DNA of 63,574 nt from Lachnospiraceae bacterium (GTDB taxonomy: Bacteria; Bacillota; Clostridia; Lachnospirales; Lachnospiraceae): contig JAFUFL010000002.1 of NCBI GenBank assembly GCA_017469935.1, forward strand, positions 1 to 63,574. The letters run 5' to 3'. Below are positions 1 through 63,574 of the stretch, one piece after another (positions within the stretch are counted from its first letter, which is position 1; the number at the start of each line of letters is the position of its first letter). The position numbers and the translations under genes are program-made. A model generated the notes under the pieces. The model was not told the origin of the DNA and did not search any database. It saw only the letters and a program-made list of their open reading frames with translations.

Positions 1-153
1 AAGAACGGTCCTGAGAATCTGCAGCAGATCAATATAACGGATAATGAAAAGAGACTCTTAATGCAGATCCCTTACAATGGCACAGCCAATTTCGAGGCCG
101 CAGAAGGAGTACAGGTTCAGTTCAGGTGGACTACACTGAGAAAAAGAGGCTGA
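1..153 (+). CDS. C-terminal fragment of an unidentified protein, cut by the window edge
   Basis: Frame 1 is open from the first base to a TGA at 151-153, giving the last 50 residues of a protein whose start lies outside the window. The end reads ...NFEAAEGVQVQFRW followed by a short basic tail. That block resembles the C-terminus of the next protein (IETGDGSVLRFMW before its last residues), so the two may share a small C-terminal beta-rich domain; this is inference from a short match. Only 53 bases separate it from the next start, so the two genes are probably co-transcribed. Family unknown. Confidence 0.6.
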   Translation, partial: KNGPENLQQINITDNEKRLLMQIPYNGTANFEAAEGVQVQFRWTTLRKRG

Positions 154-206
154 TCGGAGGCTGAATCAGTAGTGGCCCGATGACAACATTGACAGGAGGC
201 GTTATT

Positions 207-1937
207 TTGAAGCGTTTAAGAGGAAGATTAGCAGCCGCTGTCACAGCTGTTATACTGGCGGCGTGTGTGGGCATGTCATCTTATGCGGCAGAAGGCGGAG
301 AAGAGCGGGACCCCATCCTGTACACGGTTACGACGGCTGCCGAGGGAAAAGAGTATCCGGAACTGACCCCTGCACCTGAACAGAAGGAGAACTCAGAGGG
401 CAAGGAGCCGGAAGCAGCAGAAAAGAAAGAGGAGCCCGCGAATACGGGCTCTTCCGAGAACGTCGAAGTAAAGATAGAAAAAACAGCCGGGCGAAAGAAA
501 CCTCTGGCCGGGGAGAACCCTGCCGGTGAGAAAATAGAGGAGAATTCTGACGACGCGCAGGACGAAGACACTTCTGAAGACGGCGAAGACGCTTCCGAAG
601 ACGGCGAAGACACTTCCGAAGACGGCGAAGACACTTCCGAAGACGGCGAAGACGCTTCCGAAGGCAGCGAAGACACTTCCGAAGACGGCGAAGACGCTTC
701 CGAAGGCAGCGAAGACAAAGAAGATTCGAAACCGGAGGAGAAGAAGGAAGCAGAGCCGGATTCCGCCGATCAGGCAGAAAATGCGGAGCCGGCAGATCAG
801 CCGGAGAATCAGATCCTTGTGATCGCAATTCCCGACGATGAGGCTTATAACTTGTTCGATACGATCAAGCTGACAGTTCAGTTTCAGGTGGAGGAGAATC
901 CGACAAGGACAGCGGACATTCACTTGGGAGAGCTCAATTCCGTAAACACGGATAAGGGAATGTACTATGTGGTTGAGTATAAAATCGGCGAGATCACAGA
1001 GGAACAGATTGCAAGCGTAAAAGCGGAAGGAATCAGCCTCGCGAGCAAGGGTACCGGTGAGGCCGAGCAGGAAAACGGTGAAGGAACTACAGCTGGGGCC
1101 GATAAAGGAACCACTGCGGGTGCCGATAAAGGAGCCACTGCGGGCGCCGATAAAGGAGCCACCGCGGGCGCCGATAAAGGAACCACCGCAGGCGCCGAAG
1201 AAGGAGCCACCGCGGGCGCCGATAAAGGAACCACCGCGGAGGCCGATAAAGGAACCACCGCGGAGGCCGATAAAGGTACTACTGCGGGATCCGATGGCGG
1301 ACAAGGCGGAGTCAGCACTGTAACAGAGACAGAAAACGCTGCGGAAGAACTTACCGTTGTGAAAGGTTCTGTTAAAGAGATCCCGGCCGGGGAGACGACC
1401 ACCGCTGACGCGGCAGCTACGGCTTCGACGGCAGAAGAAACGGTTGTCGAGGAAGAAGAGAGCAAGAAAGGCGGAATCCCCTGGATTCCGATCGCGATCG
1501 GAGGCGTGGCCTTGGCAGGAATCGGAGCGGCGGCAGCAGTATTTCTTCTTCGAAATAAAAAACAGCAGCCGGAAAAGAAAGCAGCCGCTGAGCCGGCCAT
1601 GGTGTTCAGCACCTGCTCGGAACTGAGGGTTGTTGAAGAGAGGAGAGACGGCAGCCGCACATACTACCGCTTTGATCTGAACGGGCGGCAGACGGCCAGA
1701 CTTGCGGATCTTCAGAACAGAAAAGACGGCAGGAGACTGGAAATGGTCAGCGGCGCAAATCTGGAAGATGTATATGTGCAGGCTTATGGCAAAGAGCTCA
1801 CATTCTACAGACAGGCAGGAGGCCGCGAAGAGAATATGTTTGTCCTCGGGCAGACGCGCTCCTCTGCAGCGATCGAGACCGGAGACGGAAGTGTTCTGCG
1901 CTTCATGTGGATTCCCGGAATTAAAGAGGATCCGTGA
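207..1937 (+). CDS. Secreted, membrane-anchored low-complexity protein with two tandem-repeat tracts
   Basis: I chose the TTG start at 207 because GACAGGAGG lies just upstream at 191-199; the in-frame ATG at 180 has no ribosome site. The protein is 576 aa. Residues 1-30 are a signal peptide (basic start, then a hydrophobic core); LAAC at residues 17-20 could be a lipobox, or cleavage may follow SYA. An acidic region holds about seven TSEDGED/ASEDGED heptads (residues ~120-170), and a second tract holds nine TTAGADKG-type octads (~292-363). A membrane helix lies at ~425-446 and a folded ~120-aa domain follows it, predicted to be cytoplasmic if the signal peptide is cleaved. The overall design suits a stalked surface or signalling protein. 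It converges on the VirD4-like operon. Function unknown. Confidence 0.75.
   Translation: MKRLRGRLAAAVTAVILAACVGMSSYAAEGGEERDPILYTVTTAAEGKEYPELTPAPEQKENSEGKEPEAAEKKEEPANTGSSENVEVKIEKTAGRKKPLAGENPAGEKIEENSDDAQDEDTSEDGEDASEDGEDTSEDGEDTSEDGEDASEGSEDTSEDGEDASEGSEDKEDSKPEEKKEAEPDSADQAENAEPADQPENQILVIAIPDDEAYNLFDTIKLTVQFQVEENPTRTADIHLGELNSVNTDKGMYYVVEYKIGEITEEQIASVKAEGISLASKGTGEAEQENGEGTTAGADKGTTAGADKGATAGADKGATAGADKGTTAGAEEGATAGADKGTTAEADKGTTAEADKGTTAGSDGGQGGVSTVTETENAAEELTVVKGSVKEIPAGETTTADAAATASTAEETVVEEEESKKGGIPWIPIAIGGVALAGIGAAAAVFLLRNKKQQPEKKAAAEPAMVFSTCSELRVVEERRDGSRTYYRFDLNGRQTARLADLQNRKDGRRLEMVSGANLEDVYVQAYGKELTFYRQAGGREENMFVLGQTRSSAAIETGDGSVLRFMWIPGIKEDP
569..717 (+). repeat. 21-bp tandem repeat encoding SEDGED(A/T) heptads
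   Basis: About seven near-identical 21-bp units of the type CTTCCGAAGACGGCGAAGA follow each other inside the surface protein gene. The unit is a multiple of three, so gain or loss of copies would keep the frame and change only the length of the acidic stalk. Confidence 0.85.
1081..1300 (+). repeat. 24-bp tandem repeat encoding TTAGADKG octads
   Basis: Nine 24-bp units (ACCGCGGGCGCCGATAAAGG-like) encode (T/A)TAGADKG with AEADKG and AGAEEG variants. As with the upstream heptads, copy-number change would be in frame. The array is likely length-variable between strains. Confidence 0.85.
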
Positions 1938-1977
1938 TTCGGAAGGACAGTTGATTGAGTCAATAATACACACGTAT

Positions 1978-2027
1978 GGGGGTGTCGCACTAAGAATTAT
2001 TCTTAGGGCGACACCCCCGTTTTTTTT
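1978..2027 (+). terminator. Rho-independent terminator after the surface protein
   Basis: GGGGGTGTCGC (1978-1988) pairs with GCGACACCCCC (2008-2018), and an inner CTAAGAAT/ATTCTTAG stem extends it almost without interruption. Eight T residues follow at 2020-2027. It sits in the gap between convergent genes; the minus side has no T run. Confidence 0.93.
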
Positions 2028-2032
2028 CTAAA

Positions 2033-3238
2033 TCATAAACGACACGGTTTCTTCTTCTGCTTTTGCAGAAATACCCGTAATTGCAATATGCCCTTAACGT
2101 CAATGGAAGGGCTCTTGCTCTTCAAATTCTGCTCGACCTCTTCAGAATCAAGACCCGCCGTTAGTTCTGACAGCATTTCATCCGCCAAATGAACAGACTT
2201 TCGAATCATTCCGACCCGCAGGTATAATTCGATCAGATGGTACCGATCGCGATTGGATTGAAAATCAGGAGGACTGTCCTGCTCCCTGCTCTCATTTACA
2301 AGTTCTTTCTGGAAGACAATAGCGCGGGAATACTTTCTGTTCTTCTCAAACAGGGCGATTAAGTCACGCTTGGCCTGAAGGGTGGAAGGAGCATTCGGGC
2401 CTGCCATGGATGTCTTCAGCTCCAGCAGCCGGTAGTGGTGGAGGATGGATCTGTTCAAGAGACTGTCAGATGCTGTCAGCTTCCCGTAGGAGTATTTGGA
2501 CAATGCGCTGCAGAGTTTTTCATATGCCTCAATTGTTTTTACGCTTTTGGCACCATAGGACTCTTTGGCCAGGTCCAGCGCTTCTTCGCGAATCCGGATC
2601 TCTTCTTCCGGCGTACCTGCATAAGCTAAGTTGGCGGCAAGATTAGAAAGGCAGTCAAGAGTTGTATCCGTATCATCGGCGTGATACTTTTTCTGCAGTT
2701 CAAGCGCTCTTTCCGAATATTGCCTGGCTTTGCTGTAGCGGTGGCAGGAGTAAAGGACACAATCGAGGCGCATCAGGTATTGGACGGCTACGGATGCGCT
2801 CTCCCCTTCTTTTTTCAGAACATAATTGCATAATTTTTCAAAATAGAGAATCTCCTGGCTGTAAAGCTCCAGGCTGCGCATCACATAGGCGTATATAAGC
2901 CAGGGAGCGGAGGGATCAAAGTTTTCCTCCGCTGTGAAGCAGTCGGCGATCGCCACGGCTCTTGTAATCAGCGGATAAGCGGATTTGGTCAGCCGTTTAT
3001 CGTTCAGGACATAGGCCACAAAGGCGAGTGCGTCCGGAAGCAGCCTGTTTTTCCAATCCGTGTAATCTTCAAGGCGCGCTTTAAACTCTTCAATCAGGGC
3101 ATCACATTCTTCGTCGCTTGTATGAAGGGCAAAAATATAGTTGGCCAGCTCATATAATGTTCTCGGATGGCGTGCGCCGAATGATTTTTCGGTGTTCTGC
3201 CAGTCGCTGTATGCTTGTTTGACTTGTTCTGCTGACAT
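2033..3238 (-). CDS. TPR-repeat protein, last gene of the VirD4-like operon
   Basis: This 401-aa, all-helical, soluble protein has no signal peptide. Tetratricopeptide-like repeats of the kinesin-light-chain type are visible: FGARHPRTLYELANY near the N-terminus, later YGAKSVKTIEAYEKL and GPNAPSTLQAKRDLIALF, with paired helices between them. A GGAG site lies upstream of the ATG. It starts 12 bases after the VirD4-like gene ends, so the two are translated from one message. TPR proteins usually act as protein-binding adaptors, so a scaffold for the neighbouring ATPase is plausible but is inference. Confidence 0.8.
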   Translation of the reverse strand: MSAEQVKQAYSDWQNTEKSFGARHPRTLYELANYIFALHTSDEECDALIEEFKARLEDYTDWKNRLLPDALAFVAYVLNDKRLTKSAYPLITRAVAIADCFTAEENFDPSAPWLIYAYVMRSLELYSQEILYFEKLCNYVLKKEGESASVAVQYLMRLDCVLYSCHRYSKARQYSERALELQKKYHADDTDTTLDCLSNLAANLAYAGTPEEEIRIREEALDLAKESYGAKSVKTIEAYEKLCSALSKYSYGKLTASDSLLNRSILHHYRLLELKTSMAGPNAPSTLQAKRDLIALFEKNRKYSRAIVFQKELVNESREQDSPPDFQSNRDRYHLIELYLRVGMIRKSVHLADEMLSELTAGLDSEEVEQNLKSKSPSIDVKGILQLRVFLQKQKKKPCRL

Positions 3239-3250
3239 AAGGACTCCTCA

Positions 3251-4720
3251 TTAGTCGACGAAAGGATGCGGGACTTCTCCGAGAAGGATTCTGGTGAGCA
3301 GAGTAATGACAGAGAAGATCCGGTAGTCGTTAGAAGAGTGCTCCTTCATGGGGACCGGCGGATATCCCTTGAAAGCTTCGTACATGTCAATGTCGGCAAG
3401 CTGTGAGATGAAGGGATACTGGCGGGAATGTATGATCAGGGCTTCCCCTTTCTCCTTATTGAAGCGCTGCAGTTCCGAAACAGAGATCAGAGGACGTTTC
3501 TCCCGGTCCGCTGTAACGATTTCCCCGCAGAGGCTGCTGATCTCCTGCAGAAGATCCAATTCCTTGGAAGTCAGAAAGACCCAGTTGTCGCAGTTTCCCT
3601 TGATCGTATCGGCGTCTTCTCCGTAGCGGCCTACCAGCTGGTGCTTGCTCTGCGCGACCAGAAAATAGCGCATATTCCGGCTTCTGGCTGCGCTGATCAT
3701 GGAAGGCATGTCCGGGATCCTGGGAAGGTTGCAGAATTCGTCCAGCACGAAATTGACCCTGAGGGGGAGCATTCCGTTCTCCTCTTTCTGCGCCTCACGG
3801 ATCAGAATCTCATAGGCCTGCTTGATAAAAGTGGTAACAAGGAAATGAAGCGTCGTCTTTTCATCCGGAACGATGATGTAGAGGGCGGTCTTCTCCCTGC
3901 CGATCCGGGTGAGGTCCACCGTGTTGCCGGAGAGCATAGTGGCCAGTTTCCTCTGCGTGTTGAAGACGCGGATCATGCCAAAGAGCGAAATATAAATACT
4001 CTGGCGGGTCTTTTCGGCGCCGGTGAAGACGTTCTTGTAGTTCATGCCGGCGATCGTATATTCACTCATCGGTTCGGAGAGCTCTCTCAGTTTGTCTTCC
4101 AGATCGAGAGAACACAGACGGGAGAGGCTGATGACATTCGCTTCCTCTTCCGAGGCGCATTCCATGAGGAGCATCAGGTTTGCGATCGCGAAGGAGGCGG
4201 CCATTTCCGGCCAGAACACATCCTTTGTGCGCTCAAATTGAGGAGCGGCAAGGGTCTGCACAAAATCATTGAGCATGGAGACAGCTTCTTCCTGCCGGCC
4301 GGAATGATACAGCTTATAAGGGACATACAGCGGGTTCCACAGATCGCCTTTTCCGATATCGCGGAAATTGAGGACGACGGTTTTGTAGCCGTTTGCCTCG
4401 GCCAGTCCCGAGGTTTTTCTGTACAGTTCTCCCTTGGGATCCGTCGTGATAAAGGATTCGCCGGCCTTTATGAACATGCCCAGCATAGGCATGCAGAACA
4501 GGCGCGTTTTTTTGGATCCGGTCGCGCCGAAAATAAGAGAATGCGTGTCACTGCCGTCGACATAGGCTTCTCTGGCGTCTGACATAAGGGGCAGTCCCGC
4601 CGTGGGGTAATGATCGTCGCTGAGTCGGATGAACGTGCTGCTGTCCTGGATCTCACTTGGAGAAGCCCAGCGGGTCTCCTGATTTGTCTTCACATAGCGC
4701 TTATATCTGTAGTTTTCCAA
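3251..4720 (-). CDS. VirD4/TraG-like ATPase without N-terminal membrane helices
   Basis: The 489-aa protein belongs to the type IV coupling-protein family. It has a Walker A region GATGSKKTR at residues ~66-74, the ITTDPKGELY signature that follows the P-loop in VirD4/TraG proteins, Walker B VNFVLDEF near 320, and the family motif ISAARSRNMRYFLVAQS after it. Two points are odd. The P-loop has K in place of the last conserved glycine (GSKKT, not GSGKT). The protein also begins almost directly at the ATPase fold, without the N-terminal transmembrane pair of conjugative coupling proteins. The start is TTG at 4718-4720, eight bases after AGGAGG. No relaxase or VirB4-like gene lies nearby, so conjugation is not supported. 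Confidence 0.85.
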   Translation of the reverse strand: MENYRYKRYVKTNQETRWASPSEIQDSSTFIRLSDDHYPTAGLPLMSDAREAYVDGSDTHSLIFGATGSKKTRLFCMPMLGMFIKAGESFITTDPKGELYRKTSGLAEANGYKTVVLNFRDIGKGDLWNPLYVPYKLYHSGRQEEAVSMLNDFVQTLAAPQFERTKDVFWPEMAASFAIANLMLLMECASEEEANVISLSRLCSLDLEDKLRELSEPMSEYTIAGMNYKNVFTGAEKTRQSIYISLFGMIRVFNTQRKLATMLSGNTVDLTRIGREKTALYIIVPDEKTTLHFLVTTFIKQAYEILIREAQKEENGMLPLRVNFVLDEFCNLPRIPDMPSMISAARSRNMRYFLVAQSKHQLVGRYGEDADTIKGNCDNWVFLTSKELDLLQEISSLCGEIVTADREKRPLISVSELQRFNKEKGEALIIHSRQYPFISQLADIDMYEAFKGYPPVPMKEHSSNDYRIFSVITLLTRILLGEVPHPFVD

Positions 4721-4741
4721 TTTCAGGCCTCCTTCCTGCGA

Positions 4742-5590
4742 TTATGCAAAACCGATTCTCTTTTTGACTTTCTGCAGGGTCCTCTGAATATAGGGGCTGT
4801 CCTTGGAGAATGTCTGCAGATCCGCGGCGGAAAGCGTCATGCCGCTCATGTTTTCTCTTGCGTAGAGTTCGTAAATGATATCGCTTCCGAAGAGGTCCAC
4901 CGCGCCGGCCGAGTCAAAATAGCGATTTCCGCGCAGCATGTCGATGGACTCGGAGAGAAGTGCTCTTGCACTGTCATCGAGAGCGAAACCGTAGTCGCCT
5001 AAAAGATCCTCGATCTCGCTGACGTAAGTAGAGGTAGAAGCTCTGTGCAGCGTGATCCGTTCGATTCGCAGAAACATGGAGAGAATCGATTCCATGGCGT
5101 CTGCCTTGCCTTCATTTTTGGTAGAAACAGAGAGGATGATCAGCCATTTATGGGTATTCTCGGAGAGATAATCCATCAGATCGATAAAGTGGTGCTCCTC
5201 CTGGTGGCCCAGCCAATAGTCGAGTTTGATGTGAACAATGCCCCGGAATTCATTTCTGTAGCCCGCGCAGTCGCTGATTCCGTCAATGAGGCGCTGAAGC
5301 TCCCCAAAGCCCGCTCCCGGCGCGCAGTAATTCATCATAAACTCAAAATAGGGGACGTCGCCGTTAAAATCCATAAGGTTTTTCTGCGTGATCAGGTAGG
5401 AAGACAAGGTATCTATCATCCTTGAGAGCATCGTGTCGCTGTGGGATACTACGAACAGGTCCGGAAGAAGGATCGGCCCATTGACGGGCAGTGTCTTAAG
5501 ATTGGAGGAGAGGATCGCCCATTTGCGGACCAGACGGTCAAGTCCGTGCGCGCCGTCAAAATGGATCAGTTTTTCATAGTAAGGGTTCAT
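4742..5590 (-). CDS. Unidentified protein with a degenerate AAA-ATPase-like layout
   Basis: This 282-aa soluble protein is the first gene of the minus operon, with a strong AAGGAGG site. I recognise no family with certainty. The order of secondary elements resembles CbbX/SpoVK-type AAA proteins: PDLFVVSHSDTMLSRMID sits where a beta-strand/P-loop/helix would be but lacks the glycines and lysine, GIVHIKLDYWLG sits where Walker B would be, and HKWLIILSV sits where a sensor strand would be. If the reading is right, it is an ATPase-dead partner. Only 21 bases separate it from the VirD4-like gene, so a shared complex is likely. Confidence 0.6.
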   Translation of the reverse strand: MNPYYEKLIHFDGAHGLDRLVRKWAILSSNLKTLPVNGPILLPDLFVVSHSDTMLSRMIDTLSSYLITQKNLMDFNGDVPYFEFMMNYCAPGAGFGELQRLIDGISDCAGYRNEFRGIVHIKLDYWLGHQEEHHFIDLMDYLSENTHKWLIILSVSTKNEGKADAMESILSMFLRIERITLHRASTSTYVSEIEDLLGDYGFALDDSARALLSESIDMLRGNRYFDSAGAVDLFGSDIIYELYARENMSGMTLSAADLQTFSKDSPYIQRTLQKVKKRIGFA

Positions 5591-5803
5591 AAAGCCTCCT
5601 TTTTTACACCGGCGAAGTATATTGGATAATCACATATTCAAATAATAACACATCAGGGGGAGAGCAAACCGAAAAATAGAGTGTAAAAAGTGACGGTGTC
5701 CAATATTATGCCTAAGATTGTAATAAAGAGCAGATAATAGTGGTACAATATGACAGTAAAGATTTCATCCTTTAGGAAGATAACGAAAACGGAGGTAATA
5801 AGA
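5591..5803. other. Divergent intergenic region
   Basis: This 213-bp A+T-rich gap must hold the promoters of the minus VirD4-like operon and of the plus HIT gene. TACAAT at 5746-5751 is a possible -10 for the HIT gene. An 8-bp inverted pair, ATATTGGA (5619-5626) and TCCAATAT (5699-5706), flanks the middle and could be an operator pair. No gene was seen. Confidence 0.4.
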
Positions 5804-6226
5804 ATGGATATGAATTGTGCTTATTGTGCAAAGGGCGAACTGGTTGCAAAGTTTGGATATGAAATATGCGAACTTCCTGCCAGCACGGTCTATCTCTTCA
5901 AGGAACAGTCTCACCCCGGCCGCGTGATCGTTGCCAGCAAGCACCACGTATCGGAAATGATCGAGCTCTCCGAGGCCGACAGGGCGGCTTTCATCGAGGA
6001 CGTCGTGACGACAGCGAACGCGATCCACAAAGTGTTCCATCCCGACAAACTTAACTATGGCATGTACGGCGACACCGGCCATCACCTTCACATGCACCTT
6101 GTCCCCAAGTACAAGGACGAGTTCGAGTGGGGCGGAACCTTCGCGATGGATCCGGGCCTCAAGAAACTTGACGAAGCACAGTGTGAGGAAGTTGCGGCGA
6201 AGCTTCGCGCAGTGATCAAGGGCTGA
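5804..6226 (+). CDS. HIT-family nucleotide hydrolase/transferase
   Basis: The frame opens at 5750, but the ATG at 5804 follows ACGGAGGTAATAAGA and is the credible start, giving 140 aa. The histidine triad HLHMHLVPK lies near residues 93-101 and supplies the catalytic His. The N-terminal CAYCAKGEL has a CxxC pair common in bacterial HIT proteins. The family hydrolyses or transfers nucleoside monophosphates from substrates such as adenosine phosphoramidate or dinucleoside polyphosphates; the exact substrate cannot be read here. It is transcribed alone, with a hairpin downstream. Confidence 0.92.
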   Translation: MDMNCAYCAKGELVAKFGYEICELPASTVYLFKEQSHPGRVIVASKHHVSEMIELSEADRAAFIEDVVTTANAIHKVFHPDKLNYGMYGDTGHHLHMHLVPKYKDEFEWGGTFAMDPGLKKLDEAQCEEVAAKLRAVIKG

Positions 6227-6304
6227 TAAGTGACGAGGACCGTTTTCTGCTGAAGAATCGGAGGCCGCGCGAGGCGCGGCGGAGCGATCACTTTGAAAAC
6301 AGAG

Positions 6305-6330
6305 AAGGCCGGCTTCGGGACCGGCCTTTA
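6305..6330 (+). terminator. Hairpin after the HIT gene
   Basis: AAGGCCGG (6305-6312) pairs with CCGGCCTT (6321-6328) around an 8-base loop. The T tract is short, so it is a modest terminator. A dispersed element follows directly. Confidence 0.6.
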
Positions 6331-6382
6331 ACTCAGGCAGGAAGTCTCCCGCCTCTGCAAGCGGAGAGCGAGCCTTGAATGT
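6330..6382 (+). repeat. Dispersed composite element, modules A and C (degenerate copy)
   Basis: AACTCAGGCAGGAAGTCTCC (from 6330) matches the left arm of module A seen intact at 53707-53742; the right arm has decayed. GAGCGAGCCTTGAAT at ~6368-6380 matches module C, seen at 53803 and 49159. It lies in the leader of the cysteine desulfidase gene. Confidence 0.55.
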
Positions 6383-6394
6383 GAGGGGAAAGAA

Positions 6395-7702
6395 ATGCAG
6401 CTTAGTGAAGAATTATCGAAAAACTATACGACAATTCTCAAGGAAGAGCTTGTCGCGGCGATGGGATGCACGGAGCCGATCGCCATTGCCTATGCCGCTG
6501 CGAAAGCTTACAAGGAACTGGGCGTGATGCCGGACCACATCCGGGTCACCTGCTCGGGAAATATTATCAAAAACGTGAAGGGTGTCACCGTTCCCAACTC
6601 CGGAGGAATGAAGGGAATCGAGGCGGCAGCGGTGCTCGGCGTCGTGGGCGGAAACCCCGACAAGATGCTGGAAGTCATCGCGGATGCGGATGACGAAGCG
6701 CGCAAAAAGACGCGCGAGCTGGTGGAAGCCGGGATCTGCGACGTGGCGTTGGCGGAAGATGTGCCCAACCTGTACATCAAAGCAGAGATGTGGAATGAGG
6801 ACCACAAGGCCTCCGTCACGATCGAAGAGCACCACACGGACATCACGGAGATCGAGAAGGACGGAAAGACCATCTTTATAGCGGAGAAGACTTCCGCGCA
6901 TGAGGAAGACGACAAGCCCAAAGGAGACCGGACCAAGATGACACTGCAGGGGATCCTTGACTACGCGACCACTGTGGACCTCTCCGAAGTGGAGGAAGTT
7001 CTCGAGCGCCAGGTGACCTGCAACACGGCGATCTCCCAGGAAGGACTTGACAATCCCTGGGGGGCCAGAGTCGGAAAAACCATGCTGGAGAACTGGACTG
7101 ACGATGTCAAGTGCTACGCCTGTGCGCGCGCCGCGGCGGGCTCCGACGCCCGTATGAGCGGATGTCCCATGCCGGTCATCATCAATTCCGGAAGCGGAAA
7201 CCAGGGAATCACAGTCACGCTGCCCATCGTGACCTACGCAGAGCGCTGGCACCTGTCCAAAGAAAAGATGTACAGATGCCTTCTGGTCTCGAACCTGGTA
7301 TCCATCTACATCAAGCACTACATCGGATCGCTGTCCGCTTTCTGCGGCGCGGTGAGCGCAGCCTGCGGAGCGGGTGCCGGGATTACCTACATGTCCGGCG
7401 GAACCTATGAGCAGATCGGCGGAACGATCACAAACACGCTCGGCAATGTCGGCGGGATTGTCTGCGACGGCGCAAAGCCCAGTTGCGCCGCCAAAATAGC
7501 GTCCTCCGTCCATGCAGCTCTTCTGGCCCACTATATGAGCGTCAGCCAGAAAGAATTCCGCGGCGGTGAGGGCTTTGTCGAGAGCGATGTAGAGCAGACC
7601 ATCAGGAATATGGGATACATCGGCAAGGTCGGCATGAAGGAGACCGATAAGGAGATCCTCAATGTCATGATCGACAAGGTGGATGTGAATTCCTGCCTGT
7701 GA
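6395..7702 (+). CDS. cyuA: UPF0597/CyuA-type L-cysteine desulfidase (serine-dehydratase-like)
   Basis: The 435-aa protein matches the UPF0597 family, which is related to the iron-sulfur L-serine dehydratase alpha chain. It shows MGCTEPIAIAYAAAKA near residue 22, TCSGNIIKNVKG, VPNSGGMKG, and later NSGSGNQGI and conserved Cys residues in the C-terminal half (for example AACGAGAGI and CDGAKPSCAAK) that would hold a [4Fe-4S] cluster. The characterised CyuA enzyme degrades L-cysteine to pyruvate, ammonia and sulfide. The transporter immediately downstream supports an amino-acid catabolic pair. A related activity on L-serine or a similar beta-eliminating substrate is the main alternative. Confidence 0.85.
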   Translation: MQLSEELSKNYTTILKEELVAAMGCTEPIAIAYAAAKAYKELGVMPDHIRVTCSGNIIKNVKGVTVPNSGGMKGIEAAAVLGVVGGNPDKMLEVIADADDEARKKTRELVEAGICDVALAEDVPNLYIKAEMWNEDHKASVTIEEHHTDITEIEKDGKTIFIAEKTSAHEEDDKPKGDRTKMTLQGILDYATTVDLSEVEEVLERQVTCNTAISQEGLDNPWGARVGKTMLENWTDDVKCYACARAAAGSDARMSGCPMPVIINSGSGNQGITVTLPIVTYAERWHLSKEKMYRCLLVSNLVSIYIKHYIGSLSAFCGAVSAACGAGAGITYMSGGTYEQIGGTITNTLGNVGGIVCDGAKPSCAAKIASSVHAALLAHYMSVSQKEFRGGEGFVESDVEQTIRNMGYIGKVGMKETDKEILNVMIDKVDVNSCL

Positions 7703-7779
7703 CGGACGGCCGATTTACGGCAAAGAAGTCCGCAGTGCGGGTTTTTACATAGAAACAAATAAAAGAGGGGAAACAGGAA

Positions 7780-9006
7780 ATGAAAAAAGAGAGTTTTACA
7801 AGCAGTTTGCCGTTCAGGCTTCTGGTCGCGCTGGCCGTAGGTATCGGCGCAGGCCTGATCCTGAGTGCCATGGAAGGAAGCGGCATCGCGACAGCGCTGC
7901 TCAACATTATTGTCACGGTTAAGTTCATAGCCAGTCAGTTCATCAATTTCTGCGTGCCGCTGATCATCATCGGCTTCATCGCACCTTCGATCACAAGGCT
8001 CGGCAACAATGCCTCCCGCATGCTGATCGTTGCGCTCTGCATCGCGTACATTTCGTCGATTGGCGCGGCGTTCTTCGCGACAGGGGCGGGCTTCACTATT
8101 TTGCCCTTCCTTCATATCAGCCCTGAAGTGGACGGACTTAAGGAACTGCCTCCGGTCGTGTTCGAGCTGACCATCCCGCAGATCATGCCCGTCATGTCGG
8201 CACTGTTCTTCTCCGTGCTGGTGGGTCTGTCCGCTGCATGGAACGGCAGCAGGCTGGTCACAAGCATTCTGGAGGAATTCCAGCAGATCGTGCTGAGCAT
8301 TGTCACAAGGTTCGTCATTCCGGTACTGCCGATCCTGATCGGCTGCACCTTCTGCACGCTGGCTTATGAAGGAACGATCACGAAGCAGCTTCCGATCTTC
8401 CTGATCATCATTGTGATCGTCATGATCGGCCACTACATCTGGCTGGCTCTTCTGTACGGTATTGCAGGTGCTTATTCCGGAAAGAATCCGTTTGATATCA
8501 TTAAGAACTACGGCCCCGCATACATGACGGCGGTCGGAACCATGTCCAGCGCGGCTACACTGTCTGTGGCACTGGACTGCGCGAGAAAGTCCGAGCCTCC
8601 GCTCCGCGATGACCTGGTGAACTTCGGCATTCCGCTTTTCGCCAACATTCATCTGTGCGGATCCGTTATGACAGAGACGTTCTTCGTCATGGCAGTGTCC
8701 AAGATGCTGTACGGCGAATTCCCGTCACCCGGCAAGATGATCCTGTTCTGCCTGCTTCTGGGCGTCTTCGCCATCGGCGCGCCCGGCGTTCCCGGCGGAA
8801 CCGTCATGGCTTCCCTTGGCCTGATCACCGGCGTTCTCGGCTTCGACGAGAACGGCACGGCGCTGATGCTGACCATCTTCGCTCTGCAGGATTCCTTCGG
8901 AACAGCCTGCAACGTCACAGGCGACGGCGCGCTGACTCTGTTCCTCACCGGATATGCGGAGAAGCACGGTATTGCGGAAGTGAAGCCGGAAGACAGTCTG
9001 GAGTAA
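7780..9006 (+). CDS. Dicarboxylate/amino acid:cation symporter (DAACS family)
   Basis: This 408-aa integral membrane protein has about eight hydrophobic segments. Features of the glutamate/serine symporter family are present: the VPLIIIGFIAPSI stretch, the serine-rich MSSAATLSVAL segment, the conserved FANIHLCGS region near residue 290 and GAPGVPGGTVMAS in the substrate hairpin region. It lies 77 bases after the desulfidase, and the first strong terminator comes after this gene, so the two form an operon. Uptake of cysteine or serine for the neighbouring enzyme is the natural inference. A YhaO-type carrier, the usual CyuA partner in enterobacteria, is absent. Confidence 0.88.
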   Translation: MKKESFTSSLPFRLLVALAVGIGAGLILSAMEGSGIATALLNIIVTVKFIASQFINFCVPLIIIGFIAPSITRLGNNASRMLIVALCIAYISSIGAAFFATGAGFTILPFLHISPEVDGLKELPPVVFELTIPQIMPVMSALFFSVLVGLSAAWNGSRLVTSILEEFQQIVLSIVTRFVIPVLPILIGCTFCTLAYEGTITKQLPIFLIIIVIVMIGHYIWLALLYGIAGAYSGKNPFDIIKNYGPAYMTAVGTMSSAATLSVALDCARKSEPPLRDDLVNFGIPLFANIHLCGSVMTETFFVMAVSKMLYGEFPSPGKMILFCLLLGVFAIGAPGVPGGTVMASLGLITGVLGFDENGTALMLTIFALQDSFGTACNVTGDGALTLFLTGYAEKHGIAEVKPEDSLE

Positions 9007-9072
9007 AACTGCATCGCGGCATTGAACGAGAGCTGTCACATTTGTCATGCGACTACCTGAAATAAATGTTGA

Positions 9073-9098
9073 AAATCCGGCCGGAAGGCCGGATTTTT
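9073..9098 (+). terminator. Terminator of the desulfidase-symporter operon
   Basis: AAATCCGGCC (9073-9082), a GGAA loop and GGCCGGATTTTT form a near-perfect hairpin with a T run. Confidence 0.9.
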
Positions 9099-9217
9099 GA
9101 GTTTCCTGAGGGTTTGGCGTTTTCTGTGGACCTTGGTTGGATCATATGAGGGGTATTGGGTCAATCTGCCCCCATAGAAAACAAGAAAAAAAGTATTCAA
9201 ATAATCCAACGTTCACA

Positions 9218-9252
9218 GAAACCTCAACTCACCCCAGGAAACCTCAACTCAC
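9218..9252. repeat. Pair of 15-bp direct repeats at the trpB2 3' end
   Basis: GAAACCTCAACTCAC occurs at 9218-9232 and again at 9238-9252, separated by five bases. The second copy overlaps the stop codon of the minus-strand TrpB2 gene. It may be a small duplication scar. Confidence 0.7.
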
Positions 9253-10625
9253 ACTTTCGGAAGCTTCGCACGGAAAACGTCGAGTTCCTCATCGGTCGGG
9301 ACGTAGTCCGTCATCAGGCCGTCGTGATATTTCTCATAAGCGACCATATCGAAGTAACCGGTACCGGTGAGGCCGAAGACGATGTTCTTGGCTTCGCCGG
9401 TTTCTTTGCACTTAAGGGCCTCGTCGATGGCGACGCGGATCGCGTGGGAGCTCTCAGGTGCCGGCAGAATGCCTTCGACGCGGGCGAACATCTCAGCGGC
9501 TTCGAAGACTTCGGTCTGCTTGACGGAAACAGCTTCCATAAGGCCGTCGTCGTAGAGCTGGGAGAGCACGGGGCTCATGCCGTGGTAGCGAAGGCCGCCT
9601 GCGTGGTTTGGCGCGGGGATGAAATCGCTGCCCAGCGTGTACATCTTGGCGAGCGGGCAGACCATGCCGGTATCGCAGAAGTCATAGGCGTAGACGCCGC
9701 GGGTGAAGCTGGGGCAGGAAGACGGCTCGACGGCGATGATGCGGTAGTCCGCCTCGCCGCGCAGTTTCTCGCCCATGAAAGGTGCAATAAGGCCGCCCAG
9801 GTTGGAGCCGCCGCCGGCGCAGCCGATGATCATGTCGGCCTTGACGCCGTATTTATCGAGAGCCGCCTTGGTCTCGAGACCGATGACGGACTGGTGCAGA
9901 AGGACCTGATTGAGCACGGAGCCGAGTACATAGCGGTATCCGGGATTTGTGACGGCGACTTCCACTGCCTCGGAGATCGCGCACCCGAGGGAGCCTGTCG
10001 TGCCGGGATGCTCGGCGAGGATCTTGCGGCCGACCTGCGTCGTGTCGGACGGAGAGGGAGTCACAGAAGCGCCGTAGGTGCGCATGACTTCGCGGCGGAA
10101 CGGCTTCTGCTCGTAGCTCACCTTGACCATGTAGACCTTGCAGTCGAGGTCAAAATAGGAACAAGCCATGGACAGCGCAGTACCCCACTGGCCGGCACCG
10201 GTCTCGGTGGTGACGCCTTTGAGGCCTTGCTTTTTTGCATAATATGCCTGAGGGACCGCGGAGTTGAGCTTGTGGCTTCCGCTCGTGTTGTTGCCCTCGA
10301 ACTTGTAATAGATATGTGCGGGAGTCTGCAGCTTCTCCTCGAGGCAGTAAGCGCGCACCAGCGGTGACGGGCGGTACATCTTGTAGAAGCTCTGGATTTC
10401 TTCGGGGATCGGAATATAGGCATTCTCGTTGTCGAGTTCCTGAGCGACCAGCTCTTCGCAGAAAACGGCGCTGAGCTCCTCGGCGGTCATAGGCTGGAGG
10501 GTCCCGGGGTTGAGAAGGGGAGCGGGCTTGTTCTTCATATCCGCCCTGACGTTATACCATGTCTTGGGGATCTCGTTCTCGGAGAGATAGATCTTGTAGG
10601 GAATCTTCTGATTGTTGTTTGCCAT
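9249..10625 (-). CDS. trpB: TrpB2-type tryptophan synthase beta-like PLP enzyme
   Basis: The 458-aa protein is of the longer TrpB2 class. The pyridoxal-phosphate lysine lies in SGSHKLNSA (about residue 118), the phosphate loop is CAGGGSNLGG (~270), and RPSPLVRAY and ETGAGQWGTA match the family. The N-terminal extension to the first motif is typical of TrpB2. It condenses indole (or a related nucleophile) with serine to make tryptophan; TrpB2 enzymes often act without a TrpA partner, and no trpA is present here. AAAGGAG precedes the ATG. A Trp-specific T-box and its promoter lie upstream, which supports a true role in tryptophan supply. Confidence 0.92.
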   Translation of the reverse strand: MANNNQKIPYKIYLSENEIPKTWYNVRADMKNKPAPLLNPGTLQPMTAEELSAVFCEELVAQELDNENAYIPIPEEIQSFYKMYRPSPLVRAYCLEEKLQTPAHIYYKFEGNNTSGSHKLNSAVPQAYYAKKQGLKGVTTETGAGQWGTALSMACSYFDLDCKVYMVKVSYEQKPFRREVMRTYGASVTPSPSDTTQVGRKILAEHPGTTGSLGCAISEAVEVAVTNPGYRYVLGSVLNQVLLHQSVIGLETKAALDKYGVKADMIIGCAGGGSNLGGLIAPFMGEKLRGEADYRIIAVEPSSCPSFTRGVYAYDFCDTGMVCPLAKMYTLGSDFIPAPNHAGGLRYHGMSPVLSQLYDDGLMEAVSVKQTEVFEAAEMFARVEGILPAPESSHAIRVAIDEALKCKETGEAKNIVFGLTGTGYFDMVAYEKYHDGLMTDYVPTDEELDVFRAKLPKV

Positions 10626-10718
10626 GGTTTTACTCCTTTCGCATTGAACTTTGCGGCGCGGGTGCGCCGGTGATTTAGTATGCTCGGGACGGGGGTGCTG
10701 TCTTTTTTATGGCTGATT

Positions 10719-10863
10719 CAATGAGCCATGCCGACAGGTCTCTGCGCCGCTGCGCGGCTTGTGACTGTCGCGGCATTCGCCGTATGCATCCGGTCTGTCA
10801 AGCGTCCAGCTGAGAGTGAACTCTCGCTGTACACTTGCCATCCCGTCTGCGCATGGCTCATTG
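10719..10863 (-). ncRNA. Structured leader segment between the T-box and trpB2
   Basis: A perfect 13-bp inverted repeat, CAATGAGCCATGC (10719-10731) and GCATGGCTCATTG (10851-10863), encloses several local hairpins: CGACAG/CTGTCG, GCCGC/GCGGC, CGGC-ATTC-GCCG and GAGAG-TGAA-CTCTC. On the trpB2 message this would be a multibranched domain after the T-box terminator. The strand distal to the T-box can also pair with a nearby AGCCAT, giving an alternative fold. No known riboswitch was recognised. Confidence 0.5.
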
Positions 10864-10872
10864 CTAACGCGC

Positions 10873-11150
10873 AAAAGACCCTGTCCCAGTGTTATTTGCT
10901 GGGACAGGGTCTGAATGAACAAATCCTGCGGTGCCACCCGGCTTGACGTGATACCACGCCCACTTAACGCATACTGACATATGCTGACTTTGTTAACGAA
11001 GTGTCTGCTCCGTCTCGCATACACCCGAATTCAAGCTTAAATCCGGTTTCTGCTCGCCCTCGGAAGTCCATTCGATTCTCGTGTCACACTGCAATCCCAC
11101 CACCTGCAGCTCTCTGCGGAAACATTGAAAGAATCTACTCACTCTTCTTC
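10873..11150 (-). promoter_or_regulatory. T-box riboswitch, tryptophan specifier
   Basis: On the minus strand the T-box sequence GGGTGGCACCGCA (10927-10939 region) is followed by a terminator, GACCCTGTCCCAG/CTGGGACAGGGTC (10877-10911), with a short T run. Upstream, AGAGAGC and the stem I bulges are recognisable, and the specifier loop reads GAATGGAC with TGG (Trp) at 11068-11070. Uncharged tRNA-Trp would stabilise the antiterminator and switch on trpB2. Confidence 0.9.
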
Positions 11151-11163
11151 AACGGTTTAATAC

Positions 11164-11192
11164 TTTATATCATTAAACTGAAAAGCTGTCAA
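11164..11192 (-). promoter_or_regulatory. Sigma-A promoter for the T-box/trpB2 transcript
   Basis: On the minus strand TTGACA (plus 11187-11192) and TATAAA (plus 11164-11169) are separated by 17 bases and lie just upstream of the T-box. Confidence 0.85.
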
Positions 11193-11385
11193 CGGTTTTT
11201 TGAGATGTGGCTGCCACAACTAGTTATGATGCGGTTGATGCGAGCGCCGATGGCTGCTTCGGTAGAATTAATCATACATTAAAATTACATGGGTAAGTTC
11301 GTATTTGTGTATAATAGCGATAGTCAAACATTATATCATAGGATATGGCATTGGCAGAATTATTATTATTTGAGGAGGCTATGTT

Positions 11386-12948
11386 ATGAAAAGAAGATTG
11401 GCTATTTTGGTTTTATTACTAACAGCTTTACTGCTGAGCAGCTGTAAAAAGAACGAAAATGCAACATCTGTCGGGAGTACTGCAAGCGTACAAAATGACG
11501 AAGAAGATGAAGGGAAATCGAGTGGGTTATCGGCTGCTCAAGGCGAGCAGGAGCAGGGTGATGAAAACATTAATGATAATTTGGGACTGCGCTATGTAGA
11601 TGTGTTATTACCCTATCAAAATGGTCTGACATGGGCGCTGTTTTATGATGAGAAATATCAGGATACTTTAGCAGGAGTTATAAACAAAAACGGTGATCTT
11701 TTGTATTACTATCCCAGTTTTTTTATGAATCAAGATAATACTGAGTTACGGCCAACCGCATTTGACAGTAACGGACGCGGTATTATGAGGATGAGAGTAA
11801 AAGGGGGAAGTCAAACACAGATTTTGTTTGAGATCGATAAAAGCGGGAATCTTCAGGCTTCAAATTTACCGGGGGAGTACGGCGTCGATATTTATCGCGA
11901 TTTTAAAACAATAGATGACGAAGAAGAATATATTTGCGTGAGGAATATTAATGAAACAATTGACAGTGTTGAGATCAGTTATACTTTTTATGATCTGAAT
12001 GGAAAGCAAACAGGCGGATTCTCAATGGATTATACGGATCGTTATTGGGATGAGACACTGCCCAATACTGTATCATTGCCTTCAGTTGAGTATTGCGGGT
12101 CCGGAGTTTATGTCGTATATGGAGAACTTCTAAAAGACAGGGTAGAAGGTATATATTTTGCCAAGGAAGATAAATGGGTGGATTACTATTCGAACAGATC
12201 ACAAGACGAAGACTATCTGTCCGGCAGGCAGTATCACAATGTAATTGTTCATAATGGTTATGTTATTGATGATTGCACTAATGACAGCAGTTTCATTGTT
12301 TACGACGATAAAGGGAATGTTGTTCGAAATTGCAGTTTTAAGTCACAAAATGCAATGAAAAATATTATCGGTATGTCGGGCTCAAAAATCTATTTGTACG
12401 AAGTAAGTGATGCAGGTTTTGAGATGGATACCACATGCTATACGTATGATGTTGATACAGACACATTCAGTAAGTTCTCGGGAGAATATGACGAAAGGAT
12501 GATACTTAATAAGGAAATTGAGAGTCGTGGCACGAGTAACACGATTGCAGTAGATGATTCAGTGTTTGCGGTCCTTTTAGAGGGGGAAAAAAGCGACTAT
12601 CTTGGGCTATATGCCCCCGATTCGCAAGAACTGATATGTGATCCGATCAAAACGCAGGGTGGCATTGTTGATATCTCTATTGTAAATGATTATTTATTCG
12701 TTCAAGCCGGAATTCAAAATGGGGCAGTGCATTGTTTTGTTTATGATAAAAAAGGTAATCTGGTCAAAACAATTGAAGGACCTGGAGGTGATAGTTTTTC
12801 AATCTATTATGGCGATGGAGTATATATTTGCACATACAATGTTCCACTGAATCATCGTGGGTACATGGAAGCTTATGACGAGAAAATGAACCTTCTGTTT
12901 ACATCAGAAGATATTAATTATTCAAATGCCAAAATGATCAATCCGTAA
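11386..12948 (+). CDS. Uncharacterised lipoprotein, A+T-rich
   Basis: This 520-aa protein begins with a lipoprotein signal (ALLLSSC, Cys near residue 21) after TGAGGAGG. The mature part starts with a charged, low-complexity linker and continues as a beta-rich region with recurring YDEK/YDDKGN-like turns (NKNGDL, DDKGNVV, DKKGNLV, DEKMNL), suggesting a beta-propeller or WG-repeat-like fold. I recognise no family. Its DNA is visibly more A+T-rich than either neighbour and it stands alone with its own -10 (TATAAT at 11310-11315) and terminator, which suggests separate acquisition. Confidence 0.75.
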   Translation: MKRRLAILVLLLTALLLSSCKKNENATSVGSTASVQNDEEDEGKSSGLSAAQGEQEQGDENINDNLGLRYVDVLLPYQNGLTWALFYDEKYQDTLAGVINKNGDLLYYYPSFFMNQDNTELRPTAFDSNGRGIMRMRVKGGSQTQILFEIDKSGNLQASNLPGEYGVDIYRDFKTIDDEEEYICVRNINETIDSVEISYTFYDLNGKQTGGFSMDYTDRYWDETLPNTVSLPSVEYCGSGVYVVYGELLKDRVEGIYFAKEDKWVDYYSNRSQDEDYLSGRQYHNVIVHNGYVIDDCTNDSSFIVYDDKGNVVRNCSFKSQNAMKNIIGMSGSKIYLYEVSDAGFEMDTTCYTYDVDTDTFSKFSGEYDERMILNKEIESRGTSNTIAVDDSVFAVLLEGEKSDYLGLYAPDSQELICDPIKTQGGIVDISIVNDYLFVQAGIQNGAVHCFVYDKKGNLVKTIEGPGGDSFSIYYGDGVYICTYNVPLNHRGYMEAYDEKMNLLFTSEDINYSNAKMINP

Positions 12949-12965
12949 TATACAGATCATACCTG

Positions 12966-13016
12966 ATGCGAGGGGGGAGTAACGGTTATCCGGAACTTCC
13001 CCCTCGCATTGTCTTT
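12966..13016 (+). terminator. Terminator of the lipoprotein gene
   Basis: ATGCGAGGGGGGAGT (12966-12980) pairs with ACTTCCCCCTCGCAT (12995-13009), followed by TGTCTTT. Confidence 0.85.
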
Positions 13017-13139
13017 GCGGCCTGCGGCTCCCTCGCAAGAGTCCCGACGGAGACTTTTGCAATGCTATACTAAAGCCTGCCGAAAAATGGTAAAATGGAC
13101 GTATCGAACTGCAGACCGTTTTCAGGACAGGAGGTCTTT

Positions 13140-14639
13140 ATGATCAGTAAAAAAATATACCGTTCTGATATGATTAGTTGTGTATTATGTAACGATGCAC
13201 CGTGTACAGGAGCCTGCGGAAAGATCGATCCCGCGTTGCTCCTCAGAAGCGTGTGGTTTGACAATGAAAATATGGCGGCCGATGTTCTGCCGGAGGGGAA
13301 TCCCTGTGCGGAATGTCCCGCGCCGTGTGAAGCGGCGTGCGTGCGCCCGCATCAGGTGCCGATCAGGAAGCTGATCACACGGCTCCATGAGGAAGTGAAG
13401 CCGGTATTGGAGATCCCCATGCCGGCCGATGAGGAGCGGCTGCGCACAGAGCTGTGCGGGATCCCTCTGGAGAATCCTTTCCTGCTCTCGTCGTCGGTCG
13501 TGGCGAGCACTTATGATATGTGTGCCCGGGCTTTTGAAGCCGGCTGGGCGGGAGCGGCGTTCAAGACGATCTGCTCCCTGGAAATCCACGAGGCGTCGCC
13601 CCGGTATTCGGCGATCAACGGCGACAACGGCGGCATCATCGGCTTTAAGAATGTGGAGCAGCTCTCCGACCACAGCGTGGAAGAGAATATGGAGATCTTC
13701 CGCCGCCTGAAGGCAAATTATCCGACCAAGTTCATTCTGGCGTCGATCATGGGAACGGACGACGAGGACTGGGAGCGCCTGGCGCGCCTGTGTGAGGAGA
13801 ACGGGGCGGACGCCATCGAGCTCAATTTCTCCTGTCCCAATATGGCGGAAGGCGGCCTGGGCTCGGATATCGGGCAGGTGCCGGAGCTGGTGGAGAGATT
13901 TACGGCGGCGGCCCGCCGCGGCGCGAAGATCCCGATTCTGGCCAAGCTCACCCCCAACGTCGACCGGATGAGCCCTGCCGCGGAAGCGGCAAAGCGCGGA
14001 GGGGCGGACGGAATCGCCGCGATCAACACGATCAAGAGCATTATCGGGGTCAATCCCCACACGTATGTCTCGGCGCCGGCGGTGCACGGGATGTCCGCCG
14101 TGGGCGGATACAGCGGCAACGCCGTAAAGCCGATCGCGCTGCGCTTTATCGCGGAGATGGGGCACAATCCCGAACCGGCGGACATGCATCTGAGCGCCAT
14201 GGGCGGCATCGAGTGCTGGTCGGACGCGCTGGAGTTCATCATGATGGGGGCGGGCAGCGTGCAGGTCACTACGGCCGTCATGCAGTACGGGTACCGGATC
14301 ATCGACGACCTGAAGTCGGGCCTGAATTACTACCTTGCGGCGAAGGGCCTGGACAATGTCTCCCGGGTGAAGGGAGTCGGGCTGGAAGGCGTCAGCGACA
14401 CGACGGACGTCCTGGAGAGAGACACGATCGTCTACCCCAAATTCAACATGAAGAAGTGCATCGGCTGCGGGCGCTGTGAGATCTCCTGCGCGGACGGAGG
14501 GCATCAGGCGATCACCCTCTCGCCGGAGCGCAGGCCGCAGATGAATGCGGCCAAATGCGTCGGATGCCACCTGTGCGTGCTGGTATGTCCGCAGAGGGCG
14601 ATCAAATCCAGCGGCAGGAGAATAGTGAAAAAGACATGA
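13140..14639 (+). CDS. preA: PreA-like dihydropyrimidine dehydrogenase subunit with extra N-terminal Fe-S domain
   Basis: The start is the ATG at 13140 behind CAGGAGG (499 aa). Residues ~10-75 carry two Cys clusters (CVLCNDAPCTGAC and CAECPAPCEAAC) like the Fe-S segment at the N-terminus of full-length DPD/PreT. A dihydroorotate-dehydrogenase-type FMN barrel follows (ELNFSCPNM, AINTIKS, GGYSGNAVKPIALR). The C-terminus has two 4Fe-4S ferredoxin motifs, CIGCGRCEISC and CVGCHLCVLVC. PreA reduces uracil/thymine with PreT, which is absent; the extra N-terminal cluster may receive electrons instead. Its stop overlaps the MATE start. A related substrate (hydantoin-like or drug-like pyrimidine) cannot be excluded. 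Confidence 0.85.
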   Translation: MISKKIYRSDMISCVLCNDAPCTGACGKIDPALLLRSVWFDNENMAADVLPEGNPCAECPAPCEAACVRPHQVPIRKLITRLHEEVKPVLEIPMPADEERLRTELCGIPLENPFLLSSSVVASTYDMCARAFEAGWAGAAFKTICSLEIHEASPRYSAINGDNGGIIGFKNVEQLSDHSVEENMEIFRRLKANYPTKFILASIMGTDDEDWERLARLCEENGADAIELNFSCPNMAEGGLGSDIGQVPELVERFTAAARRGAKIPILAKLTPNVDRMSPAAEAAKRGGADGIAAINTIKSIIGVNPHTYVSAPAVHGMSAVGGYSGNAVKPIALRFIAEMGHNPEPADMHLSAMGGIECWSDALEFIMMGAGSVQVTTAVMQYGYRIIDDLKSGLNYYLAAKGLDNVSRVKGVGLEGVSDTTDVLERDTIVYPKFNMKKCIGCGRCEISCADGGHQAITLSPERRPQMNAAKCVGCHLCVLVCPQRAIKSSGRRIVKKT

Positions 14640-15997
14640 GAGATATGACAAAGGGCGAGCCCTACGGACATCTGTGGCGCTACGCTTTGCCGCTGCTTCT
14701 GGGAAACTGGCTGCAGCTTGCCTATAACGCGGTGGATTCGATCATCGCGGGCCGATTTATCGGCCAAAACGCCCTGGCTGCGGAGGGAATCGCGGCTCCG
14801 GTGATGAACCTGGTGATCCTGGCGATCAGCGGGACGTGCATCGGGGCGGGCGTACTCATGAGCGAGTACTTCGGGGCAAAAAATTACGGAAAACTGAAAA
14901 AGACCATGTCCACCATGCTGCTGTGCGGCGCGGCCGTGTGCCTGGTCACTGCAGGGCTGGGCTTTATCCTGACGCCGCAGATCCTTCGTTTCATGGAGGT
15001 GCCGGACGAGATCTTTGCCATCACGGTGATCTATATGCGGATCACGTTTCTGGGGGCGCCCTTCACCTTCTTCTACAATGCCATCGCGGCGGGAATGAAG
15101 AGCGTGGGCGACTCCAAGACGCCGCTCAAGTTTCTGATGTTCTCGGCGCTCCTCAACGCCGGATTGGACCTGATCTTTCTGGGACTGCTGGGCTTCGGGA
15201 TTGTATGCAGCGCGGTCACGACGGTCGTCGCGGAGGCGGTCTCCGCGGGCCTTGCGGCTTACTACATGGCGACCAGGGAGCCTGTGCTGAGCCCTTTTGG
15301 GAGCCGATGGAGCGTAGACGGCGATATTTTGGCGGATATTCTCAGGTACGGGCTGCCGAGCGCGCTGCAGCAGACCATCCAGCCCGTGTGCAAGGTCCTC
15401 ATCCAGGGGCAGGTCAACGCGCTGGGAGTCAGCAGCATCGCGGCCTTCAACGCGGTGACCAGAGTGGACGATTTTGCCTGCATACCCGAGCAGGGGATTG
15501 GCGCGTCGATCTCGACCTTTGTGGCGCAGAACCGGGGGGCGGGCCGTAAGGACCGGATCCGGCCGGGCTACAGGGCGGGCGTCACGCTGGGACTGATGTA
15601 CTACGTGGTCATCTGCGCGGTGGGACTTTTCCTGCGAAGGCCCATCGTGAGCATGTTCGTGACGGGGAGCGGCGCCGAGGAAGTGGTGCGCCTGGGAAGC
15701 GAGTACCTGGGCGTGATGGCCTTCTTCTACCTGTGGCCGGCCCTGACCAACGCCGTGCAGGGCTTTTTCAGAGGAATGGGAAAGATGTTCACCACCGTGA
15801 TCTTCACGTTCGTGCAGGCGTCGATCCGCACTGTGAGCACGATGATCCTGGCGCCCCGGATGGGGATCGTGGGCATCGCTTATTCCTGCATGATCGGGTG
15901 GTCGGTCATGCTTTTCTTTGAGACCATTTACTATTTCATCACCTGCAAAAAGCTGGGGCTTCCCCGGAAGGAGGGACAAGTTGACGGCGCTGTTTGA
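14636..15997 (+). CDS. MATE-family multidrug/sodium antiporter
   Basis: I chose the ATG at 14636, which overlaps the preA stop by ATGA, giving 453 aa. Twelve hydrophobic segments in two halves are visible, with the MATE signatures LPLLLGNWLQLAYNAVDSIIAGRFIG and PSALQQTIQPVCKVLIQGQVNALG in matching positions of each half. MATE pumps expel organic cations or metabolites using Na+ or H+. Translational coupling to PreA and to the amidohydrolase that follows suggests that it moves a substrate or product of that pathway, which is unusual for a MATE gene. Confidence 0.9.
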   Translation: MRDMTKGEPYGHLWRYALPLLLGNWLQLAYNAVDSIIAGRFIGQNALAAEGIAAPVMNLVILAISGTCIGAGVLMSEYFGAKNYGKLKKTMSTMLLCGAAVCLVTAGLGFILTPQILRFMEVPDEIFAITVIYMRITFLGAPFTFFYNAIAAGMKSVGDSKTPLKFLMFSALLNAGLDLIFLGLLGFGIVCSAVTTVVAEAVSAGLAAYYMATREPVLSPFGSRWSVDGDILADILRYGLPSALQQTIQPVCKVLIQGQVNALGVSSIAAFNAVTRVDDFACIPEQGIGASISTFVAQNRGAGRKDRIRPGYRAGVTLGLMYYVVICAVGLFLRRPIVSMFVTGSGAEEVVRLGSEYLGVMAFFYLWPALTNAVQGFFRGMGKMFTTVIFTFVQASIRTVSTMILAPRMGIVGIAYSCMIGWSVMLFFETIYYFITCKKLGLPRKEGQVDGAV

Positions 15998-16808
15998 GCA
16001 AAATATAGTCGGCGAAAGGCAGATCATCGATTTTCACACGCACCCGTACAGAAAGCGCGGCGAGTTCATGGGCATGTACGGCGAGAGCTTTTACCTGGAA
16101 CCGGAGGAGATGCCGGAGGACCTGGGACGGGCCGGGATCGGCGTTTTCTGCGGCTCTGTGATCGACTCGGACCATAGAGTGGCCATGGAATCTTTTGACA
16201 GGGTCCGGGAGGTGAACGACGCGGCGCTGCAGCTGCGGGAGAAATTCGGCGACGCCTATGTGCCGGGCTTCCACGTACACCCCGCGTTTGTGTCGGAGTC
16301 ACTGGCGGAAGTGGAGCGCATGCACGCCGAGGGCGTAGGGCTTGTTGGCGAGCTGGTCCCCTATCTGCAGGGGTGGCAGCAGGCCGGCTGCGACTACGGG
16401 AGCGAGGCACTGATGGAAATCCTGGCGCGGGCCGGCGAGTACGGCATGGTGGTGAGCTACCACACGATGCCGGAGTGGCCGCAGCAGATGGAAAAGATGG
16501 TCAGCCGCAATCCCGGCGTCACCTTCGTGGCGGCGCATCCCGGGCAGAAGGAGGACTATCTGCACCACGTCGAGCGGATGAGAAAGTACCCCAATCTCTA
16601 CCTGGATATTTCCGGGACCGGACTGTTCCGGTACGGGCTCCTGGCCGCCTGCGCGCAGACGGTGGGCGCGGAGCGCATCCTGTTCGGGACGGACTATCCG
16701 ATCTGCAACCCCAGGATGTATGTGCAGGCAGTGCTGGGCGAGCACATTTCACAGGAGGATAAAAAAAGGATCCTCTTCGGAAATGCAAAGAGGATCCTGG
16801 GAATCTGA
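15981..16808 (+). CDS. Amidohydrolase-2 family metal-dependent hydrolase
   Basis: The start is TTG at 15981 behind GGAAGGAGGG, overlapping the MATE gene by 17 bases (275 aa). The TIM-barrel metal motif DFHTHPY lies near residue 15-21; later metal or catalytic positions are visible as GFHVHPAF, SYHTMPEW, AAHPG and the C-terminal GTDYPIC aspartate. Family members are hydrolases or decarboxylases acting on ring-derived acids and amides. In a PreA operon it could act on a reduced pyrimidine-like product, but it is not a classical dihydropyrimidinase. Substrate unknown. Confidence 0.83.
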   Translation: MTALFEQNIVGERQIIDFHTHPYRKRGEFMGMYGESFYLEPEEMPEDLGRAGIGVFCGSVIDSDHRVAMESFDRVREVNDAALQLREKFGDAYVPGFHVHPAFVSESLAEVERMHAEGVGLVGELVPYLQGWQQAGCDYGSEALMEILARAGEYGMVVSYHTMPEWPQQMEKMVSRNPGVTFVAAHPGQKEDYLHHVERMRKYPNLYLDISGTGLFRYGLLAACAQTVGAERILFGTDYPICNPRMYVQAVLGEHISQEDKKRILFGNAKRILGI

Positions 16809-16816
16809 GGGAAGGG

Positions 16817-16860
16817 TGCACGCGCGTGCGGAAAGGAAGATGCTGCCGAAAGGCGGCCCG
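16817..16860 (+). repeat. Dispersed element module B (partly decayed copy)
   Basis: CACGCGCGTGCGGAAAGGAAG leads into the hairpin GCTGCC-GAAA-GGCGGC and then CCCG, matching the module B copies at 53745 and 62000. The outer right arm is poorly kept. It lies between the amidohydrolase and SGNH genes. Confidence 0.65.
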
Positions 16861-16977
16861 CTCATCAAGCCGCCAAAGGCCGCGGATACACTGGGATCAT
16901 TGATGATTGATGACCGGAATGCGGCAATAAACACTACGATCATAAAAACGGCAAACATTTCCGATAAAGGGGGACTA

Positions 16978-17631
16978 ATGAAGAAAGTCGTTTTCTACGG
17001 AGATTCCAACACATACGGATATGATCCTTCCGGGATGATGGGGGGAAGGTATCCCCGGCGCAGCAGGTGGACGACGATCCTGGCGGAGCACCTCGAGGGA
17101 GAATGGAGTGTCGCACGGGACGGCATGCCCGGCAGAATGATCCCGGAGGCGGGAAAAGGACTCGGCTATGTAATCGATGCCCTGAAAGCGGAGATGCCAA
17201 TGGACCTTCTGGCTGTTATGCTGGGGACCAACGATCTTTTGACAATGCGGAGGCCGGATGCCTCAAAAGCGGCAGAAAAGATGGAAAACCTGATCGCGGC
17301 CGCGCAGGAAGCGCTGGGCACGGACATCCTGCTGATCGCGCCCATGCAGATCCGCTTTACGGATCCGTCCTGCACGGACCCTTTTGTGCGGGGAAGCGGG
17401 GATTATGCGCAGAGATGCCTGGAGGAGAGTCGGCTTCTGGCGCGGTATTACGAAGAGATCGCGCGCCGGCGCGGGACTTATTTCGCCGATGCGTCCTCGT
17501 GGGAGACGGAAACAGCTTTCGACGGCGTTCACCTGACGGAGAGAGGAAACGCGCTTTTTGCAAAGGAAATGGAAAAGATGCTCCGGGAGATCGGAGAGGC
17601 GTGGAATCGGGCGCAGCTCGAGAAAAAATAA
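16978..17631 (+). CDS. SGNH/GDSL-family hydrolase (esterase)
   Basis: The ATG at 16978 follows AAAGGGGGA and gives 217 aa without a signal peptide. The catalytic Ser is in YGDSNTYG (about residue 10), the oxyanion Gly/Asn are in LGTNDLL, and the Asp/His pair is in FDGVHLTERG near the C-terminus. Such enzymes deacylate sugars or other esters. The next gene is a GH5 glycosidase 24 bases downstream, so it probably removes acetyl or acyl groups from an oligosaccharide inside the cell. Confidence 0.9.
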   Translation: MKKVVFYGDSNTYGYDPSGMMGGRYPRRSRWTTILAEHLEGEWSVARDGMPGRMIPEAGKGLGYVIDALKAEMPMDLLAVMLGTNDLLTMRRPDASKAAEKMENLIAAAQEALGTDILLIAPMQIRFTDPSCTDPFVRGSGDYAQRCLEESRLLARYYEEIARRRGTYFADASSWETETAFDGVHLTERGNALFAKEMEKMLREIGEAWNRAQLEKK

Positions 17632-17655
17632 AGTGCTTAGAGAGGAGAGGTAAAG

Positions 17656-18690
17656 ATGCGAGGAATGGATGGATTCATGAAAGGTGTCAATCTGGGAGGA
17701 TGGCTTTCCCAGTTTGATGAGGGCACGGAGGAACACTTTAACACTTTTATCTCGGAGGAGGATATTCGCCGCATAGCGGGCCTTGGGCTCGACCACGTGC
17801 GCGTGCCGGTGGACTACACCGTGATCGAGACCGAAGAGGGCGAGCCGATCGAAGCCGGTTACCGCCATATCGACGACTGCGTCCGCTGGTGCAGGGAAAA
17901 CGGCCTTCACATGATCCTGGATATTCATAAGACGTTCGGATATTCCTTTGATCCGCTCGACAAGGACGACAAGACCATCTTCTTCACGGATCCGGGCAGA
18001 CAGCAGCGTTTCCTGGATATGTGGAGGACCATCGCGAAGCGCTACAGCAAAGATACCGACGTCGTGGCTTATGAACTTCTCAACGAGATCGTTGCCGTGG
18101 AAGTCAGAGACCTGTGGAACGGCATTGCCCTGCGCGCCGTCAGCGCGATCAGGGAATTTGCGCCGGACACCTGGGTGATCTTCGGAGGCGTGAATTACAA
18201 TGCGGTGACGGCGGTTCCCTGGCTTGCCGACACGCCGGACCGCAAAGTCGCCTACACGTTCCACTGCTACGAGCCCTTCATTTTCACGCACCAGGGAGCC
18301 TACTGGGTGGACGGCATGCCTCTGGATTTCCGCATCGGCTATCCGAAAACCGTCGAGGAATACCGGGAAGCTACCAAAATAGTGGACCCCGCATGCACCT
18401 ACACAATCTTCAATGAGGATATAAGGCCCATCGGAACGGAATTTTTTGACGGCTTATTCACTCCGGCCCTTAAGACGGCAAAAGAGAGAGACATCCCGCT
18501 CTATTGCGGAGAATACGGTGTTATTGACCGGGCCGACAGGGAAGACGCGGTGCGCTGGCTCACGGACATCCATGAGATCTTCGAGAAGTACTCGATCGGG
18601 CGCGCCCTCTGGAATTACAAGGAGAAGGACTACGGGATCGCGGGCGAGGAATCCGCGCCTTACCTGAAGGCGATCGCGGATAAGCTGTGA
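17656..18690 (+). CDS. Glycoside hydrolase family 5 (cellulase-like), cytoplasmic
   Basis: This 344-aa protein has the GH5 barrel. KGVNLGGWLS opens it, VRVPVDY follows, the acid/base Glu is in YELLNEI (~residue 144) and the nucleophile Glu is in YCGEYGV (~287). HCYEPFIFTHQG carries the usual conserved His/Tyr. There is no signal peptide, so it should cleave imported beta-linked oligosaccharides in the cytoplasm. The specificity (glucan, mannan or xyloglucan fragments) cannot be read from motifs. Strong AGGAGAGG site; same strand and close to the SGNH esterase. Confidence 0.88.
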   Translation: MRGMDGFMKGVNLGGWLSQFDEGTEEHFNTFISEEDIRRIAGLGLDHVRVPVDYTVIETEEGEPIEAGYRHIDDCVRWCRENGLHMILDIHKTFGYSFDPLDKDDKTIFFTDPGRQQRFLDMWRTIAKRYSKDTDVVAYELLNEIVAVEVRDLWNGIALRAVSAIREFAPDTWVIFGGVNYNAVTAVPWLADTPDRKVAYTFHCYEPFIFTHQGAYWVDGMPLDFRIGYPKTVEEYREATKIVDPACTYTIFNEDIRPIGTEFFDGLFTPALKTAKERDIPLYCGEYGVIDRADREDAVRWLTDIHEIFEKYSIGRALWNYKEKDYGIAGEESAPYLKAIADKL

Positions 18691-18703
18691 GGCGGAAGAG
18701 ATT

Positions 18704-19669
18704 ATGATTAAGGCGATTTTGTTGTTTATCATCGGACTGGGGTGTCTGATCAAAGGGGGAGACTGGTTTGTCGACGGCGCCAGCGGGCTGGCGCGGAAAT
18801 TTAACCTGCCGGAACTGCTCATCGGAGCCACGGTCGTATCGATCGGCACAACGCTTCCGGAAGTAATGGTATCCACAATGTCGGCGCTCTCCGGACACGG
18901 TGAGATCGCCTACGGCAACGCGATCGGGTCCGTGATCTGCAACACGGCACTCATCGCCGCGATCACGATCGCCGTCAAACCGGGCCCGGTCGACAGACCC
19001 TCGCTCCGGGTTCCCGTCCTGTTTTTCTATATTGCGGCGGCAATCTATTGTGTGGCGGCCTATCTGATGGGAAAATTTACAAGGCCCATGGGTATTATCA
19101 TGCTCGGCGTATTCGTCGCTTACATGATTTTCAACGTGAGAGCGATGAGGGGCGCCCAGACGTCGGCCAGTGAAGAAGAACACAGTGAGGAGGACCTGCC
19201 CATATCGAAAATCCTGTTCCTGCTGATCGTAGGCGCGGTCCTGATCGCAATCGGCGCCAACCTGCTGGTGGACAACGGGACACTGATCGCCCAAGGGCTG
19301 GGAGTCCCCGAATCCGTCATAGCGCTTACCTTCGTGGCACTCGGAACAAGCCTTCCCGAACTGGTCACGGCGATCACCTCCCTGGCAAAGGGACACGGCT
19401 CGCTCTCGCTGGGAAATATAATCGGTGCAAACGTATTCAACCTGGTGCTGGTCAGCGGAGTCTCGGTTACGCTCGCGCCCTTTGCGGTCCCGCAGAGCGC
19501 GAAGATCTGGGGCATTAACGCCAGCCTCATATTTGAAATTCCCGTGATGCTGCTCGTCATGTCGATCCTGTCGCTTTACGCGCTTTGGAAGGGAAAATTG
19601 AGCGGGATACAGGGATTCATTCTTTTGGCAATTTATGTCGTGTTCTGTGCGGTTCAGTTTACGCTGTGA
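18704..19669 (+). CDS. Calcium/sodium antiporter (CaCA family, YrbG type)
   Basis: The 321-aa membrane protein has ten hydrophobic segments in two inverted halves. Each half carries the CaCA alpha motif: GATVVSIGTTLPEVMVS near residue 45 and TFVALGTSLPELVTAITS near 207, whose Glu binds the cation, followed by GNAIGSVICN and GNIIGANVFN. An acidic loop (EEEHSEEDLP) divides the halves. It exports Ca2+ in exchange for Na+ or H+. It starts 13 bases after the GH5 gene and could be read through from it. Confidence 0.93.
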   Translation: MIKAILLFIIGLGCLIKGGDWFVDGASGLARKFNLPELLIGATVVSIGTTLPEVMVSTMSALSGHGEIAYGNAIGSVICNTALIAAITIAVKPGPVDRPSLRVPVLFFYIAAAIYCVAAYLMGKFTRPMGIIMLGVFVAYMIFNVRAMRGAQTSASEEEHSEEDLPISKILFLLIVGAVLIAIGANLLVDNGTLIAQGLGVPESVIALTFVALGTSLPELVTAITSLAKGHGSLSLGNIIGANVFNLVLVSGVSVTLAPFAVPQSAKIWGINASLIFEIPVMLLVMSILSLYALWKGKLSGIQGFILLAIYVVFCAVQFTL

Positions 19670-19748
19670 CAGAGCGTGGGCAGGAGTGTTTCAATGGGCG
19701 GGGAGTGCTGCGGGCCTTTATCAGGCAGCAACAGCAGTAGTGGAAAGC

Positions 19749-19770
19749 GGGCCTGTTTGACAGGCCCTCT
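19749..19770 (+). terminator. Hairpin between the antiporter and chromate transporter genes
   Basis: GGGCCTG (19749-19755), TTTGA and CAGGCCC (19761-19767) form a compact hairpin with a weak T tract (TCT), so termination may be partial. Confidence 0.6.
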
Positions 19771-19787
19771 ATAAAGTAAGGAAAACA

Positions 19788-20429
19788 ATGAACGAATATC
19801 TGGACTTATATACAACATTTGTGAGGATCGGCTGTGTCACTTTCGGCGGAGGTTATGCCATGCTTCCGATCCTGGAAAGGGAACTGGTTGATAAAAAGCA
19901 CTGGACCACGATGGATGACCTTCGGGACTACTTTTCCATCGGACAGTGTACGCCGGGAATCATTGCTCTTAATGTCTCCACTTTTATCGGTGAGAAAAAG
20001 AAAGGGGTACCCGGAGCGCTCCTGGCTACAACAGGATTTCTGACGGGGCCGATCATAATCATCCTGATCATTGCTTCTTTTCTGACTAACTTTGCCGAGC
20101 AGCCTATTGTGCAGCACGCTTTCGCGGGAATCCGAGTCTGCGTGTGTGTCCTTATCGTGCAGGCGGTTCTCAGGCTTTGGAAGAATTCGGTAGTGGATGG
20201 CTTCACCTTGTTTCTCTACCTGATTATATTCGTACTGAACGCGTTTCCCGGGATTCTGCCGGTTCGCGTACCTGCAGCGGTGCTGGTGATCATTGCGGGT
20301 GTCGTGGGGGTGCTCGTGTCGATGCGTAATCGTTCGGTGAAAAGCGCGGCGTCCGGAGGAGCTGCCGGAAAAGATGATTCCGGGGAAAGCGATGCCGGTG
20401 AGACTGACAGGAAGGAGGCAGAGAAATGA
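19788..20429 (+). CDS. chrA: Chromate transporter (CHR family), first half
   Basis: This 213-aa membrane protein is a short-chain CHR protein with the family start FVRIGCVTFGGGYAMLPILEREL and the downstream QCTPGIIALNVSTFIGEKKKGVPGALLATTGFLTGP. Short CHR proteins work as pairs of homologous halves in opposite membrane orientation, and the partner follows with a 4-base ATGA overlap. Chromate/sulfate-type anion export is the annotated role; the physiological substrate in an anaerobe is uncertain. The hydrophilic C-terminal tail (~30 residues) is rich in Asp/Glu/Ser. Confidence 0.92.
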   Translation: MNEYLDLYTTFVRIGCVTFGGGYAMLPILERELVDKKHWTTMDDLRDYFSIGQCTPGIIALNVSTFIGEKKKGVPGALLATTGFLTGPIIIILIIASFLTNFAEQPIVQHAFAGIRVCVCVLIVQAVLRLWKNSVVDGFTLFLYLIIFVLNAFPGILPVRVPAAVLVIIAGVVGVLVSMRNRSVKSAASGGAAGKDDSGESDAGETDRKEAEK

Positions 20430-20992
20430 GAGTTCTTCTTCGTCTGATGTTTGAATTCTTTAAGACAGGCCTCTTTTCGGTGGGCGGCGGACTTGCGACC
20501 CTGCCTTTCCTCTACGAGATGTCGGACAAAACGGGATGGTTTTCGCACGCGGATATAGCGGATATGATCGCGATCTCCGAGTCTACGCCCGGCGCGATCG
20601 GCATCAATATGTCCACTTACGCCGGTTATAAGACGGCAGGCATCCCCGGAGGAATCCTCGCATCTCTGGCCCTGGCGGCGCCGTCGGTGATCATCATTTT
20701 GATCATTGCCAAATTCCTCAAGAAGTTTCGTGAAAACCCGCATGTTGAAGGCGCTTTCTACGGCCTTCGGCCTGCCTCCATCGCCATGATCACAGCGGCC
20801 GGACTCAATGTGGCCAAGGTTACTCTGATTGATCTGAGTGCTTATGAGGCGAGCGGGAATATCGGAGATCTGTTTGTGGTAAAGGCCATTATTCTGGCGG
20901 TTCTGATCTTTGTGGGACAGAAGAAGCTGAAGTGGAGCCCTATCGTGTTTCTCGCCATTTCGGCGGTCGTCGGGGTGGTATTTAAATTCTGA
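20426..20992 (+). CDS. chrA: Chromate transporter (CHR family), second half
   Basis: The 188-aa partner of the preceding gene starts at the ATG overlapping its stop. It shows FFKTGLFSVGGGLATLPFLYEM and ESTPGAIGINMSTYAGYKTAGIPGG, the same signature as the first half but clearly diverged. The two probably form a heterodimer. A strong terminator follows at 21034. Confidence 0.92.
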   Translation: MRVLLRLMFEFFKTGLFSVGGGLATLPFLYEMSDKTGWFSHADIADMIAISESTPGAIGINMSTYAGYKTAGIPGGILASLALAAPSVIIILIIAKFLKKFRENPHVEGAFYGLRPASIAMITAAGLNVAKVTLIDLSAYEASGNIGDLFVVKAIILAVLIFVGQKKLKWSPIVFLAISAVVGVVFKF

Positions 20993-21033
20993 GATCGCAG
21001 AGCTGCAGATCGGAAGGATATATGAGATAGAAA

Positions 21034-21069
21034 AGACCGAGGCGGCACGCGCGTGCCGCCTCGCTTTAT
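21034..21069 (+). terminator. Terminator of the chromate transporter operon
   Basis: The palindrome GAGGCGGCACGCGCGTGCCGCCTC (two 12-base arms, 21039-21062) is followed by GCTTTATT. Its AGACCGAGGCGGCACGC arm is repeated almost exactly in the hairpin at 21660. Confidence 0.82.
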
Positions 21070-21109
21070 TGTCTTGCCGGGGTTAAAGAGGGTCACAGAC
21101 TGAGCGCGA

Positions 21110-21605
21110 CCCTACGGGATGGGAAAATGTTGTTGTCCGTCGGTGCCCTGGGCCGCTCCGGATCGGCACAATCTTGAACACAGCCATACGGAATGGGAAA
21201 AACTTGTTATTCGTCGGTGCCTTCCGGCTGGGACAAGCCGGCACAAGCTTGAATACAGCCCTACGAAATGAGAAAACCTAGTTAATCGTCGGTCACCCAG
21301 GCCAGGGACAGGCCGGTACAAGCTTGAATACAGCCCTACGAAATGAGAAAATCTAGTTAATCGTCGGTCACCCAGGCCAGGGACAGGCCGGCACAAGCTT
21401 GAACACAGCCCTACGGAATGGAAAAAGCTTGTTATTCGTCGGTGCCCCCTGGCCGGGACAAGCCGTAACAAGCCAAACACAGCCCTACGGATTGAGAAAA
21501 GTTTGTTAATCGTCGGTGCCCCAGGCCCGGGACAAGCCGTAACAAGCTTGAACCCACCCCTACGGAATGGAAAAAGTTTGTTATTCGTCGGTGCCCGGGC
21601 CCGGA
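21110..21605. repeat. Tandem array of a ~75-bp unit, about 6.6 copies
   Basis: Units start at 21110, 21184, 21259, 21334, 21409, 21483 and 21558, each opening with CC(C/A)TACGGAATG(G/A) and continuing AAAA-TTGTTA-TCGTCGGT, then a GGCC-rich segment with GGGACAAGCC. Units 3 and 4 are nearly identical; the last is partial. The copies abut with no spacers. The unit length keeps a minus-strand frame open, but I see no sign of a real gene. It lies between two converging terminators. Confidence 0.9.
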
Positions 21606-21659
21606 ACAGCCGCCCAGCCCCGGAACAAGCCGCCCCAGGACGGAGCAAACATAGAATAA

Positions 21660-21695
21660 GACCGAGGCGGCACGCACGTGCCGCCTCGGTCTTTT
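21660..21695 (-). terminator. Terminator of the Na/Pi cotransporter gene
   Basis: GACCGAGGCGGCACG (21660-21674) pairs perfectly with CGTGCCGCCTCGGTC (21677-21691). On the minus strand it lies just beyond the Na/Pi gene and is followed by TTATTCT; on the plus strand TTTTC follows, so it can act both ways. Confidence 0.85.
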
Positions 21696-21721
21696 CATTT
21701 GTCCCGACCGGACAAGATATT

Positions 21722-23353
21722 TCAGTTATCAATGGTATCTCTGACCGCCTCCGCGAGGTTGATCGCGTGGTCGGAGCAGCGCTCCATGTCGATGCAGAAG
21801 TCGGTAAAGAGGATGCCGCCCTTAGGGTCGCATGCCTTTTTGGTCATGCGGTCGATATGAGCTGCCTCAATCTGCTCTTTGGTTTTGTCGACCAGGTCTT
21901 CCATGGCTTCCGCGTCATTAAAGCGGTCCATGAGCTCCTGCTCGAAGACGGTGATGGAGACGTCCAGCGACTTCATTGTGACCTCGGAGAGGGTCTTGAG
22001 GTCCGCGATCGCCTCGTCGTGCATGGAAGCCTTGCCGGTGCGCATCTGCTCTTCGTACTCGACGATGTTCTCGGCGTGGTCGGAGATTCTCTCGAGGTCG
22101 TCTACGACCTGGATCAGTCGGTAGAGCTTGTTCAAGTGCTTGGGCGAGAGGTCGAGGGAGCGAAGCTCTACCAGCTTGCCAAGGATGGCGCCGGTCAGAT
22201 AATCGACGGTCTCCTCGCCCTGCATGGCTTTCTGTCCCTTCTTGGCGTCATGCTCGAAGAAGCAGTCCAGCGCGTTCTGCATGTTGTCGTAGGCAAAGCG
22301 GGCCATTCTGCTGACTTCGCGGTGCGCGTGGTCCATGGCGATAGCGGCAGGAATCTGGGAGGTGTTGGTGAGATAGACCAGCTTCTGATCCTGTATTCTT
22401 CTGGTCTCTTCTTCGGATTCCGGGATCAGCCTGCTGGAGAGCTTGACGATGAAATTCGATACCGGAGCCAGAACCAGAACGGCAATGATCGCAAAGATCG
22501 TGTGCGTGTTCGCAATCTGACGGGCGACGTTGTTCGGCGACAGACTCTGGATAAAGGTCAGGAGCTGCGGGAAGATCGTGATCAGGCACAGGATCAGGAT
22601 CGCTCGGAACGTGTTGAACAGAAGGTTGAGCAGCGCGCAGCGCTTGCCGTTTCTGTTTGCCGTAAGGCCTGCCAGAAGGTTGGGCGTGACGGAGCCGACT
22701 GCCGCGCCGATGATCAGGTAGACGGCGACCTTATAGCTGATGATATTTTGCATGGCGAAGGCCTGGAAGATGACGGTCGCGGAGGATGAGCTCTGGAGAA
22801 GCGCCGTGAAGGCCACACCGAACAGAACGGTGAGGATCGGATTCTCCAGGGATGTGAGCAGCGCGCGGAAAGCGGCTGTTTCCGCCAGCGGCGCGATCGC
22901 GGACTTCATGAGCGTGATGCCCTGGAAGAGCATACCGAAGCCCAGGATGACCGAACCGACTTCCTTGAGGGTCCTGTTCTTAAGGAAGAGATTCATGACA
23001 GCGCCGATGAAAAGGATCATGGGTGCATAAGCGCCGATGTTGAAAGCGGTGATCTGCGCGGTCACGGTCGTTCCGATGTTGGCACCCATGATGACGCCGA
23101 TGGCCTGTCCGAGTGTCATCAGGCCGGAAGTTACAAAGCCGATTACCATAACGTCTGTCGCAGAAGAACTCTGCACGAAGATGGTGACGGCGATACCGGC
23201 GAGGATTGAGGTGAGCTTGTTCTTGGTGGCTTTTCCCAGAATGACCCTAAGATTGTCGCCGCAGGCATTTTTGAGGCCGCTGGACATGATGGTCATGCCG
23301 TAGAGGAAGAGACCTACTCCGCCGAGCAGAATGAAAACATCATAGATTGACAT
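21722..23353 (-). CDS. Na+/phosphate cotransporter (NptA/PNaS family) with PhoU-like tail
   Basis: The 543-aa protein has an N-terminal membrane part with the two inverted QSSSAT signatures (VQSSSATDVMV near residue 61 and LQSSSSATVIFQ near 190) and GANIGTTVTAQ, characteristic of Na/Pi cotransporters. From about residue 330 to the end it is helical and PhoU-like (repeated VVDDLERISDHAENI and FCIDMERCSDHAINLAE). It imports phosphate with sodium. It lies 71 bases after phoR on the same strand without a terminator, so it is probably part of the phoP-phoR operon. Confidence 0.94.
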   Translation of the reverse strand: MSIYDVFILLGGVGLFLYGMTIMSSGLKNACGDNLRVILGKATKNKLTSILAGIAVTIFVQSSSATDVMVIGFVTSGLMTLGQAIGVIMGANIGTTVTAQITAFNIGAYAPMILFIGAVMNLFLKNRTLKEVGSVILGFGMLFQGITLMKSAIAPLAETAAFRALLTSLENPILTVLFGVAFTALLQSSSSATVIFQAFAMQNIISYKVAVYLIIGAAVGSVTPNLLAGLTANRNGKRCALLNLLFNTFRAILILCLITIFPQLLTFIQSLSPNNVARQIANTHTIFAIIAVLVLAPVSNFIVKLSSRLIPESEEETRRIQDQKLVYLTNTSQIPAAIAMDHAHREVSRMARFAYDNMQNALDCFFEHDAKKGQKAMQGEETVDYLTGAILGKLVELRSLDLSPKHLNKLYRLIQVVDDLERISDHAENIVEYEEQMRTGKASMHDEAIADLKTLSEVTMKSLDVSITVFEQELMDRFNDAEAMEDLVDKTKEQIEAAHIDRMTKKACDPKGGILFTDFCIDMERCSDHAINLAEAVRDTIDN

Positions 23354-23424
23354 GGAGAAACTCCTTTCGTCGTTTGTTAATAAAGGTGTTGTGATCTATA
23401 TAAAGCAAACTGTTGCGGCATGAT

Positions 23425-24783
23425 CTACGCTGTTTGCTGTTTTTTCGGAAATTTTACGGTGAACACGGAACCTTTTCCCAGCTTGCTCTTCACGCTGATC
23501 TCCGCGTCATGGACCTTAGCCGCGTGCTTGACGATCGACAGGCCCAGGCCCGTGCCGCCAACCGCTTTGGAATGGCTCTTGTCAACCCGGTAGAAGCGCT
23601 CGAAGATCCGGTCGAGATCCTTCTCGGGAATACCGATTCCGTTGTCGGATACGGTGAGAAGCGCGTGGTCGGGAAAATCGCGGACCGTCACCTGTGCGCT
23701 GTCTCCGCGGTCGCTGTAGTGGATCGCGTTGCTGCACAAATTGTAAATGATACTGTAGAGAACCTGGGGGACGCCGTATATGACGGCGCTCTCGCCGCTC
23801 ACACTGAGCGTGACGCCCGCGTCCGCCGCGGTCGACTCGAGGCTCTCCACCGCATTGACCGCGATGCGGTACAGATCGGTACTCTCTCTGGTCATGCCGA
23901 CGCCGCCTCCGTCGAGCTGGGACAGGTCGATGATGTCTTCCACCAGCTTCGACATTCGCTGCGACTCGGTTCGTATCTTGCCCGCGAAGAGTCTGCGGGA
24001 CTCCTCGGTGGGGACCATACCGCTCTCAAGGAGCTCCGCGTAGCCTGAGATGACATGCAGGGGCGTCTTGAGCTCGTGGGACGCGTTGGCGGTGAATTCC
24101 TGGCGGATCAGCGAGGTTTTCTCCAGCTCCTCGCGATCTTTGGCCAGCTGTTTGTGCTGGTCGTCGAGACGCCGCAGCAGCGGCAGGATCTCGGTATAGG
24201 CTTCGTGGTCCGCGTTTTCCAGCGGCGAATCCAGGTTCAGCTCATTGAGCGGCTCGACGATGCGCCGCGAGAGGCTGGACGCCAGAACAAAAGACAAAAT
24301 GACTTCGATCACCAAAATAGCGCCAAGAGGCAGAAGAAAACGCAGGAAGAGGTTCCAGATCGTCGTCTGCGTGACGGAAAGGCGCAGGACCGTCCCGTCC
24401 GGGAGCTTCTGCGCGGTATAAAGCTGCTGCTCTAACAGTGTGGAGGAGTAGCGCCGGCTCTCGCCGTATCCGTTTTGCAGCGCATCGCGGATCTCTTCCC
24501 TCTCCAGGTGATTTTCCATGGCCTGTTCGTCCGCTTCATTGTCATAGAGGACTTTTCCGTCCGCGGTTATCCAAGTGATGCGAAAATCAGTGGTTCCGAG
24601 CTTGTCAAAAAATTCCAGGCCGTTAAGTACGACCGCCTGCGAGACGAGTTTGGTTTCATTGCGCAGCTGCGTCAGCTGCTCATCCGTAAAGTGATTGTAC
24701 AAAAGCCCTACGATCAAGGCGTAGGAGATGAGCAGAGCGGAGACAAGCACCAGCCAGATGGATCGGAATATTTTGGTACGCAT
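23425..24783 (-). CDS. phoR: PhoR-type sensor histidine kinase
   Basis: The 452-aa protein has two membrane helices (residues ~8-28 and ~145-170) enclosing an extracytoplasmic sensor region, then a linker. The phospho-accepting His is in ANASHELKTPLHVISGYAELL (~residue 241). The N, G1, F and G2 boxes are visible as LCSNAIHY, DNGIGIPEKD, FERFYRVDKSHS and GGTGLGLSIVK. It lies 12 bases after the response regulator. Pairing with a Na/Pi cotransporter and a Pho box supports phosphate sensing. Confidence 0.9.
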   Translation of the reverse strand: MRTKIFRSIWLVLVSALLISYALIVGLLYNHFTDEQLTQLRNETKLVSQAVVLNGLEFFDKLGTTDFRITWITADGKVLYDNEADEQAMENHLEREEIRDALQNGYGESRRYSSTLLEQQLYTAQKLPDGTVLRLSVTQTTIWNLFLRFLLPLGAILVIEVILSFVLASSLSRRIVEPLNELNLDSPLENADHEAYTEILPLLRRLDDQHKQLAKDREELEKTSLIRQEFTANASHELKTPLHVISGYAELLESGMVPTEESRRLFAGKIRTESQRMSKLVEDIIDLSQLDGGGVGMTRESTDLYRIAVNAVESLESTAADAGVTLSVSGESAVIYGVPQVLYSIIYNLCSNAIHYSDRGDSAQVTVRDFPDHALLTVSDNGIGIPEKDLDRIFERFYRVDKSHSKAVGGTGLGLSIVKHAAKVHDAEISVKSKLGKGSVFTVKFPKKQQTA

Positions 24784-24795
24784 AGTTATCCTGTG

Positions 24796-25464
24796 TTATC
24801 CCAGTCGATAGCCCACACCGCGTATGGTGTGGATCGCCTCGCCGCTCTCGCCCAGCTTGGTGCGGAGCGTGCCGATGTGGACGTCAACGGTCCTGGTCTC
24901 GCCGGAATAGTCCTGGTTCCAGACGGAGCTCAGGAGCTGGTCGCGGGTAAAGGCCATGCCGATGTGTTCCAGAAAGAGCCTGAGCAGCTCGTATTCCTTG
25001 AGCGTGAGGTAGATCTCCCGCCCGTCCACCATGACGACGTGTCTCGCCTGGTCCATGGTAATCGCGCCGTAGGAAAGGATCTCCCTGTGCTTACTTGCGG
25101 AAGTGCGCCGGAGGACCGCCCGGATTCTTGAGACCATTTCCATCATGCCGAAGGGCTTGCAGAGATAGTCATCGGCGCCCAGATCGAGGCCGATGACCCT
25201 GTCGTATTCGCTGCCTTTGGCGGTGGCCATGATGACAGGGATATCAGCCGTCGCGGAGGCGGACCGCAGTTTCCTGAGAATGGAGATGCCGTCTTCGCCG
25301 GGAAGCATGATGTCGAGCAGGATCAGTTCCGGCCGTCCGGAGGTCTGCATAGCTTCCCAGAACTGCACGCCGTCGGCAAAGCCCAGGGCCTCAAAGCCGG
25401 CGATCGTCAGCGTATAGATCATGAGATCCCGTATGCTGTGGTCATCTTCCACACAATAAACCAT
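24796..25464 (-). CDS. phoP: PhoP/PhoB-type OmpR-family response regulator
   Basis: The start is the ATG at 25464, which follows TTGGAGGAAAGA (222 aa); the upstream TTG lies inside this ribosome site. The receiver domain has acidic residues EDD near the start, phospho-acceptor Asp in LLDIMLPGEDG (~51) and Lys in LCKPFG (~101). The winged-helix DNA-binding domain holds LTLKEYELLRLFLEH and ends TVDVHIGTLRTKLG...IRGVGYRLG. Directly upstream of the kinase gene. Confidence 0.93.
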   Translation of the reverse strand: MVYCVEDDHSIRDLMIYTLTIAGFEALGFADGVQFWEAMQTSGRPELILLDIMLPGEDGISILRKLRSASATADIPVIMATAKGSEYDRVIGLDLGADDYLCKPFGMMEMVSRIRAVLRRTSASKHREILSYGAITMDQARHVVMVDGREIYLTLKEYELLRLFLEHIGMAFTRDQLLSSVWNQDYSGETRTVDVHIGTLRTKLGESGEAIHTIRGVGYRLG

Positions 25465-25789
25465 TCTTTCCTCCAAATAAAAAGCGCAAACCGTTCAAGT
25501 CATGCACGGCGGGCGACTGTTGTCCGCTGATGGTAATACAGCAGTTTTTTCCGTACACACGACAATCGACGAAACCATTTTCGCAGATTCATGTAAGCGC
25601 TTCCATCCCGGCATTGTAAAAACGGTGTAAAGCGAGCAATCACTTTTACTATTATAACATGGCGCACAGGGCGGCGCCTTATTGTAACTGAGATATTTAT
25701 GGAGAAAAATGAGTATTTTCGTATTACAATAGATTACAGATTCGAACAATAAAGAACATATAAGAACAAAGGAGCGGATCGTACACTCT
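25465..25789. promoter_or_regulatory. Divergent regulatory region with candidate Pho box
   Basis: On the minus strand TTTACA-N5-TTTACA (plus 25615-25631) matches the spacing of PhoP direct repeats in Firmicutes, and a third TTACA-like half-site lies near 25592. It is upstream of phoP, which fits autoregulation. TATTATAA near 25660 is a possible plus-strand -10. No gene was seen in the gap. Confidence 0.55.
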
Positions 25790-28720
25790 ATGAATAAAGC
25801 GGGAACGGAAAAACCTATGGGCGGCAGGGGAAAGAGCGGGGGAGAAGGCGCCCCTGTTTCGGAGAAAAAGCTGCGCCGAATGCAGAGCAGGCAGAAAAAA
25901 ATGAGGGCAAACAGTGTGAAAGCGCTGCTGCTCGCAGTAGTGCTGCTCACAGCCTCGATCCTCGGCGGCAAGGTGACATCCGACCGGGAGCAGGAGATCC
26001 GCCTTGCTCTGGGACAGAAGAATTATGTGCAGGCCGGAGAAGAGGGCCCGCAGTATTTTGAAACGGAGTACAGCGACCCGGAGGAGCTGGCGCAGGAAAG
26101 CGCCGAACTGGGCCTTCGGATCCAGCGGGAGGGGATCGTCCTTCTGCGCAACGAGGACGGCGCGCTGCCCCTGAGCAAAGGGGCGTCCGTCAGCGTATTC
26201 GGAAAGAGCGCGGTGAGTCCGGTCTACATCCGCACGGATGCGGCGGAAGGCTCGGTTTCCTTTAAAGAGGCGCTGGAGCAGCAGAAGATCCGGGTCAATG
26301 ACAAGCTCTGGAATTTCATCGACAGAGGGGGGAGAAACAATTTTTCGGCCTCCGTCGAGAAGAGCATGGAGGAATACGCCGAGGCGGCAGTGATCGTGAT
26401 CGGGCGCGGCAGCGGCGGGCGGGATTTGTATGAGCCGGCCTATTCGCAGGCCGAAGAGGGCGAAGAGGCGGTTGTCACGGGAGCGGCGGCGCTGCAGCTG
26501 ACGCAGGAAGAGAGGGATCTTCTGGCCTATGCCGGAGAGCGCTTCGACAGGATCATAGTGGTTCTGAACACGGAGAATCCCATGGAGATGGGATTTCTGG
26601 ATGAGTTCGGAATCGATGCCTGCCTGTGGACGGGAGCACTGGGACAGGGCGGCATGCAGGCGGTCGCGGAGGTGCTCAGCGGCTCCGTGAATCCTTCCGG
26701 GCGGCTCCCGGATACCTTCGTCTACAACAGCCTGAGCGCGCCGGCGGCGGCAAATCTCGGCGATTATACAATTAAAAACAGCGAGGAAGAGTTCGGCGAC
26801 AAGTACCTGGTCTACACGGAAGGGATCTACGTCGGCTACCGCTATTACGAGACGCGCTACGAGGACGCCGTGCTGGGCACGTCTTCGGGAGCGCCCTTCA
26901 GTTACGGCGCCGAAGTGGCATTCCCTTTCGGGTTCGGGCTCTCCTATACGGATTTTGAGATCCGGAACATGAAAATGGAGCTGGGAAAGAAAGGCTATGA
27001 GGTCACGGCTGAGGTCCACAACACCGGCGGGCGCGCCGGCAGGGAGGTCGTGCAGTTTTATATCCAGAAGCCCTACTCGCAGTACGCTTCGAAGAACGGC
27101 CTGGAGGTCCCGGCCGTGGAGCTGGTCGGCTTTTCCAAGACGGCGGAGATCGAGCCGGGAGAGTCCGCCAGGGTCAAAATAGTGATCCCCGAGGAGTCCT
27201 TCAAGTCCTTCGACGCGGGCGGCAAAGGCACCTATATCATCGACGGCGGCACTTATCTGGTCACGGCCGCGCAGAACGCGCACGCGGCGGTCAACAACAT
27301 CCTCATGTACAAGAGCAAGGGCGGCTCTCCCGCTTTTACGGGCACGGGGGACGGCGGCCTTGTAGAGAAAGCGGAGCTGGTCAGGGACTATAAGACCTAT
27401 GCGGAGTCGGCGCAGACCGGCGAGGGAGTCAGCCGCCGCTTCAAGGAAGCGGATCCCGCGGCCTATGATTCGGATTACCGGGCGCTCACAAGGAGCCTGT
27501 GGGGGAGCACCTGGCCCGGGACCTGGAAGGGCGGGAGCTTTTCGGCGCCCTCCTCGTTCCAGGAGCTGCTCAAGGTGAGCAGCAAGGATGATGGGGGTGC
27601 GTCTTCGCCGGTCTATAACACTTCGCACGGCGAGAAAAACGCGGGGCTTGCGCAGCTGCGGGAGACGGAGTTTGACGATTACAGATGGAACGCGCTCCTG
27701 GACCAGCTGACCTGGAGAGAGACCTATTCCATCGTGCGAAAAGGCGGCGGAGTGGTCAACGAAGTGATCTCCTGCATCTCGCCGCAGGCGCTGATCAGCG
27801 GAGACGGAGCCGGCCTCAGGACCGGATCCGACAGGACAAAGGGCTTTGTCTGCCCTTCGGCGACAGTCCTTGCGGCGACCTGGAACACGGACCTGCTCAC
27901 GCAGATGGGACAGCTGGTCGGCGAAGAGGCGCTGCATGCGGGGATCTCCTTCTGGAAAATCCCGTCGCTTAATCTTCACCGGACAACCATGGGCGGCGCG
28001 AACGCCGAGAGTTTCTCGGAGGACAGCTGTCTGACCGGAAAAATGGCGGCGGCTCTGTGCCGGGGCCTCGGCGGAAAGGGCGTCATTCCCGTTCTGGGGA
28101 GACTGGTCCTGGCAGACCAGGAGACGAACTATACGGGCGTCGTGGTCATGGCAAACGAACAGGCGATCCGGGAACTGTATCTGCGGCCCTTTGAGATCGC
28201 TCTGACGGAAGGCGGCTCCGGGATGAAAGCCGTCATGGCCGGCATGAACAGAGTCGGGCCCAGGTGGTGCGGCGGGCACAGCGGTCTTTTGACAGGCGTG
28301 CTGCGGTCAGAATGGGGGTTTAACGGGATCGTGATGACGGATACGATCACGGAAAAGACGGATTCCTACGCGGATATCCTGGAGGGGCTGGAGGCCGGGA
28401 CGGACCTGTGGCAGAACACCTCCAACAACTGCTATAAGCTGCGCGGCGGACAGCTGACTTACGGGGTGCGCACGCGCTTCAGGACGGCGGCAGGGCGGAT
28501 CCTGCAGTCCGTCTCGCGAAGCAACGCGATGAACGGCATCGGGAAAAAGACGACGCTGGAATACAAGTCGCCCGGCTGGAAGGTGATCCGAACGGCCGTG
28601 ATCATTATCTCGGTCGCGATAAGCCTGCCGGCTCTGTGGTTTGCCTTCGTGCAGTGGCGAAAGGCGGATCAGGTGAAGGCAAAGATCGCCCTGGAGAAGA
28701 GAAAAATAAACCGCAATTGA
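25790..28720 (+). CDS. Domain-permuted, membrane-anchored GH3 beta-glycosidase
   Basis: The 976-aa protein has a membrane helix near each end (~residues 44-62 and ~925-945). The GH3 domains are in permuted order. The part that normally follows the barrel comes first (IVLLRNEDGALPLS near residue 115, GRLPDTFVYN, FPFGFGLSYTDFE), then an FnIII-like domain. The catalytic barrel comes last, with NLHRTTMGGANAESFSED and the nucleophile Asp in GFNGIVMTDT (~850). With an N-in, C-in topology the enzyme faces outward. It probably trims beta-linked oligosaccharides at the cell surface before import. Specificity cannot be read. Confidence 0.88.
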   Translation: MNKAGTEKPMGGRGKSGGEGAPVSEKKLRRMQSRQKKMRANSVKALLLAVVLLTASILGGKVTSDREQEIRLALGQKNYVQAGEEGPQYFETEYSDPEELAQESAELGLRIQREGIVLLRNEDGALPLSKGASVSVFGKSAVSPVYIRTDAAEGSVSFKEALEQQKIRVNDKLWNFIDRGGRNNFSASVEKSMEEYAEAAVIVIGRGSGGRDLYEPAYSQAEEGEEAVVTGAAALQLTQEERDLLAYAGERFDRIIVVLNTENPMEMGFLDEFGIDACLWTGALGQGGMQAVAEVLSGSVNPSGRLPDTFVYNSLSAPAAANLGDYTIKNSEEEFGDKYLVYTEGIYVGYRYYETRYEDAVLGTSSGAPFSYGAEVAFPFGFGLSYTDFEIRNMKMELGKKGYEVTAEVHNTGGRAGREVVQFYIQKPYSQYASKNGLEVPAVELVGFSKTAEIEPGESARVKIVIPEESFKSFDAGGKGTYIIDGGTYLVTAAQNAHAAVNNILMYKSKGGSPAFTGTGDGGLVEKAELVRDYKTYAESAQTGEGVSRRFKEADPAAYDSDYRALTRSLWGSTWPGTWKGGSFSAPSSFQELLKVSSKDDGGASSPVYNTSHGEKNAGLAQLRETEFDDYRWNALLDQLTWRETYSIVRKGGGVVNEVISCISPQALISGDGAGLRTGSDRTKGFVCPSATVLAATWNTDLLTQMGQLVGEEALHAGISFWKIPSLNLHRTTMGGANAESFSEDSCLTGKMAAALCRGLGGKGVIPVLGRLVLADQETNYTGVVVMANEQAIRELYLRPFEIALTEGGSGMKAVMAGMNRVGPRWCGGHSGLLTGVLRSEWGFNGIVMTDTITEKTDSYADILEGLEAGTDLWQNTSNNCYKLRGGQLTYGVRTRFRTAAGRILQSVSRSNAMNGIGKKTTLEYKSPGWKVIRTAVIIISVAISLPALWFAFVQWRKADQVKAKIALEKRKINRN

Positions 28721-28731
28721 GAGGGGTCGAG

Positions 28732-29757
28732 ATGATAACGATTAAAGAGATCGCGGCGAGACTGGGAATGAGTACCACCACCGTGTCAAACGTCATTCAC
28801 GGAAAGACGAGGGAAGTATCCGCGGAGACGATCGAGCGGGTACAGAAATTTCTCGAAGAAGTGGAATATGTGCCCAATATCAACGCGCGCAACCTGGCCC
28901 AGGGGCAGTCCAAGATCATCGGCGTGGTCCTCAAGTCGCTGGATTTCCGCCTGTGGCACAGCGGTAATATTCTGAGCGATCCTTTCGTCTCGGAAATGAT
29001 CGGAGGGATCGAGAGCGCCATCCGCGAGGCGGGGTACTATATGATGCTCTACATCTCCGACGATATCGCGGAGATCATCCAGCGTATATCCATCTGGAAT
29101 GTGGACGGCCTGATCCTTTTCTGCATGATGGACGACGACGGAAACCGGGTCGCGGCAAAATATCACAAACCTATGGTCTGCATCGACACGTACAGCTCGG
29201 AGAAGAACGACAATTTCGTCAACGTAGGGCTGGACGATGAGAAGAGCACCTGCGAGGCGGTGCACTATCTCATAGACAACGGACACAGGAAGATCGGATT
29301 TGTCAGCGACAACCGCGTCGGTGTCGACAGGGCCAGGTTCTGGGGATTCCGAAAAGCGCTGGCGGAGGCAGGAATCGAGTACAGCGACAGGGATTTCTTC
29401 TTATTGGAGCCGGCGGAGGAAGCCCATGGCAGAAATATTGAGAAGCTCTGCAGGAGAGCGAGAGATTACACGGCGCTCTTTTGCTGTTCGGACATTTACG
29501 CCACGATCATGATGTCGGCGCTCAAGGAGAGGGGGCTGCGCGTTCCGGAGGATATTTCCATCATCGGATTTGACGATAATCTCTTCTCCAGAGTCTGCAC
29601 GCCCCGGCTCACGACGGTGCACCAGGACGCGGACCTAAAAGGGCGTGTTGCGGTACAGACGCTGATCGGCATGATCGGCGGGATAGAGCCGGAGTCCAAA
29701 GAGATCAAACTGGACACACGGCTCGAGATCCGCGATTCGGTGCGGAGAATACAGTGA
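28732..29757 (+). CDS. LacI-family transcriptional regulator
   Basis: The start is the ATG at 28732, preceded by GAGGGGTCGAG (341 aa); the longer frame overlaps the GH3 gene. The HTH is ITIKEIAARLGMSTTTVSNVIHGK, with the hinge EEVEYVPNINARNLAQGQS. A periplasmic-binding-like sugar-sensing domain follows (IIGVVLK, VDGLILF, GHRKIGFVSD, DISIIGFDDNLFS). It starts 11 bases after the GH3 gene and precedes a sugar ABC transporter whose leader contains a LacI-like palindrome, so it very likely controls these sugar genes. Confidence 0.94.
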   Translation: MITIKEIAARLGMSTTTVSNVIHGKTREVSAETIERVQKFLEEVEYVPNINARNLAQGQSKIIGVVLKSLDFRLWHSGNILSDPFVSEMIGGIESAIREAGYYMMLYISDDIAEIIQRISIWNVDGLILFCMMDDDGNRVAAKYHKPMVCIDTYSSEKNDNFVNVGLDDEKSTCEAVHYLIDNGHRKIGFVSDNRVGVDRARFWGFRKALAEAGIEYSDRDFFLLEPAEEAHGRNIEKLCRRARDYTALFCCSDIYATIMMSALKERGLRVPEDISIIGFDDNLFSRVCTPRLTTVHQDADLKGRVAVQTLIGMIGGIEPESKEIKLDTRLEIRDSVRRIQ

Positions 29758-29773
29758 GCACGGAAAACGATTT

Positions 29774-29790
29774 CGTGAAACGATTTCACG
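29774..29790. promoter_or_regulatory. Candidate LacI-family operator
   Basis: CGTGAAACGATTTCACG is a perfect inverted repeat (CGTGAAA-CGA-TTTCACG) 16 bases after the lacI-type stop and upstream of the ABC promoter. It has the TGAAA...TTTCA arms expected of LacI-family sites. Confidence 0.6.
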
Positions 29791-29883
29791 CCGGACTGCG
29801 CACGTAGTTCACAAAAAAACTTATACATTTTGACGAAAATCGGGGAAAATACTAAAAATATTGACCAAAAGGACAAAAAGGAC

Positions 29884-29911
29884 TTGTTAAATACAACAGG
29901 AATGATACAAT
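29884..29911 (+). promoter_or_regulatory. Candidate promoter of the sugar ABC operon
   Basis: TTGTTA (29884-29889) and TACAAT (29906-29911) are separated by 16 bases, upstream of the binding-protein gene in an otherwise A-rich leader. Confidence 0.5.
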
Positions 29912-30017
29912 TCTAGTGTATACTTATGCGCTAAAGTATCTAAGTAAGCGGTTCAAGCCGGCCGCTTCCTATGTATTTTGGCACAAGACCAATGGTTTAT
30001 TTAACAAGGAGGAAACT

Positions 30018-31346
30018 ATGAAAAAGAAACTCTTAGCAGCAGCACTCGCAGCTGCAATGGCTGTGGGCCTGATGGCATGCGGCGGTTCTTCTTCCGCAAG
30101 CTCTTCTGATGCACCGGCGCAGGGAGAGGCAGCCGAGACAACCGAGGCAACTGACGGCGCAGCTGCAGCAAGCGGCGAAGGCATCCGCCTTCTGAACGGC
30201 AAGCCTGAGATTCATGACCAGCTCACAGAGATGGCAGCCAAGTACAAGGAAGAGACAGGCAAGGTTGTCAACATCGAGACCATCGGCGGCGACACAAACG
30301 CATCCGACGAGCTCAAGAAGATGTACCAGGCAGACAATATGCCCGACATTTTCGTCATCGAAGCGAACCAGGCGGCAAACTGGGACGGCCTGCTGGCTGA
30401 TCTTACCGGTGAGGCGTGGACAAACGACACCGATTATGAACTGGTTGACTCGAAGATGGGCACCATCGGCTTCCCTTACACGGTAGAAGCTACCGCTCTT
30501 GCATACAACGCAGAGATCCTTGAGAAGGCCGGCGTTGATCCCGCTACACTGACAAGCCCCGCAGCATGGACGGCAGCAGTCGAGAAGATCGACGGCATGA
30601 AGGACGAGCTCGGAATCACAGCAGTCTTCGGCTGGTGCGCAGAGCCCGCAAACCTCGGCTGGTCTTCCGGTACACACGTATTCGCGCAGTACCTCGACGC
30701 TGGTCTTGCACAGGACGACACCACCTACATTGACCTTCTCAATGACGGCGGCAAGATCGACGAAGCGAGAATGAACAACTTCGCCGCTTTCATCGGCATG
30801 ATGAACAAGTATTCCGATCCCGCACTTCTGGTCGACGGCACATACGACAACCAGGTAGCAGGTTTCGCAGCAGGCAAGTACGCATTCGTTACCCAGGGTA
30901 ACTGGATCAACGGCGCCGTTATCGGCAGCGCTGACTACACAGGATGGAAGATGGGCTTTGCTCCCTATGCATTTGAAGATGGCATTGACACCATCATCGC
31001 AGGTCCGCCGAGCTTCTGGACTGTTTACAGCGAAGGCAATGTAGACGAGGCAAAGGCATTCCTTCAGTGGGTATCCGATGACAGCGCGCAGGATATCCTG
31101 GTCAACAAGGCGAACCTGATCAGCCCCTTCAACGACTGCAAGTACACGGCAGCTGATCCTTTCGCAGAGAGCATCATGAGCTACATGTCCGCAGGCAAGA
31201 CCTCCGGCTGGCACACCATGCTCAAGAAGGACGGCCTTCAGAACAAGACCTGCCAGGTATTCGCTGAGTACGCTAAGGGAACCATGGACCAGGCTACATT
31301 CGTAAGCACAATGGCGCAGGTCATTTCCTCTTATTACAATCAGTAA
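30018..31346 (+). CDS. Sugar ABC transporter substrate-binding lipoprotein
   Basis: The ATG at 30018 follows AAGGAGGAAACT (442 aa). The lipoprotein signal ends in LMACGG (Cys ~21). The mature protein has the CUT1 extracellular binding-protein fold, with YKEETGKVVNIETIG, ADNMPDIFVIEANQAANW, and aromatic-rich pocket residues such as GWCAEPANLGW and GPPSFWTVY. It delivers an oligosaccharide to the two permeases that follow. The maltodextrin enzymes downstream suggest alpha-glucans; the GH3 upstream leaves beta-glucosides possible. Confidence 0.93.
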   Translation: MKKKLLAAALAAAMAVGLMACGGSSSASSSDAPAQGEAAETTEATDGAAAASGEGIRLLNGKPEIHDQLTEMAAKYKEETGKVVNIETIGGDTNASDELKKMYQADNMPDIFVIEANQAANWDGLLADLTGEAWTNDTDYELVDSKMGTIGFPYTVEATALAYNAEILEKAGVDPATLTSPAAWTAAVEKIDGMKDELGITAVFGWCAEPANLGWSSGTHVFAQYLDAGLAQDDTTYIDLLNDGGKIDEARMNNFAAFIGMMNKYSDPALLVDGTYDNQVAGFAAGKYAFVTQGNWINGAVIGSADYTGWKMGFAPYAFEDGIDTIIAGPPSFWTVYSEGNVDEAKAFLQWVSDDSAQDILVNKANLISPFNDCKYTAADPFAESIMSYMSAGKTSGWHTMLKKDGLQNKTCQVFAEYAKGTMDQATFVSTMAQVISSYYNQ

Positions 31347-31395
31347 TATTTTGAACGAATCAGATCGTCTGTAAAGTGATCAAACACAGGAGATT

Positions 31396-31426
31396 GGGCA
31401 GAAGCGCAGACTTCTGCCCTCTCTTT
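31396..31426 (+). terminator. Intra-operon hairpin after the binding-protein gene
   Basis: GGGCAGAAG-CGCAGA-CTTCTGCCC (31396-31419) is followed by TCTCTTT. Such partial terminators commonly keep binding-protein mRNA more abundant than permease mRNA. Confidence 0.75.
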
Positions 31427-31449
31427 CATTATTCTAAGGGGGAATCCAA

Positions 31450-32505
31450 ATGAGTGAAGCTAGTGGAAGCAAGAAGCTTCTTTCTCTGGTTTGCCTGATC
31501 GGCGGCGCAGCACTGCTGGTCGTTTCCCTGGCCCTTGACTTTATGGGCAGCAAGGCAGGCTATCGCGGAGCGCTTCTTGTGATCGGCATCATCGGAATCA
31601 TTGTGGGGCTGTATATCCTCCCTACATTGAAATATCACAGAACTCTTGTCTATGTAATTTTCCTGTTTCCGCTTCTGTTCGCGTTTGCGGTCACAGTAAT
31701 CATTCCTTTGTTCCTGGGTCTGTTCTATTCTTTCACGAACTGGAACGGTATCCGTTATACAGAGTTTGTCGGATTGGCCAATTACACCAGAATGTTCAGA
31801 CAGCCCAGTTTTATCTGGTCCATCCTGCTGACAGCCCTGTTCGTTGTATTCAACATGATCCTGGTCAACCTGGTGGCTTTCCTGCTGGCCCTTCTGTGCA
31901 CATCCAAGCTCAAGGGAATGGGCTTTTTCAGGGCGTCCTACTTCCTGCCCAACCTGATCGGCGGTATCGTACTGGGTTATATCTGGCAGTTCATTTTCAG
32001 TAATGTCGTCACCAAGATCTTTACGGGAATGAAATTCTCGATGCTCTCCGATACCAAGACGGCCTTCATCGCGATCATCATCGTCTATGTATGGCAGTAC
32101 GCGGGCTATATCATGCTGATCTACATCACAGGTCTGAACACGGTTCCGGGAGATGTCCTGGAGGCGGCCAACATCGACGGCGCCAATGCCATGCAGACCC
32201 TGTTCCAGATCAAGATCCCGATGATCGCTCCTACGATCACGATCTGCACATTCCTGACACTGACATCTGCCTTCAAGCAGTTCGACGTCAACCTGTCCCT
32301 GACAAACGGTACGGGATCGCTGATGTTCATGGGTGAGTTCCTCACCAACGGCACACAGATGCTGGCTCTGAATATCTACAACACGGCGGTTGTCGAGAAC
32401 GAATATGCTTTCGGCCAGGCCAAGGCATTCCTGTTCTTCCTCATCCTGGCCTGCGTCTCGATCCTGCAGGTACGTATTTCCAACAGTAAGGAGGTAGAAC
32501 TGTAA
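31450..32505 (+). CDS. Sugar ABC transporter permease 1 (MalF type)
   Basis: The 351-aa permease has the EAA loop that contacts the ATPase (EAANIDGANAMQTLFQIKIPMI, ~residues 237-258). It has about eight hydrophobic segments; the first two (residues ~8-60) precede the usual CUT1 start at YVIFLFPLLFAFAV and are an N-terminal addition. No ATPase is encoded nearby, so a shared MsmX-like ATPase is expected. Its stop overlaps the next start by one base. Confidence 0.94.
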   Translation: MSEASGSKKLLSLVCLIGGAALLVVSLALDFMGSKAGYRGALLVIGIIGIIVGLYILPTLKYHRTLVYVIFLFPLLFAFAVTVIIPLFLGLFYSFTNWNGIRYTEFVGLANYTRMFRQPSFIWSILLTALFVVFNMILVNLVAFLLALLCTSKLKGMGFFRASYFLPNLIGGIVLGYIWQFIFSNVVTKIFTGMKFSMLSDTKTAFIAIIIVYVWQYAGYIMLIYITGLNTVPGDVLEAANIDGANAMQTLFQIKIPMIAPTITICTFLTLTSAFKQFDVNLSLTNGTGSLMFMGEFLTNGTQMLALNIYNTAVVENEYAFGQAKAFLFFLILACVSILQVRISNSKEVEL

Positions 32506-33374
32506 TGCATAGAAAAGAACCTACTTCCAGAGTTGTCATTAAATTCGTGATCGCGATCATCATCGCGGCCTATATCCTGTTTCCTTTCGCACTGGTTGTC
32601 ATCAACTCCTGCAAGGCGACAGCGGATATTACGGCTAACCCCATCGGCTTTAACGGCGTGAGCATCGGACAGCTGATGCAGAACCTGAATGATGTTATCA
32701 ATAACACAAACTTCCTGTTCTGGCACGCGTTCGGCTATTCCGTGCTGATCACGGTTCTGTCCCTGATCCTTCTGGCGCTGTTCGGCTCCATGACCGCGTG
32801 GGTCATCTGCCGCAACAAGACCGTTTGGGCAACCGTTATTTATTTTACATTCATCGCATCCATGATCATTCCTTTCCAGGTTGTCATGCTGCCTCTGATC
32901 TCCACGTTCCGTGACGTGGGCAAGTTCATCGGCATTCCGATGCTGCAGTCTGTTCCCGGTATCGTCTTTGCGTACCTTGGATTCGGCGGTGCCATGACTG
33001 TATTCATCCTGACCGGTTTCATCAAGGGAATCCCTTATGATCTGGAGGAAGCGGCTTCCATCGACGGATGCCGTCCCGAGCAGGTCTTCTTCAAGGTCAT
33101 TTTCCCGCTGCTGACTCCCGTCATCACAACTGTTACCATCCTGAACGGCATGTGGATCTGGAACGACTATCTGCTTCCTTCCATGATGCTCGGTCAGAAC
33201 GGCAAAGTTAAGACCCTTCCCGTAGCGGTACAGGCTTTCGTCGGTTCCTACGTCAAGCAGTGGAACCTGATCCTGACGGCCGCGCTCCTGGCTATCATTC
33301 CCATGGTAATCCTGTTCCTGTTCGCACAGAAGCAGATCATGAACGGAATGATCGAGGGCGCTGTCAAGGGCTGA
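32505..33374 (+). CDS. Sugar ABC transporter permease 2 (MalG type)
   Basis: The 289-aa permease begins at the ATG overlapping the previous stop (TAATG) behind AAGGAGG. Six membrane segments and the EAA loop EEAASIDGCRPEQVFFKVIFPLL are visible, and the C-terminus ends in QKQIMNGMIEGAVKG, typical of MalG/CUT1 partners. Confidence 0.94.
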   Translation: MHRKEPTSRVVIKFVIAIIIAAYILFPFALVVINSCKATADITANPIGFNGVSIGQLMQNLNDVINNTNFLFWHAFGYSVLITVLSLILLALFGSMTAWVICRNKTVWATVIYFTFIASMIIPFQVVMLPLISTFRDVGKFIGIPMLQSVPGIVFAYLGFGGAMTVFILTGFIKGIPYDLEEAASIDGCRPEQVFFKVIFPLLTPVITTVTILNGMWIWNDYLLPSMMLGQNGKVKTLPVAVQAFVGSYVKQWNLILTAALLAIIPMVILFLFAQKQIMNGMIEGAVKG

Positions 33375-33407
33375 TGCCGCAGGAAACAAGTACTGAACTT
33401 TTTTACA

Positions 33408-33441
33408 GAGGCTGCGCCGAAATCGGGTGCAGCCTCTTGTT
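33408..33441 (+). terminator. Hairpin between the permease and yesL genes
   Basis: GAGGCTGC (33408-33415) pairs with GCAGCCTC (33429-33436), followed by TTGTT. Confidence 0.7.
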
Positions 33442-33467
33442 CATAGCGGAGAGTAAGGTAAACCGGA

Positions 33468-34130
33468 ATGAGAAATCTGTTTGACCAGGAAGGACCTCTG
33501 ATGCGCGCGCTCACGGATCTGAGCACGCTGGTATTCCTCAATATTTTGACGCTGCTTTTCAGTCTTCCGATCGTGACGGCGGGCGCGGCCCTGGCGGCCA
33601 TGCACTATGTGATCATTGAGATGATCGAGGAGCGGGGCGGGAGCCTTCCGGGGGAGTTCTGGAAGCGCTTTAAGGAAAACCTGAAAAATGCGACGCCGAT
33701 CTGGCTGATCCTGCTGGCGGCAGCCGGCTTTCTGTATGCGGACATGAGGCTGATCGGAGGCGGTCAGCTGGGGCTGCCCCGCGCCATGCTGATCCCGATC
33801 TACGCAGGCCTTTTTGTGACAGCGGCCATCTATGTGTACGTGATCCCGCTGACGGCGCGGTTCGTGTATTCCACGGGCGCGGCTTTTAAGAACGCCGCTA
33901 TTCTGGCAGCGGCTTATTTTCCCAGGACAGTTCTTATGGTCGCGGCCAGCGCGGTGATCCCGTTCCTGCTTCTGAATGTGACCAGGCTCCTGCCGCTGTT
34001 TTTCCTGCTGGGGATTTCCCTGCCGGGATATCTGTGCGCGCTTTTGTACAAGCCGATTTTCGACAGAATAATCGGAGAGAAGGAAGAGGAGGACAGGCCC
34101 TGGGTCCTCGACGATGAAACGGAAGAATAA
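33468..34130 (+). CDS. YesL-family (DUF624) membrane protein
   Basis: This 220-aa protein has five to six hydrophobic segments and the family opening NLFDQEGPLMRALTDLSTLVFLNILTLLFSLPIVTAGAALAAMHY. YesL proteins are regularly encoded next to CUT1 sugar transporters in Firmicutes; their role in transport or assembly is not defined. Here it follows the two permeases directly, in keeping with that association. The ATG is in GGAATGAG after AAACCGG, a weak ribosome site. Confidence 0.9.
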   Translation: MRNLFDQEGPLMRALTDLSTLVFLNILTLLFSLPIVTAGAALAAMHYVIIEMIEERGGSLPGEFWKRFKENLKNATPIWLILLAAAGFLYADMRLIGGGQLGLPRAMLIPIYAGLFVTAAIYVYVIPLTARFVYSTGAAFKNAAILAAAYFPRTVLMVAASAVIPFLLLNVTRLLPLFFLLGISLPGYLCALLYKPIFDRIIGEKEEEDRPWVLDDETEE

Positions 34131-34133
34131 CGC

Positions 34134-34214
34134 AATTATTCAGCACCCCGGAAAAAAGAGCAAAATAAGGTCCGGGGAGCTCGCTCGCCGCAAGGCGTAA
34201 CTGATAAAGGACAA
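34134..34214 (+). repeat. Dispersed element D, copy 1
   Basis: AATTATTCAGCACCCCGG leads into AAAAAAGAGCAAAATAAGG and TCCGGGGAGC. CCCCGGA pairs with TCCGGGG across an A-rich loop. The tail AACTGATAAAGGACAA also occurs in copy 3 (44034-44050). The element sits in the malQ leader. Confidence 0.75.
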
Positions 34215-34223
34215 GGAGGAAAT

Positions 34224-35714
34224 ATGCGCAGCAGTGGAATTCTTATGCCGGTCTTCAGTCTTCCCGGCAAATACGGGATCGGCTGTTTTTCGGCGGAGGC
34301 ATATAAGTTTGTGGATTTTCTGAAGGAAGCGAAGCAGAGCTACTGGCAGATCCTGCCGCTGGGCCCCACGGGATACGGGGACTCCCCGTACCAGTCCTTC
34401 TCGACTTTCGCGGGAAATCCTTATCTGATCAGTCTTGAGGACCTGATCGCACAGGGACTTCTGACGGAGCAGGAGTGCGACGCCGCGGATTTCGGTGACG
34501 GCAGGGAAGTCGACTACGGCAAGCTCTACCTCGGGCGCTGGGATCTTCTGAGGAAGGCCTATGAGAGAAGCAGCCACAAGGAGACGGCGGAGTTCGCGGC
34601 CTTTAAGAAAGATAACGAATTCTGGCTGGGCGATTACGCCCTATTTATGGCGGTCAAAAAAGCGCACGCCGGGGCCGGCCTGAGCAGCTGGGAGCCGAAT
34701 ATACGCGACCATGAAACGGAGGCGGTACAGGCCTGGTCGGAAAAGATGCAGGATGAAGTCGGGTATTATGAGTACCTGCAGTTTGAGTTCGCGAGACAGT
34801 GGAAAAAGCTGAGGGACTACGCTTCGGCACAGGGAATCCGAATCATCGGCGATATTCCGATCTATGTATCCGCGGACAGCGCGGATTTCTGGGCGCACAG
34901 GGAGCTATTCCAGCTGGATGAGAGAGGGCGGATCCGCATGATCGCGGGCGTGCCGCCGGACGGCTTTTCGGCTACGGGGCAGGTCTGGGGCAATCCCCTT
35001 TACGACTGGGCGCTGCACAAAGAGACAGGGTACGACTGGTGGATCCGCCGCATCGCCAAGTGCAAAGAGCTCTACGATGTCATCCGGATCGACCATTTCC
35101 GCGGGTTCGATGAATATTTTGCCATCCCTGCGGAGTCGGAAACGGCCGCCGACGGGCACTGGGAGAAGGGACCGGGGAAGGACCTGTTCGATGCGATCAA
35201 GGCAGCGCTGGGCGAGACGCCCATCATTGCCGAGGACCTGGGCTATGTAACCGATACCGTGCGGCAGCTGGTGCGCGACACGGGCTTTCCGAATATGAAG
35301 GTGCTGGAGTTCGCGTTTGACTCCCGGGATTCTTCGGGGGCCCTCGAGTATCTGCCCTACCGCTATCAGCGCAACTGCGTGGTCTATACGGGAACCCATG
35401 ACAACGAGACGCTCCGCGGCTGGATCGACAGCATTCTGCCCATCGAGAGAAAGCAGGTCTGCGAGTATCTGGACGTGCGCACCAAGGACCCGCAGGAGAT
35501 TGTGGAGAAGATGATTATCGCGTGCTTTGGCTCCGTGGCCGACTACTGCATCATTCCGATTCAGGACTATCTGGGGCTGGACAACAGCGCCCGGATCAAC
35601 CAGCCCTCGACAAACGGAAAGAACTGGATGTGGAGAGTTCGCAAAGAGGATCTGTCCGGCCCTCTGGCGGCAAGGATCGCGGACATGACGGCCATGTACG
35701 GAAGGATGGGATAA
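34224..35714 (+). CDS. malQ: 4-alpha-glucanotransferase (amylomaltase, GH77)
   Basis: The 496-aa protein is full length for MalQ. It begins RSSGILMPVFSLPGKYGIGCFS and has YWQILPLGPTGYGDSPYQSFS, GDIPIYVSADSADFW, the nucleophile Asp in IRIDHFRGFDEY (~residue 292), the acid/base Glu in IIAEDLGYVT (~339) and the third Asp in YTGTHDNETLRGW (~394). It transfers alpha-1,4-glucan segments between maltodextrins in the cytoplasm. AAGGAGG lies just upstream. It works with the ABC transporter and the GH13 that follows. Confidence 0.96.
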   Translation: MRSSGILMPVFSLPGKYGIGCFSAEAYKFVDFLKEAKQSYWQILPLGPTGYGDSPYQSFSTFAGNPYLISLEDLIAQGLLTEQECDAADFGDGREVDYGKLYLGRWDLLRKAYERSSHKETAEFAAFKKDNEFWLGDYALFMAVKKAHAGAGLSSWEPNIRDHETEAVQAWSEKMQDEVGYYEYLQFEFARQWKKLRDYASAQGIRIIGDIPIYVSADSADFWAHRELFQLDERGRIRMIAGVPPDGFSATGQVWGNPLYDWALHKETGYDWWIRRIAKCKELYDVIRIDHFRGFDEYFAIPAESETAADGHWEKGPGKDLFDAIKAALGETPIIAEDLGYVTDTVRQLVRDTGFPNMKVLEFAFDSRDSSGALEYLPYRYQRNCVVYTGTHDNETLRGWIDSILPIERKQVCEYLDVRTKDPQEIVEKMIIACFGSVADYCIIPIQDYLGLDNSARINQPSTNGKNWMWRVRKEDLSGPLAARIADMTAMYGRMG

Positions 35715-35786
35715 GGCGGCAGGGAGGCCGCTTCGGAACGGGAACCGTCCGGCGGCACTGTCGCCGGGACATGCAGGGAGGTGCAT

Positions 35787-37451
35787 ATGAAAAAGACCTG
35801 GTGGAAGGAAAGTGTAGTTTATCAGATCTATCCCCGCAGTTTTGCGGACAGTAACGGCGACGGGATCGGCGACCTCAGCGGGATCACTTCCAAGCTGGAC
35901 TATCTGAAGGAGCTGGGAATTGACGTCATCTGGCTCTCTCCCGTCTACAAGTCGCCCAATGACGACAACGGCTACGACATCAGCGACTACGAGGCGATCA
36001 TGGATGAATTCGGGACCATGGAGGATTTTGACCGGATGCTGGCGGCCGCCCACGAGCGCGGGATCAAAATAGTGATGGACCTGGTCGTCAACCACACCTC
36101 GGACGAGCACAAGTGGTTCCTGGAGAGCCGCTCCTCCAAGGAGAATCCCAAGAGGGATTACTACTTCTGGAGAGAAGGAAAGGACGGCAAAGAGCCCAAC
36201 AACTGGGGCTCCTGGTTCTCCGGATCCGCCTGGAAATATGACGAGACGACGGATATGTACTATCTGCACCTGTTTTCTCCCAAGCAGCCGGATCTCAACT
36301 GGGACAACCCGGCGGTGAGAAGGGACGTCTTCGACATGATGACCCGCTGGTGCGAGAAGGGCATCGACGGATTCCGAATGGACGTCATCAGTCTGATCTC
36401 CAAGCCGGAGGGACTGCCCGACGCGCCGCTTATGAACGAGCTGTACGGCGACTGCGGCTGCACGGCCAACGGCGCGCATGTGCACGAGTACCTGCAGGAG
36501 ATGAACCGGAAAGTCCTCTCAAAGTATGACCTCATGACGGTCGGCGAGACGGCCTGCGTCACGCTGGAAGAGGCCAAAAAATACGCGAACAGCGAGGGCA
36601 CCGAGCTGAATATGGTCTTCCAGTTCGAGCACGTCGGGCTCGACGGGGAAGGGCAGTTCAAGTGGTCCACAAGAAAAATGCCGCTGGTGCCTCTCAAGGA
36701 AAATCTCACCAAGTGGCAGAAAGGCCTGGACGGAGTTGCCTGGAACAGCCTGTTCTTCTGCAATCACGACCAGCCCCGCGTGGTCAACCGCCTCGGAAAT
36801 CCTTCCGATGAGTACCGCGAGCGCTCGGCCAAATGTATCGCGACCTGCCTGCACATGATGCAGGGAACGCCTTACGTTTACCAGGGCGAAGAGCTTGGAA
36901 TGACCAACTATCCCTTCAGGTCCGTGAAGGACTTCAATGACCTGGAGTCGATCAACGCCTACTATGAGCTGACGGAGAAAATGGGCTGGGCTCCTTCGGA
37001 GATCTTCCCTAAGATTGCGAATAAGAGCCGCGACAACGCGCGCACTCCCATGCAGTGGAACGACTCGCCCAATGCCGGATTTACAACCGGCAAGCCGTGG
37101 CTTGCCGTGAACCCCAACTATACGAAGGTTAACGCCGCCGAGCAGCTGCTGCGGGACGATTCCGTCTTCCACTATTACAAGAAGCTGATCGAGCTGCGGC
37201 ACAATTACGACATCATCGTATACGGTCACTACGATCTTCTCGAGCCGGAGGATCCCGATCTCTTCGTCTACACCAGAGAACTGGACGGCAGGAAGCTCCT
37301 TGTGGTCTGCAATTTCTCGGAGCATGAGCGGGAGTTCATGCCCGATGAGGAGTTCAGGGAGGCGAAAGTCCTTATCCGGAACCTTGATAATGACAAGTAT
37401 CTGGATGGGATTCTGGAGCCGTATGAGGCGTATGTGATTTATAAAGAATGA
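35787..37451 (+). CDS. GH13 alpha-glucosidase (oligo-1,6-glucosidase type)
   Basis: The start is the ATG at 35787 behind GGGAGGTGCAT (554 aa); an in-frame GTG two codons earlier is less likely. GH13_31 motifs are clear: VVNHTSDEHKWF, nucleophile Asp in GFRMDVISLISK (~198), acid/base Glu in TVGETACV (~253), stabiliser Asp in FCNHDQPR (~327) and MQGTPYVYQGEELGM. Members cleave alpha-1,6 or alpha-1,4 bonds of isomalto- or maltodextrins in the cytoplasm. The close gap to malQ and the shared pathway suggest co-transcription. Trehalose-6-phosphate hydrolase is a less likely alternative, because no PTS gene is nearby. Confidence 0.92.
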   Translation: MKKTWWKESVVYQIYPRSFADSNGDGIGDLSGITSKLDYLKELGIDVIWLSPVYKSPNDDNGYDISDYEAIMDEFGTMEDFDRMLAAAHERGIKIVMDLVVNHTSDEHKWFLESRSSKENPKRDYYFWREGKDGKEPNNWGSWFSGSAWKYDETTDMYYLHLFSPKQPDLNWDNPAVRRDVFDMMTRWCEKGIDGFRMDVISLISKPEGLPDAPLMNELYGDCGCTANGAHVHEYLQEMNRKVLSKYDLMTVGETACVTLEEAKKYANSEGTELNMVFQFEHVGLDGEGQFKWSTRKMPLVPLKENLTKWQKGLDGVAWNSLFFCNHDQPRVVNRLGNPSDEYRERSAKCIATCLHMMQGTPYVYQGEELGMTNYPFRSVKDFNDLESINAYYELTEKMGWAPSEIFPKIANKSRDNARTPMQWNDSPNAGFTTGKPWLAVNPNYTKVNAAEQLLRDDSVFHYYKKLIELRHNYDIIVYGHYDLLEPEDPDLFVYTRELDGRKLLVVCNFSEHEREFMPDEEFREAKVLIRNLDNDKYLDGILEPYEAYVIYKE

Positions 37452-37477
37452 GTTGAATCAAATTTGCCAGAAATAAG

Positions 37478-37535
37478 GGAGCGGCCTCCATTTGCCGTGC
37501 TGATCAAGCCGGTCGATGGGGGGCGCTCCTTTTGA
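37478..37535 (+). terminator. Terminator of the maltodextrin operon
   Basis: GGAGCG plus CCTCCAT (37478-37491) pairs with ATGGGGG plus CGCTCC (37516-37529) around a long loop, followed by TTTTGATTT. Confidence 0.75.
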
Positions 37536-37621
37536 TTTCCTGTCTGTGACCAACGACGGCATATTTTGTCCCGATTTCTGCTATAATACAGACAATATGA
37601 GCAGAAGGAGAATCATCATCT

Positions 37622-40009
37622 GTGAAAAGATTTCAGCGTTTTTATCTCGACAAAGAGAAAGATATAATTGTAGATCTGTATATGGAGGCCGCCGCCGGCG
37701 CACCCGCTCCCATGCACTTCATCCTCTCCACGCCCAACCACGGCACGGGGAATCTGATCCGCAACCTGGCCGCACTGTGCGACCTGCCGCTGTCGGAAGG
37801 GAAGGACGGGCTTCTGGTAATAAGGGGAGTGGTGCCCAGCTATATAGACGGGTATAACAAGCTGGTCTATATTTTCAGGCTGGGGGACACCAAGGTCGCC
37901 AATATTTATCCGGACGGGCGGATCGAGACGAAGGCGCATATTCCGGCGATTTCCAAGACTCTGATGAGTCAGACCAAGGACTACAGGCTGGATGAAAAGC
38001 GCACGATCGTGAAGACTTATATAAGAAGTGAGAACAAGTTCCGCACGGATCTGCACACGCATATGAACGCGAACCTGCACCCGGATCTTCTGATCGCGCT
38101 GGGGATCTGTCATCAGATCCGGTATCCGCTCTATTACATCAAGAAGCTGGGGATTAAGGTGTCCGAGGAGCAGAAGGCGAAGCTGGCCGAGCGCAGGGAA
38201 AAGTCCGCAGAAGCCCAGAAAGACTGCGGCCTGCAGGGAAAGTATCTGACGAGAAGGATTGATGACAATACGTTTCTGAATTTTGCCGATCTGATCTTGA
38301 ATGATCCGGAGGACGCCGCCTACAATATTCCGAGGATCCGGAGGTCGCTCGCTATTTTGAAGGACGGGCAGGCCGTGTTTACGAATCTTGAGAAGGTGTA
38401 TCTGTACAGGTATGTCTTTACAAAGGGGCAGAAGGCGGAAGATTTTGTGGAGCCCGCCCCGGACAAGATCGCGCAGATCCCGGACGCGGACATCCGCAGG
38501 GCTGTGCTGCAGATCCTGAGGGATCGGGAGAATCCGGCTTACAAGAATAATACGCTCTTTCAGGACAAGCTGCTGTGGGTAGCGCGCAGCTATGCGAGAC
38601 AAGGGGTGTGTTACGCGGAGATCTCGGACACGACCCTTGTCAAAAAAGAGGGCGCCCCTGCGATGCTGGAGCAGGTACACGCCGTCATGCCGGCCATCAC
38701 CGGGGAGACGGGAGTTCTGCTGCGGTTTCTGGCGGCCATCCGCCGGATTCCTCTGACAATCGTGAAGGATCAGGTGGAGACGGGAGACTATTTCAGGGAG
38801 AATCTGGAGACGTTGCAGAGCATTGCCGCGGACCCTTACGTGGCGGGCAGCGACATTATCGGAGAAGAGCTCAATGATATCAGGGATATCGCGCCGGTAA
38901 TTCATGAGCTGGTCCGGATCTCGCAGAAGAATCCAGGGTTTGTGCTCAGAATTCATGCGGGCGAGAACGACGGCCTGCGCGATAATATTGCCAACAGCCT
39001 GAAATGCATCCGGGAGGCGCTGGAGCCGGGAGAGAAGATGCCTTATGTGAGGATCGGGCACGGACTGTATACGCCGGACCTGCGCCACGCCAAGGGAAAA
39101 GCGCTGATCGAGGCGCTTAAGGAGAGCGGAGCGGTGCTGGAGTTCCAGATCACCTCGAATGTGCGGCTGAACAACCTGAGCGGAATGAAGAACCATCCGC
39201 TCAGGCGATATCTGGCCAGCGGGATCGGATGCGTACAGGGGACGGACGGCGCGGCGCTCTACGGCAGCGATTCCATCGACGAGCAGCTCTCGCTGGAGAA
39301 AATGCTGGGCCTGAGCGACGAAGAGATGCACAGGATGAGAGAGTGCGAGGACAGGGTCCTTTCGAGGAGCCTGCAGACTTTTGAAGATAAGAAAGCGGCC
39401 TACGAAAAGGAAAAGCAGGCCTCGGATCCGATTCCCGAGCACATCTCGCTGATCGGGAAGCGGTCGCTCCGGGCGGCAGAAGTGCTGGCGGACAGGATCT
39501 GCGAGATGCCGGCGGATAAAAAGCCGATCGTGATCGTCGGAGGGAGCTTCAGCCACGACAACCACAAAGTGAGGATGACGAAAGAGAATAAAAGGCGGAT
39601 CGATGAGCTCCTTGAGAGGGAAGATCCGGAGAAGACTTTCTTTGTGGTCGGGCACACGCTGCGCGGTTACGAACAGTACCTGGTGGAGAAAAACGCCGGG
39701 CGCTTTCAGATTTTTGCCATAGTTCCGTCCATGATCACGGAAGGGGAGTACAAGAAGCTCTTAAGGAGCGGCGCGGGCATCCGGGTTTCGATAGAGCCCG
39801 TGCCTATGGGCACTTACAAGAGCTTTGCGTATGAGATCTTCAAGCGCCGGCCGTCGACGCTGGTCGCGTTTGACGGCAACATAGCGGGCGCCAATATGAT
39901 CCAGGAAGCCAAGAACAGCAAGTATCCTTGCGCGATCTATGTGAACAGCCGGTGCAAGGCGCTGAAAATAAAAGCGGATTCGCTGGGCGGGTATGTTAAA
40001 CTGTTCTGA
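37622..40009 (+). CDS. Adenosine-deaminase-like protein fused to a C-terminal SLOG-like Rossmann domain
   Basis: The GTG at 37622 follows AGAAGGAG by 11 bases (795 aa). Residues ~1-135 are a novel N-terminal domain. An ADA-type metal barrel follows: DLHTHMNANLHPDLL (~142-156), HAGEND (~444), RIGHGL (~478) and GTDGAAL (~540). A ~170-residue insert separates the first His pair from the rest. Residues ~633-795 look like a nucleotide-binding SLOG/LOG-type fold (IVIVGGSFSHD, FFVVGHTLRGYEQYL, PVPMGTYKSFAYEIFKRRP, VAFDGNIAGANMI). The second catalytic Asp of ADA (TDDP) is TDGA here. The substrate may be a nucleoside or nucleotide signal. The gene is alone, between a terminator and an element D copy. 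Confidence 0.75.
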   Translation: MKRFQRFYLDKEKDIIVDLYMEAAAGAPAPMHFILSTPNHGTGNLIRNLAALCDLPLSEGKDGLLVIRGVVPSYIDGYNKLVYIFRLGDTKVANIYPDGRIETKAHIPAISKTLMSQTKDYRLDEKRTIVKTYIRSENKFRTDLHTHMNANLHPDLLIALGICHQIRYPLYYIKKLGIKVSEEQKAKLAERREKSAEAQKDCGLQGKYLTRRIDDNTFLNFADLILNDPEDAAYNIPRIRRSLAILKDGQAVFTNLEKVYLYRYVFTKGQKAEDFVEPAPDKIAQIPDADIRRAVLQILRDRENPAYKNNTLFQDKLLWVARSYARQGVCYAEISDTTLVKKEGAPAMLEQVHAVMPAITGETGVLLRFLAAIRRIPLTIVKDQVETGDYFRENLETLQSIAADPYVAGSDIIGEELNDIRDIAPVIHELVRISQKNPGFVLRIHAGENDGLRDNIANSLKCIREALEPGEKMPYVRIGHGLYTPDLRHAKGKALIEALKESGAVLEFQITSNVRLNNLSGMKNHPLRRYLASGIGCVQGTDGAALYGSDSIDEQLSLEKMLGLSDEEMHRMRECEDRVLSRSLQTFEDKKAAYEKEKQASDPIPEHISLIGKRSLRAAEVLADRICEMPADKKPIVIVGGSFSHDNHKVRMTKENKRRIDELLEREDPEKTFFVVGHTLRGYEQYLVEKNAGRFQIFAIVPSMITEGEYKKLLRSGAGIRVSIEPVPMGTYKSFAYEIFKRRPSTLVAFDGNIAGANMIQEAKNSKYPCAIYVNSRCKALKIKADSLGGYVKLF

Positions 40010-40010
40010 G

Positions 40011-40066
40011 GAGCGAGCTCCCCGGCCCGTATTTTGATCTTTTTTCCGGGGTGCCGAATAATTACA
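40011..40066 (-). repeat. Dispersed element D, copy 2 (inverted)
   Basis: Read on the minus strand: TAATTATTCGGCACCCCGG, then AAAAAAGATCAAAATACGGG, then CCGGGGAGCTCGCTC. CCCCGG and CCGGGG are exact partners. It begins two bases after the ADA-like gene and lies ~90 bases before the sigma-factor gene. Confidence 0.8.
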
Positions 40067-40155
40067 AAAGACAAAAAAAGTGTAAGGTTCTCCGATCAGG
40101 ACCGTCATTAAGAGTATAAGCGGCTTGCGAATGCCGTTTACAAAAGGGAAAATCC

Positions 40156-40722
40156 ATGGAAGATACCGAAATCATCGATCTGTACTGGAAGAGGGACGAA
40201 CGCGCCATCGAAGAGACGGATCACAAATATGGGAAATATTGTCATACAGTTGCGTACAATGTACTGGGCGACCACGAGGACTCCCGGGAGTGCGTAAACG
40301 ATACGTGGCTTCGCGCGTGGAAATCAATGCCGCCGCAAAGGCCGTCCGTTCTGCGCGCTTTTTTGGCCAAAATAGCGAGAAATCTGGCTTTTGACCGATA
40401 CAGGGCCAGGTCCGCCTCCAAGCGCGGAGGAGGAACGATGGAAGCCGTGCTCGATGAGCTGGCGGAGTGCGCCGATCTTTCCGGAAAGTGGAACGGGGAG
40501 GAACTTTACGCAGCCGGTGAGCTGAAGGAAGCGATCAATCAATTTGTCAAGGATCTGCCCGAGAGGGAGGGCGATCTTTTTGTCAGGCGGTACTTTTTTG
40601 CAGAAGCGATCCCTGACATCGCGAAGAGGTATCAGATGACGGAGAACAACGTCACCGTGATCCTGAGCAGGACGAGAAAGAAGCTTCGCAATTATCTTAC
40701 AGAGGGGGGATTCATGGAATGA
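40156..40722 (+). CDS. ECF-type RNA polymerase sigma factor
   Basis: The 188-aa protein has sigma region 2 (AYNVLGDHEDSRECVNDTWLRAWKSMPP and LAKIARNLAFDRYRARSASKR) and region 4 (LPEREGDLFVRRYFFAEAIPDIAKRYQMTENNVTVILSRTRKKLRNYL). It directs transcription of a stress or envelope regulon. It overlaps the next gene by ATGA; that gene encodes a single-pass membrane protein in the position of an anti-sigma factor. Confidence 0.94.
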   Translation: MEDTEIIDLYWKRDERAIEETDHKYGKYCHTVAYNVLGDHEDSRECVNDTWLRAWKSMPPQRPSVLRAFLAKIARNLAFDRYRARSASKRGGGTMEAVLDELAECADLSGKWNGEELYAAGELKEAINQFVKDLPEREGDLFVRRYFFAEAIPDIAKRYQMTENNVTVILSRTRKKLRNYLTEGGFME

Positions 40723-41612
40723 GGGCGGAGGATCTGTTCAAAGCGATGGGGGAGCTCGACGAGGAGCTGATCGCGCGGAGCGACCGAAGAGCAAGCTCCG
40801 GGAAACGAAAACGACGCGGACAAAACAGTGTATACAGGTTTGCGGTAGTCGCGATTTCCGCGGCAGCTGCCGTATTCCTGCTGCTTATGGCGAGAGATTT
40901 TATCGGGACGCGCGGCGCGCAGAGCACCAAGAGCAGTCAGCTGGTCTCGCAGGAGAAAGACGGGGCGCAGGAAGATGTCGTGATGGCCGGTGAAGCGCCG
41001 GATGCCGCCGAGGCCGCGGAAGAAGACAAGGCGGCCGGGCCCGACGAGACACAGGGAAAGAACGGCAGTAAGTCGGAGGCGGTCTCCGAAGACGGAGAGG
41101 CATCAGAGGCCGATGGAGTGAAGGCCCCGACAGCCGCTGAACCGGAAGCTGCCGCCGAGACGGAGAGTGCGGGCGGAAACGATTCTGTCCGGAGCAATGC
41201 GGAAGGCGCAGGTGCCGACTCCAAAGCCGGCGCAGATTCTGCCGCAGATGCCGGCTCGCCGGACGGCGAAAAGGAAGCCGTCGATCTCATGGGCGACAAA
41301 AAGGGCGACTACATCTCTCTCGAGTATATCTCGGCGGAGGATCAGGCAGACGGAAAAAGTACTACCGTGCCGGACTACACACCGGAGGGCGAAGAGATCC
41401 TGTCAAGGGCCTTTGATAACGGAAAGCCCGTTCCTTCCATGATGGCCAATACAGGAGATCCCGTTTACTACGTCTTTCTGACCAAGGAGAACGGCAAAGT
41501 AGATACGATCACTTTCTATGAGAATTCTTATGTAAGCATGGACAATTATCCCGGGGTAGTGATGAGAATTTCACAGGCGGACTATGAGGACGTGATGACC
41601 CTCTTCCGCTGA
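40719..41612 (+). CDS. Probable membrane anti-sigma factor
   Basis: The 297-aa protein starts in the sigma stop codon. Its short cytoplasmic N-terminus (RAEDLFKAMGELDEELIARSD) is the usual sigma-binding length. A membrane helix lies at ~40-60, then a long Ala/Glu/Asp-rich linker (~75-190) and a small folded outer domain (~200-297, ISLEYISAEDQ and FYENSYVSMDNYPGVVMRI). No zinc anti-sigma motif was seen. Context, not sequence family, is the main support. Confidence 0.75.
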   Translation: MRAEDLFKAMGELDEELIARSDRRASSGKRKRRGQNSVYRFAVVAISAAAAVFLLLMARDFIGTRGAQSTKSSQLVSQEKDGAQEDVVMAGEAPDAAEAAEEDKAAGPDETQGKNGSKSEAVSEDGEASEADGVKAPTAAEPEAAAETESAGGNDSVRSNAEGAGADSKAGADSAADAGSPDGEKEAVDLMGDKKGDYISLEYISAEDQADGKSTTVPDYTPEGEEILSRAFDNGKPVPSMMANTGDPVYYVFLTKENGKVDTITFYENSYVSMDNYPGVVMRISQADYEDVMTLFR

Positions 41613-41625
41613 AGGGAGGACCAGA

Positions 41626-42885
41626 ATGAAAAAGAGGAAACTGACGGTTATTGCTGTTTTGGCGGCGGCACTTTGCCTGAGCGGCTGCGGCGCGTCTTCG
41701 AATAACAGCGCGCCGGCGTCCGGTTCCTATAAGGAAGAGACGACCAGCGACTCTTACAATGGCTATGCCAGCGAGGAAGCCGTGGCAGATACGGCAGAAG
41801 CAGATTACGAAGGAGAAGCGGGAAAAGCGGGCGAGCCGGGCGACGCAGGGACCAGCGAGTCGGCACTGCGGGAGCAGGACGGCCAGAAGATCGTCTACAC
41901 CGGAAGGCTGCAGATGCAGACGCTGGAGTACGAGAAGTCGGCCGCTGCCATCCGGGCCAAGATCAAGGCGGCCGGGGGCTTTTCGGAGTCGGAGAGCGAG
42001 AGCGACAACAATTACGACTGGTACAGAAATTCCGGTTCCGGCGGCAGGCGGTATCTGAGCATTACCGCGAGGATCCCCTCCGAGAAGTTTGAGGAATTTA
42101 TGGATTCTCTGGGCGGAGACGGCAAGGTCATGAGCCGCTCGGTGAGCGCGGAGAATATCAGCCAGGTCTACGCGAACAAGGAAACCTACAAGAAAGCCTT
42201 GGAAAAGGAGCAGGAAAGACTGCTGGCAATGATGGACAAAGCGGAGACCATCGATGACATGATCCTCGTGGAGCAGAGGCTCTCGGAAGTGGAGCGGCAG
42301 CTCAATATTTACAAGACAGATTTGTCCGCCATGGACAAAGACGTGCAGTATTCTACGGTCTACATCGAGCTGGAGGAAGTAAAGCGCTACACGGAAGAAG
42401 TCGTACAGACGCCTTTCGGCGAAGAGATCAAATATGCATTTGAAGACGCGATTGAGAGTTTCACGAATTTCTGCAAGGGAGTCATCCTGTTTGTCGTGAG
42501 GTACTTCCCGTTCCTGATCATTTTGGCGATCGTGATCATCCTGATCATCAGGGCGTCCGCCAGGGACAGGGCCAGAAGGATCGCGATGATGTCGGATCCC
42601 GAATACGCGAAGATGATGAGCGCCAAAGCGCGCGAGAAGGCGGAGGCGCAGGCCAGAAAGCAGGCGGCGAAGGACGCTAAGAGAAGGAAGCTTTTTGTGA
42701 GTAAGCAGGCCGGGGCGCCTGCCGGGGCAGCACCGGAGCAGAAGACGGCCGGGCAGCCGGAGGCAGGGGCGCCTGGCGAAGGGCCGCAGCAGAATGGCGG
42801 CGGTCAGCCGGAGGCTGGGGCACCTGACGGGGAGCCGCAGCAGAATGCCGGCGGGGATTCCGCGGGCGAATCAGAGAAGAAATGA
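41626..42885 (+). CDS. DUF4349 lipoprotein of the sigma-factor operon
   Basis: The 419-aa protein has a lipoprotein signal (ALCLSGCGASS, Cys ~22). The DUF4349 domain spans ~85-260: IVYTGRLQMQTLEYEKSAAAI, ARIPSEKFEEFMDSLG, VYANKETYKKALEKEQERL (coiled coil) and VEQRLSEVERQLNIYK. A membrane helix follows (~290-310), then a basic cytoplasmic tail ending in PEAGAPGEGPQQN-type repeats. It lies 13 bases after the anti-sigma gene. DUF4349 proteins often accompany ECF sigma/anti-sigma pairs; their role is unknown. Confidence 0.88.
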   Translation: MKKRKLTVIAVLAAALCLSGCGASSNNSAPASGSYKEETTSDSYNGYASEEAVADTAEADYEGEAGKAGEPGDAGTSESALREQDGQKIVYTGRLQMQTLEYEKSAAAIRAKIKAAGGFSESESESDNNYDWYRNSGSGGRRYLSITARIPSEKFEEFMDSLGGDGKVMSRSVSAENISQVYANKETYKKALEKEQERLLAMMDKAETIDDMILVEQRLSEVERQLNIYKTDLSAMDKDVQYSTVYIELEEVKRYTEEVVQTPFGEEIKYAFEDAIESFTNFCKGVILFVVRYFPFLIILAIVIILIIRASARDRARRIAMMSDPEYAKMMSAKAREKAEAQARKQAAKDAKRRKLFVSKQAGAPAGAAPEQKTAGQPEAGAPGEGPQQNGGGQPEAGAPDGEPQQNAGGDSAGESEKK

Positions 42886-42895
42886 CATGCAGCGA

Positions 42896-42932
42896 AAGTG
42901 CCGCCGGAGGGAACTCCGGCGGCACTTAGTTT
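42896..42932 (+). terminator. Terminator of the sigma-factor operon
   Basis: GTGCCGCCGGAG (42898-42909), a GGAA loop and CTCCGGCGGCAC (42914-42925) are followed by TTAGTTT. Confidence 0.88.
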
Positions 42933-43054
42933 GTGTGCGCCCTGCGGCAGCGATGTTTTAGGCATAATCGGTCAGATTTGAGAAAACATCTTCCAAGGAA
43001 ATTAGAGAAAGGGCAACTGCCTGTCCTCTTTTTGGGCCGATGAATGCCGGCACT

Positions 43055-43879
43055 TCAGTCATGTCTCTGCGAGAAGTCGCTGTAAACTTCCGTGAACAAG
43101 GCGGAGTGGGGCAGGCGCTGCGTCCGCAGACCTGCCATGGTAAGGTGCGACGTGTCGCCGATCCTCGTGGCGCGGAAATTCGCGTAGCCTTTCTGGCGCT
43201 CCTCGGTGAACAGCTCGGTGACGGAAGAGGTGGGCATGCAGAAAGACTGCAGCGGAATAAAGGGAGAGATGTTCCACAGATGGGAGAGGAGGACGCAGGT
43301 GATGCCGAAATGGCAAAAGAATGTCAGCGTCTCAGTGCTCTCTCCTGCCACGCGGTAATGCCGGCCTTCGCGAACATAGCCGTGCTCGGCTAAAAGCGTG
43401 TCGAATGAAAAAGTGACATATTCGTAGACGGTAAGCATGTTGGAACAGTGCGCGACCAATGTGGTGCGCCAGTCGTCATAGTCCGAGTAGGCCTCGTGCT
43501 CCATGTAGTAGGAGGGATACATGTCCCAGACGATCCTGGGCTTGCAGGTCCCGTCGGGAAGCAGATCCTGATAGTATGCATCATGCAAAAGCGGTGTGTC
43601 GTTTACATCTACCAGCGCCGGAAATTCGCGCAGCCAGTCGAGGGTGGTGAGAACATCGCCGCAATCAGCGGCGGCCGCGACGCCGTGTGCGCCTTCCACA
43701 GCCCGGCCCAGCGCGATGGCGGCAGTTTCCTGTGCCCGGCCCAGAGGGGAGGCGTAGCAGGTGCCCAGTCCGAGCTGCGGGCAAAGCACAGAAAGCGCCT
43801 TGGCCTCACTCAGGCCGATCGCGTTCAGGCAGTCATTTGCATAGTCAGGGTCGCCATGCCTTATAAAAAGTAATCTCAT
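43055..43879 (-). CDS. Histidine phosphatase family protein (phosphoglycerate-mutase-like)
   Basis: The ATG at 43879, behind ACGGAG, gives 274 aa; the longer frame has no ribosome site. The catalytic RHG is in LLFIRHGDPDYA (residues ~4-12), followed by GLSEAKAL and CYASPLGRAQETA, with a second His later in FFCHFGITCVLL. The fold is that of the His-phosphatase superfamily, but at 274 aa it is longer than most small-molecule phosphatases, with an insert (~90-150) rich in Tyr and Asp. Substrate unknown. Confidence 0.88.
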   Translation of the reverse strand: MRLLFIRHGDPDYANDCLNAIGLSEAKALSVLCPQLGLGTCYASPLGRAQETAAIALGRAVEGAHGVAAAADCGDVLTTLDWLREFPALVDVNDTPLLHDAYYQDLLPDGTCKPRIVWDMYPSYYMEHEAYSDYDDWRTTLVAHCSNMLTVYEYVTFSFDTLLAEHGYVREGRHYRVAGESTETLTFFCHFGITCVLLSHLWNISPFIPLQSFCMPTSSVTELFTEERQKGYANFRATRIGDTSHLTMAGLRTQRLPHSALFTEVYSDFSQRHD

Positions 43880-44085
43880 AAATCTCCGTTCTGCCCCCGC
43901 AGGGCGGCGTTCCATGTGAACTGTATTTGCTCTTTGTAGGAATTCGGTGTTTGTGTCATAATGTATTTAAATTCGGCACCCCGGAAAAAAGATCAAAATA
44001 AGGAACGTGGGGGCCGAATAGTTATTTTAATTTTAACTGATACAAGGACAAATTGCACTTACAACACGAAGCAGGAAGCAGGCAA
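43880..44085. other. Divergent intergenic region carrying element D copy 3
   Basis: The element occupies about half of this gap. The remainder is A+T-rich (TTATTTTAATTTTAA near 44022-44036) and may hold the K+ channel promoter. Confidence 0.4.
43969..44050 (+). repeat. Dispersed element D, copy 3
   Basis: AAATTCGGCACCCCGG is followed by AAAAAAGATCAAAATAAGG and GTGGGGGCCGAAT. Here the right arm pairs with ATTCGGC plus CCCC instead of CCCCGG, so the stem is kept by different bases. AACTGATACAAGGACAA at 44034-44050 matches copy 1. Confidence 0.8.
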
Positions 44086-45294
44086 ATGAATAATCAGTCA
44101 AAAAGTGCATGGCCTTCTCTTCGGGCCAAACTCTTCAGGATGGTTTCTGTCGGCGTGATCGATGAGCCGATCAATCAGGCTTACGACGTGATCAGCACAG
44201 GAGCTGTGGTCGCGAACCTGGTGGTCGCCGTAATGTCTACCTTTGACAATCTGACTGCGGTTTACGGCAATATCTTTAACAGCATTGAGCATATTACGGT
44301 GCTCTTTTTTGCCGTCGACTATGTGCTGCGTGTACTGACGGCGCCGGAACTGTACCCGGGGGAGCCCAACTGGGTCGCCCGGCTCAAATATTGTAAATCA
44401 TTTGCGGGAATTGTGGATCTGTTCTCTTTTTTGCCCTATTATCTGCCGGTGTTCTTCCCGACGGGCGTCGCAGTCTTCCGAATGTTCCGCGTGGTCAGGA
44501 TCCTGAGGCTGTTCCGGATCAACGCCTATTACGACTCGCTCAATGTCATTGCGGAGGTTATCAAGAGCAAGAAGCAGCAGCTCCTGTCTTCGGTCTTTAT
44601 CATCGCGCTCCTGATGCTGGGCTCGAGTTTGTGCATGTACAGCCTGGAGCACGAGGCGCAGCCTAAGGTGTTCGCCAACGCTTTCTCCGGGATCTGGTGG
44701 GCGGCGTCGACGCTCCTGACGGTAGGGTACGGCGACATCTATCCGATCACGCCGGCGGGAAAGTTTTTCAGTATTATCATCACCTTTCTGGGCGTAGGAA
44801 TGGTGGCGATCCCGACCGGTATCATCAGTGCCGGATTTGTTGAGCAGTACACGCAGTTCAAGCTCCTGGGGGAATACAAAAATGACGAGGAGCTCAGCTT
44901 TCTCAGGATCCGGATCGCCCCCGGCGACGTCTGGACCGGGAAAAGGATCGGCGATCTGGTGTTCCCCGCGGGAATGATCGCCGCGATCGTCATAAGGGAC
45001 CACGAGTCGATCGTACCGCATGAAGACGTCGTTCTGAAAGCGGACGACATCCTGGTCATCGGAGCCGAGCCGCTGCGCGGCGTGGACGCCATGGAGCTCA
45101 AGGAGATCGCGGTAGAAGAAAATCACAACTGGAATGGGTTTGCTGTCAAAGAACTCGATATCTCGAGGCAGTCCTATATCGTACTGGTCAGGCGCGCCGA
45201 TCAAATGATCGTGCCGTACGGGTCGCTGGTCCTGAAGGCCGGGGACAAGGTCTATATGTACAAGAAGATTGCGAAGAGAGAGTGGGGAAGCTGA
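44086..45294 (+). CDS. Voltage-gated-type potassium channel with RCK/TrkA-C regulatory domain
   Basis: The ATG at 44086 is preceded by GCAGGAAGCAGG (402 aa). Six membrane segments are visible. The S4-like helix carries regularly spaced Arg (FRMFRVVRILRLFRI, ~residues 133-147), and the selectivity filter TVGYGD lies before S6 (~217-222). A cytoplasmic TrkA-C-type domain follows (~280-360: VWTGKRIGDL, ADDILVIGAEPL), then a second similar half. It conducts K+ and is probably gated by voltage and a ligand. Transcribed alone. Confidence 0.94.
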   Translation: MNNQSKSAWPSLRAKLFRMVSVGVIDEPINQAYDVISTGAVVANLVVAVMSTFDNLTAVYGNIFNSIEHITVLFFAVDYVLRVLTAPELYPGEPNWVARLKYCKSFAGIVDLFSFLPYYLPVFFPTGVAVFRMFRVVRILRLFRINAYYDSLNVIAEVIKSKKQQLLSSVFIIALLMLGSSLCMYSLEHEAQPKVFANAFSGIWWAASTLLTVGYGDIYPITPAGKFFSIIITFLGVGMVAIPTGIISAGFVEQYTQFKLLGEYKNDEELSFLRIRIAPGDVWTGKRIGDLVFPAGMIAAIVIRDHESIVPHEDVVLKADDILVIGAEPLRGVDAMELKEIAVEENHNWNGFAVKELDISRQSYIVLVRRADQMIVPYGSLVLKAGDKVYMYKKIAKREWGS

Positions 45295-45338
45295 AAAAAA
45301 GAGAGGGCGCGCCGTGTGAGGCGGACCCTCTCTTTTTT
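45294..45338. terminator. Bidirectional terminator between the K+ channel and lactonase genes
   Basis: AAAAAAAGAGAGGG and CCCTCTCTTTTTT (stem 45301-45307 with 45326-45332) give T runs on both strands and so serve both convergent genes. Confidence 0.93.
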
Positions 45339-45380
45339 GCATAATACAGTGCCGGCAGCCGGCTGCATAATATGCATGTT

Positions 45381-46523
45381 TTAACACACCGGCAAAATGC
45401 AGGTGGGCTTGTTCGCCGGCATCTTCATATCAAGAAGCGTCAGATTCTCGGTCCCCCTGTCAAATCGCAAAGCCGTGATCAGGTCGGAGTCCTGGTTAGC
45501 GACCAGGATATAGTCGGCCCCGTTCCCTTCCAATACGTTAAAGTCCCTGGGGGTGATTCCGCCGCAGAGGCAGCGGCTGCAGAAGCGAAGCTGACCGTCA
45601 TCGCCGCAGCGGAAGGCGGAAATGCTCTGGTACCCCAGTCTGCTCGACACAAAGAGGTATTTCCCGTCCGAAGAGAAGCGGATCGCGCAGCCAATACTTC
45701 CGTTGTCTGCGGTAGGAGGGAGCATCAGCTCCCGGTCGGAAGGCGTGACTTCGTCGCAGTCAGGACCTGCGGGGACGGCAGAGACGGACTGCGCCAAAAT
45801 ATATTGTCGGCTCGCCTCGTCGAAGCGATATGAAAAGATGGTATTGGCCATTTCCGCGATCACGAACAGCATTCCGGGGTGACTATCGTGGAAGGCGAGA
45901 TGCCTGGGGCCGGCGCCGTCCGGAAGACGAATGCTGCGGTCGGTGTCCAGAAGCTTTCCGCTGACTCTGTCGAGTTCATAGACGTAAACCATATCGAGTC
46001 CCAGGTCGCAGACGAGCACTTCATTTCTCTCGCTGTGGAAGGACGCAAAATGAGCATGAGGTCCCTTCTGGCGGTCGGAAGAATCATAGCCGACGCCGCT
46101 GTACCGGCGAAAATCGCTGAGTGCCTGCAGGCTCCCATCGCGGCCAAGGGCAAACAAAGCAGCACTTCCGCTCCCGTAGTTGGCGCAGAGAAGGTATTCG
46201 CCGCGCGGATCCAGGCTGATGTGGCAGGGACCCTGGCCGGCGCTCAGAAGGCTGTTCATGACGGCCAGCGCGGGACGGCCGTTTGAGGCGGCGTCAATTG
46301 CCCCGGATTCCTGCCGGAGCGCATAGACAGCCCCGCCTTCCGGAGTCTTGCCAAGTGCATATAAAACGCCATTTGCGGGGCCCGCCAGATAAGTGGGATC
46401 CGGGATGCCCTGAATCGTATCGAGAGTGGAAAACGCAAGGTTTTCAAAGTCAGCCTCGCACCGGTAGATGCAAGTCATGGAAGCAGGGGCATGGGTGCCG
46501 ATATAGAAGGAATAAGTGCTCAT
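45381..46523 (-). CDS. pgl: Lactonase family protein (6-phosphogluconolactonase, beta-propeller type)
   Basis: The 380-aa protein has the repeating strand pattern of the seven-bladed YbhE/Pgl propeller. Family landmarks are GPCHISLDPRGEYLLCANYGSGS, GPHAHFASFHSERNEVLVCDLGLD, GAGPRHLAFHD and CAIRFSSDGKYLFVSSRLGYQSI. It hydrolyses 6-phosphogluconolactone or related sugar lactones in the cytoplasm. TAAGGAG lies upstream of the ATG. No oxidative pentose phosphate genes lie nearby, so another lactone is possible. Confidence 0.9.
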   Translation of the reverse strand: MSTYSFYIGTHAPASMTCIYRCEADFENLAFSTLDTIQGIPDPTYLAGPANGVLYALGKTPEGGAVYALRQESGAIDAASNGRPALAVMNSLLSAGQGPCHISLDPRGEYLLCANYGSGSAALFALGRDGSLQALSDFRRYSGVGYDSSDRQKGPHAHFASFHSERNEVLVCDLGLDMVYVYELDRVSGKLLDTDRSIRLPDGAGPRHLAFHDSHPGMLFVIAEMANTIFSYRFDEASRQYILAQSVSAVPAGPDCDEVTPSDRELMLPPTADNGSIGCAIRFSSDGKYLFVSSRLGYQSISAFRCGDDGQLRFCSRCLCGGITPRDFNVLEGNGADYILVANQDSDLITALRFDRGTENLTLLDMKMPANKPTCILPVC

Positions 46524-46597
46524 AGGTTTTCTCCTTATAATAGAGGGCGCTTACAGGTCCAATGTTCGAACCATAAATAGTTATCGCGTTTCAGGCG

Positions 46598-47830
46598 TCA
46601 CACCGCCGCCAGCAAAATCAGCAGCTCCGCGCACTTCTCGATCTCCTGAACGGAAGCATATTCGTAGAGGCCGTGGAAGTTGTAACCGCCGGTGCACAGG
46701 TTGGGGCAGGGAATGCCGAGGTAAGTGAGGGCGGCTCCGTCGGTGCCTCCGCGGATGGGCTGCACGATCGGTGTGATGCCCATCTGCTGCATGGTTTTTT
46801 GGACGCCGGTGACCAGTTCCATGTGGTCCTTCATCGGAATGGCCATGTTGTAATACTGGTCTTTGATCGTGATCCTGAGAACATCACCCCCCGCTAAAGC
46901 CCGGTATTTGTCGTTGAGGAAGGCGGCGGACCGGAGCAGGAGCTCTTTTCTGGCGGCAAAGCTGCCGCTGTCGTGGTCGCGGACAATGTATTTGAGAACT
47001 GCGCGGGAGACGTCGCCCTCCATGCCGATCAAATGGTAGAAGCCTTCGTACCCTTCGGTGTGCTCGGGCCGGTCGGAGGCAGGCAGCAGCGCATTGAATT
47101 CCATGCCCACAAGGGAGGCGTTGATCATGGTGTTCTTGGCGTCACCGGGGTGGACGCCGCGGCCGGTGATCTCCACCTTGGCAGAGGCGGCGTTGAAGCA
47201 TTCGTACTCGATTTCGCCGAGTTTTCCGCCGTCGACGGTATAGGCCTGTTTTGCACCGAAGGCTTCCGGGTCAAAATTCTCCGTCCCCCGGCCTACTTCC
47301 TCGTCCGGTGTGAAGGCGGCGCAGATCGTGCGGTGAGGGATCTCGGGATGCGAGGTGTAGTACTCGAAAAGGTTCATGATCTCGGCGACACCGGATTTGT
47401 CGTCTGAGCCGAGAAGAGTGGTCCCGTCCGTGACGATCAGGTCCTCTCCTATGTGGGAGAGCAGTTCCGGAAAATCGGAAGTCCGCATAACGACGGGGGC
47501 TGTGGCGGGCTGTTCGCTCAGGACTATATTTTGGCCCTGGTAGTTCTCTACAATGCGCGGCCTGACGTCCCGGCCGCTGCAGGCGGGAGATGTGTCCATA
47601 TGGGCGACGAAGCCGATGGCGGGCTCCTGGCCGGGAAGCTTTGCGTAGACGTAACAGTGCTGCGTGTCGTAGTGGGCCGGGACGCCCATGCCGCAGAGCT
47701 CTTTATAGAGAAGCCGGGCGAGGTCGTTCTGCTTCTGTGTGGATGGCTGGGAAGCGGCTTCATCGTCAGATTGGGTGTCGATCTTTACGTAGCGCAACAG
47801 GCGCTCGATCAGTGCTGTGTTTGTGATCAT
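46598..47830 (-). CDS. pepT: Peptidase T (tripeptide aminopeptidase)
   Basis: The ATG at 47830 follows AAGGAGGACAACA (410 aa). M20-family zinc ligands and catalytic residues are visible: GFVAHMDTSPA (His/Asp, ~80), LGSDDKSGVAEI (bridging Asp, ~140), FTPDEEVGRGTENFD (catalytic Glu pair, ~175), YTVDGG and the C-terminal RGGTDGAALTYLGIPCPNLCTGGYNFHG. It releases the N-terminal residue of tripeptides. Typical length for PepT. Confidence 0.96.
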   Translation of the reverse strand: MITNTALIERLLRYVKIDTQSDDEAASQPSTQKQNDLARLLYKELCGMGVPAHYDTQHCYVYAKLPGQEPAIGFVAHMDTSPACSGRDVRPRIVENYQGQNIVLSEQPATAPVVMRTSDFPELLSHIGEDLIVTDGTTLLGSDDKSGVAEIMNLFEYYTSHPEIPHRTICAAFTPDEEVGRGTENFDPEAFGAKQAYTVDGGKLGEIEYECFNAASAKVEITGRGVHPGDAKNTMINASLVGMEFNALLPASDRPEHTEGYEGFYHLIGMEGDVSRAVLKYIVRDHDSGSFAARKELLLRSAAFLNDKYRALAGGDVLRITIKDQYYNMAIPMKDHMELVTGVQKTMQQMGITPIVQPIRGGTDGAALTYLGIPCPNLCTGGYNFHGLYEYASVQEIEKCAELLILLAAV

Positions 47831-47906
47831 TGTTGTCCTCCTTATCAATCTGTACTACTTATGATAGCATCGAAGCGGGGGTCAGTGTTATACTATAGAC
47901 CACAAA

Positions 47907-47970
47907 AATAACACAGGGGGATGTCCCCCTCTGAGTTATTCGATGCACACGCGTGCGGAACGGATAAGGA
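47907..47970 (+). repeat. Dispersed composite element, module A plus the start of module B
   Basis: AATAACACAGGGGG (47907-47920) and CCCCCTCTGAGTTATT (47925-47940) form a hairpin. It is followed by GATGCACACGCGTGCGGAACGGA, the left arm of module B, which runs into the ribosome site of the HD-domain gene. The inner hairpin and right arm of B are absent. Confidence 0.8.
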
Positions 47971-47978
47971 AGAAACGT

Positions 47979-48578
47979 ATGACTTATAACTTTTTTGCCA
48001 CACTGTCGAGGATGAAATATATAGACCGCTGGGCGCTGATGCGAAACGCGAGAACGGAGACGCTCAGCGAGCACGCGCTGGATGTCGCGATGATCGCGCA
48101 CGCGCTGTGCGTGATCGGAAATGTCAGGTTCGGGCGCGCACTGGACGCGGACCGGGCGGCGCTGCTCGGGCTCTATCATGACGCGTCGGAGATCATTACC
48201 GGCGATATGCCGACGCCGGTCAAGTATTTTAACAGGGATATCAGGGACGCCTACAAGGAAGTGGAGAATATGGCACAGATGAGGCTCCTTCGGCAGCTCC
48301 CGGAGGATATGCGGGAGGTGTACGCCGGGATCTTCGAAGAGGCGCAGGGGGAAGAGAACTACTACATGCGCCGGCTGGTCAAGGCGGCGGACAAGCTCTC
48401 CGCCCTGATCAAGTGCATGGAGGAGACGGGAGCCGGTAACGGCGAGTTCAGGACCGCACAGAAGTCCACACAGAAGGCCGTGGATGAACTGGCCTGGGAG
48501 CTTCCTGAAGTGAAAGTGTTTGTGGAGGAATTCCTTCCTCCTTACGGCAGCACGCTGGATGAGCTTTTGGGAAGATAA
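47979..48578 (+). CDS. HD-domain 5'-deoxynucleotidase (YfbR-like)
   Basis: The ATG at 47979 (199 aa) follows AAGGAAGAAACGT. HD metal ligands match YfbR: LSEHALDVAMIAHAL (His ~28), LYHDASEIITGDMPTPVKYF (HD ~68) and KAADKLSALIKCMEE (Asp ~136). The FFATLSRMKYIDRW start is also typical. It dephosphorylates deoxynucleoside 5'-monophosphates and takes part in dNTP pool control. Its leader carries the composite element. Confidence 0.92.
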   Translation: MTYNFFATLSRMKYIDRWALMRNARTETLSEHALDVAMIAHALCVIGNVRFGRALDADRAALLGLYHDASEIITGDMPTPVKYFNRDIRDAYKEVENMAQMRLLRQLPEDMREVYAGIFEEAQGEENYYMRRLVKAADKLSALIKCMEETGAGNGEFRTAQKSTQKAVDELAWELPEVKVFVEEFLPPYGSTLDELLGR

Positions 48579-48648
48579 GGGCGGGCTATCGGCGAGCCGT
48601 GAAAAGCCGGCCGTGAGCCGTCAATGAATCGAAAGGGATGATTGAGAC

Positions 48649-49152
48649 ATGAAGATTCTGGTAGTGAGCGATTCCCACGGAAGACATGACCTTCTGCGCA
48701 AGGCGATCGGGCAGGAGGCGCCCATTGACATGCTGATCCATGCGGGCGATGTCGAGGGAGATCTTGACAAAATATTGGGGCCGAAGCGTGAGTACGAGAT
48801 CCACGCGGTGGCCGGAAATATGGACTGGCGGGATTCCATGCCCGGCTCGGAGCTGTTCGAAATGGGCGGACACAAAGTATTCCTGACCCATGGTCATCGG
48901 TACGGCGTGTCCTACACGCTGGCAAATCTGAGGGAGGCCGCGGAGGACCGCGGCGCGGATGTGGCAATCTACGGGCACACGCACATGCCGGCCCTCGATG
49001 AGCAGAACGATATTCTGCTGCTCAATCCCGGGAGCGTGGCAAAGCCCAGGCAGGCCGGGCTCAAGAAGACGTATGCGGTGATCATGCTCGATGAGAAGAC
49101 CGGAAGGATAACCGTCAGGTTTGGAAGCCTGCGGGGGATCGGGTGGAACTAG
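48649..49152 (+). CDS. YfcE/MJ0936-family metallophosphoesterase
   Basis: The 167-aa protein carries the calcineurin-like metal motifs in order: VVSDSHGRHDLL (D-x-H), IHAGDVEGD, VAGNMDW (GNxD), LTHGHRYG and YGHTHMP. The compact size fits the YfcE class of phosphodiesterases. The natural substrate is not known from sequence. It lies 70 bases after the YfbR-like gene on the same strand. Confidence 0.94.
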   Translation: MKILVVSDSHGRHDLLRKAIGQEAPIDMLIHAGDVEGDLDKILGPKREYEIHAVAGNMDWRDSMPGSELFEMGGHKVFLTHGHRYGVSYTLANLREAAEDRGADVAIYGHTHMPALDEQNDILLLNPGSVAKPRQAGLKKTYAVIMLDEKTGRITVRFGSLRGIGWN

Positions 49153-49158
49153 AAAGAC

Positions 49159-49178
49159 GGCTCGCGGAGCGAGCCTTG
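49159..49178 (+). repeat. Dispersed element module C
   Basis: GGCTCGCGGAGCGAGCCTTG is a perfect GGCTCGC/GCGAGCC hairpin with the CTTGA tail also seen at 53806-53825 and ~6370-6380. Confidence 0.7.
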
Positions 49179-49237
49179 ATCGAATAATGGACGACCTGTA
49201 TAAGTTTGGAGAATTACATTTACGTGCTCAATCGGAG

Positions 49238-49278
49238 AGGCCGCTGCACTGAGAATGACTTAGTGCAGCGGCCTTTCC
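49238..49278 (+). terminator. Terminator after the phosphoesterase gene
   Basis: AGGCCGCTGCACT (49238-49250) pairs with AGTGCAGCGGCCT (49262-49274), followed by TTCCTT. Confidence 0.88.
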
Positions 49279-49303
49279 TTGCAATTCTTGGCTTTTTGTA
49301 TGT

Positions 49304-51385
49304 TTACTTTTTCCGGGAGCGGCCGCGCGTGGTGCCGCTGTTGTGACTCGAGGCGCTGTGTCGGGAGTGCTCCCTGTTCCCGGCGGATTTGACACTTTTC
49401 CACCTGGCGTCGGCCTTGCTGTTTGCGCTGCCCGTCTTTCCCTTGGCTGATTTAACGCTTTTGCCATTGGCGGCGTCGGCCTTACCTTTGGCGTCGCCGG
49501 ATTTGCCTTTGGAAGCGCCCGCACCGCTCCGGTTCCCGGAAGGCGCGCCTGCTCCTGCGCGCGGCGCCCGGGGCGGGATCAGGAACTTGTCCCCGAAGCC
49601 GATCAGGTCTGCGCGTCCCTCGCGAAGGAGAGCTTCCTTTACAAGAGCGTAGTTGGCCGGATCGCGGTACTGGATGAGCGCGCGCTGCATGGCCTTTTCG
49701 TGCGGGTCGCGCGCGACGTAGACCTTCTGCATGGTGGCAGGGTCGTCGTTTTTCAAGGTCGTCGGGTCGAGACCTGTGTAATACATGCAGGTCGAGATGG
49801 TCCCCGGCGTCGGGTAGAAGTCCTGGACCTGCTCGGGCATATAGCCCAGGTCGCGGATATACTCGGCCAGCGCGATCGCGTCCTTCATGGTGCTGCCCGG
49901 ATGGGAGGACATCAGGTAAGGGACGATGTACTGGTTCTTGTGGAGCTTCTCGTTCATCTTCTCGAATTCGCGGCAGAAAGCGTTGTAGGTGCCCACGTCC
50001 GGCTTGCCCATCTTGGAGAGCACGTTGTCCGAGATGTGCTCGGGCGCGACGCGGAGCTGCCCGCTGACGTGGTACTCGCACAGCTCCCGCAGGAAGGTCC
50101 GGTCCTTGTCTGCCAAAAGATAGTCAAACCGAAATCCTGACCGGACAAACACTTTTTTGACGCCCGGAAGTGCGCGGAGCTTTCGAAGGAGCGAGAGGTA
50201 GTCGCTGTGATCCACTTTCAGGTTGGGACAGGGCTTGGGATACAGGCAGCGGCGGTGTTTGCAGGCGCCTTTGGTGAGCTGCCCCTCGCAGGCCGGGCGC
50301 CGGAATTCCGCGGTGGGTCCGCCGACGTCGTGGATGTAGCCCTTGAAATCGGGATCTTTCAGGCAGGTTTTGGCCTCTGCCAGGATAGAAGCATGGCTCC
50401 GCGCCTGCACGATGCGGCCTTCGTGGAAGGTCAGCGCGCAGAAATTGCAGTCGCCAAAGCATCCCCGGTTGGAAGTCAGGCTGAACTTGATCTCGCTCAG
50501 GGCGGGGATGCCGCCGTCCTTCTCATAGGAAGGGTGATAGGCCCGCATGAAAGGCAGGGCGTAGACGTAGTCCATCTCCTGCGTGGTCAGGGGCTTTGCG
50601 GGCGGATTCTGCACCACGAAGAGTTTGCCGTCGTAGGCTTCGTACAATCTTTTGGCCTGGAAGGGATCGGTGTTGCCGTGCTGGATCGCAAAGCTGCAGG
50701 CATATTGTCTTTTGTCACTGCGGACCTGCTCGAAGTCGGGGAGCCTTATGGCGTCGTAGATGCTCTCCTCGTCGCGGGTCTTGTAGACGGTTCCGTCGAT
50801 GTAGGTGATATCGCGGATGTCGAGGCCGGAAGCGAGGGCGTCAGCGATCTCGGGAATGCTGTGCTCGCCCATGCCGTAGGAGATCAGGTCGGCGCCGGAG
50901 TCGAGAAGGATCGAGCGGCGGACCCGGTCGGACCAGTAGTCGTAGTGGCTGAGCCTGCGAAGGCTCGCTTCGATTCCTCCGATGATGATGGGCGTGTGCT
51001 TGTAAGTCTGCCTGATCAGGTTGCAGTAGACGATGACCGCGTAGTCGGGGCGCTTGCCGATGACGCCGCCGGGCGAGTAGGCGTCCCGGTGGCGGCGCTT
51101 TTTTGCGACCGTATAGTGGTTGACCATGGAATCCATGTTGCCGGAGGAGACGAGAAAGCCCAGGCGGGGCTCGCCGTATTCCTGCACGCTCTGCGGGTCG
51201 CGCCAGTCGGGCTGGCAGATCAGGGCGACGCTGTAGCCGCGCGACTGCAGCAGCCGGCAGATGATGGCGGTGCCAAAACTCGAGTGGTCCACGTAGGCGT
51301 CGCCGCTTACATAGACAAAGTCGGGCTGTGTGACGCCTTGTTCTGTGAGTTCCTGTCTGGAAAGTGGTAAAAAGCCGTTGGGCAT
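49304..51385 (-). CDS. YgiQ-family radical SAM protein
   Basis: The 693-aa protein has the UPF0313/YgiQ layout: FLPLSRQELTEQGVTQPDFVYVSGDAYVDHSSFG at the start, a cobalamin-like N-domain and the radical-SAM cluster motif in NRGCFGDCNFCAL (~residues 310-318). GYIHDVGGPTAEFR, RVAPEHISD and YLMSSHPGSTMKDAI follow. Family members bind a 4Fe-4S cluster and SAM, but the reaction is uncharacterised. The last ~75 residues are a Lys/Ser/Gly-rich low-complexity tail beyond the family core. AAGGAG site before the ATG. Confidence 0.94.
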   Translation of the reverse strand: MPNGFLPLSRQELTEQGVTQPDFVYVSGDAYVDHSSFGTAIICRLLQSRGYSVALICQPDWRDPQSVQEYGEPRLGFLVSSGNMDSMVNHYTVAKKRRHRDAYSPGGVIGKRPDYAVIVYCNLIRQTYKHTPIIIGGIEASLRRLSHYDYWSDRVRRSILLDSGADLISYGMGEHSIPEIADALASGLDIRDITYIDGTVYKTRDEESIYDAIRLPDFEQVRSDKRQYACSFAIQHGNTDPFQAKRLYEAYDGKLFVVQNPPAKPLTTQEMDYVYALPFMRAYHPSYEKDGGIPALSEIKFSLTSNRGCFGDCNFCALTFHEGRIVQARSHASILAEAKTCLKDPDFKGYIHDVGGPTAEFRRPACEGQLTKGACKHRRCLYPKPCPNLKVDHSDYLSLLRKLRALPGVKKVFVRSGFRFDYLLADKDRTFLRELCEYHVSGQLRVAPEHISDNVLSKMGKPDVGTYNAFCREFEKMNEKLHKNQYIVPYLMSSHPGSTMKDAIALAEYIRDLGYMPEQVQDFYPTPGTISTCMYYTGLDPTTLKNDDPATMQKVYVARDPHEKAMQRALIQYRDPANYALVKEALLREGRADLIGFGDKFLIPPRAPRAGAGAPSGNRSGAGASKGKSGDAKGKADAANGKSVKSAKGKTGSANSKADARWKSVKSAGNREHSRHSASSHNSGTTRGRSRKK

Positions 51386-51564
51386 GGGGGGCTCCTTGAA
51401 AGAGTTCGATTTTAGGGTTATTTCGGTATTATACCATGCTGAACGCGTGCGCGTCGAATAACGCAGTGGGATATATGCTATAATGAATGTGCATCAGGCC
51501 GGGAAGTCTCCGGACCTGCATACGAAAGAAGCCTACGACAGAATATGCGACAGGAGGCATATCT

Positions 51565-53223
51565 ATGAAAAAAAGAATTGCGGCAGTATTGCTGACAACT
51601 GTGATCACGGGAGTTCTCTGCGGATGCGGAGCGGGCGCGGGAGAGCCGGCCGCGCAGGAAGAGACCGCTCAGACGCAGAACACGGTGCAGCCCGCACAGG
51701 CGCAGGGGGAAAGCGCGCAGGACGGGGAGCCGCAAAGCGGCGTGCGCCCCGTATTTGTGCTGCGGAACCACTCGCGTATGGCAGAGCAGGGGCTCACGCT
51801 GATCGCCAGCGGTTTCTACGATACGGTCAGACTCACGGAAGAGGCGGCCATTGACTATCCTGAGCTGAACAAGGCTATTGAAGCAGAGAATGACCGGATC
51901 AAAGAGGAGTATGAAAAGACATTCACGGAGGTCAAAGAGGCGGCAGAGAGCGCGCTCGCGAATAAGAGAGAGGATACGGAAGAGTTTCCCCAGGGAAATG
52001 TGGAAGGAAAGATCGTGCCGGTCAGGTGTGACCGGTCGGTCCTGAGCTTCTATGATGTGACCTCCCTGTACTATCCCGGAGCGGCGCACGGCTCCGTGGG
52101 GTACACCGGCTACAATTACAGGCCCGAAAACGGGGAGCAGATCACACTTGCCGATGTCTTTAAGGACCCGGCTGCCCTTAAGCCGGTCGTGGCAAAATAT
52201 CTCCGGGCACAGGCGGACGGATCAACCCTGGACGATGCGGAAGATATGCTGCAGTACTATTTTGACGAGGGACTGGATGACCTGAAGTGGGTGATCGATC
52301 AGGAGGGCGTAACCTTCCTGTTCGCGCCTTCCGATATCGCGCCTTACGCGATGGGAACACTGGAATCCAGGATTCCTTTTGACGAAGAGGCGGCCCTGTT
52401 CACGGGCAATTTCGGGCCTTCCGAAGACGGCTTTGTGAGATCAATGAGTCCGTTTACGGAGATGAACATTGACCTGGACGGAGACGGCAGCGGCGAGAAA
52501 CTGTCTGTGACCGGCACCTACAAAGAGGGGAACGAGATCTACGAGTACTCCGGAATTCGGGTCAGCGTAGGGGATCAGGTCTGCGAGACGGAGCTGAACT
52601 GCTTCAGCATACAGCCGTACTTTGTGCACACCGGGGACGGAAGAAACTATGTATACGTGATAACGGGAACGGACAGCGATTATCCGGAACTGAGCGTATT
52701 CGAGATTGGGGACAAGGTACCGGCGTCCGTGGGCAAAATGGGAGGAACCGGCCTCGCGTCTGCCTTCTATCCGGCCTATGTGGACGGAGAGTACAAGCCG
52801 GACGAGAGCTATAGCGAGCGCTACTGTCTGATCGATCCCTCGAAGTTCGCGCTGGGCACGAGAATGCAGCTCATGAGTTCCTACGGCGGACGCCGCTTCT
52901 ATGAGGTGGGAGAGGACGGAATGCCTGCTCCTCTGACGGACTATTATGAGATTGAGGCGAACATTACGCTGACCAGCCTGGTGCCTCTGAAGGCGGAGAC
53001 GGTGGACCTTGTGACACAGGAGCCGACCGGGGAGGAGAAGGAGATCCCGGCGGGAACGAAACTTCGTTTCTGGAGGACAAACGGCGTCGATATCGTTGAC
53101 TTGCGGACCGAGGACATGGAGGCGGGGGAGGCGTTCCGCTTCAAAGTAGAGACGGGGGACGGACAGACGGTGAATGGCGTTAAGCTGGAAGAGGCGTTTG
53201 AGGGGACGATGTTTGGAGGATGA
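51565..53223 (+). CDS. Lipoprotein with DUF3298/RsiV-like domain
   Basis: The ATG at 51565 follows ACAGGAGGCATATCT (552 aa). The lipoprotein signal ends in VLCGCGAG (Cys ~20). Residues ~85-300 match the DUF4163/DUF3298 (RsiV/PdaC-type) arrangement: YPELNKAIEAENDRIKEEYE, SFYDVTSLYYPGAAHGSVGYTGYNY, ITLADVF and VTFLFAPSDIAPYAMG. The C-terminal half is beta-rich and unassigned (for example LDGDGSGEKLSVTG, an EF-hand-like acidic turn). It is probably an extracytoplasmic sensor or carbohydrate/ligand-binding protein. No sigma gene is adjacent. Confidence 0.8.
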   Translation: MKKRIAAVLLTTVITGVLCGCGAGAGEPAAQEETAQTQNTVQPAQAQGESAQDGEPQSGVRPVFVLRNHSRMAEQGLTLIASGFYDTVRLTEEAAIDYPELNKAIEAENDRIKEEYEKTFTEVKEAAESALANKREDTEEFPQGNVEGKIVPVRCDRSVLSFYDVTSLYYPGAAHGSVGYTGYNYRPENGEQITLADVFKDPAALKPVVAKYLRAQADGSTLDDAEDMLQYYFDEGLDDLKWVIDQEGVTFLFAPSDIAPYAMGTLESRIPFDEEAALFTGNFGPSEDGFVRSMSPFTEMNIDLDGDGSGEKLSVTGTYKEGNEIYEYSGIRVSVGDQVCETELNCFSIQPYFVHTGDGRNYVYVITGTDSDYPELSVFEIGDKVPASVGKMGGTGLASAFYPAYVDGEYKPDESYSERYCLIDPSKFALGTRMQLMSSYGGRRFYEVGEDGMPAPLTDYYEIEANITLTSLVPLKAETVDLVTQEPTGEEKEIPAGTKLRFWRTNGVDIVDLRTEDMEAGEAFRFKVETGDGQTVNGVKLEEAFEGTMFGG

Positions 53224-53269
53224 GACTCCCGATCAGCAGGTATATTGACAGAAAAGACGAGAGGTGAAG

Positions 53270-53710
53270 ATGATGACAGATCTTGAAAAAATCGAAGTGG
53301 CAAAACTGATCGCAACGATCGCGCATCGCGGACAGAGGGATAAGTCGGGCGTACCTTACATCACGCATCCGGAAAAGGTGGCTTCTCTGCTCGATACGCC
53401 TCAGGAGAAGATCGTCGGCTATCTGCACGATACGGTGGAAGATACGGCTGTCGAGATCGAAGATATCAGAGGCTTCTTCGGAGAAGAGATCGCGGACGCG
53501 GTGGCACTCATGACGCATGCAGATGGTGAAAAATATATGGACTACGTGAAGCGGCTTGCAAAGAATCCCCTGGCCCGCAGAGTAAAGATGGCCGATCTCA
53601 CACATAATATGGATATAAGCAGGATCAGGAATCCCAAGCAGAAGGATTATGACAGGATCAGGCTGAAATACAAGCCGGCTTACGAGTATTTGAAGAGCCT
53701 GGATAGTTAA
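53270..53710 (+). CDS. HD-domain phosphohydrolase (SpoT/MESH1-like)
   Basis: The ATG at 53270 follows GAGAGGTGAAG (146 aa). The (p)ppGpp-hydrolase-type HD motif is clear: IAHRGQRDKSGVPYITHPEKVA (His ~18 and ~31), GYLHDTVEDTAV (HD ~51) and VKMADLTHNMDISR (Asp ~109). It has no synthetase or regulatory domain, so it is a stand-alone enzyme that may hydrolyse (p)ppGpp or another nucleotide. The stop codon is inside the composite repeat element. Confidence 0.9.
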   Translation: MMTDLEKIEVAKLIATIAHRGQRDKSGVPYITHPEKVASLLDTPQEKIVGYLHDTVEDTAVEIEDIRGFFGEEIADAVALMTHADGEKYMDYVKRLAKNPLARRVKMADLTHNMDISRIRNPKQKDYDRIRLKYKPAYEYLKSLDS

Positions 53711-53827
53711 CTCAGGCGGGAGACAATCCCCCTCTGAGTTAAATGATGCACACGCGTGCGGAAAGGAAGGAGCTGTCCGAAGGACAGCCCGCACGCGGCG
53801 CAGCGGCTCGCTTTGCGAGCCTTGAAT
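53707..53827 (+). repeat. Dispersed composite element, complete A-B-C copy
   Basis: Module A is TTAACTCAG...CTGAGTTAA (53707-53742). Module B is GATGCACACGCGTGCGGAAAGG, then the hairpin GCTGTCC-GAA-GGACAGC, then CCGCACGC, with the outer stem GCGTGCGG (53754-53761) and CCGCACGC (53789-53796). Module C is GGCTCGC-TTT-GCGAGCC followed by TTGAAT. It begins in the stop codon of the HD gene and precedes the small membrane-protein gene. Confidence 0.85.
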
Positions 53828-53875
53828 TCTTTCAGATCAAAAGCAGAACTCTCAGGAACCTTTCGGGAGGATCGC

Positions 53876-54250
53876 ATGGAAAACAGGAATCTCATAATCT
53901 CACCGGATACCGGTAACAGAAGCTTTTTTTCGAATTATAAAGAGCAGGCGGCAGCCGCAGCGCGGGAAATCAGCAGCGGGCCGGCTGTCAGAAGCGTGGC
54001 GGTCATCGCACTCAGTTTTCTGCTGACGTCTACCGGCTGGCTGTCCTGGGAATATCATCTGATGGACCAGATTCCGGCGGGTATGTCCGACATGTGCACA
54101 ATGGTGATCGGTTATCTGCTGCAGGCGGCCGGAATAGCTGCGTTCGCATTTATTTGCCGTCGGGACCCCGGGCGGATAAGTGCGGTATTTTCGGCGGCGC
54201 CCGCTTTTTTGCCATATTGTAAGGAGGTATCGGTAAGTATATTGGTATGA
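53876..54250 (+). CDS. Short two-helix membrane protein, possible truncated MFS protein
   Basis: The ATG at 53876 follows TCGGGAGGATCGC (124 aa). Two hydrophobic segments are visible: VAVIALSFLLTSTGWLSWEY (~40-59) and MVIGYLLQAAGIAAFAFICRR (~78-98). The loop after the second helix begins RRDPGR, as in the first loop of many 12-helix transporters, and the frame then ends abruptly. It may be the 5' remnant of a larger transporter or a genuine small protein. Confidence 0.55.
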   Translation: MENRNLIISPDTGNRSFFSNYKEQAAAAAREISSGPAVRSVAVIALSFLLTSTGWLSWEYHLMDQIPAGMSDMCTMVIGYLLQAAGIAAFAFICRRDPGRISAVFSAAPAFLPYCKEVSVSILV

Positions 54251-54297
54251 ATATATACATTACTGCCGATAACAAATAAGAAAAGGCGGGTGGCAAA

Positions 54298-55935
54298 ATG
54301 AAAAGAGTTTATGTGATGCTGCTTGTTGCGGGACTGGTCCTGGGACAAGTAAAAGGCGTGGCGGCTGCCGAGGCTGCCGGCGGCGTGGTACCGGAGACTT
54401 TACAGCAGGCGGAAGAAGAAGCGGCGAAGGAGGCTGTGCCTGAAGAGACGCCGGAGAAGACTGCACCGGAGGAGATCCCGGAAGAGACTGCGGCGAAGGA
54501 GGCCGTGCCCGAAGAGACGCCGGAAGAGACTGAGCCGGAGGAGATCCCGGAAGAGACTGCACCGGAGAAGGTCCCGGAAGAGACCGCGCCGGAGGAGGCC
54601 GTGCCCGAGGCGGCACCGGAGGAGGCACGGCAGGAAGAAATGGCGGATACTCCTGCCGCGAAGCAGGAAGAAGCGCAGGTTCCCTCTGTCACAAAGCAGA
54701 AGGCGGCGGCTCCGAAGGCAGCTGCCAAAGATGTTTTCATCGACAACACGGTAGATAACAGCAAGAGCTATGTGACTGCGGTAGTGAAACTTTCCGGTAC
54801 CGGGGGAATCACGAAGACAATTTATACCGGAGATCCCATTGCCGTGACCTATTCCAATCCCAGACCCGATCAGGTCAATCAGATGATCGCTGTTGCCAGA
54901 GATATGGCGATCACTTATGCGCAGGAGCGAAAAGAGAAGGCCAAGAGCGGCGAGTATGCGGTCACCGTCAATGTGAGCACCGGCAAGGTGTGGGACAATC
55001 GCAAGTATACAACGGTCGAAGACGGGGACGCGGTCCTGATCGGCGATTCAGATTACATAACCGGGGGATATGGAATCCCGTCCGGAGAAAATGAGAATTA
55101 TACCAGGACACATATCGCGAGCGGCGATTACGGGAAAGAGACTTTCTACCGCGTGGAGGTGATCGGCTTTATCAACGCTTATGAGATCACTTCATCCGCC
55201 ACCGGAAGCGGGACCGTCACGGCTGTGATCGATTCTGACCTTACGGAAGAGAATACGGCACTTGAGGGAGATAAGGTCACTGTCACACTGAAGTCGGGCA
55301 ACGGGTATTTGCTCAGAACCTACGGCATTTTCTGCGGGGACAGCCAGATAGAGGCGGCGGTCTTTGGCAGCGGTACACAGGAGCACACCACAACTTTTAC
55401 AATGCCGGCCGGTGATGTGAGGATCAGTGCGGAGTTTGTGCCGCATATCCATACGCTTGTCCATACGGATAAAGCAGAGGCGGACTGTGTCGCTGACGGT
55501 GCAGAGGAATATTGGACCTGCACGGAGTGCGGCAGGCTTTTCGCCGATGAAGAGGGTACAGTGGAGATCGACGCGCCTGTCACGATCCCGGCAAAGGGGC
55601 ATGCCTGGAGCGAGTGGAAGGTGATCAAAGAGGCGACCGAGACAGAGACGGGCCTCAGAGAGCGCATCTGCGGAAACGATCCGTCTCACAAAGAGACGCA
55701 GGACATTCCCAAGATCGAAATTAAAGAAGAAAACAAGAAGGAAGAGAAGCCGGCGAAGACGTCGACCGCGACTAAGTCCTCGGAAAAGGACAGTGGGCAT
55801 AAGAAGAGTTCGCAAAAGAAAAGCGAGAGCGCACCCACCGGCGACCATAGCATGCCGGTGCTCTGGGGAGCGCTGATGGCGTTTTCTGTGATGGCGGCAG
55901 CGGCAAGCGTATATCTGAGCAGGAGAAAAGAATAA
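54298..55935 (+). CDS. Wall-anchored surface protein with Glu/Pro repeats
   Basis: The 545-aa protein has a signal peptide (to ~residue 24, GVAAAEA). A proline/glutamate stalk of (A/T)xPEEIPEET-type repeats spans ~35-115. A folded beta-rich region follows at ~145-380 (KTIYTGDPIAVTYSNP, EVIGFINAYEIT). A Cys/His segment common in clostridial surface proteins comes next (ADCVADGAEEYWTCTECGRLF, then KGHAWSEWKV). The C-terminus has the NPKTGD-like sorting signal APTGDHS, a hydrophobic helix and RRKE. It starts 47 bases after the small membrane protein. Confidence 0.82.
   Translation: MKRVYVMLLVAGLVLGQVKGVAAAEAAGGVVPETLQQAEEEAAKEAVPEETPEKTAPEEIPEETAAKEAVPEETPEETEPEEIPEETAPEKVPEETAPEEAVPEAAPEEARQEEMADTPAAKQEEAQVPSVTKQKAAAPKAAAKDVFIDNTVDNSKSYVTAVVKLSGTGGITKTIYTGDPIAVTYSNPRPDQVNQMIAVARDMAITYAQERKEKAKSGEYAVTVNVSTGKVWDNRKYTTVEDGDAVLIGDSDYITGGYGIPSGENENYTRTHIASGDYGKETFYRVEVIGFINAYEITSSATGSGTVTAVIDSDLTEENTALEGDKVTVTLKSGNGYLLRTYGIFCGDSQIEAAVFGSGTQEHTTTFTMPAGDVRISAEFVPHIHTLVHTDKAEADCVADGAEEYWTCTECGRLFADEEGTVEIDAPVTIPAKGHAWSEWKVIKEATETETGLRERICGNDPSHKETQDIPKIEIKEENKKEEKPAKTSTATKSSEKDSGHKKSSQKKSESAPTGDHSMPVLWGALMAFSVMAAAASVYLSRRKE
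54415..54640 (+). repeat. Imperfect repeats encoding PEE(I/T)PEET-type stalk
   Basis: Repeated GAGGAGATCCCGGAAGAGAC and GTGCCCGAAGAGACGCCGGA units of 24-36 bases encode the Glu/Pro stalk of the wall protein. The copies are in frame and prone to length change. Confidence 0.75.
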
Positions 55936-56002
55936 TACAGAGAGGGTACCCCGCGGAGTGACCCGATACACTGAAATTTCATACAATCTGAAACCAAATT
56001 TG

Positions 56003-56062
56003 AAACCCTGATTTCACTATCTGATCATTTATCGGATAGTTGAAATTCAGGGTTTTTATTTT
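56003..56062 (+). terminator. Terminator of the wall-protein gene
   Basis: AAACCCTGATTTCACTATC (56003-56021) pairs with GATAGTTGAAATTCAGGGTTT (56034-56054), followed by TTATTTT. Confidence 0.9.
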
Positions 56063-56210
56063 AGTTGTTTCGCAAATAGTGCAATTTTTCGCTGAATGGT
56101 AACCTAACAATGTCAACAGTCAGCAAGGTTGAACAAAAGGCAAGGCGATTTTTGGGCAAAACTTGTAAAAAAAAACAATTATTTACGGGATTACGAGTAT
56201 GGGGGTAAAA
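56063..56210. other. Leader of the hexarate operon
   Basis: This A+T-rich gap precedes the galactarate dehydratase gene. TTGTAAAAA near 56164 and the A-rich tract could belong to a promoter, but no convincing pair of boxes or operator was found. Confidence 0.3.
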
Positions 56211-57785
56211 ATGGAAAAACGGCTTTGCATTAAGATCAGCGACAGGGACAATGTGGCAGTCGCAATTTATGACCTGAAAAAGGGAACGGAAGTGATGCCC
56301 GGCGTGGTGACGGCGGTGGATATTCCGCAGGCGCACAAGATCGCCCTCAGGGAAATGAAGGAGGGGGATCCCGTATACCGCTACGGCGTGCTCCTGGGAC
56401 ATGTCAGTGAGGACATTCCGCTGGGAGGATGGATCAACGAGAAGAATCTTGTGATGGCGCCGGCGCCGGACCTTGACTCTCTTAAGTTTATGCAAAATAT
56501 TGTGACCGATCTTCCGAAATCTTCGAGAACGACATGGATGGGTTACAGAAATCCTTTAAAGGATGCGGTGGAAGCCGGTGACGCGCAGGCCATAAAGAGA
56601 GCCGGAGCGCTCTGCCCGGCCGGAACCCGCAATATTCTGGCAATCAATACGACCGTGCAGTGCGTCACGGGAGTTCTCAATGTAGCGATTCGAAGGATAA
56701 AAAACGAGATCCTTCCCAAATATCCGAATGTGGACGATGTCATAGCGGTAAACCATCCCTACGGATGCGGCGTCGCGATCGACGCGCCCGAGGCGAAGGT
56801 ACCTCAGAGGATCATCCGGAATATCGCCATGCACCCCAATTTCGGCGGCCAGTTCATGCTGGTGGCGCTGGGCTGTGAGAAGTTCACGGTGGACCGCTTC
56901 TGCGAGTGGTGGCCGGAGCTGAACACGCCGGAAAACGTGATCGTGCTGCAGGAGCACAAGGGGTATGACGCGATGATGAACGCCATCGTGGAGATGGCGG
57001 AGAAAAAGCTGCAGATCCTTAATGCGAGAAAGAGGGAAGAACTTCCCGTCTCCGACCTGGTGGTCGGCATGCAGTGCGGCGGTTCGGATGCTTTCTCCGG
57101 AATCACCGCCAATCCGACGGCCGGCTATGCGGCGGACCTTCTGGTCAGCGCGGGCGGAACAGTGATGTTCTCCGAGGTCACGGAAGTGCGGGACGGCGTC
57201 CAGTACATCGCGGAGCGCTGCGTCAGCGAGGAAGTCGGCAAGAGGCTCGTGGAAGAGATGCGCTGGTATGACAACTACCTGCGCGCGGGCGGCGTCGACA
57301 GAGGCGCCAACACGACGCCCGGCAACAAGAAGGGCGGCCTGTCCAACATCATCGAGAAATCGATGGGATCCATCGCGAAGTCAGGCTCTTCGCCGATCGT
57401 GGAAGTGCTCTCGCCCGGTGAAAGACCCACAAAGCACGGCGAGATCTTCGCGGCGACTCCTGCCTCCGACATCGTGTGCGGTCCTTCCCAGCTCGCTTCG
57501 GGAATCGGCCTGCAGGTCTTCATGACGGGAAGAGGAACGCCTTACGGCCTCGCGGCGGCACCGGTCGCCAAGCTCTGCTCCAGAAATGAGATGAAAGAGC
57601 AGTGGCCCGACATCATCGACTTCAACGCGGGTCCCGCGGCGGTGGGAGATAAGACCATCGCGGAGCAGGGAGAGGAACTCTACAACTATATACTGGACAT
57701 CGCGAGCGGTATTAAGAAGCCTTATACCGAACAGTATGGATTCGCGAATGACTTGTGTATTTTCAATCCGGCGCCGATCACCTGA
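56211..57785 (+). CDS. garD: Galactarate dehydratase (UxaA/GarD family)
   Basis: I prefer the ATG at 56211, which has GGGGGT five bases upstream (524 aa); the ATG at 56199 is in frame. It has the N-terminal SAF-like domain (IKISDRDNVAVAIYDLKKG and GHVSEDIPLGGWI) followed by the dehydratase body, with NTTVQCVTGVLN, HPYGCGV, LVVGMQCGGSDAFSGITANP and NKKGGLSNIIEKSMGSIAKSG. It converts galactarate to 5-keto-4-deoxyglucarate. The neighbouring glucarate dehydratases and glycerate kinase place it in hexarate breakdown; altronate dehydratase is the main alternative. Confidence 0.92.
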   Translation: MEKRLCIKISDRDNVAVAIYDLKKGTEVMPGVVTAVDIPQAHKIALREMKEGDPVYRYGVLLGHVSEDIPLGGWINEKNLVMAPAPDLDSLKFMQNIVTDLPKSSRTTWMGYRNPLKDAVEAGDAQAIKRAGALCPAGTRNILAINTTVQCVTGVLNVAIRRIKNEILPKYPNVDDVIAVNHPYGCGVAIDAPEAKVPQRIIRNIAMHPNFGGQFMLVALGCEKFTVDRFCEWWPELNTPENVIVLQEHKGYDAMMNAIVEMAEKKLQILNARKREELPVSDLVVGMQCGGSDAFSGITANPTAGYAADLLVSAGGTVMFSEVTEVRDGVQYIAERCVSEEVGKRLVEEMRWYDNYLRAGGVDRGANTTPGNKKGGLSNIIEKSMGSIAKSGSSPIVEVLSPGERPTKHGEIFAATPASDIVCGPSQLASGIGLQVFMTGRGTPYGLAAAPVAKLCSRNEMKEQWPDIIDFNAGPAAVGDKTIAEQGEELYNYILDIASGIKKPYTEQYGFANDLCIFNPAPIT

Positions 57786-57886
57786 GGCAGCCGAAAGCTC
57801 TCTGTCATGAGCTTTCCGCCTAAGGCGCGGATTTGGAAATAGAACGTAAACAGGCCAGTCAAATGGTCAAGGAAAGGGGGAACAAT

Positions 57887-58372
57887 ATGTTCATCAAAAA
57901 GTACGGGGACATCATTGTCGGCATCTTCTACGCAGTGCTTGGAATCGCACTGATCATAGCTGCCCGTATGCTTCCCAAGTCACAGGTCATGGATATCGGT
58001 CCGGATTTCATGCCCACGGTAGTAGGAGCTCTGATTCTGGTTCTTTCGATCATCCTGCTTGTCCAGGCAGTCACGGAGCTCAAGAAGAATCCTGACAAGG
58101 AAATCGCACCGGATACCAGCGATTACAAGCGAGTTCTGCTCAGCCTGATCCTGGCGCTCCTGTATGTATTTCTTCTCAAGCCGGTCGGATTCATCATCTG
58201 CACGCTTGTCTATCTGGTTTGCCAGATCTATGTCCTGGCACCGGACAGCCACAGGACCAAAAAAGACATCATTACGTACCTGATCATTGATGTAGTGTTC
58301 ACACTCATCGTGTATTTCCTGTTCCGCATCGGTTTCAAGATCGTTCTTCCGGCAGGAATACTCCCGCTTTGA
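57887..58372 (+). CDS. tctB: TctB-family small subunit of a tripartite tricarboxylate transporter
   Basis: The ATG at 57887 follows AAAGGGGGAACA (161 aa). It has the four-helix TctB layout: GDIIVGIFYAVLGIALIIAARMLP, then GPDFMPTVVGALILVLSIILL with the family GPxxFP-like turn, and two C-terminal helices. It works with TctA, which follows 16 bases later, and a TctC binding protein that is not encoded here. Hexarates are the likely cargo from context. Confidence 0.9.
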   Translation: MFIKKYGDIIVGIFYAVLGIALIIAARMLPKSQVMDIGPDFMPTVVGALILVLSIILLVQAVTELKKNPDKEIAPDTSDYKRVLLSLILALLYVFLLKPVGFIICTLVYLVCQIYVLAPDSHRTKKDIITYLIIDVVFTLIVYFLFRIGFKIVLPAGILPL

Positions 58373-58388
58373 GACAAGGAGGTAAAAC

Positions 58389-59093
58389 ATGAGCGCATTA
58401 GCACAACTCGGTTCAGCCCTGGTTTCGGTCTGTCATCCGACATCCCTCCTCTTCATGATCGCCGGCGTCGCGATCGGTATCGTCTTCGGTTCAATCCCCG
58501 GCCTGTCCGCCTCCATGGCGGTAGCCCTGATGCTTCCTCTTACTTTCAGTATGGAAGCGAGCCTTGGTATGAACACACTGGTCGCCGTCTATATCGGCGG
58601 TATCTCCGGTGGTCTGATCAGCGCGATCCTTCTGAACATGCCCGGAACGGCTTCTTCGATCGCAACGACCTTTGACGGTTATCCCATGGCCCAGAGAGGC
58701 GAGGCGATGAGAGCTCTGGGAATCGGTATCGTTTTCTCATTCCTGGGATCTCTGTTCTCCTTCTTCATCCTGTCCTTCTTCGCACCCATGCTGGCGGATG
58801 TAGCCCTCAAGTTCACGCCTGTTGAGAACTTCGGTATCTGCTTCTTCGCCCTGACCATGGTCGCGATCCTTTCCTCGGGCAAGATGGTGAAAGGCCTCCT
58901 GGCAGGTATGCTGGGCCTCGTCTTCGCGATGGTCGGCATGGCCCCCATCGACGGCACGCCCCGCTTCACATTCGGAAGCACCGAGCTGATGGCAGGTTTC
59001 AACCAGCTCAGTACTCTGATCGGTATTTTCGCGGTCGCGGATATCCTCAAGTCCGCTGAGTCTATGAACGCCAAGGGAATCTATACTGTTTAA
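58389..59093 (+). pseudogene. tctA: TctA large transporter subunit, only the N-terminal half
   Basis: AAGGAGG precedes the ATG. The 234 residues match TctA from its start: FGSIPGLSASMAVALMLPLTFSME, IYIGGISGGLISAILLNMPGTASSIATTFDGYPM and GTPRFTFGSTELMAGFNQLSTLIGIFAVADIL. TctA proteins are about 500 aa and consist of two related halves; this one stops at the boundary between them. The 57 bases to the next gene hold no missing sequence in any frame, so this is a deletion or a natural half-protein, not a frameshift. Function as a transporter is doubtful unless a second half is encoded elsewhere. Confidence 0.75.
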
Positions 59094-59101
59094 ACAGACT
59101 T

Positions 59102-59129
59102 CGCGGCTCTCTCTGGGGAGAGAGCCGCG
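59102..59129 (+). terminator. Hairpin between the tctA fragment and gudD
   Basis: CGCGGCTCTCTC (59102-59113), TGGG and GAGAGAGCCGCG form a perfect stem with no T tract, so it may be a processing or stabilising hairpin more than a terminator. Confidence 0.6.
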
Positions 59130-59150
59130 TCTCATAAAGGGAGGTAATCA

Positions 59151-60479
59151 ATGGTACCTGTTATTACTAAGATGGAAGTGTACCCCGTAGCCGGTCACGA
59201 CTGCATGGAACTCAACCTTTCCGGCGCGCATGCACCCTACTTTACCAGAAATATCGTCATCCTGACAGACTCCACCGGTGCGGAAGGCGTCGGCGAAGTT
59301 CCCGGCGGCCAGAAGATCACGGCAGCTCTCGAAGCAGTCGAGCACCTCGTGATCGGAAGCAGCATCGGCGATTACAAGCAGACACTGACAAAGGTCAGAA
59401 ACTGGCTGAATGAGAATATCAAGGACGACGTCCGCGGCCTTCAGACTTTTGACCTGCGTACAGGCGTACACGTAGTTACGGCGATTGAGGCTCCTCTTCT
59501 TGACCTTCTCGGAAAATTCCTGGATGTTCCGGCGGCGGCTCTTATGGGCGACGGCATCCAGAGAGAGCGCGTGCGCTTCCTCTCCTACCTGTTCTATATC
59601 GGCGACCGCAAGAAGACAGACCTTCCTTATGAGGAAGAGCCCGATTCCGACTGCGACTGGTACAGACTGCGCCATGAGGAGGCCATGACTCCCGAGGCAA
59701 TCGTAGCTCTGGCCAAGGCAACTTACGAAAAATACGGATTTGAAGATTTCAAGCTCAAGGGCGGTGTTCTGGAGCCCGAGCAGGAGCTGGAAGCGGTCCG
59801 CGCCATCAAGGAAGCTTTCCCGAACGCCCGCGTCGACCTGGATCCCAACGGCTGCTGGCCTCTTTCCAAGGCGCTGGAGCTGGCTCCCGAGTTCAAGAAG
59901 ATCCTGGCTTACTGCGAAGATCCCTGCGGTGCGGAAGGACGTTTCTCCGGCCGTGAGATCATGGCGGAGTTCAAGCGCGGATCGGGCATGCCTACGGCAA
60001 CCAACATGATCGACACAGACTGGAGAGAGATGGCACACTGCATCGCTCTGAACAGTGTCGACATCCCGCTGGCGGATCCTCACTTCTGGACCATGAACGG
60101 CTCTGTCCGCGTCGGCCAGCTCTGCAATGACTTCGGCCTGATGTGGGGCTGCCACTCCAACAACCACTTCGACATCAGTCTTGCCATGGTTGTGCAGTGC
60201 GCGGCAGCGGTTCCCGGCAAGCTCAACGGCATTGACACACACTGGATCTGGCAGGAAGGCCGTGAGCGCCTGACCAAGGAGCCCATGCAGATCGTAGACG
60301 GCTGCATCGATCTTCCCAAGAAGGGCGGTCTGGGCATCGAGATCGACCGCGAGCAGATCATGAAGGCAAACAAGCTCTATGTTGAGAATTGCCTCGGCGC
60401 CCGCGACGACGCAAAGGGTATGCAGTACCTGATCCCCGGCTGGACCTTTGATCCCAAGCGTCCCTGCATGGTCAGATAA
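59151..60479 (+). CDS. gudD: Glucarate dehydratase, first copy
   Basis: The 442-aa enolase-superfamily protein follows GGGAGGTAATCA. Catalytic features of GudD are present: the general-base lysines in FKLKGG (~residue 203), metal ligands in VDLDPNG (~228), EDPCG (~257) and TNMIDTD (~285), and the His in [14 protein letters not shown] (~339). N-terminal [13 protein letters not shown] forms the cap that selects substrate. It dehydrates D-glucarate to 5-keto-4-deoxyglucarate, the same product as the galactarate enzyme. Confidence 0.94.
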
Positions 60480-60532
60480 TCCGTGCAAATGCTTTCGAAG
60501 TAACCTTAACTGAATCAATGACGTAAAACGCG

Positions 60533-60578
60533 GCGGCAGTTCGTGGCAGATGGCTGCGGACTGCCGCTTTCCTTTACG
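60533..60578 (+). terminator. Hairpin between the two gudD copies
   Basis: GCGGCAGT (60533-60540) pairs with ACTGCCGC (60560-60567), followed by TTTCCTTT. It may attenuate expression of the second copy. Confidence 0.7.
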
Positions 60579-60620
60579 GTTCCGTTAACAGTTTTGTTTG
60601 CGATTAGGAGGAATCTCGGA

Positions 60621-61976
60621 ATGCAAATAACACAGACACCGGTAATTACGAAGATGACTGTCGTGCCTGTTGCCGGCTATGACAGTATGCTGATGACGCT
60701 GTCCGGCGCACACGCACCGTGCTTTACAAGAAACCTCGTTATTCTCGAGGACAATGCGGGACACACGGGCATCGGTGAGATCCACGGCGGAGACTACACC
60801 TGTGACTGCCTCAATGCCATGAAACCTCTTGTCGAGGGACAGCAGATCTCCCAGTACAGAAAAGTACTGCAGCAGATCCACAAACTGGCGAATCCCGCGG
60901 CGGAAGACGACGGCGAAGGAATCCAGACGCTGGATATCAGCAAGCTGAAATTTGTTGTCAAGAGCGAGTGGGCGATCGAGTGCGCCATGATGGATCTGTT
61001 CGGCCAGTTCCTCGGCGTTCCCATGTGCGACCTGATGGGAGAAGGCCAGCAGAGGAAAGAAGTGGAAATGCTGGGATACCTGTTCTATGTCTCCGACAGG
61101 CACAAGGTGCCGGCGGGCGATATGCAGTATCTGGATGAGTCCGACAGCAGTGATCCCTGGTTCAGGCTGCGCAGAGAGGAGATCCTGACTCCCGAAAGGA
61201 TCGTCGAGGAAGCCGAAGCGCTGCAGGAAAAATACGGATTTGCAAACTTCAAGCTCAAGGGCGGCGTCCTTCGCGGAGAAGAGGAAATGGAGGCCATGAA
61301 GGCCCTCAAGAAGCGTTTCCCCGATGCCAGGGTCAATATCGATCCCAACGGCGCCTGGAGCCTGGCAGAAGCCATCGACCTGTGCAAGGATATGCACGGC
61401 GTCATCACTTATATGGAAGATCCCTGCGGACCCGAAGCGGGATACTCCAGCCGCGAGATCATGCGCGAGTTCAAAAACGCGACGCAGTTCCAGGTGGCCA
61501 CCAACATGATCGCCACGGACTGGCGCCAGTTCTATCACACGGTGAGCCTCAATGCCTGTGACATTATTCTGGCGGATCCTCATTTCTGGGGCTTTGACGG
61601 CGCGATCCGCATGTCGCAGCTCCTGAACTCCTGGGGACTTACCTGGGGCGTACATTCCAACAACCACTTCGACATCACGCTGGCAGCTTTCGCGCAGGTC
61701 GGCGCGGCAGCAGTCGGAGCGCCGGCTCCTCTCGATACCCACTGGATCTGGCAGGACGGTCAGAACCTTCTGGACGACACGCCGCAGATCATCGGCGGAA
61801 AACTCCAGGTGCCGGATGCACCCGGACTGGGCGTGCACCTCAACATGGACCGCGTCATGGAGGCGAACAGACTTTACAACAGCCTTCCTTCCCACGACAG
61901 GGATGACGCCAAGGCGATGCAGTACCTGATCCCGAACTGGGTCTATGACCACAAAAAGCCCTGCCTTGTGCGGTAA
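60621..61976 (+). CDS. Glucarate dehydratase-related protein, second copy (GudX-like)
   Basis: The ATG at 60621 follows TAGGAGGAATCTCGG (451 aa). It keeps the catalytic set of the first copy: FKLKGG, VNIDPNG, EDPCG, TNMIATD and [14 protein letters not shown]. Identity to the first copy is high in the barrel but lower in the cap (SGAHAPCFTRNLV, and an insert VPAGDMQYLDESDSS where the first copy has LPYEEEPDS). In enterobacteria the companion paralogue (GudX) has weaker or altered activity; here all visible active-site residues remain, so a different stereoisomer preference is plausible. Confidence 0.88.
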   Translation: MQITQTPVITKMTVVPVAGYDSMLMTLSGAHAPCFTRNLVILEDNAGHTGIGEIHGGDYTCDCLNAMKPLVEGQQISQYRKVLQQIHKLANPAAEDDGEGIQTLDISKLKFVVKSEWAIECAMMDLFGQFLGVPMCDLMGEGQQRKEVEMLGYLFYVSDRHKVPAGDMQYLDESDSSDPWFRLRREEILTPERIVEEAEALQEKYGFANFKLKGGVLRGEEEMEAMKALKKRFPDARVNIDPNGAWSLAEAIDLCKDMHGVITYMEDPCGPEAGYSSREIMREFKNATQFQVATNMIATDWRQFYHTVSLNACDIILADPHFWGFDGAIRMSQLLNSWGLTWGVHSNNHFDITLAAFAQVGAAAVGAPAPLDTHWIWQDGQNLLDDTPQIIGGKLQVPDAPGLGVHLNMDRVMEANRLYNSLPSHDRDDAKAMQYLIPNWVYDHKKPCLVR

Positions 61977-61999
61977 CCGGGGAGACAGGATATTTTGAC

Positions 62000-62045
62000 C
62001 ACGCGTGCGGAAAGGATGACGCCGCCGAAAGGCGGCCCGTGCGCC
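62000..62045 (+). repeat. Dispersed element module B, intact copy
   Basis: CACGCGTGCGGAAAGGATGAC leads to GCCGCC-GAAA-GGCGGC and CCGTGCGC. The outer stem GCGTGCGG/CCGTGCGC uses two G-U pairs, and the inner hairpin differs from the 53771 copy but still pairs perfectly. It lies in the leader of the glycerate kinase gene. Confidence 0.8.
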
Positions 62046-62065
62046 TTAACAGGGGGTAGAACAAT

Positions 62066-63295
62066 ATGGATTCAGTTTTAAGAAGTAATGCAAATAAGAT
62101 CGTAAAAGCTTCCCTTACGGCAGTACTTCCGGACGAGGCGGTCGAGAGGGCGCTGCGTGATTATCATTCGGACGGCAAGACAATTCTGGTGGCGGCCGGA
62201 AAGGCAGCCTGGCAGATGGCAAAAGCGGCCGTAGACACTCTGGGCAGAGTCGACGGCGGCGTAGTTGTGACCAAATATGATCACGTGATGGCGGAGATCC
62301 CCGGTGTGACCTGCTATGAAGCCGGGCACCCGGTGCCGGACGAAAACAGCTTCAAGGCGACAGCGGCAGCACTGGAGGCAGTAAGCGGGCTGACGGAAAA
62401 AGACACGGTCCTGTTCCTGCTCTCCGGAGGCGGCAGCGCGCTCTTCGAGCGGCCGCTGGTCAGCGGAGAAGAGCTGCAGGATATTACCAGGCAGCTACTC
62501 GCCTGCGGCGCGGACATCGTGGAGATGAACACGCTCAGAAAGCGCCTCTCGGCGGTAAAGGGCGGGAAATTCGCGCTTGCCTGCGCGCCCGCGCATGTCC
62601 GCAGCATTGTGCTGAGTGACATCATCGGAGATCCGCTGGATATGATCGCCAGCGGTCCCGCCTATCCGGACAGCTCAACCTGTGAACAGGCAAAAGAGAT
62701 CGTGTCCCGATACGGCCTTAAGCTCTCCGGGGAAGCCATGGAGCTGCTGAACCAGGAGACGCCCAAGGAACTGACAAATGTGACAACGATGATCACCGGA
62801 AGTGTCAGGGAGCTGTGCGCGGCGGCGGCAGTCAAATGCCGGGAGCTGGGCTATGAGCCGATCATGCTCACCGATCAGCTGACCTGTGAGGCCAGGGACG
62901 CGGGAGTCTTCCTCTCGGGCATCATCAGGACTCATGCCGCGGACGGAAAGAAACTGGCCTACATAGCAGGCGGCGAGACGGTCGTGCATCTGACGGGCAA
63001 AGGGCTCGGAGGACGCAACCAGGAACTGGCGCTGGCTGCGGCGCCCGGCATAAGCGGCATAGCGGGAGCGGCCGTCTTCTCGGTCGGAAGTGACGGGACA
63101 GACGGACCCACCGATGCGGCCGGCGGCTATGTGGACGGCGATACCGTGAAGGAGCTTGCCGCTCAGGGAATCGATGTCCATGCGGTCCTCGCGGACAACG
63201 ACGCGTACCACGCGCTCGGAAAGGTCGGCGGACTGATCATGACCGGCCCTACCGGCACGAATGTCAACGATGTGGCGGTCGCATTAATAGGATAA
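62066..63295 (+). CDS. Glycerate 2-kinase (MOFRL/GckA family)
   Basis: The ATG at 62066 follows AGGGGGTAGAACAAT (409 aa). Family motifs run in order: LVAAGKAAWQMAKAA, VTKYDHVMAEIPGVTCYEAGHPVPDENS, LLSGGGSALFERP, NTLRKRLSAVKGGKFA, SDIIGDPLDMIASGP and the C-terminal MOFRL domain GGRNQELALAAA...SVGSDGTDGPTDAAGG. It phosphorylates glycerate to 2-phosphoglycerate, the last step of hexarate degradation by the aldolase route. The aldolase and tartronate-semialdehyde reductase are not in the window. Confidence 0.93.
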   Translation: MDSVLRSNANKIVKASLTAVLPDEAVERALRDYHSDGKTILVAAGKAAWQMAKAAVDTLGRVDGGVVVTKYDHVMAEIPGVTCYEAGHPVPDENSFKATAAALEAVSGLTEKDTVLFLLSGGGSALFERPLVSGEELQDITRQLLACGADIVEMNTLRKRLSAVKGGKFALACAPAHVRSIVLSDIIGDPLDMIASGPAYPDSSTCEQAKEIVSRYGLKLSGEAMELLNQETPKELTNVTTMITGSVRELCAAAAVKCRELGYEPIMLTDQLTCEARDAGVFLSGIIRTHAADGKKLAYIAGGETVVHLTGKGLGGRNQELALAAAPGISGIAGAAVFSVGSDGTDGPTDAAGGYVDGDTVKELAAQGIDVHAVLADNDAYHALGKVGGLIMTGPTGTNVNDVAVALIG

Positions 63296-63347
63296 GAAGC
63301 GGATAAGATAAGTAAGTTCGCAAAAAAGCGGGTGCCAAGGTGATAAG

Positions 63348-63393
63348 GCTGCCTGTAGTTACTGATGAGGATCAGAATCTGCAGGCGGCCTGC
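63348..63393 (+). terminator. Terminator after the glycerate kinase gene
   Basis: GCCTGTAG pairs with CTGCAGGC, with an inner CTGAT/ATCAG stem, and is followed by GGCCTGCTTTT. Confidence 0.65.
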
Positions 63394-63436
63394 TTTTGAC
63401 CTGAAAAATGAAACGAAAATTTCAATTATGAAAGGC

Positions 63437-63574
63437 TCAATCACTAAACTTGTGGGATTTAGGATTCCGGACATAGGCCCTCCTGCTCATGTCAAATAGC
63501 TTCAGGAAGAAGTATTCATCATCCGGATAGCCATACCCCTGTCTGCGAAGAGTTTTGATCTTGTTGTTGATACC
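63437..63574 (-). mobile_element. C-terminal fragment of a probable ISL3-type transposase, cut by the window edge
   Basis: The minus strand is open from the window edge to a stop at 63437, giving 45 residues that begin GINNKIKTLRRQGYGYPDD, the conserved C-terminal helix region of ISL3/IS204-type DDE transposases. The rest of the element is outside. No clear terminal repeat was found next to the stop. Confidence 0.7.

Follow-up and report, generated by a model that had tools for sequence, protein, structure and literature searches.

VirD4/TraG motors are the DNA pumps of conjugation. They are linked at superfamily level to the HerA motors, and VirD4, HerA and FtsK motors mostly move DNA, which counts against a protein client for the machine described here. 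The VirD4/TraG family is usually taken as a marker of conjugation, and the NCBI model would call the gene described here a conjugal transfer protein. Our literature search, with most subscription papers and all preprints outside its reach, returned no paper on an orphan VirD4 with a ClpP or AAA+ partner; in one article (PMC12419801) the single mention of VirD4 is as a secretion-signal domain. Here, we analysed a window of 63,574 nucleotides from a Lachnospiraceae bacterium, i.e., the whole stretch of DNA under study, and conclude that an operon near its left end encodes a non-conjugative VirD4-derived machine and not an ICE remnant.

The operon comprises genes for a degenerate AAA+ protein (AAAx), a VirD4/TraG-like ATPase and a TPR protein (Table 1). 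The original prediction of three closely spaced minus-strand genes is borne out, with gaps of 21 bases (AAAx/VirD4) and 12 bases (VirD4/TPR). On the other side of AAAx lies a HIT gene (cluster c21), which adjoins AAAx in both the window and its closest relative, locus L003, where PF01230 was matched on the L003 copy. The window starts with the first base of contig C35, and the left flank is visible no further in its own genome.

Table 1. Positions of the operon genes and adjoining features in the window
Feature	Position	Strand	Remarks
Repeat-stalked surface protein gene	180..1937	+	Convergent to the operon; judged to lie outside the system
Hairpin GGGGGTGTCGC...GCGACACCCCC then T run	1980..2027	+	Read directly from the sequence
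TPR protein gene	2033..3238	-	401 aa; third in the operon; fast-diverging
VirD4/TraG-like ATPase gene	3251..4720	-	489 aa; TTG start; without a membrane anchor
AAAx gene	4742..5590	-	282 aa; degenerate AAA+ (CbbX/ClpX-type fold); first in the operon
HIT-domain protein gene	5750..6226	+	Divergent; upstream edge of the operon; also present in L003

The surface gene contains two repeat arrays (563-717 and 1081-1295), and its product has a signal peptide and one membrane helix, both assigned by eye. The hairpin is likely the rho-independent terminator of this plus-strand gene; it is absent from the consensus terminator scan, which takes loops of 3-8 only. Stalked surface proteins, in the plural, had been reported beside the operon: one is shown, the other protein being represented by 50 codons of a frame at 1-153. 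No BLASTP relative of the surface protein was found among the frames of related loci, and DNA homology between the window and L003 does not reach past the TPR gene, stopping short of the surface gene. On these two results the surface protein was rejected as a conserved partner of the operon and the anticipated recurring set of five genes did not materialise, and the lack of a BLASTP relative likewise speaks against the proposed surface-protein control.

The window VirD4 has the ATPase core of a type IV coupling protein (PF02534, 1.5e-38; TraG-D_C, PF12696, 2.3e-24) and scores 279 bits against NCBIfam conju_CD1115 (NF045973), for which the cut-off is 250. It has no N-terminal membrane anchor: the 64 residues ahead of the P-loop are nowhere hydrophobic (hydropathy over 19 residues peaks at -0.01), in line with the earlier claim that this ATPase starts at its soluble core. 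Among the rows scored, the N-terminal hydropathy maximum does not exceed 0.85 for the AAAx clade, in contrast to values of 1.2-2.5 for 11 long VirD4-likes. The protein carries the P-loop GATGSKKTR and the Walker B motif VLDEF. Where a canonical Walker A has a glycine before its lysine, there is a second lysine (GSKKT), a feature of 61 of the 63 members of the AAAx clade and of 0 of 31 sequences outside it; a P-loop of this kind may be weakly active or inactive. The dN/dS of VirD4 (0.07-0.18) indicates purifying selection. DotL/IcmO was the sole match in a PDB sequence search (3.2e-7), and PADLOC mad8 gave a weak match to the ATPase core (E 2.3e-7).

Some gut clostridia have a distinct clade of VirD4-derived ATPases that are chromosomal and anchorless, paired with AAAx and unlinked to relaxase PF03432 or VirB4, and the window operon falls within it. 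A score gap surrounds the clade (orthologues 793-905 bits, next 426); the VirD4 tree puts the long branches of two long-frame VirD4-likes (L074 and L079) on the AAAx side, and its deepest splits are weak. Neither relaxase PF03432 nor VirB4 NF045971 lies on the same contig in any of 54 placements (53 genes), a count that covers these two models and that includes the window contig, whose left side is cut off. By comparison, 21 of 38 long VirD4-likes in the same genomes have one or the other within 30 kb, as do 5 of 52 other short VirD4-like frames. Every listed row was used, with the duplicate assembly G206 = G610 counted once, and 42 of 50 contigs are at least 20 kb long (median 40 kb). Among the 150 tyrosine-recombinase matches listed, one is on a clade contig, about 62 kb off. 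The reading of the operon as an ICE or IME remnant was rejected on these counts. A relaxase, VirB4 or integrase close by had been named in the original prediction as evidence against it; PF03432 and VirB4 are missing from all 54 placements, and the single listed recombinase is distant. The idea of a chromosomal, non-conjugative VirD4-derived machine is upheld by this difference in linkage and by AAAx being near-core in one genus, where 31 of 35 genomes have it, in one copy each.

AAAx is directly upstream of VirD4 in 50 of the 50 related loci with upstream DNA (gap -62 to +99), and these loci were collected by a VirD4 query made without AAAx. Searches of Pfam, NCBIfam, PADLOC and PHROGs with AAAx gave no match, nor did a sequence-profile search of the PDB up to E 5. 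Its structure model has the AAA+ fold, with CbbX as the best match. The Foldseek matches of the model also include RuvB and clamp-loader subunits; the latter serve DNA, a point against a machine that handles proteins. At the Walker A position the window protein reads SHSDTMLS, lacking the glycine and lysine, and GxGK[ST] is kept in only 4 of 37 AAAx sequences. Judged from these motifs, AAAx is without an intact P-loop in most members, including that of the window, leaving VirD4 as the only evident motor.

The third protein of the window matches TPR_12 (1.1e-8, above the cut-off) and, below the cut-off, TPR_10, and the Pfam scan found no enzyme domain in it. The window operon as a whole is without a protease or other enzyme, which is again a mark against the handling of proteins. 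TPR third genes occur in the window, L099 and, slightly below the Pfam cut-off, L005; many rumen members of the clade have no third gene on the same strand. Between the window and L003, identity is 62.5% for the third gene, against 93.6% for AAAx and 93.5% for VirD4, and its dS is 0.81 compared with 0.20-0.32 for neighbouring genes. In six other loci, the third-gene family (c15) has a 12-helix model and a mean identity of 33%, compared with 78% for VirD4; the Foldseek matches of this model are only helical repeats of a generic kind and chains resembling 14-3-3 or SNAP, of which one is below E 0.001. Homology between c15 and the window TPR protein is unsupported (hhalign probability 3.6) and was dropped. 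The third genes of the window and the six other loci are therefore not demonstrably homologous, which also counts against a protein-handling role. Where present, the third gene is often that of a helical-repeat protein, diverging much faster than the AAAx-VirD4 pair.

Outside the AAAx clade, a sister clade of short VirD4s has ClpP as its partner: ClpP adjoins 19 of the 21 short non-AAAx VirD4s examined, and it is also beside AAAx-VirD4 in four loci (L010, L102, L106 and L107). The Ser and His motifs are kept in all 8 ClpP rows displayed, and the ClpP proteins beside VirD4 relatives are apparently active.

We tentatively favour, with a probability of about 0.45, a cytosolic VirD4 motor that works with AAAx and a helical client-selecting protein and acts on proteins. 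VirD4 would assemble in the cytosol as a hexamer, as is usual for it; AAAx, docked on this hexamer, would serve as a ring, clamp or adaptor that does not hydrolyse ATP; the TPR protein would pick the client; and the machine would pull on or remodel a particular protein. Two points make protein a likelier client than DNA: apparently active ClpP adjoins both the nearest non-conjugative sister clade and four AAAx-clade members, and AAAx has the fold of protein remodellers (CbbX, HslU and ClpX). Effector delivery, an earlier suggestion, fits poorly with an operon that has no membrane component.

The main alternative, though unlikely, is anti-phage defence by a motor-plus-sensor complex, in which the TPR protein would sense a phage trigger and AAAx-VirD4 would activate an effector whose gene, in some branches, is close by. 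In L004, L017 and L055 the pair is followed downstream by Card1-like nuclease genes (in L055 with a Pfam match of 6.6e-6, just short of the cut-off), and a profile built from them has further matches near the pair in L124 and, inside a 1168-aa frame, in L100. Other defence-type neighbours are TIR-WD40 (L100), TIR-LRR (L124), and TIR with a prokaryotic STING on the opposite strand (L123), and the rapid divergence of the third gene and the mad8 match of VirD4 point the same way. HerA-DUF4297 (PMC11291478) offers a precedent for a motor-effector complex. However, L004, L017 and L055 are one branch, the window operon has no effector enzyme, and AAAx is near-core and single-copy in a genus. Furthermore, no defence enrichment was visible when Pfam families were compared between proteins near the pair, i.e., within three genes (139 of 193 scanned, from loci L003-L050 in list order), and those farther off (121 of 238 scanned): the near families displayed (25 of 129) are mostly housekeeping and not visibly different in kind from the far ones displayed (25 of 154). 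This comparison leaves aside 19 loci whose flanks were near-identical or very short, and weak enrichment or single relaxases could escape it.

The clamp-loader and RuvB matches of AAAx, together with the DNA-pumping role of VirD4/TraG motors, would suit a cytosolic FtsK/HerA-like motor that moves DNA of the chromosome or of plasmids, AAAx being an accessory of the clamp-loader type. We consider this improbable, given that no nuclease, recombinase or DNA-binding family was recognised among the genes recurring beside the pair outside the Card1 branch (L017 has the single HTH protein) and that VirD4 kin are paired with ClpP. It is less probable still that the machine controls the envelope by acting on adjoining lipoproteins or stalked surface proteins. 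A lipoprotein-like zinc-ribbon gene (c2) does precede AAAx in 22 loci (L059 repeats L034) and the stalked surface gene is convergent to the window operon, but c2 was seen only in the rumen Lachnospiraceae branch, in which a common gene order would be explanation enough, the surface protein is without a relative in related loci and the operon has no membrane part. A coupling protein left over from an ICE or IME has the slimmest chance of all. The window VirD4 scores above the cut-off that NCBIfam sets for a conjugative family, and Streptococcus IMEs are described as having their own VirD4 with a MobC relaxase (PMC5704250), while our linkage tests were for PF03432 and VirB4 only. Against such an origin stand the empty 54 placements, the lone distant integrase among those listed, purifying selection on VirD4, near-core status in one genus and the anchorless state of the scored clade members.

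Beyond the favoured protein-acting machine, it is conceivable, if doubtful, that domestication turned a coupling ATPase of conjugation into a new class of cytosolic machine for handling proteins, one branch being a ClpX-like motor for its own ClpP and the other having a pseudo-AAA+ ring and exchangeable helical client-choosing adaptors in place of or beside the protease. If so, a VirD4-family motor would serve as an unfoldase or remodeller without a secretion system, and feeding ClpP or remodelling proteins would be a function new to the family. The sharply marked clade shows that clostridia retained the motor for another purpose. Annotation could be corrected by two sets of signs: the anchorless state with GSKKT and an upstream AAAx, or DDF with an adjoining ClpP.

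Compared with known systems, the window VirD4 shares the PF02534 and TraG-D_C core with the coupling proteins of clostridial ICEs (conju_CD1115). Those have a GSGKT P-loop, whereas the window protein has GSKKT and no N-terminal anchor, and its clade has an AAAx partner and contigs that lack both relaxase PF03432 and VirB4. With MADS the likeness is limited to the weak Mad8 match of the VirD4 core; the other three of the four window proteins scanned match no MADS model. HerA-DUF4297 and other motor-effector defence complexes likewise have a constant partner gene next to that of a motor from a related class. Their partner is a nuclease or NADase, while that of the window is a degenerate AAA+ protein, near-core in a genus, and the TPR protein has no Pfam enzyme domain. 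AAAx resembles CbbX, HslU and ClpX in fold, without a sequence match to them (Pfam, PDB profile search) and with its P-loop lost in the window. The ClpP-VirD4 pairs differ in having ClpP as partner, a Gly or Ser preceding the lysine of the P-loop, and DD in Walker B (16 of 16, and also L076) where the window has VLDEF; like the window, they have a short VirD4 without an anchor.

The VirD4-like protein of the window was used as query against a genome collection with one genome per species (84,980 species), which returned 54 loci (labelled L) from Lachnospiraceae, Oscillospiraceae, 'Clostridia' and a few other taxa, mainly gut and rumen MAGs. AAAx, a degenerate AAA+-fold protein, is encoded by the adjacent upstream same-strand gene in 50/50 loci having upstream DNA (gap −62 to +99), although truncated by the contig end in L038 and L049; the remaining four loci begin at VirD4 and hence fall outside this count. 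As AAAx was absent from the query, the pairing is not circular. It also extends to the distant members L100-L102, L106, L107, L123 and L124; L064, with just 210 bases of room, is too short to judge. Walker A GxGK[ST] is kept in 4/37 AAAx proteins (L004, L010, L055, L058) and the P-loop lysine in eight, including these four, while the window protein reads SHSDTMLS at this position. Judged from these motifs, AAAx is degenerate as an enzyme, so that in the window operon the motor role seems to fall to VirD4.

The original prediction of a non-conjugative VirD4-derived machine was supported when clade VirD4 genes, relaxase PF03432 and VirB4 NF045971 were placed within the same genomes, i.e., 50 by handle (the 54 loci minus the four shortest) and 62 of the window's genus. 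Neither relaxase PF03432 nor VirB4 NF045971 shared a contig with a clade VirD4 in any of 54 placements (the 50 by handle, one each in genomes G000 and G224, and a gene of genome G247 that counts twice because it is in two pieces), and 42/50 handle contigs were at least 20 kb (median 40 kb). Among other VirD4-likes of the same genomes, 21/38 with frames of at least 560 aa lay within 30 kb of PF03432 and/or VirB4, as did 5/52 with shorter frames (<560 aa). The window's own genome has no match to the VirB4 profile NF045971 and a single relaxase (PF03432), on a different contig. A nearby integrase had been named as evidence against the prediction; among the 150 tyrosine-recombinase matches listed, one shared a contig with a clade VirD4, ~62 kb off (genome G625).

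A quick ML tree of 76 proteins, with several long branches and weakly supported deepest forks, splits apart conjugative CD1115-type, ClpP-linked and AAAx-linked VirD4 groups, and places the long-frame L074 and L079 on the AAAx side. Hydropathy scoring shows a hydrophobic stretch at the N terminus of all 11 long VirD4-likes covered (1.2-2.5), which is missing from the AAAx-group and ClpP-group rows scored (maximum 0.85). A lysine precedes the P-loop lysine in 61/63 AAAx-clade VirD4 proteins (exceptions L102 and L107), most of which read G-x-T-G-S-K-K-[ST]-R, and in 0/31 from other groups. At the second acidic position of Walker B, aspartate is found in 16/16 ClpP-group proteins, L076 and L115, the last without ClpP, and in 0/64 of the AAAx group and 0/13 of the long group. 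VirD4 scores are likewise discontinuous, with orthologues at 793-905 bits, then 426, then at most 221.

A ClpP-like gene adjoins 19/21 short VirD4 genes examined outside the AAAx clade, in either order; these are a subset of the short matches, 20 in regions picked from VirD4 matches plus L076, and the exceptions are L115 and L128, which starts at a contig end. The short contig-end fragments L077, L078 and L080-L082 have no ClpP within their 2-3 kb. ClpP is also found at four AAAx-clade loci (L010, L102, L106, L107), and its serine and histidine motifs are intact in the eight rows printed. The window's own genome carries a ClpP-VirD4 pair (L108). Other chromosomal pairs occur in L076, L109-L114, L116-L122, L125 and L127, twice in each of the L112 and L114 stretches, and genome G637 has three on a single contig. 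The paired VirD4 proteins lack a membrane anchor and, in those aligned, have a DD Walker B.

The third gene encodes a TPR protein in the window's branch (window and L099 by Pfam; L014 and L003, the closest relative, by homology), with a TPR match slightly under Pfam cut-offs in L005 and weak sub-cut-off matches in L006 (Sel1) and L051 (TPR). L007, L009, L012, L013, L015 and L016 carry a different third protein, modelled as 12 helices (pLDDT 91.0), with no Pfam match (two of six scanned), generic helical repeats only in Foldseek, and no homology found to the window TPR protein. A same-strand third gene is absent from many rumen loci. Where present it diverges rapidly: between the window and L003, TPR identity is 62.5% against 93.6% for AAAx, 93.5% for VirD4 and 96.8% for the HIT neighbour, with dS of 0.81 against 0.24, 0.20 and 0.32 and dN/dS of 0.30 against 0.11, 0.18 and 0.05, respectively. 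Over the 15 pairs of the six loci, mean identity is 33% for the third protein, 78% for VirD4 and 70% for AAAx. Going down the window from base 3450 to base 3150 and lower, DNA identity with L003 drops from ~95% to ~70%. The raised TPR dS suggests that this gene may have been swapped by recombination. The homology stops where the TPR gene ends. For the convergent stalked surface protein, which the original prediction had included in the set, the loci contain no relative, and it drops out of the set.

Coordinates of the window genes and of features observed at other loci
Locus	Positions	Strand	Feature
Window	180..1937	+	585-aa repeat-stalked surface protein
Window	563-717		Repeat array of the stalk, 21-base units
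Window	1081-1295		Repeat array of the stalk, 24-base units
Window	2033..3238	−	TPR
Window	3251..4720	−	VirD4-like, 489 aa
Window	4742..5590	−	AAAx, 282 aa
Window	5750..6226	+	HIT neighbour
L108 (own genome, contig C103)	6892-8715		ClpP-VirD4 pair
L112 (also in L114)	4032-11367		Larger recurrent set: DUF2201 metallopeptidase/VWA protein, ClpP, VirD4, and 238-, 379- and 419-aa proteins without Pfam match
L036 (also in the other cluster c2 loci; rumen Lachnospiraceae)	7977-8834		Cluster c2 gene, ClpX-like zinc ribbon (zf-C4_ClpX E 0.011, under cut-off)
L004	4537-10371		Card1-like nuclease, long CbxX-type AAA protein and cluster c32 protein, all 3' of AAAx-VirD4
L017	11898-16998		As L004; c32 protein with weak RyR match (E 0.08)
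L055	11548-14548		Card1-like nuclease and c32 protein 3' of AAAx-VirD4
L123	10411-12105	opposite to pair	TIR + prokaryotic STING protein, ~1.3 kb from divergent AAAx-VirD4
L105	3898-8823		979-aa TIR-Sel1 protein adjoining long CbxX-type AAA protein

The strongest rival explanation is that the AAAx-VirD4 system is a defence system. Card1-like nuclease genes lie downstream of the pair in L004, L017 and L055, a single tree branch whose stretches are possibly a second-messenger conflict module, and near the pair in L124 and L100, where TIR-LRR and TIR-WD40 genes, respectively, are also found; L123 has its TIR-STING gene. When a subset of the proteins near the pair was compared with a subset of those farther away, no general enrichment was apparent, and the neighbours seen in the window's branch are ordinary (the HIT protein and others). 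Upstream of AAAx, 22 Lachnospiraceae loci, one a repeat, carry a zinc-ribbon lipoprotein-like gene (c2). Close orthologues occur in 4/62 genomes of the window's genus, and AAAx in 4/200 genomes drawn from the family (one a weak match), 8/392 from the order (three being 656-703-aa frames of a different long AAA protein) and 2/398 from the phylum (one a 668-aa frame), the window's own genome counted throughout. In the genus of genome G004, which also holds L034 or a near-identical genome, AAAx gave a single match in each of 31/35 genomes (21/23 good ones). AAAx is near-core within a single genus but sporadic outside it, a pattern more in keeping with a resident function than with a parasite, and still compatible with horizontal spread.

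No description of the AAAx-VirD4 system was found in the literature searched, most subscription journals being outside its reach. The most likely reading is that VirD4 would act as a cytosolic motor in a complex with its pseudo-AAA+ partner AAAx, while an exchangeable helical protein, the third gene product, would pick the client. The putative substrate of this motor would be protein rather than DNA, mainly because its VirD4 kin are linked to ClpP.
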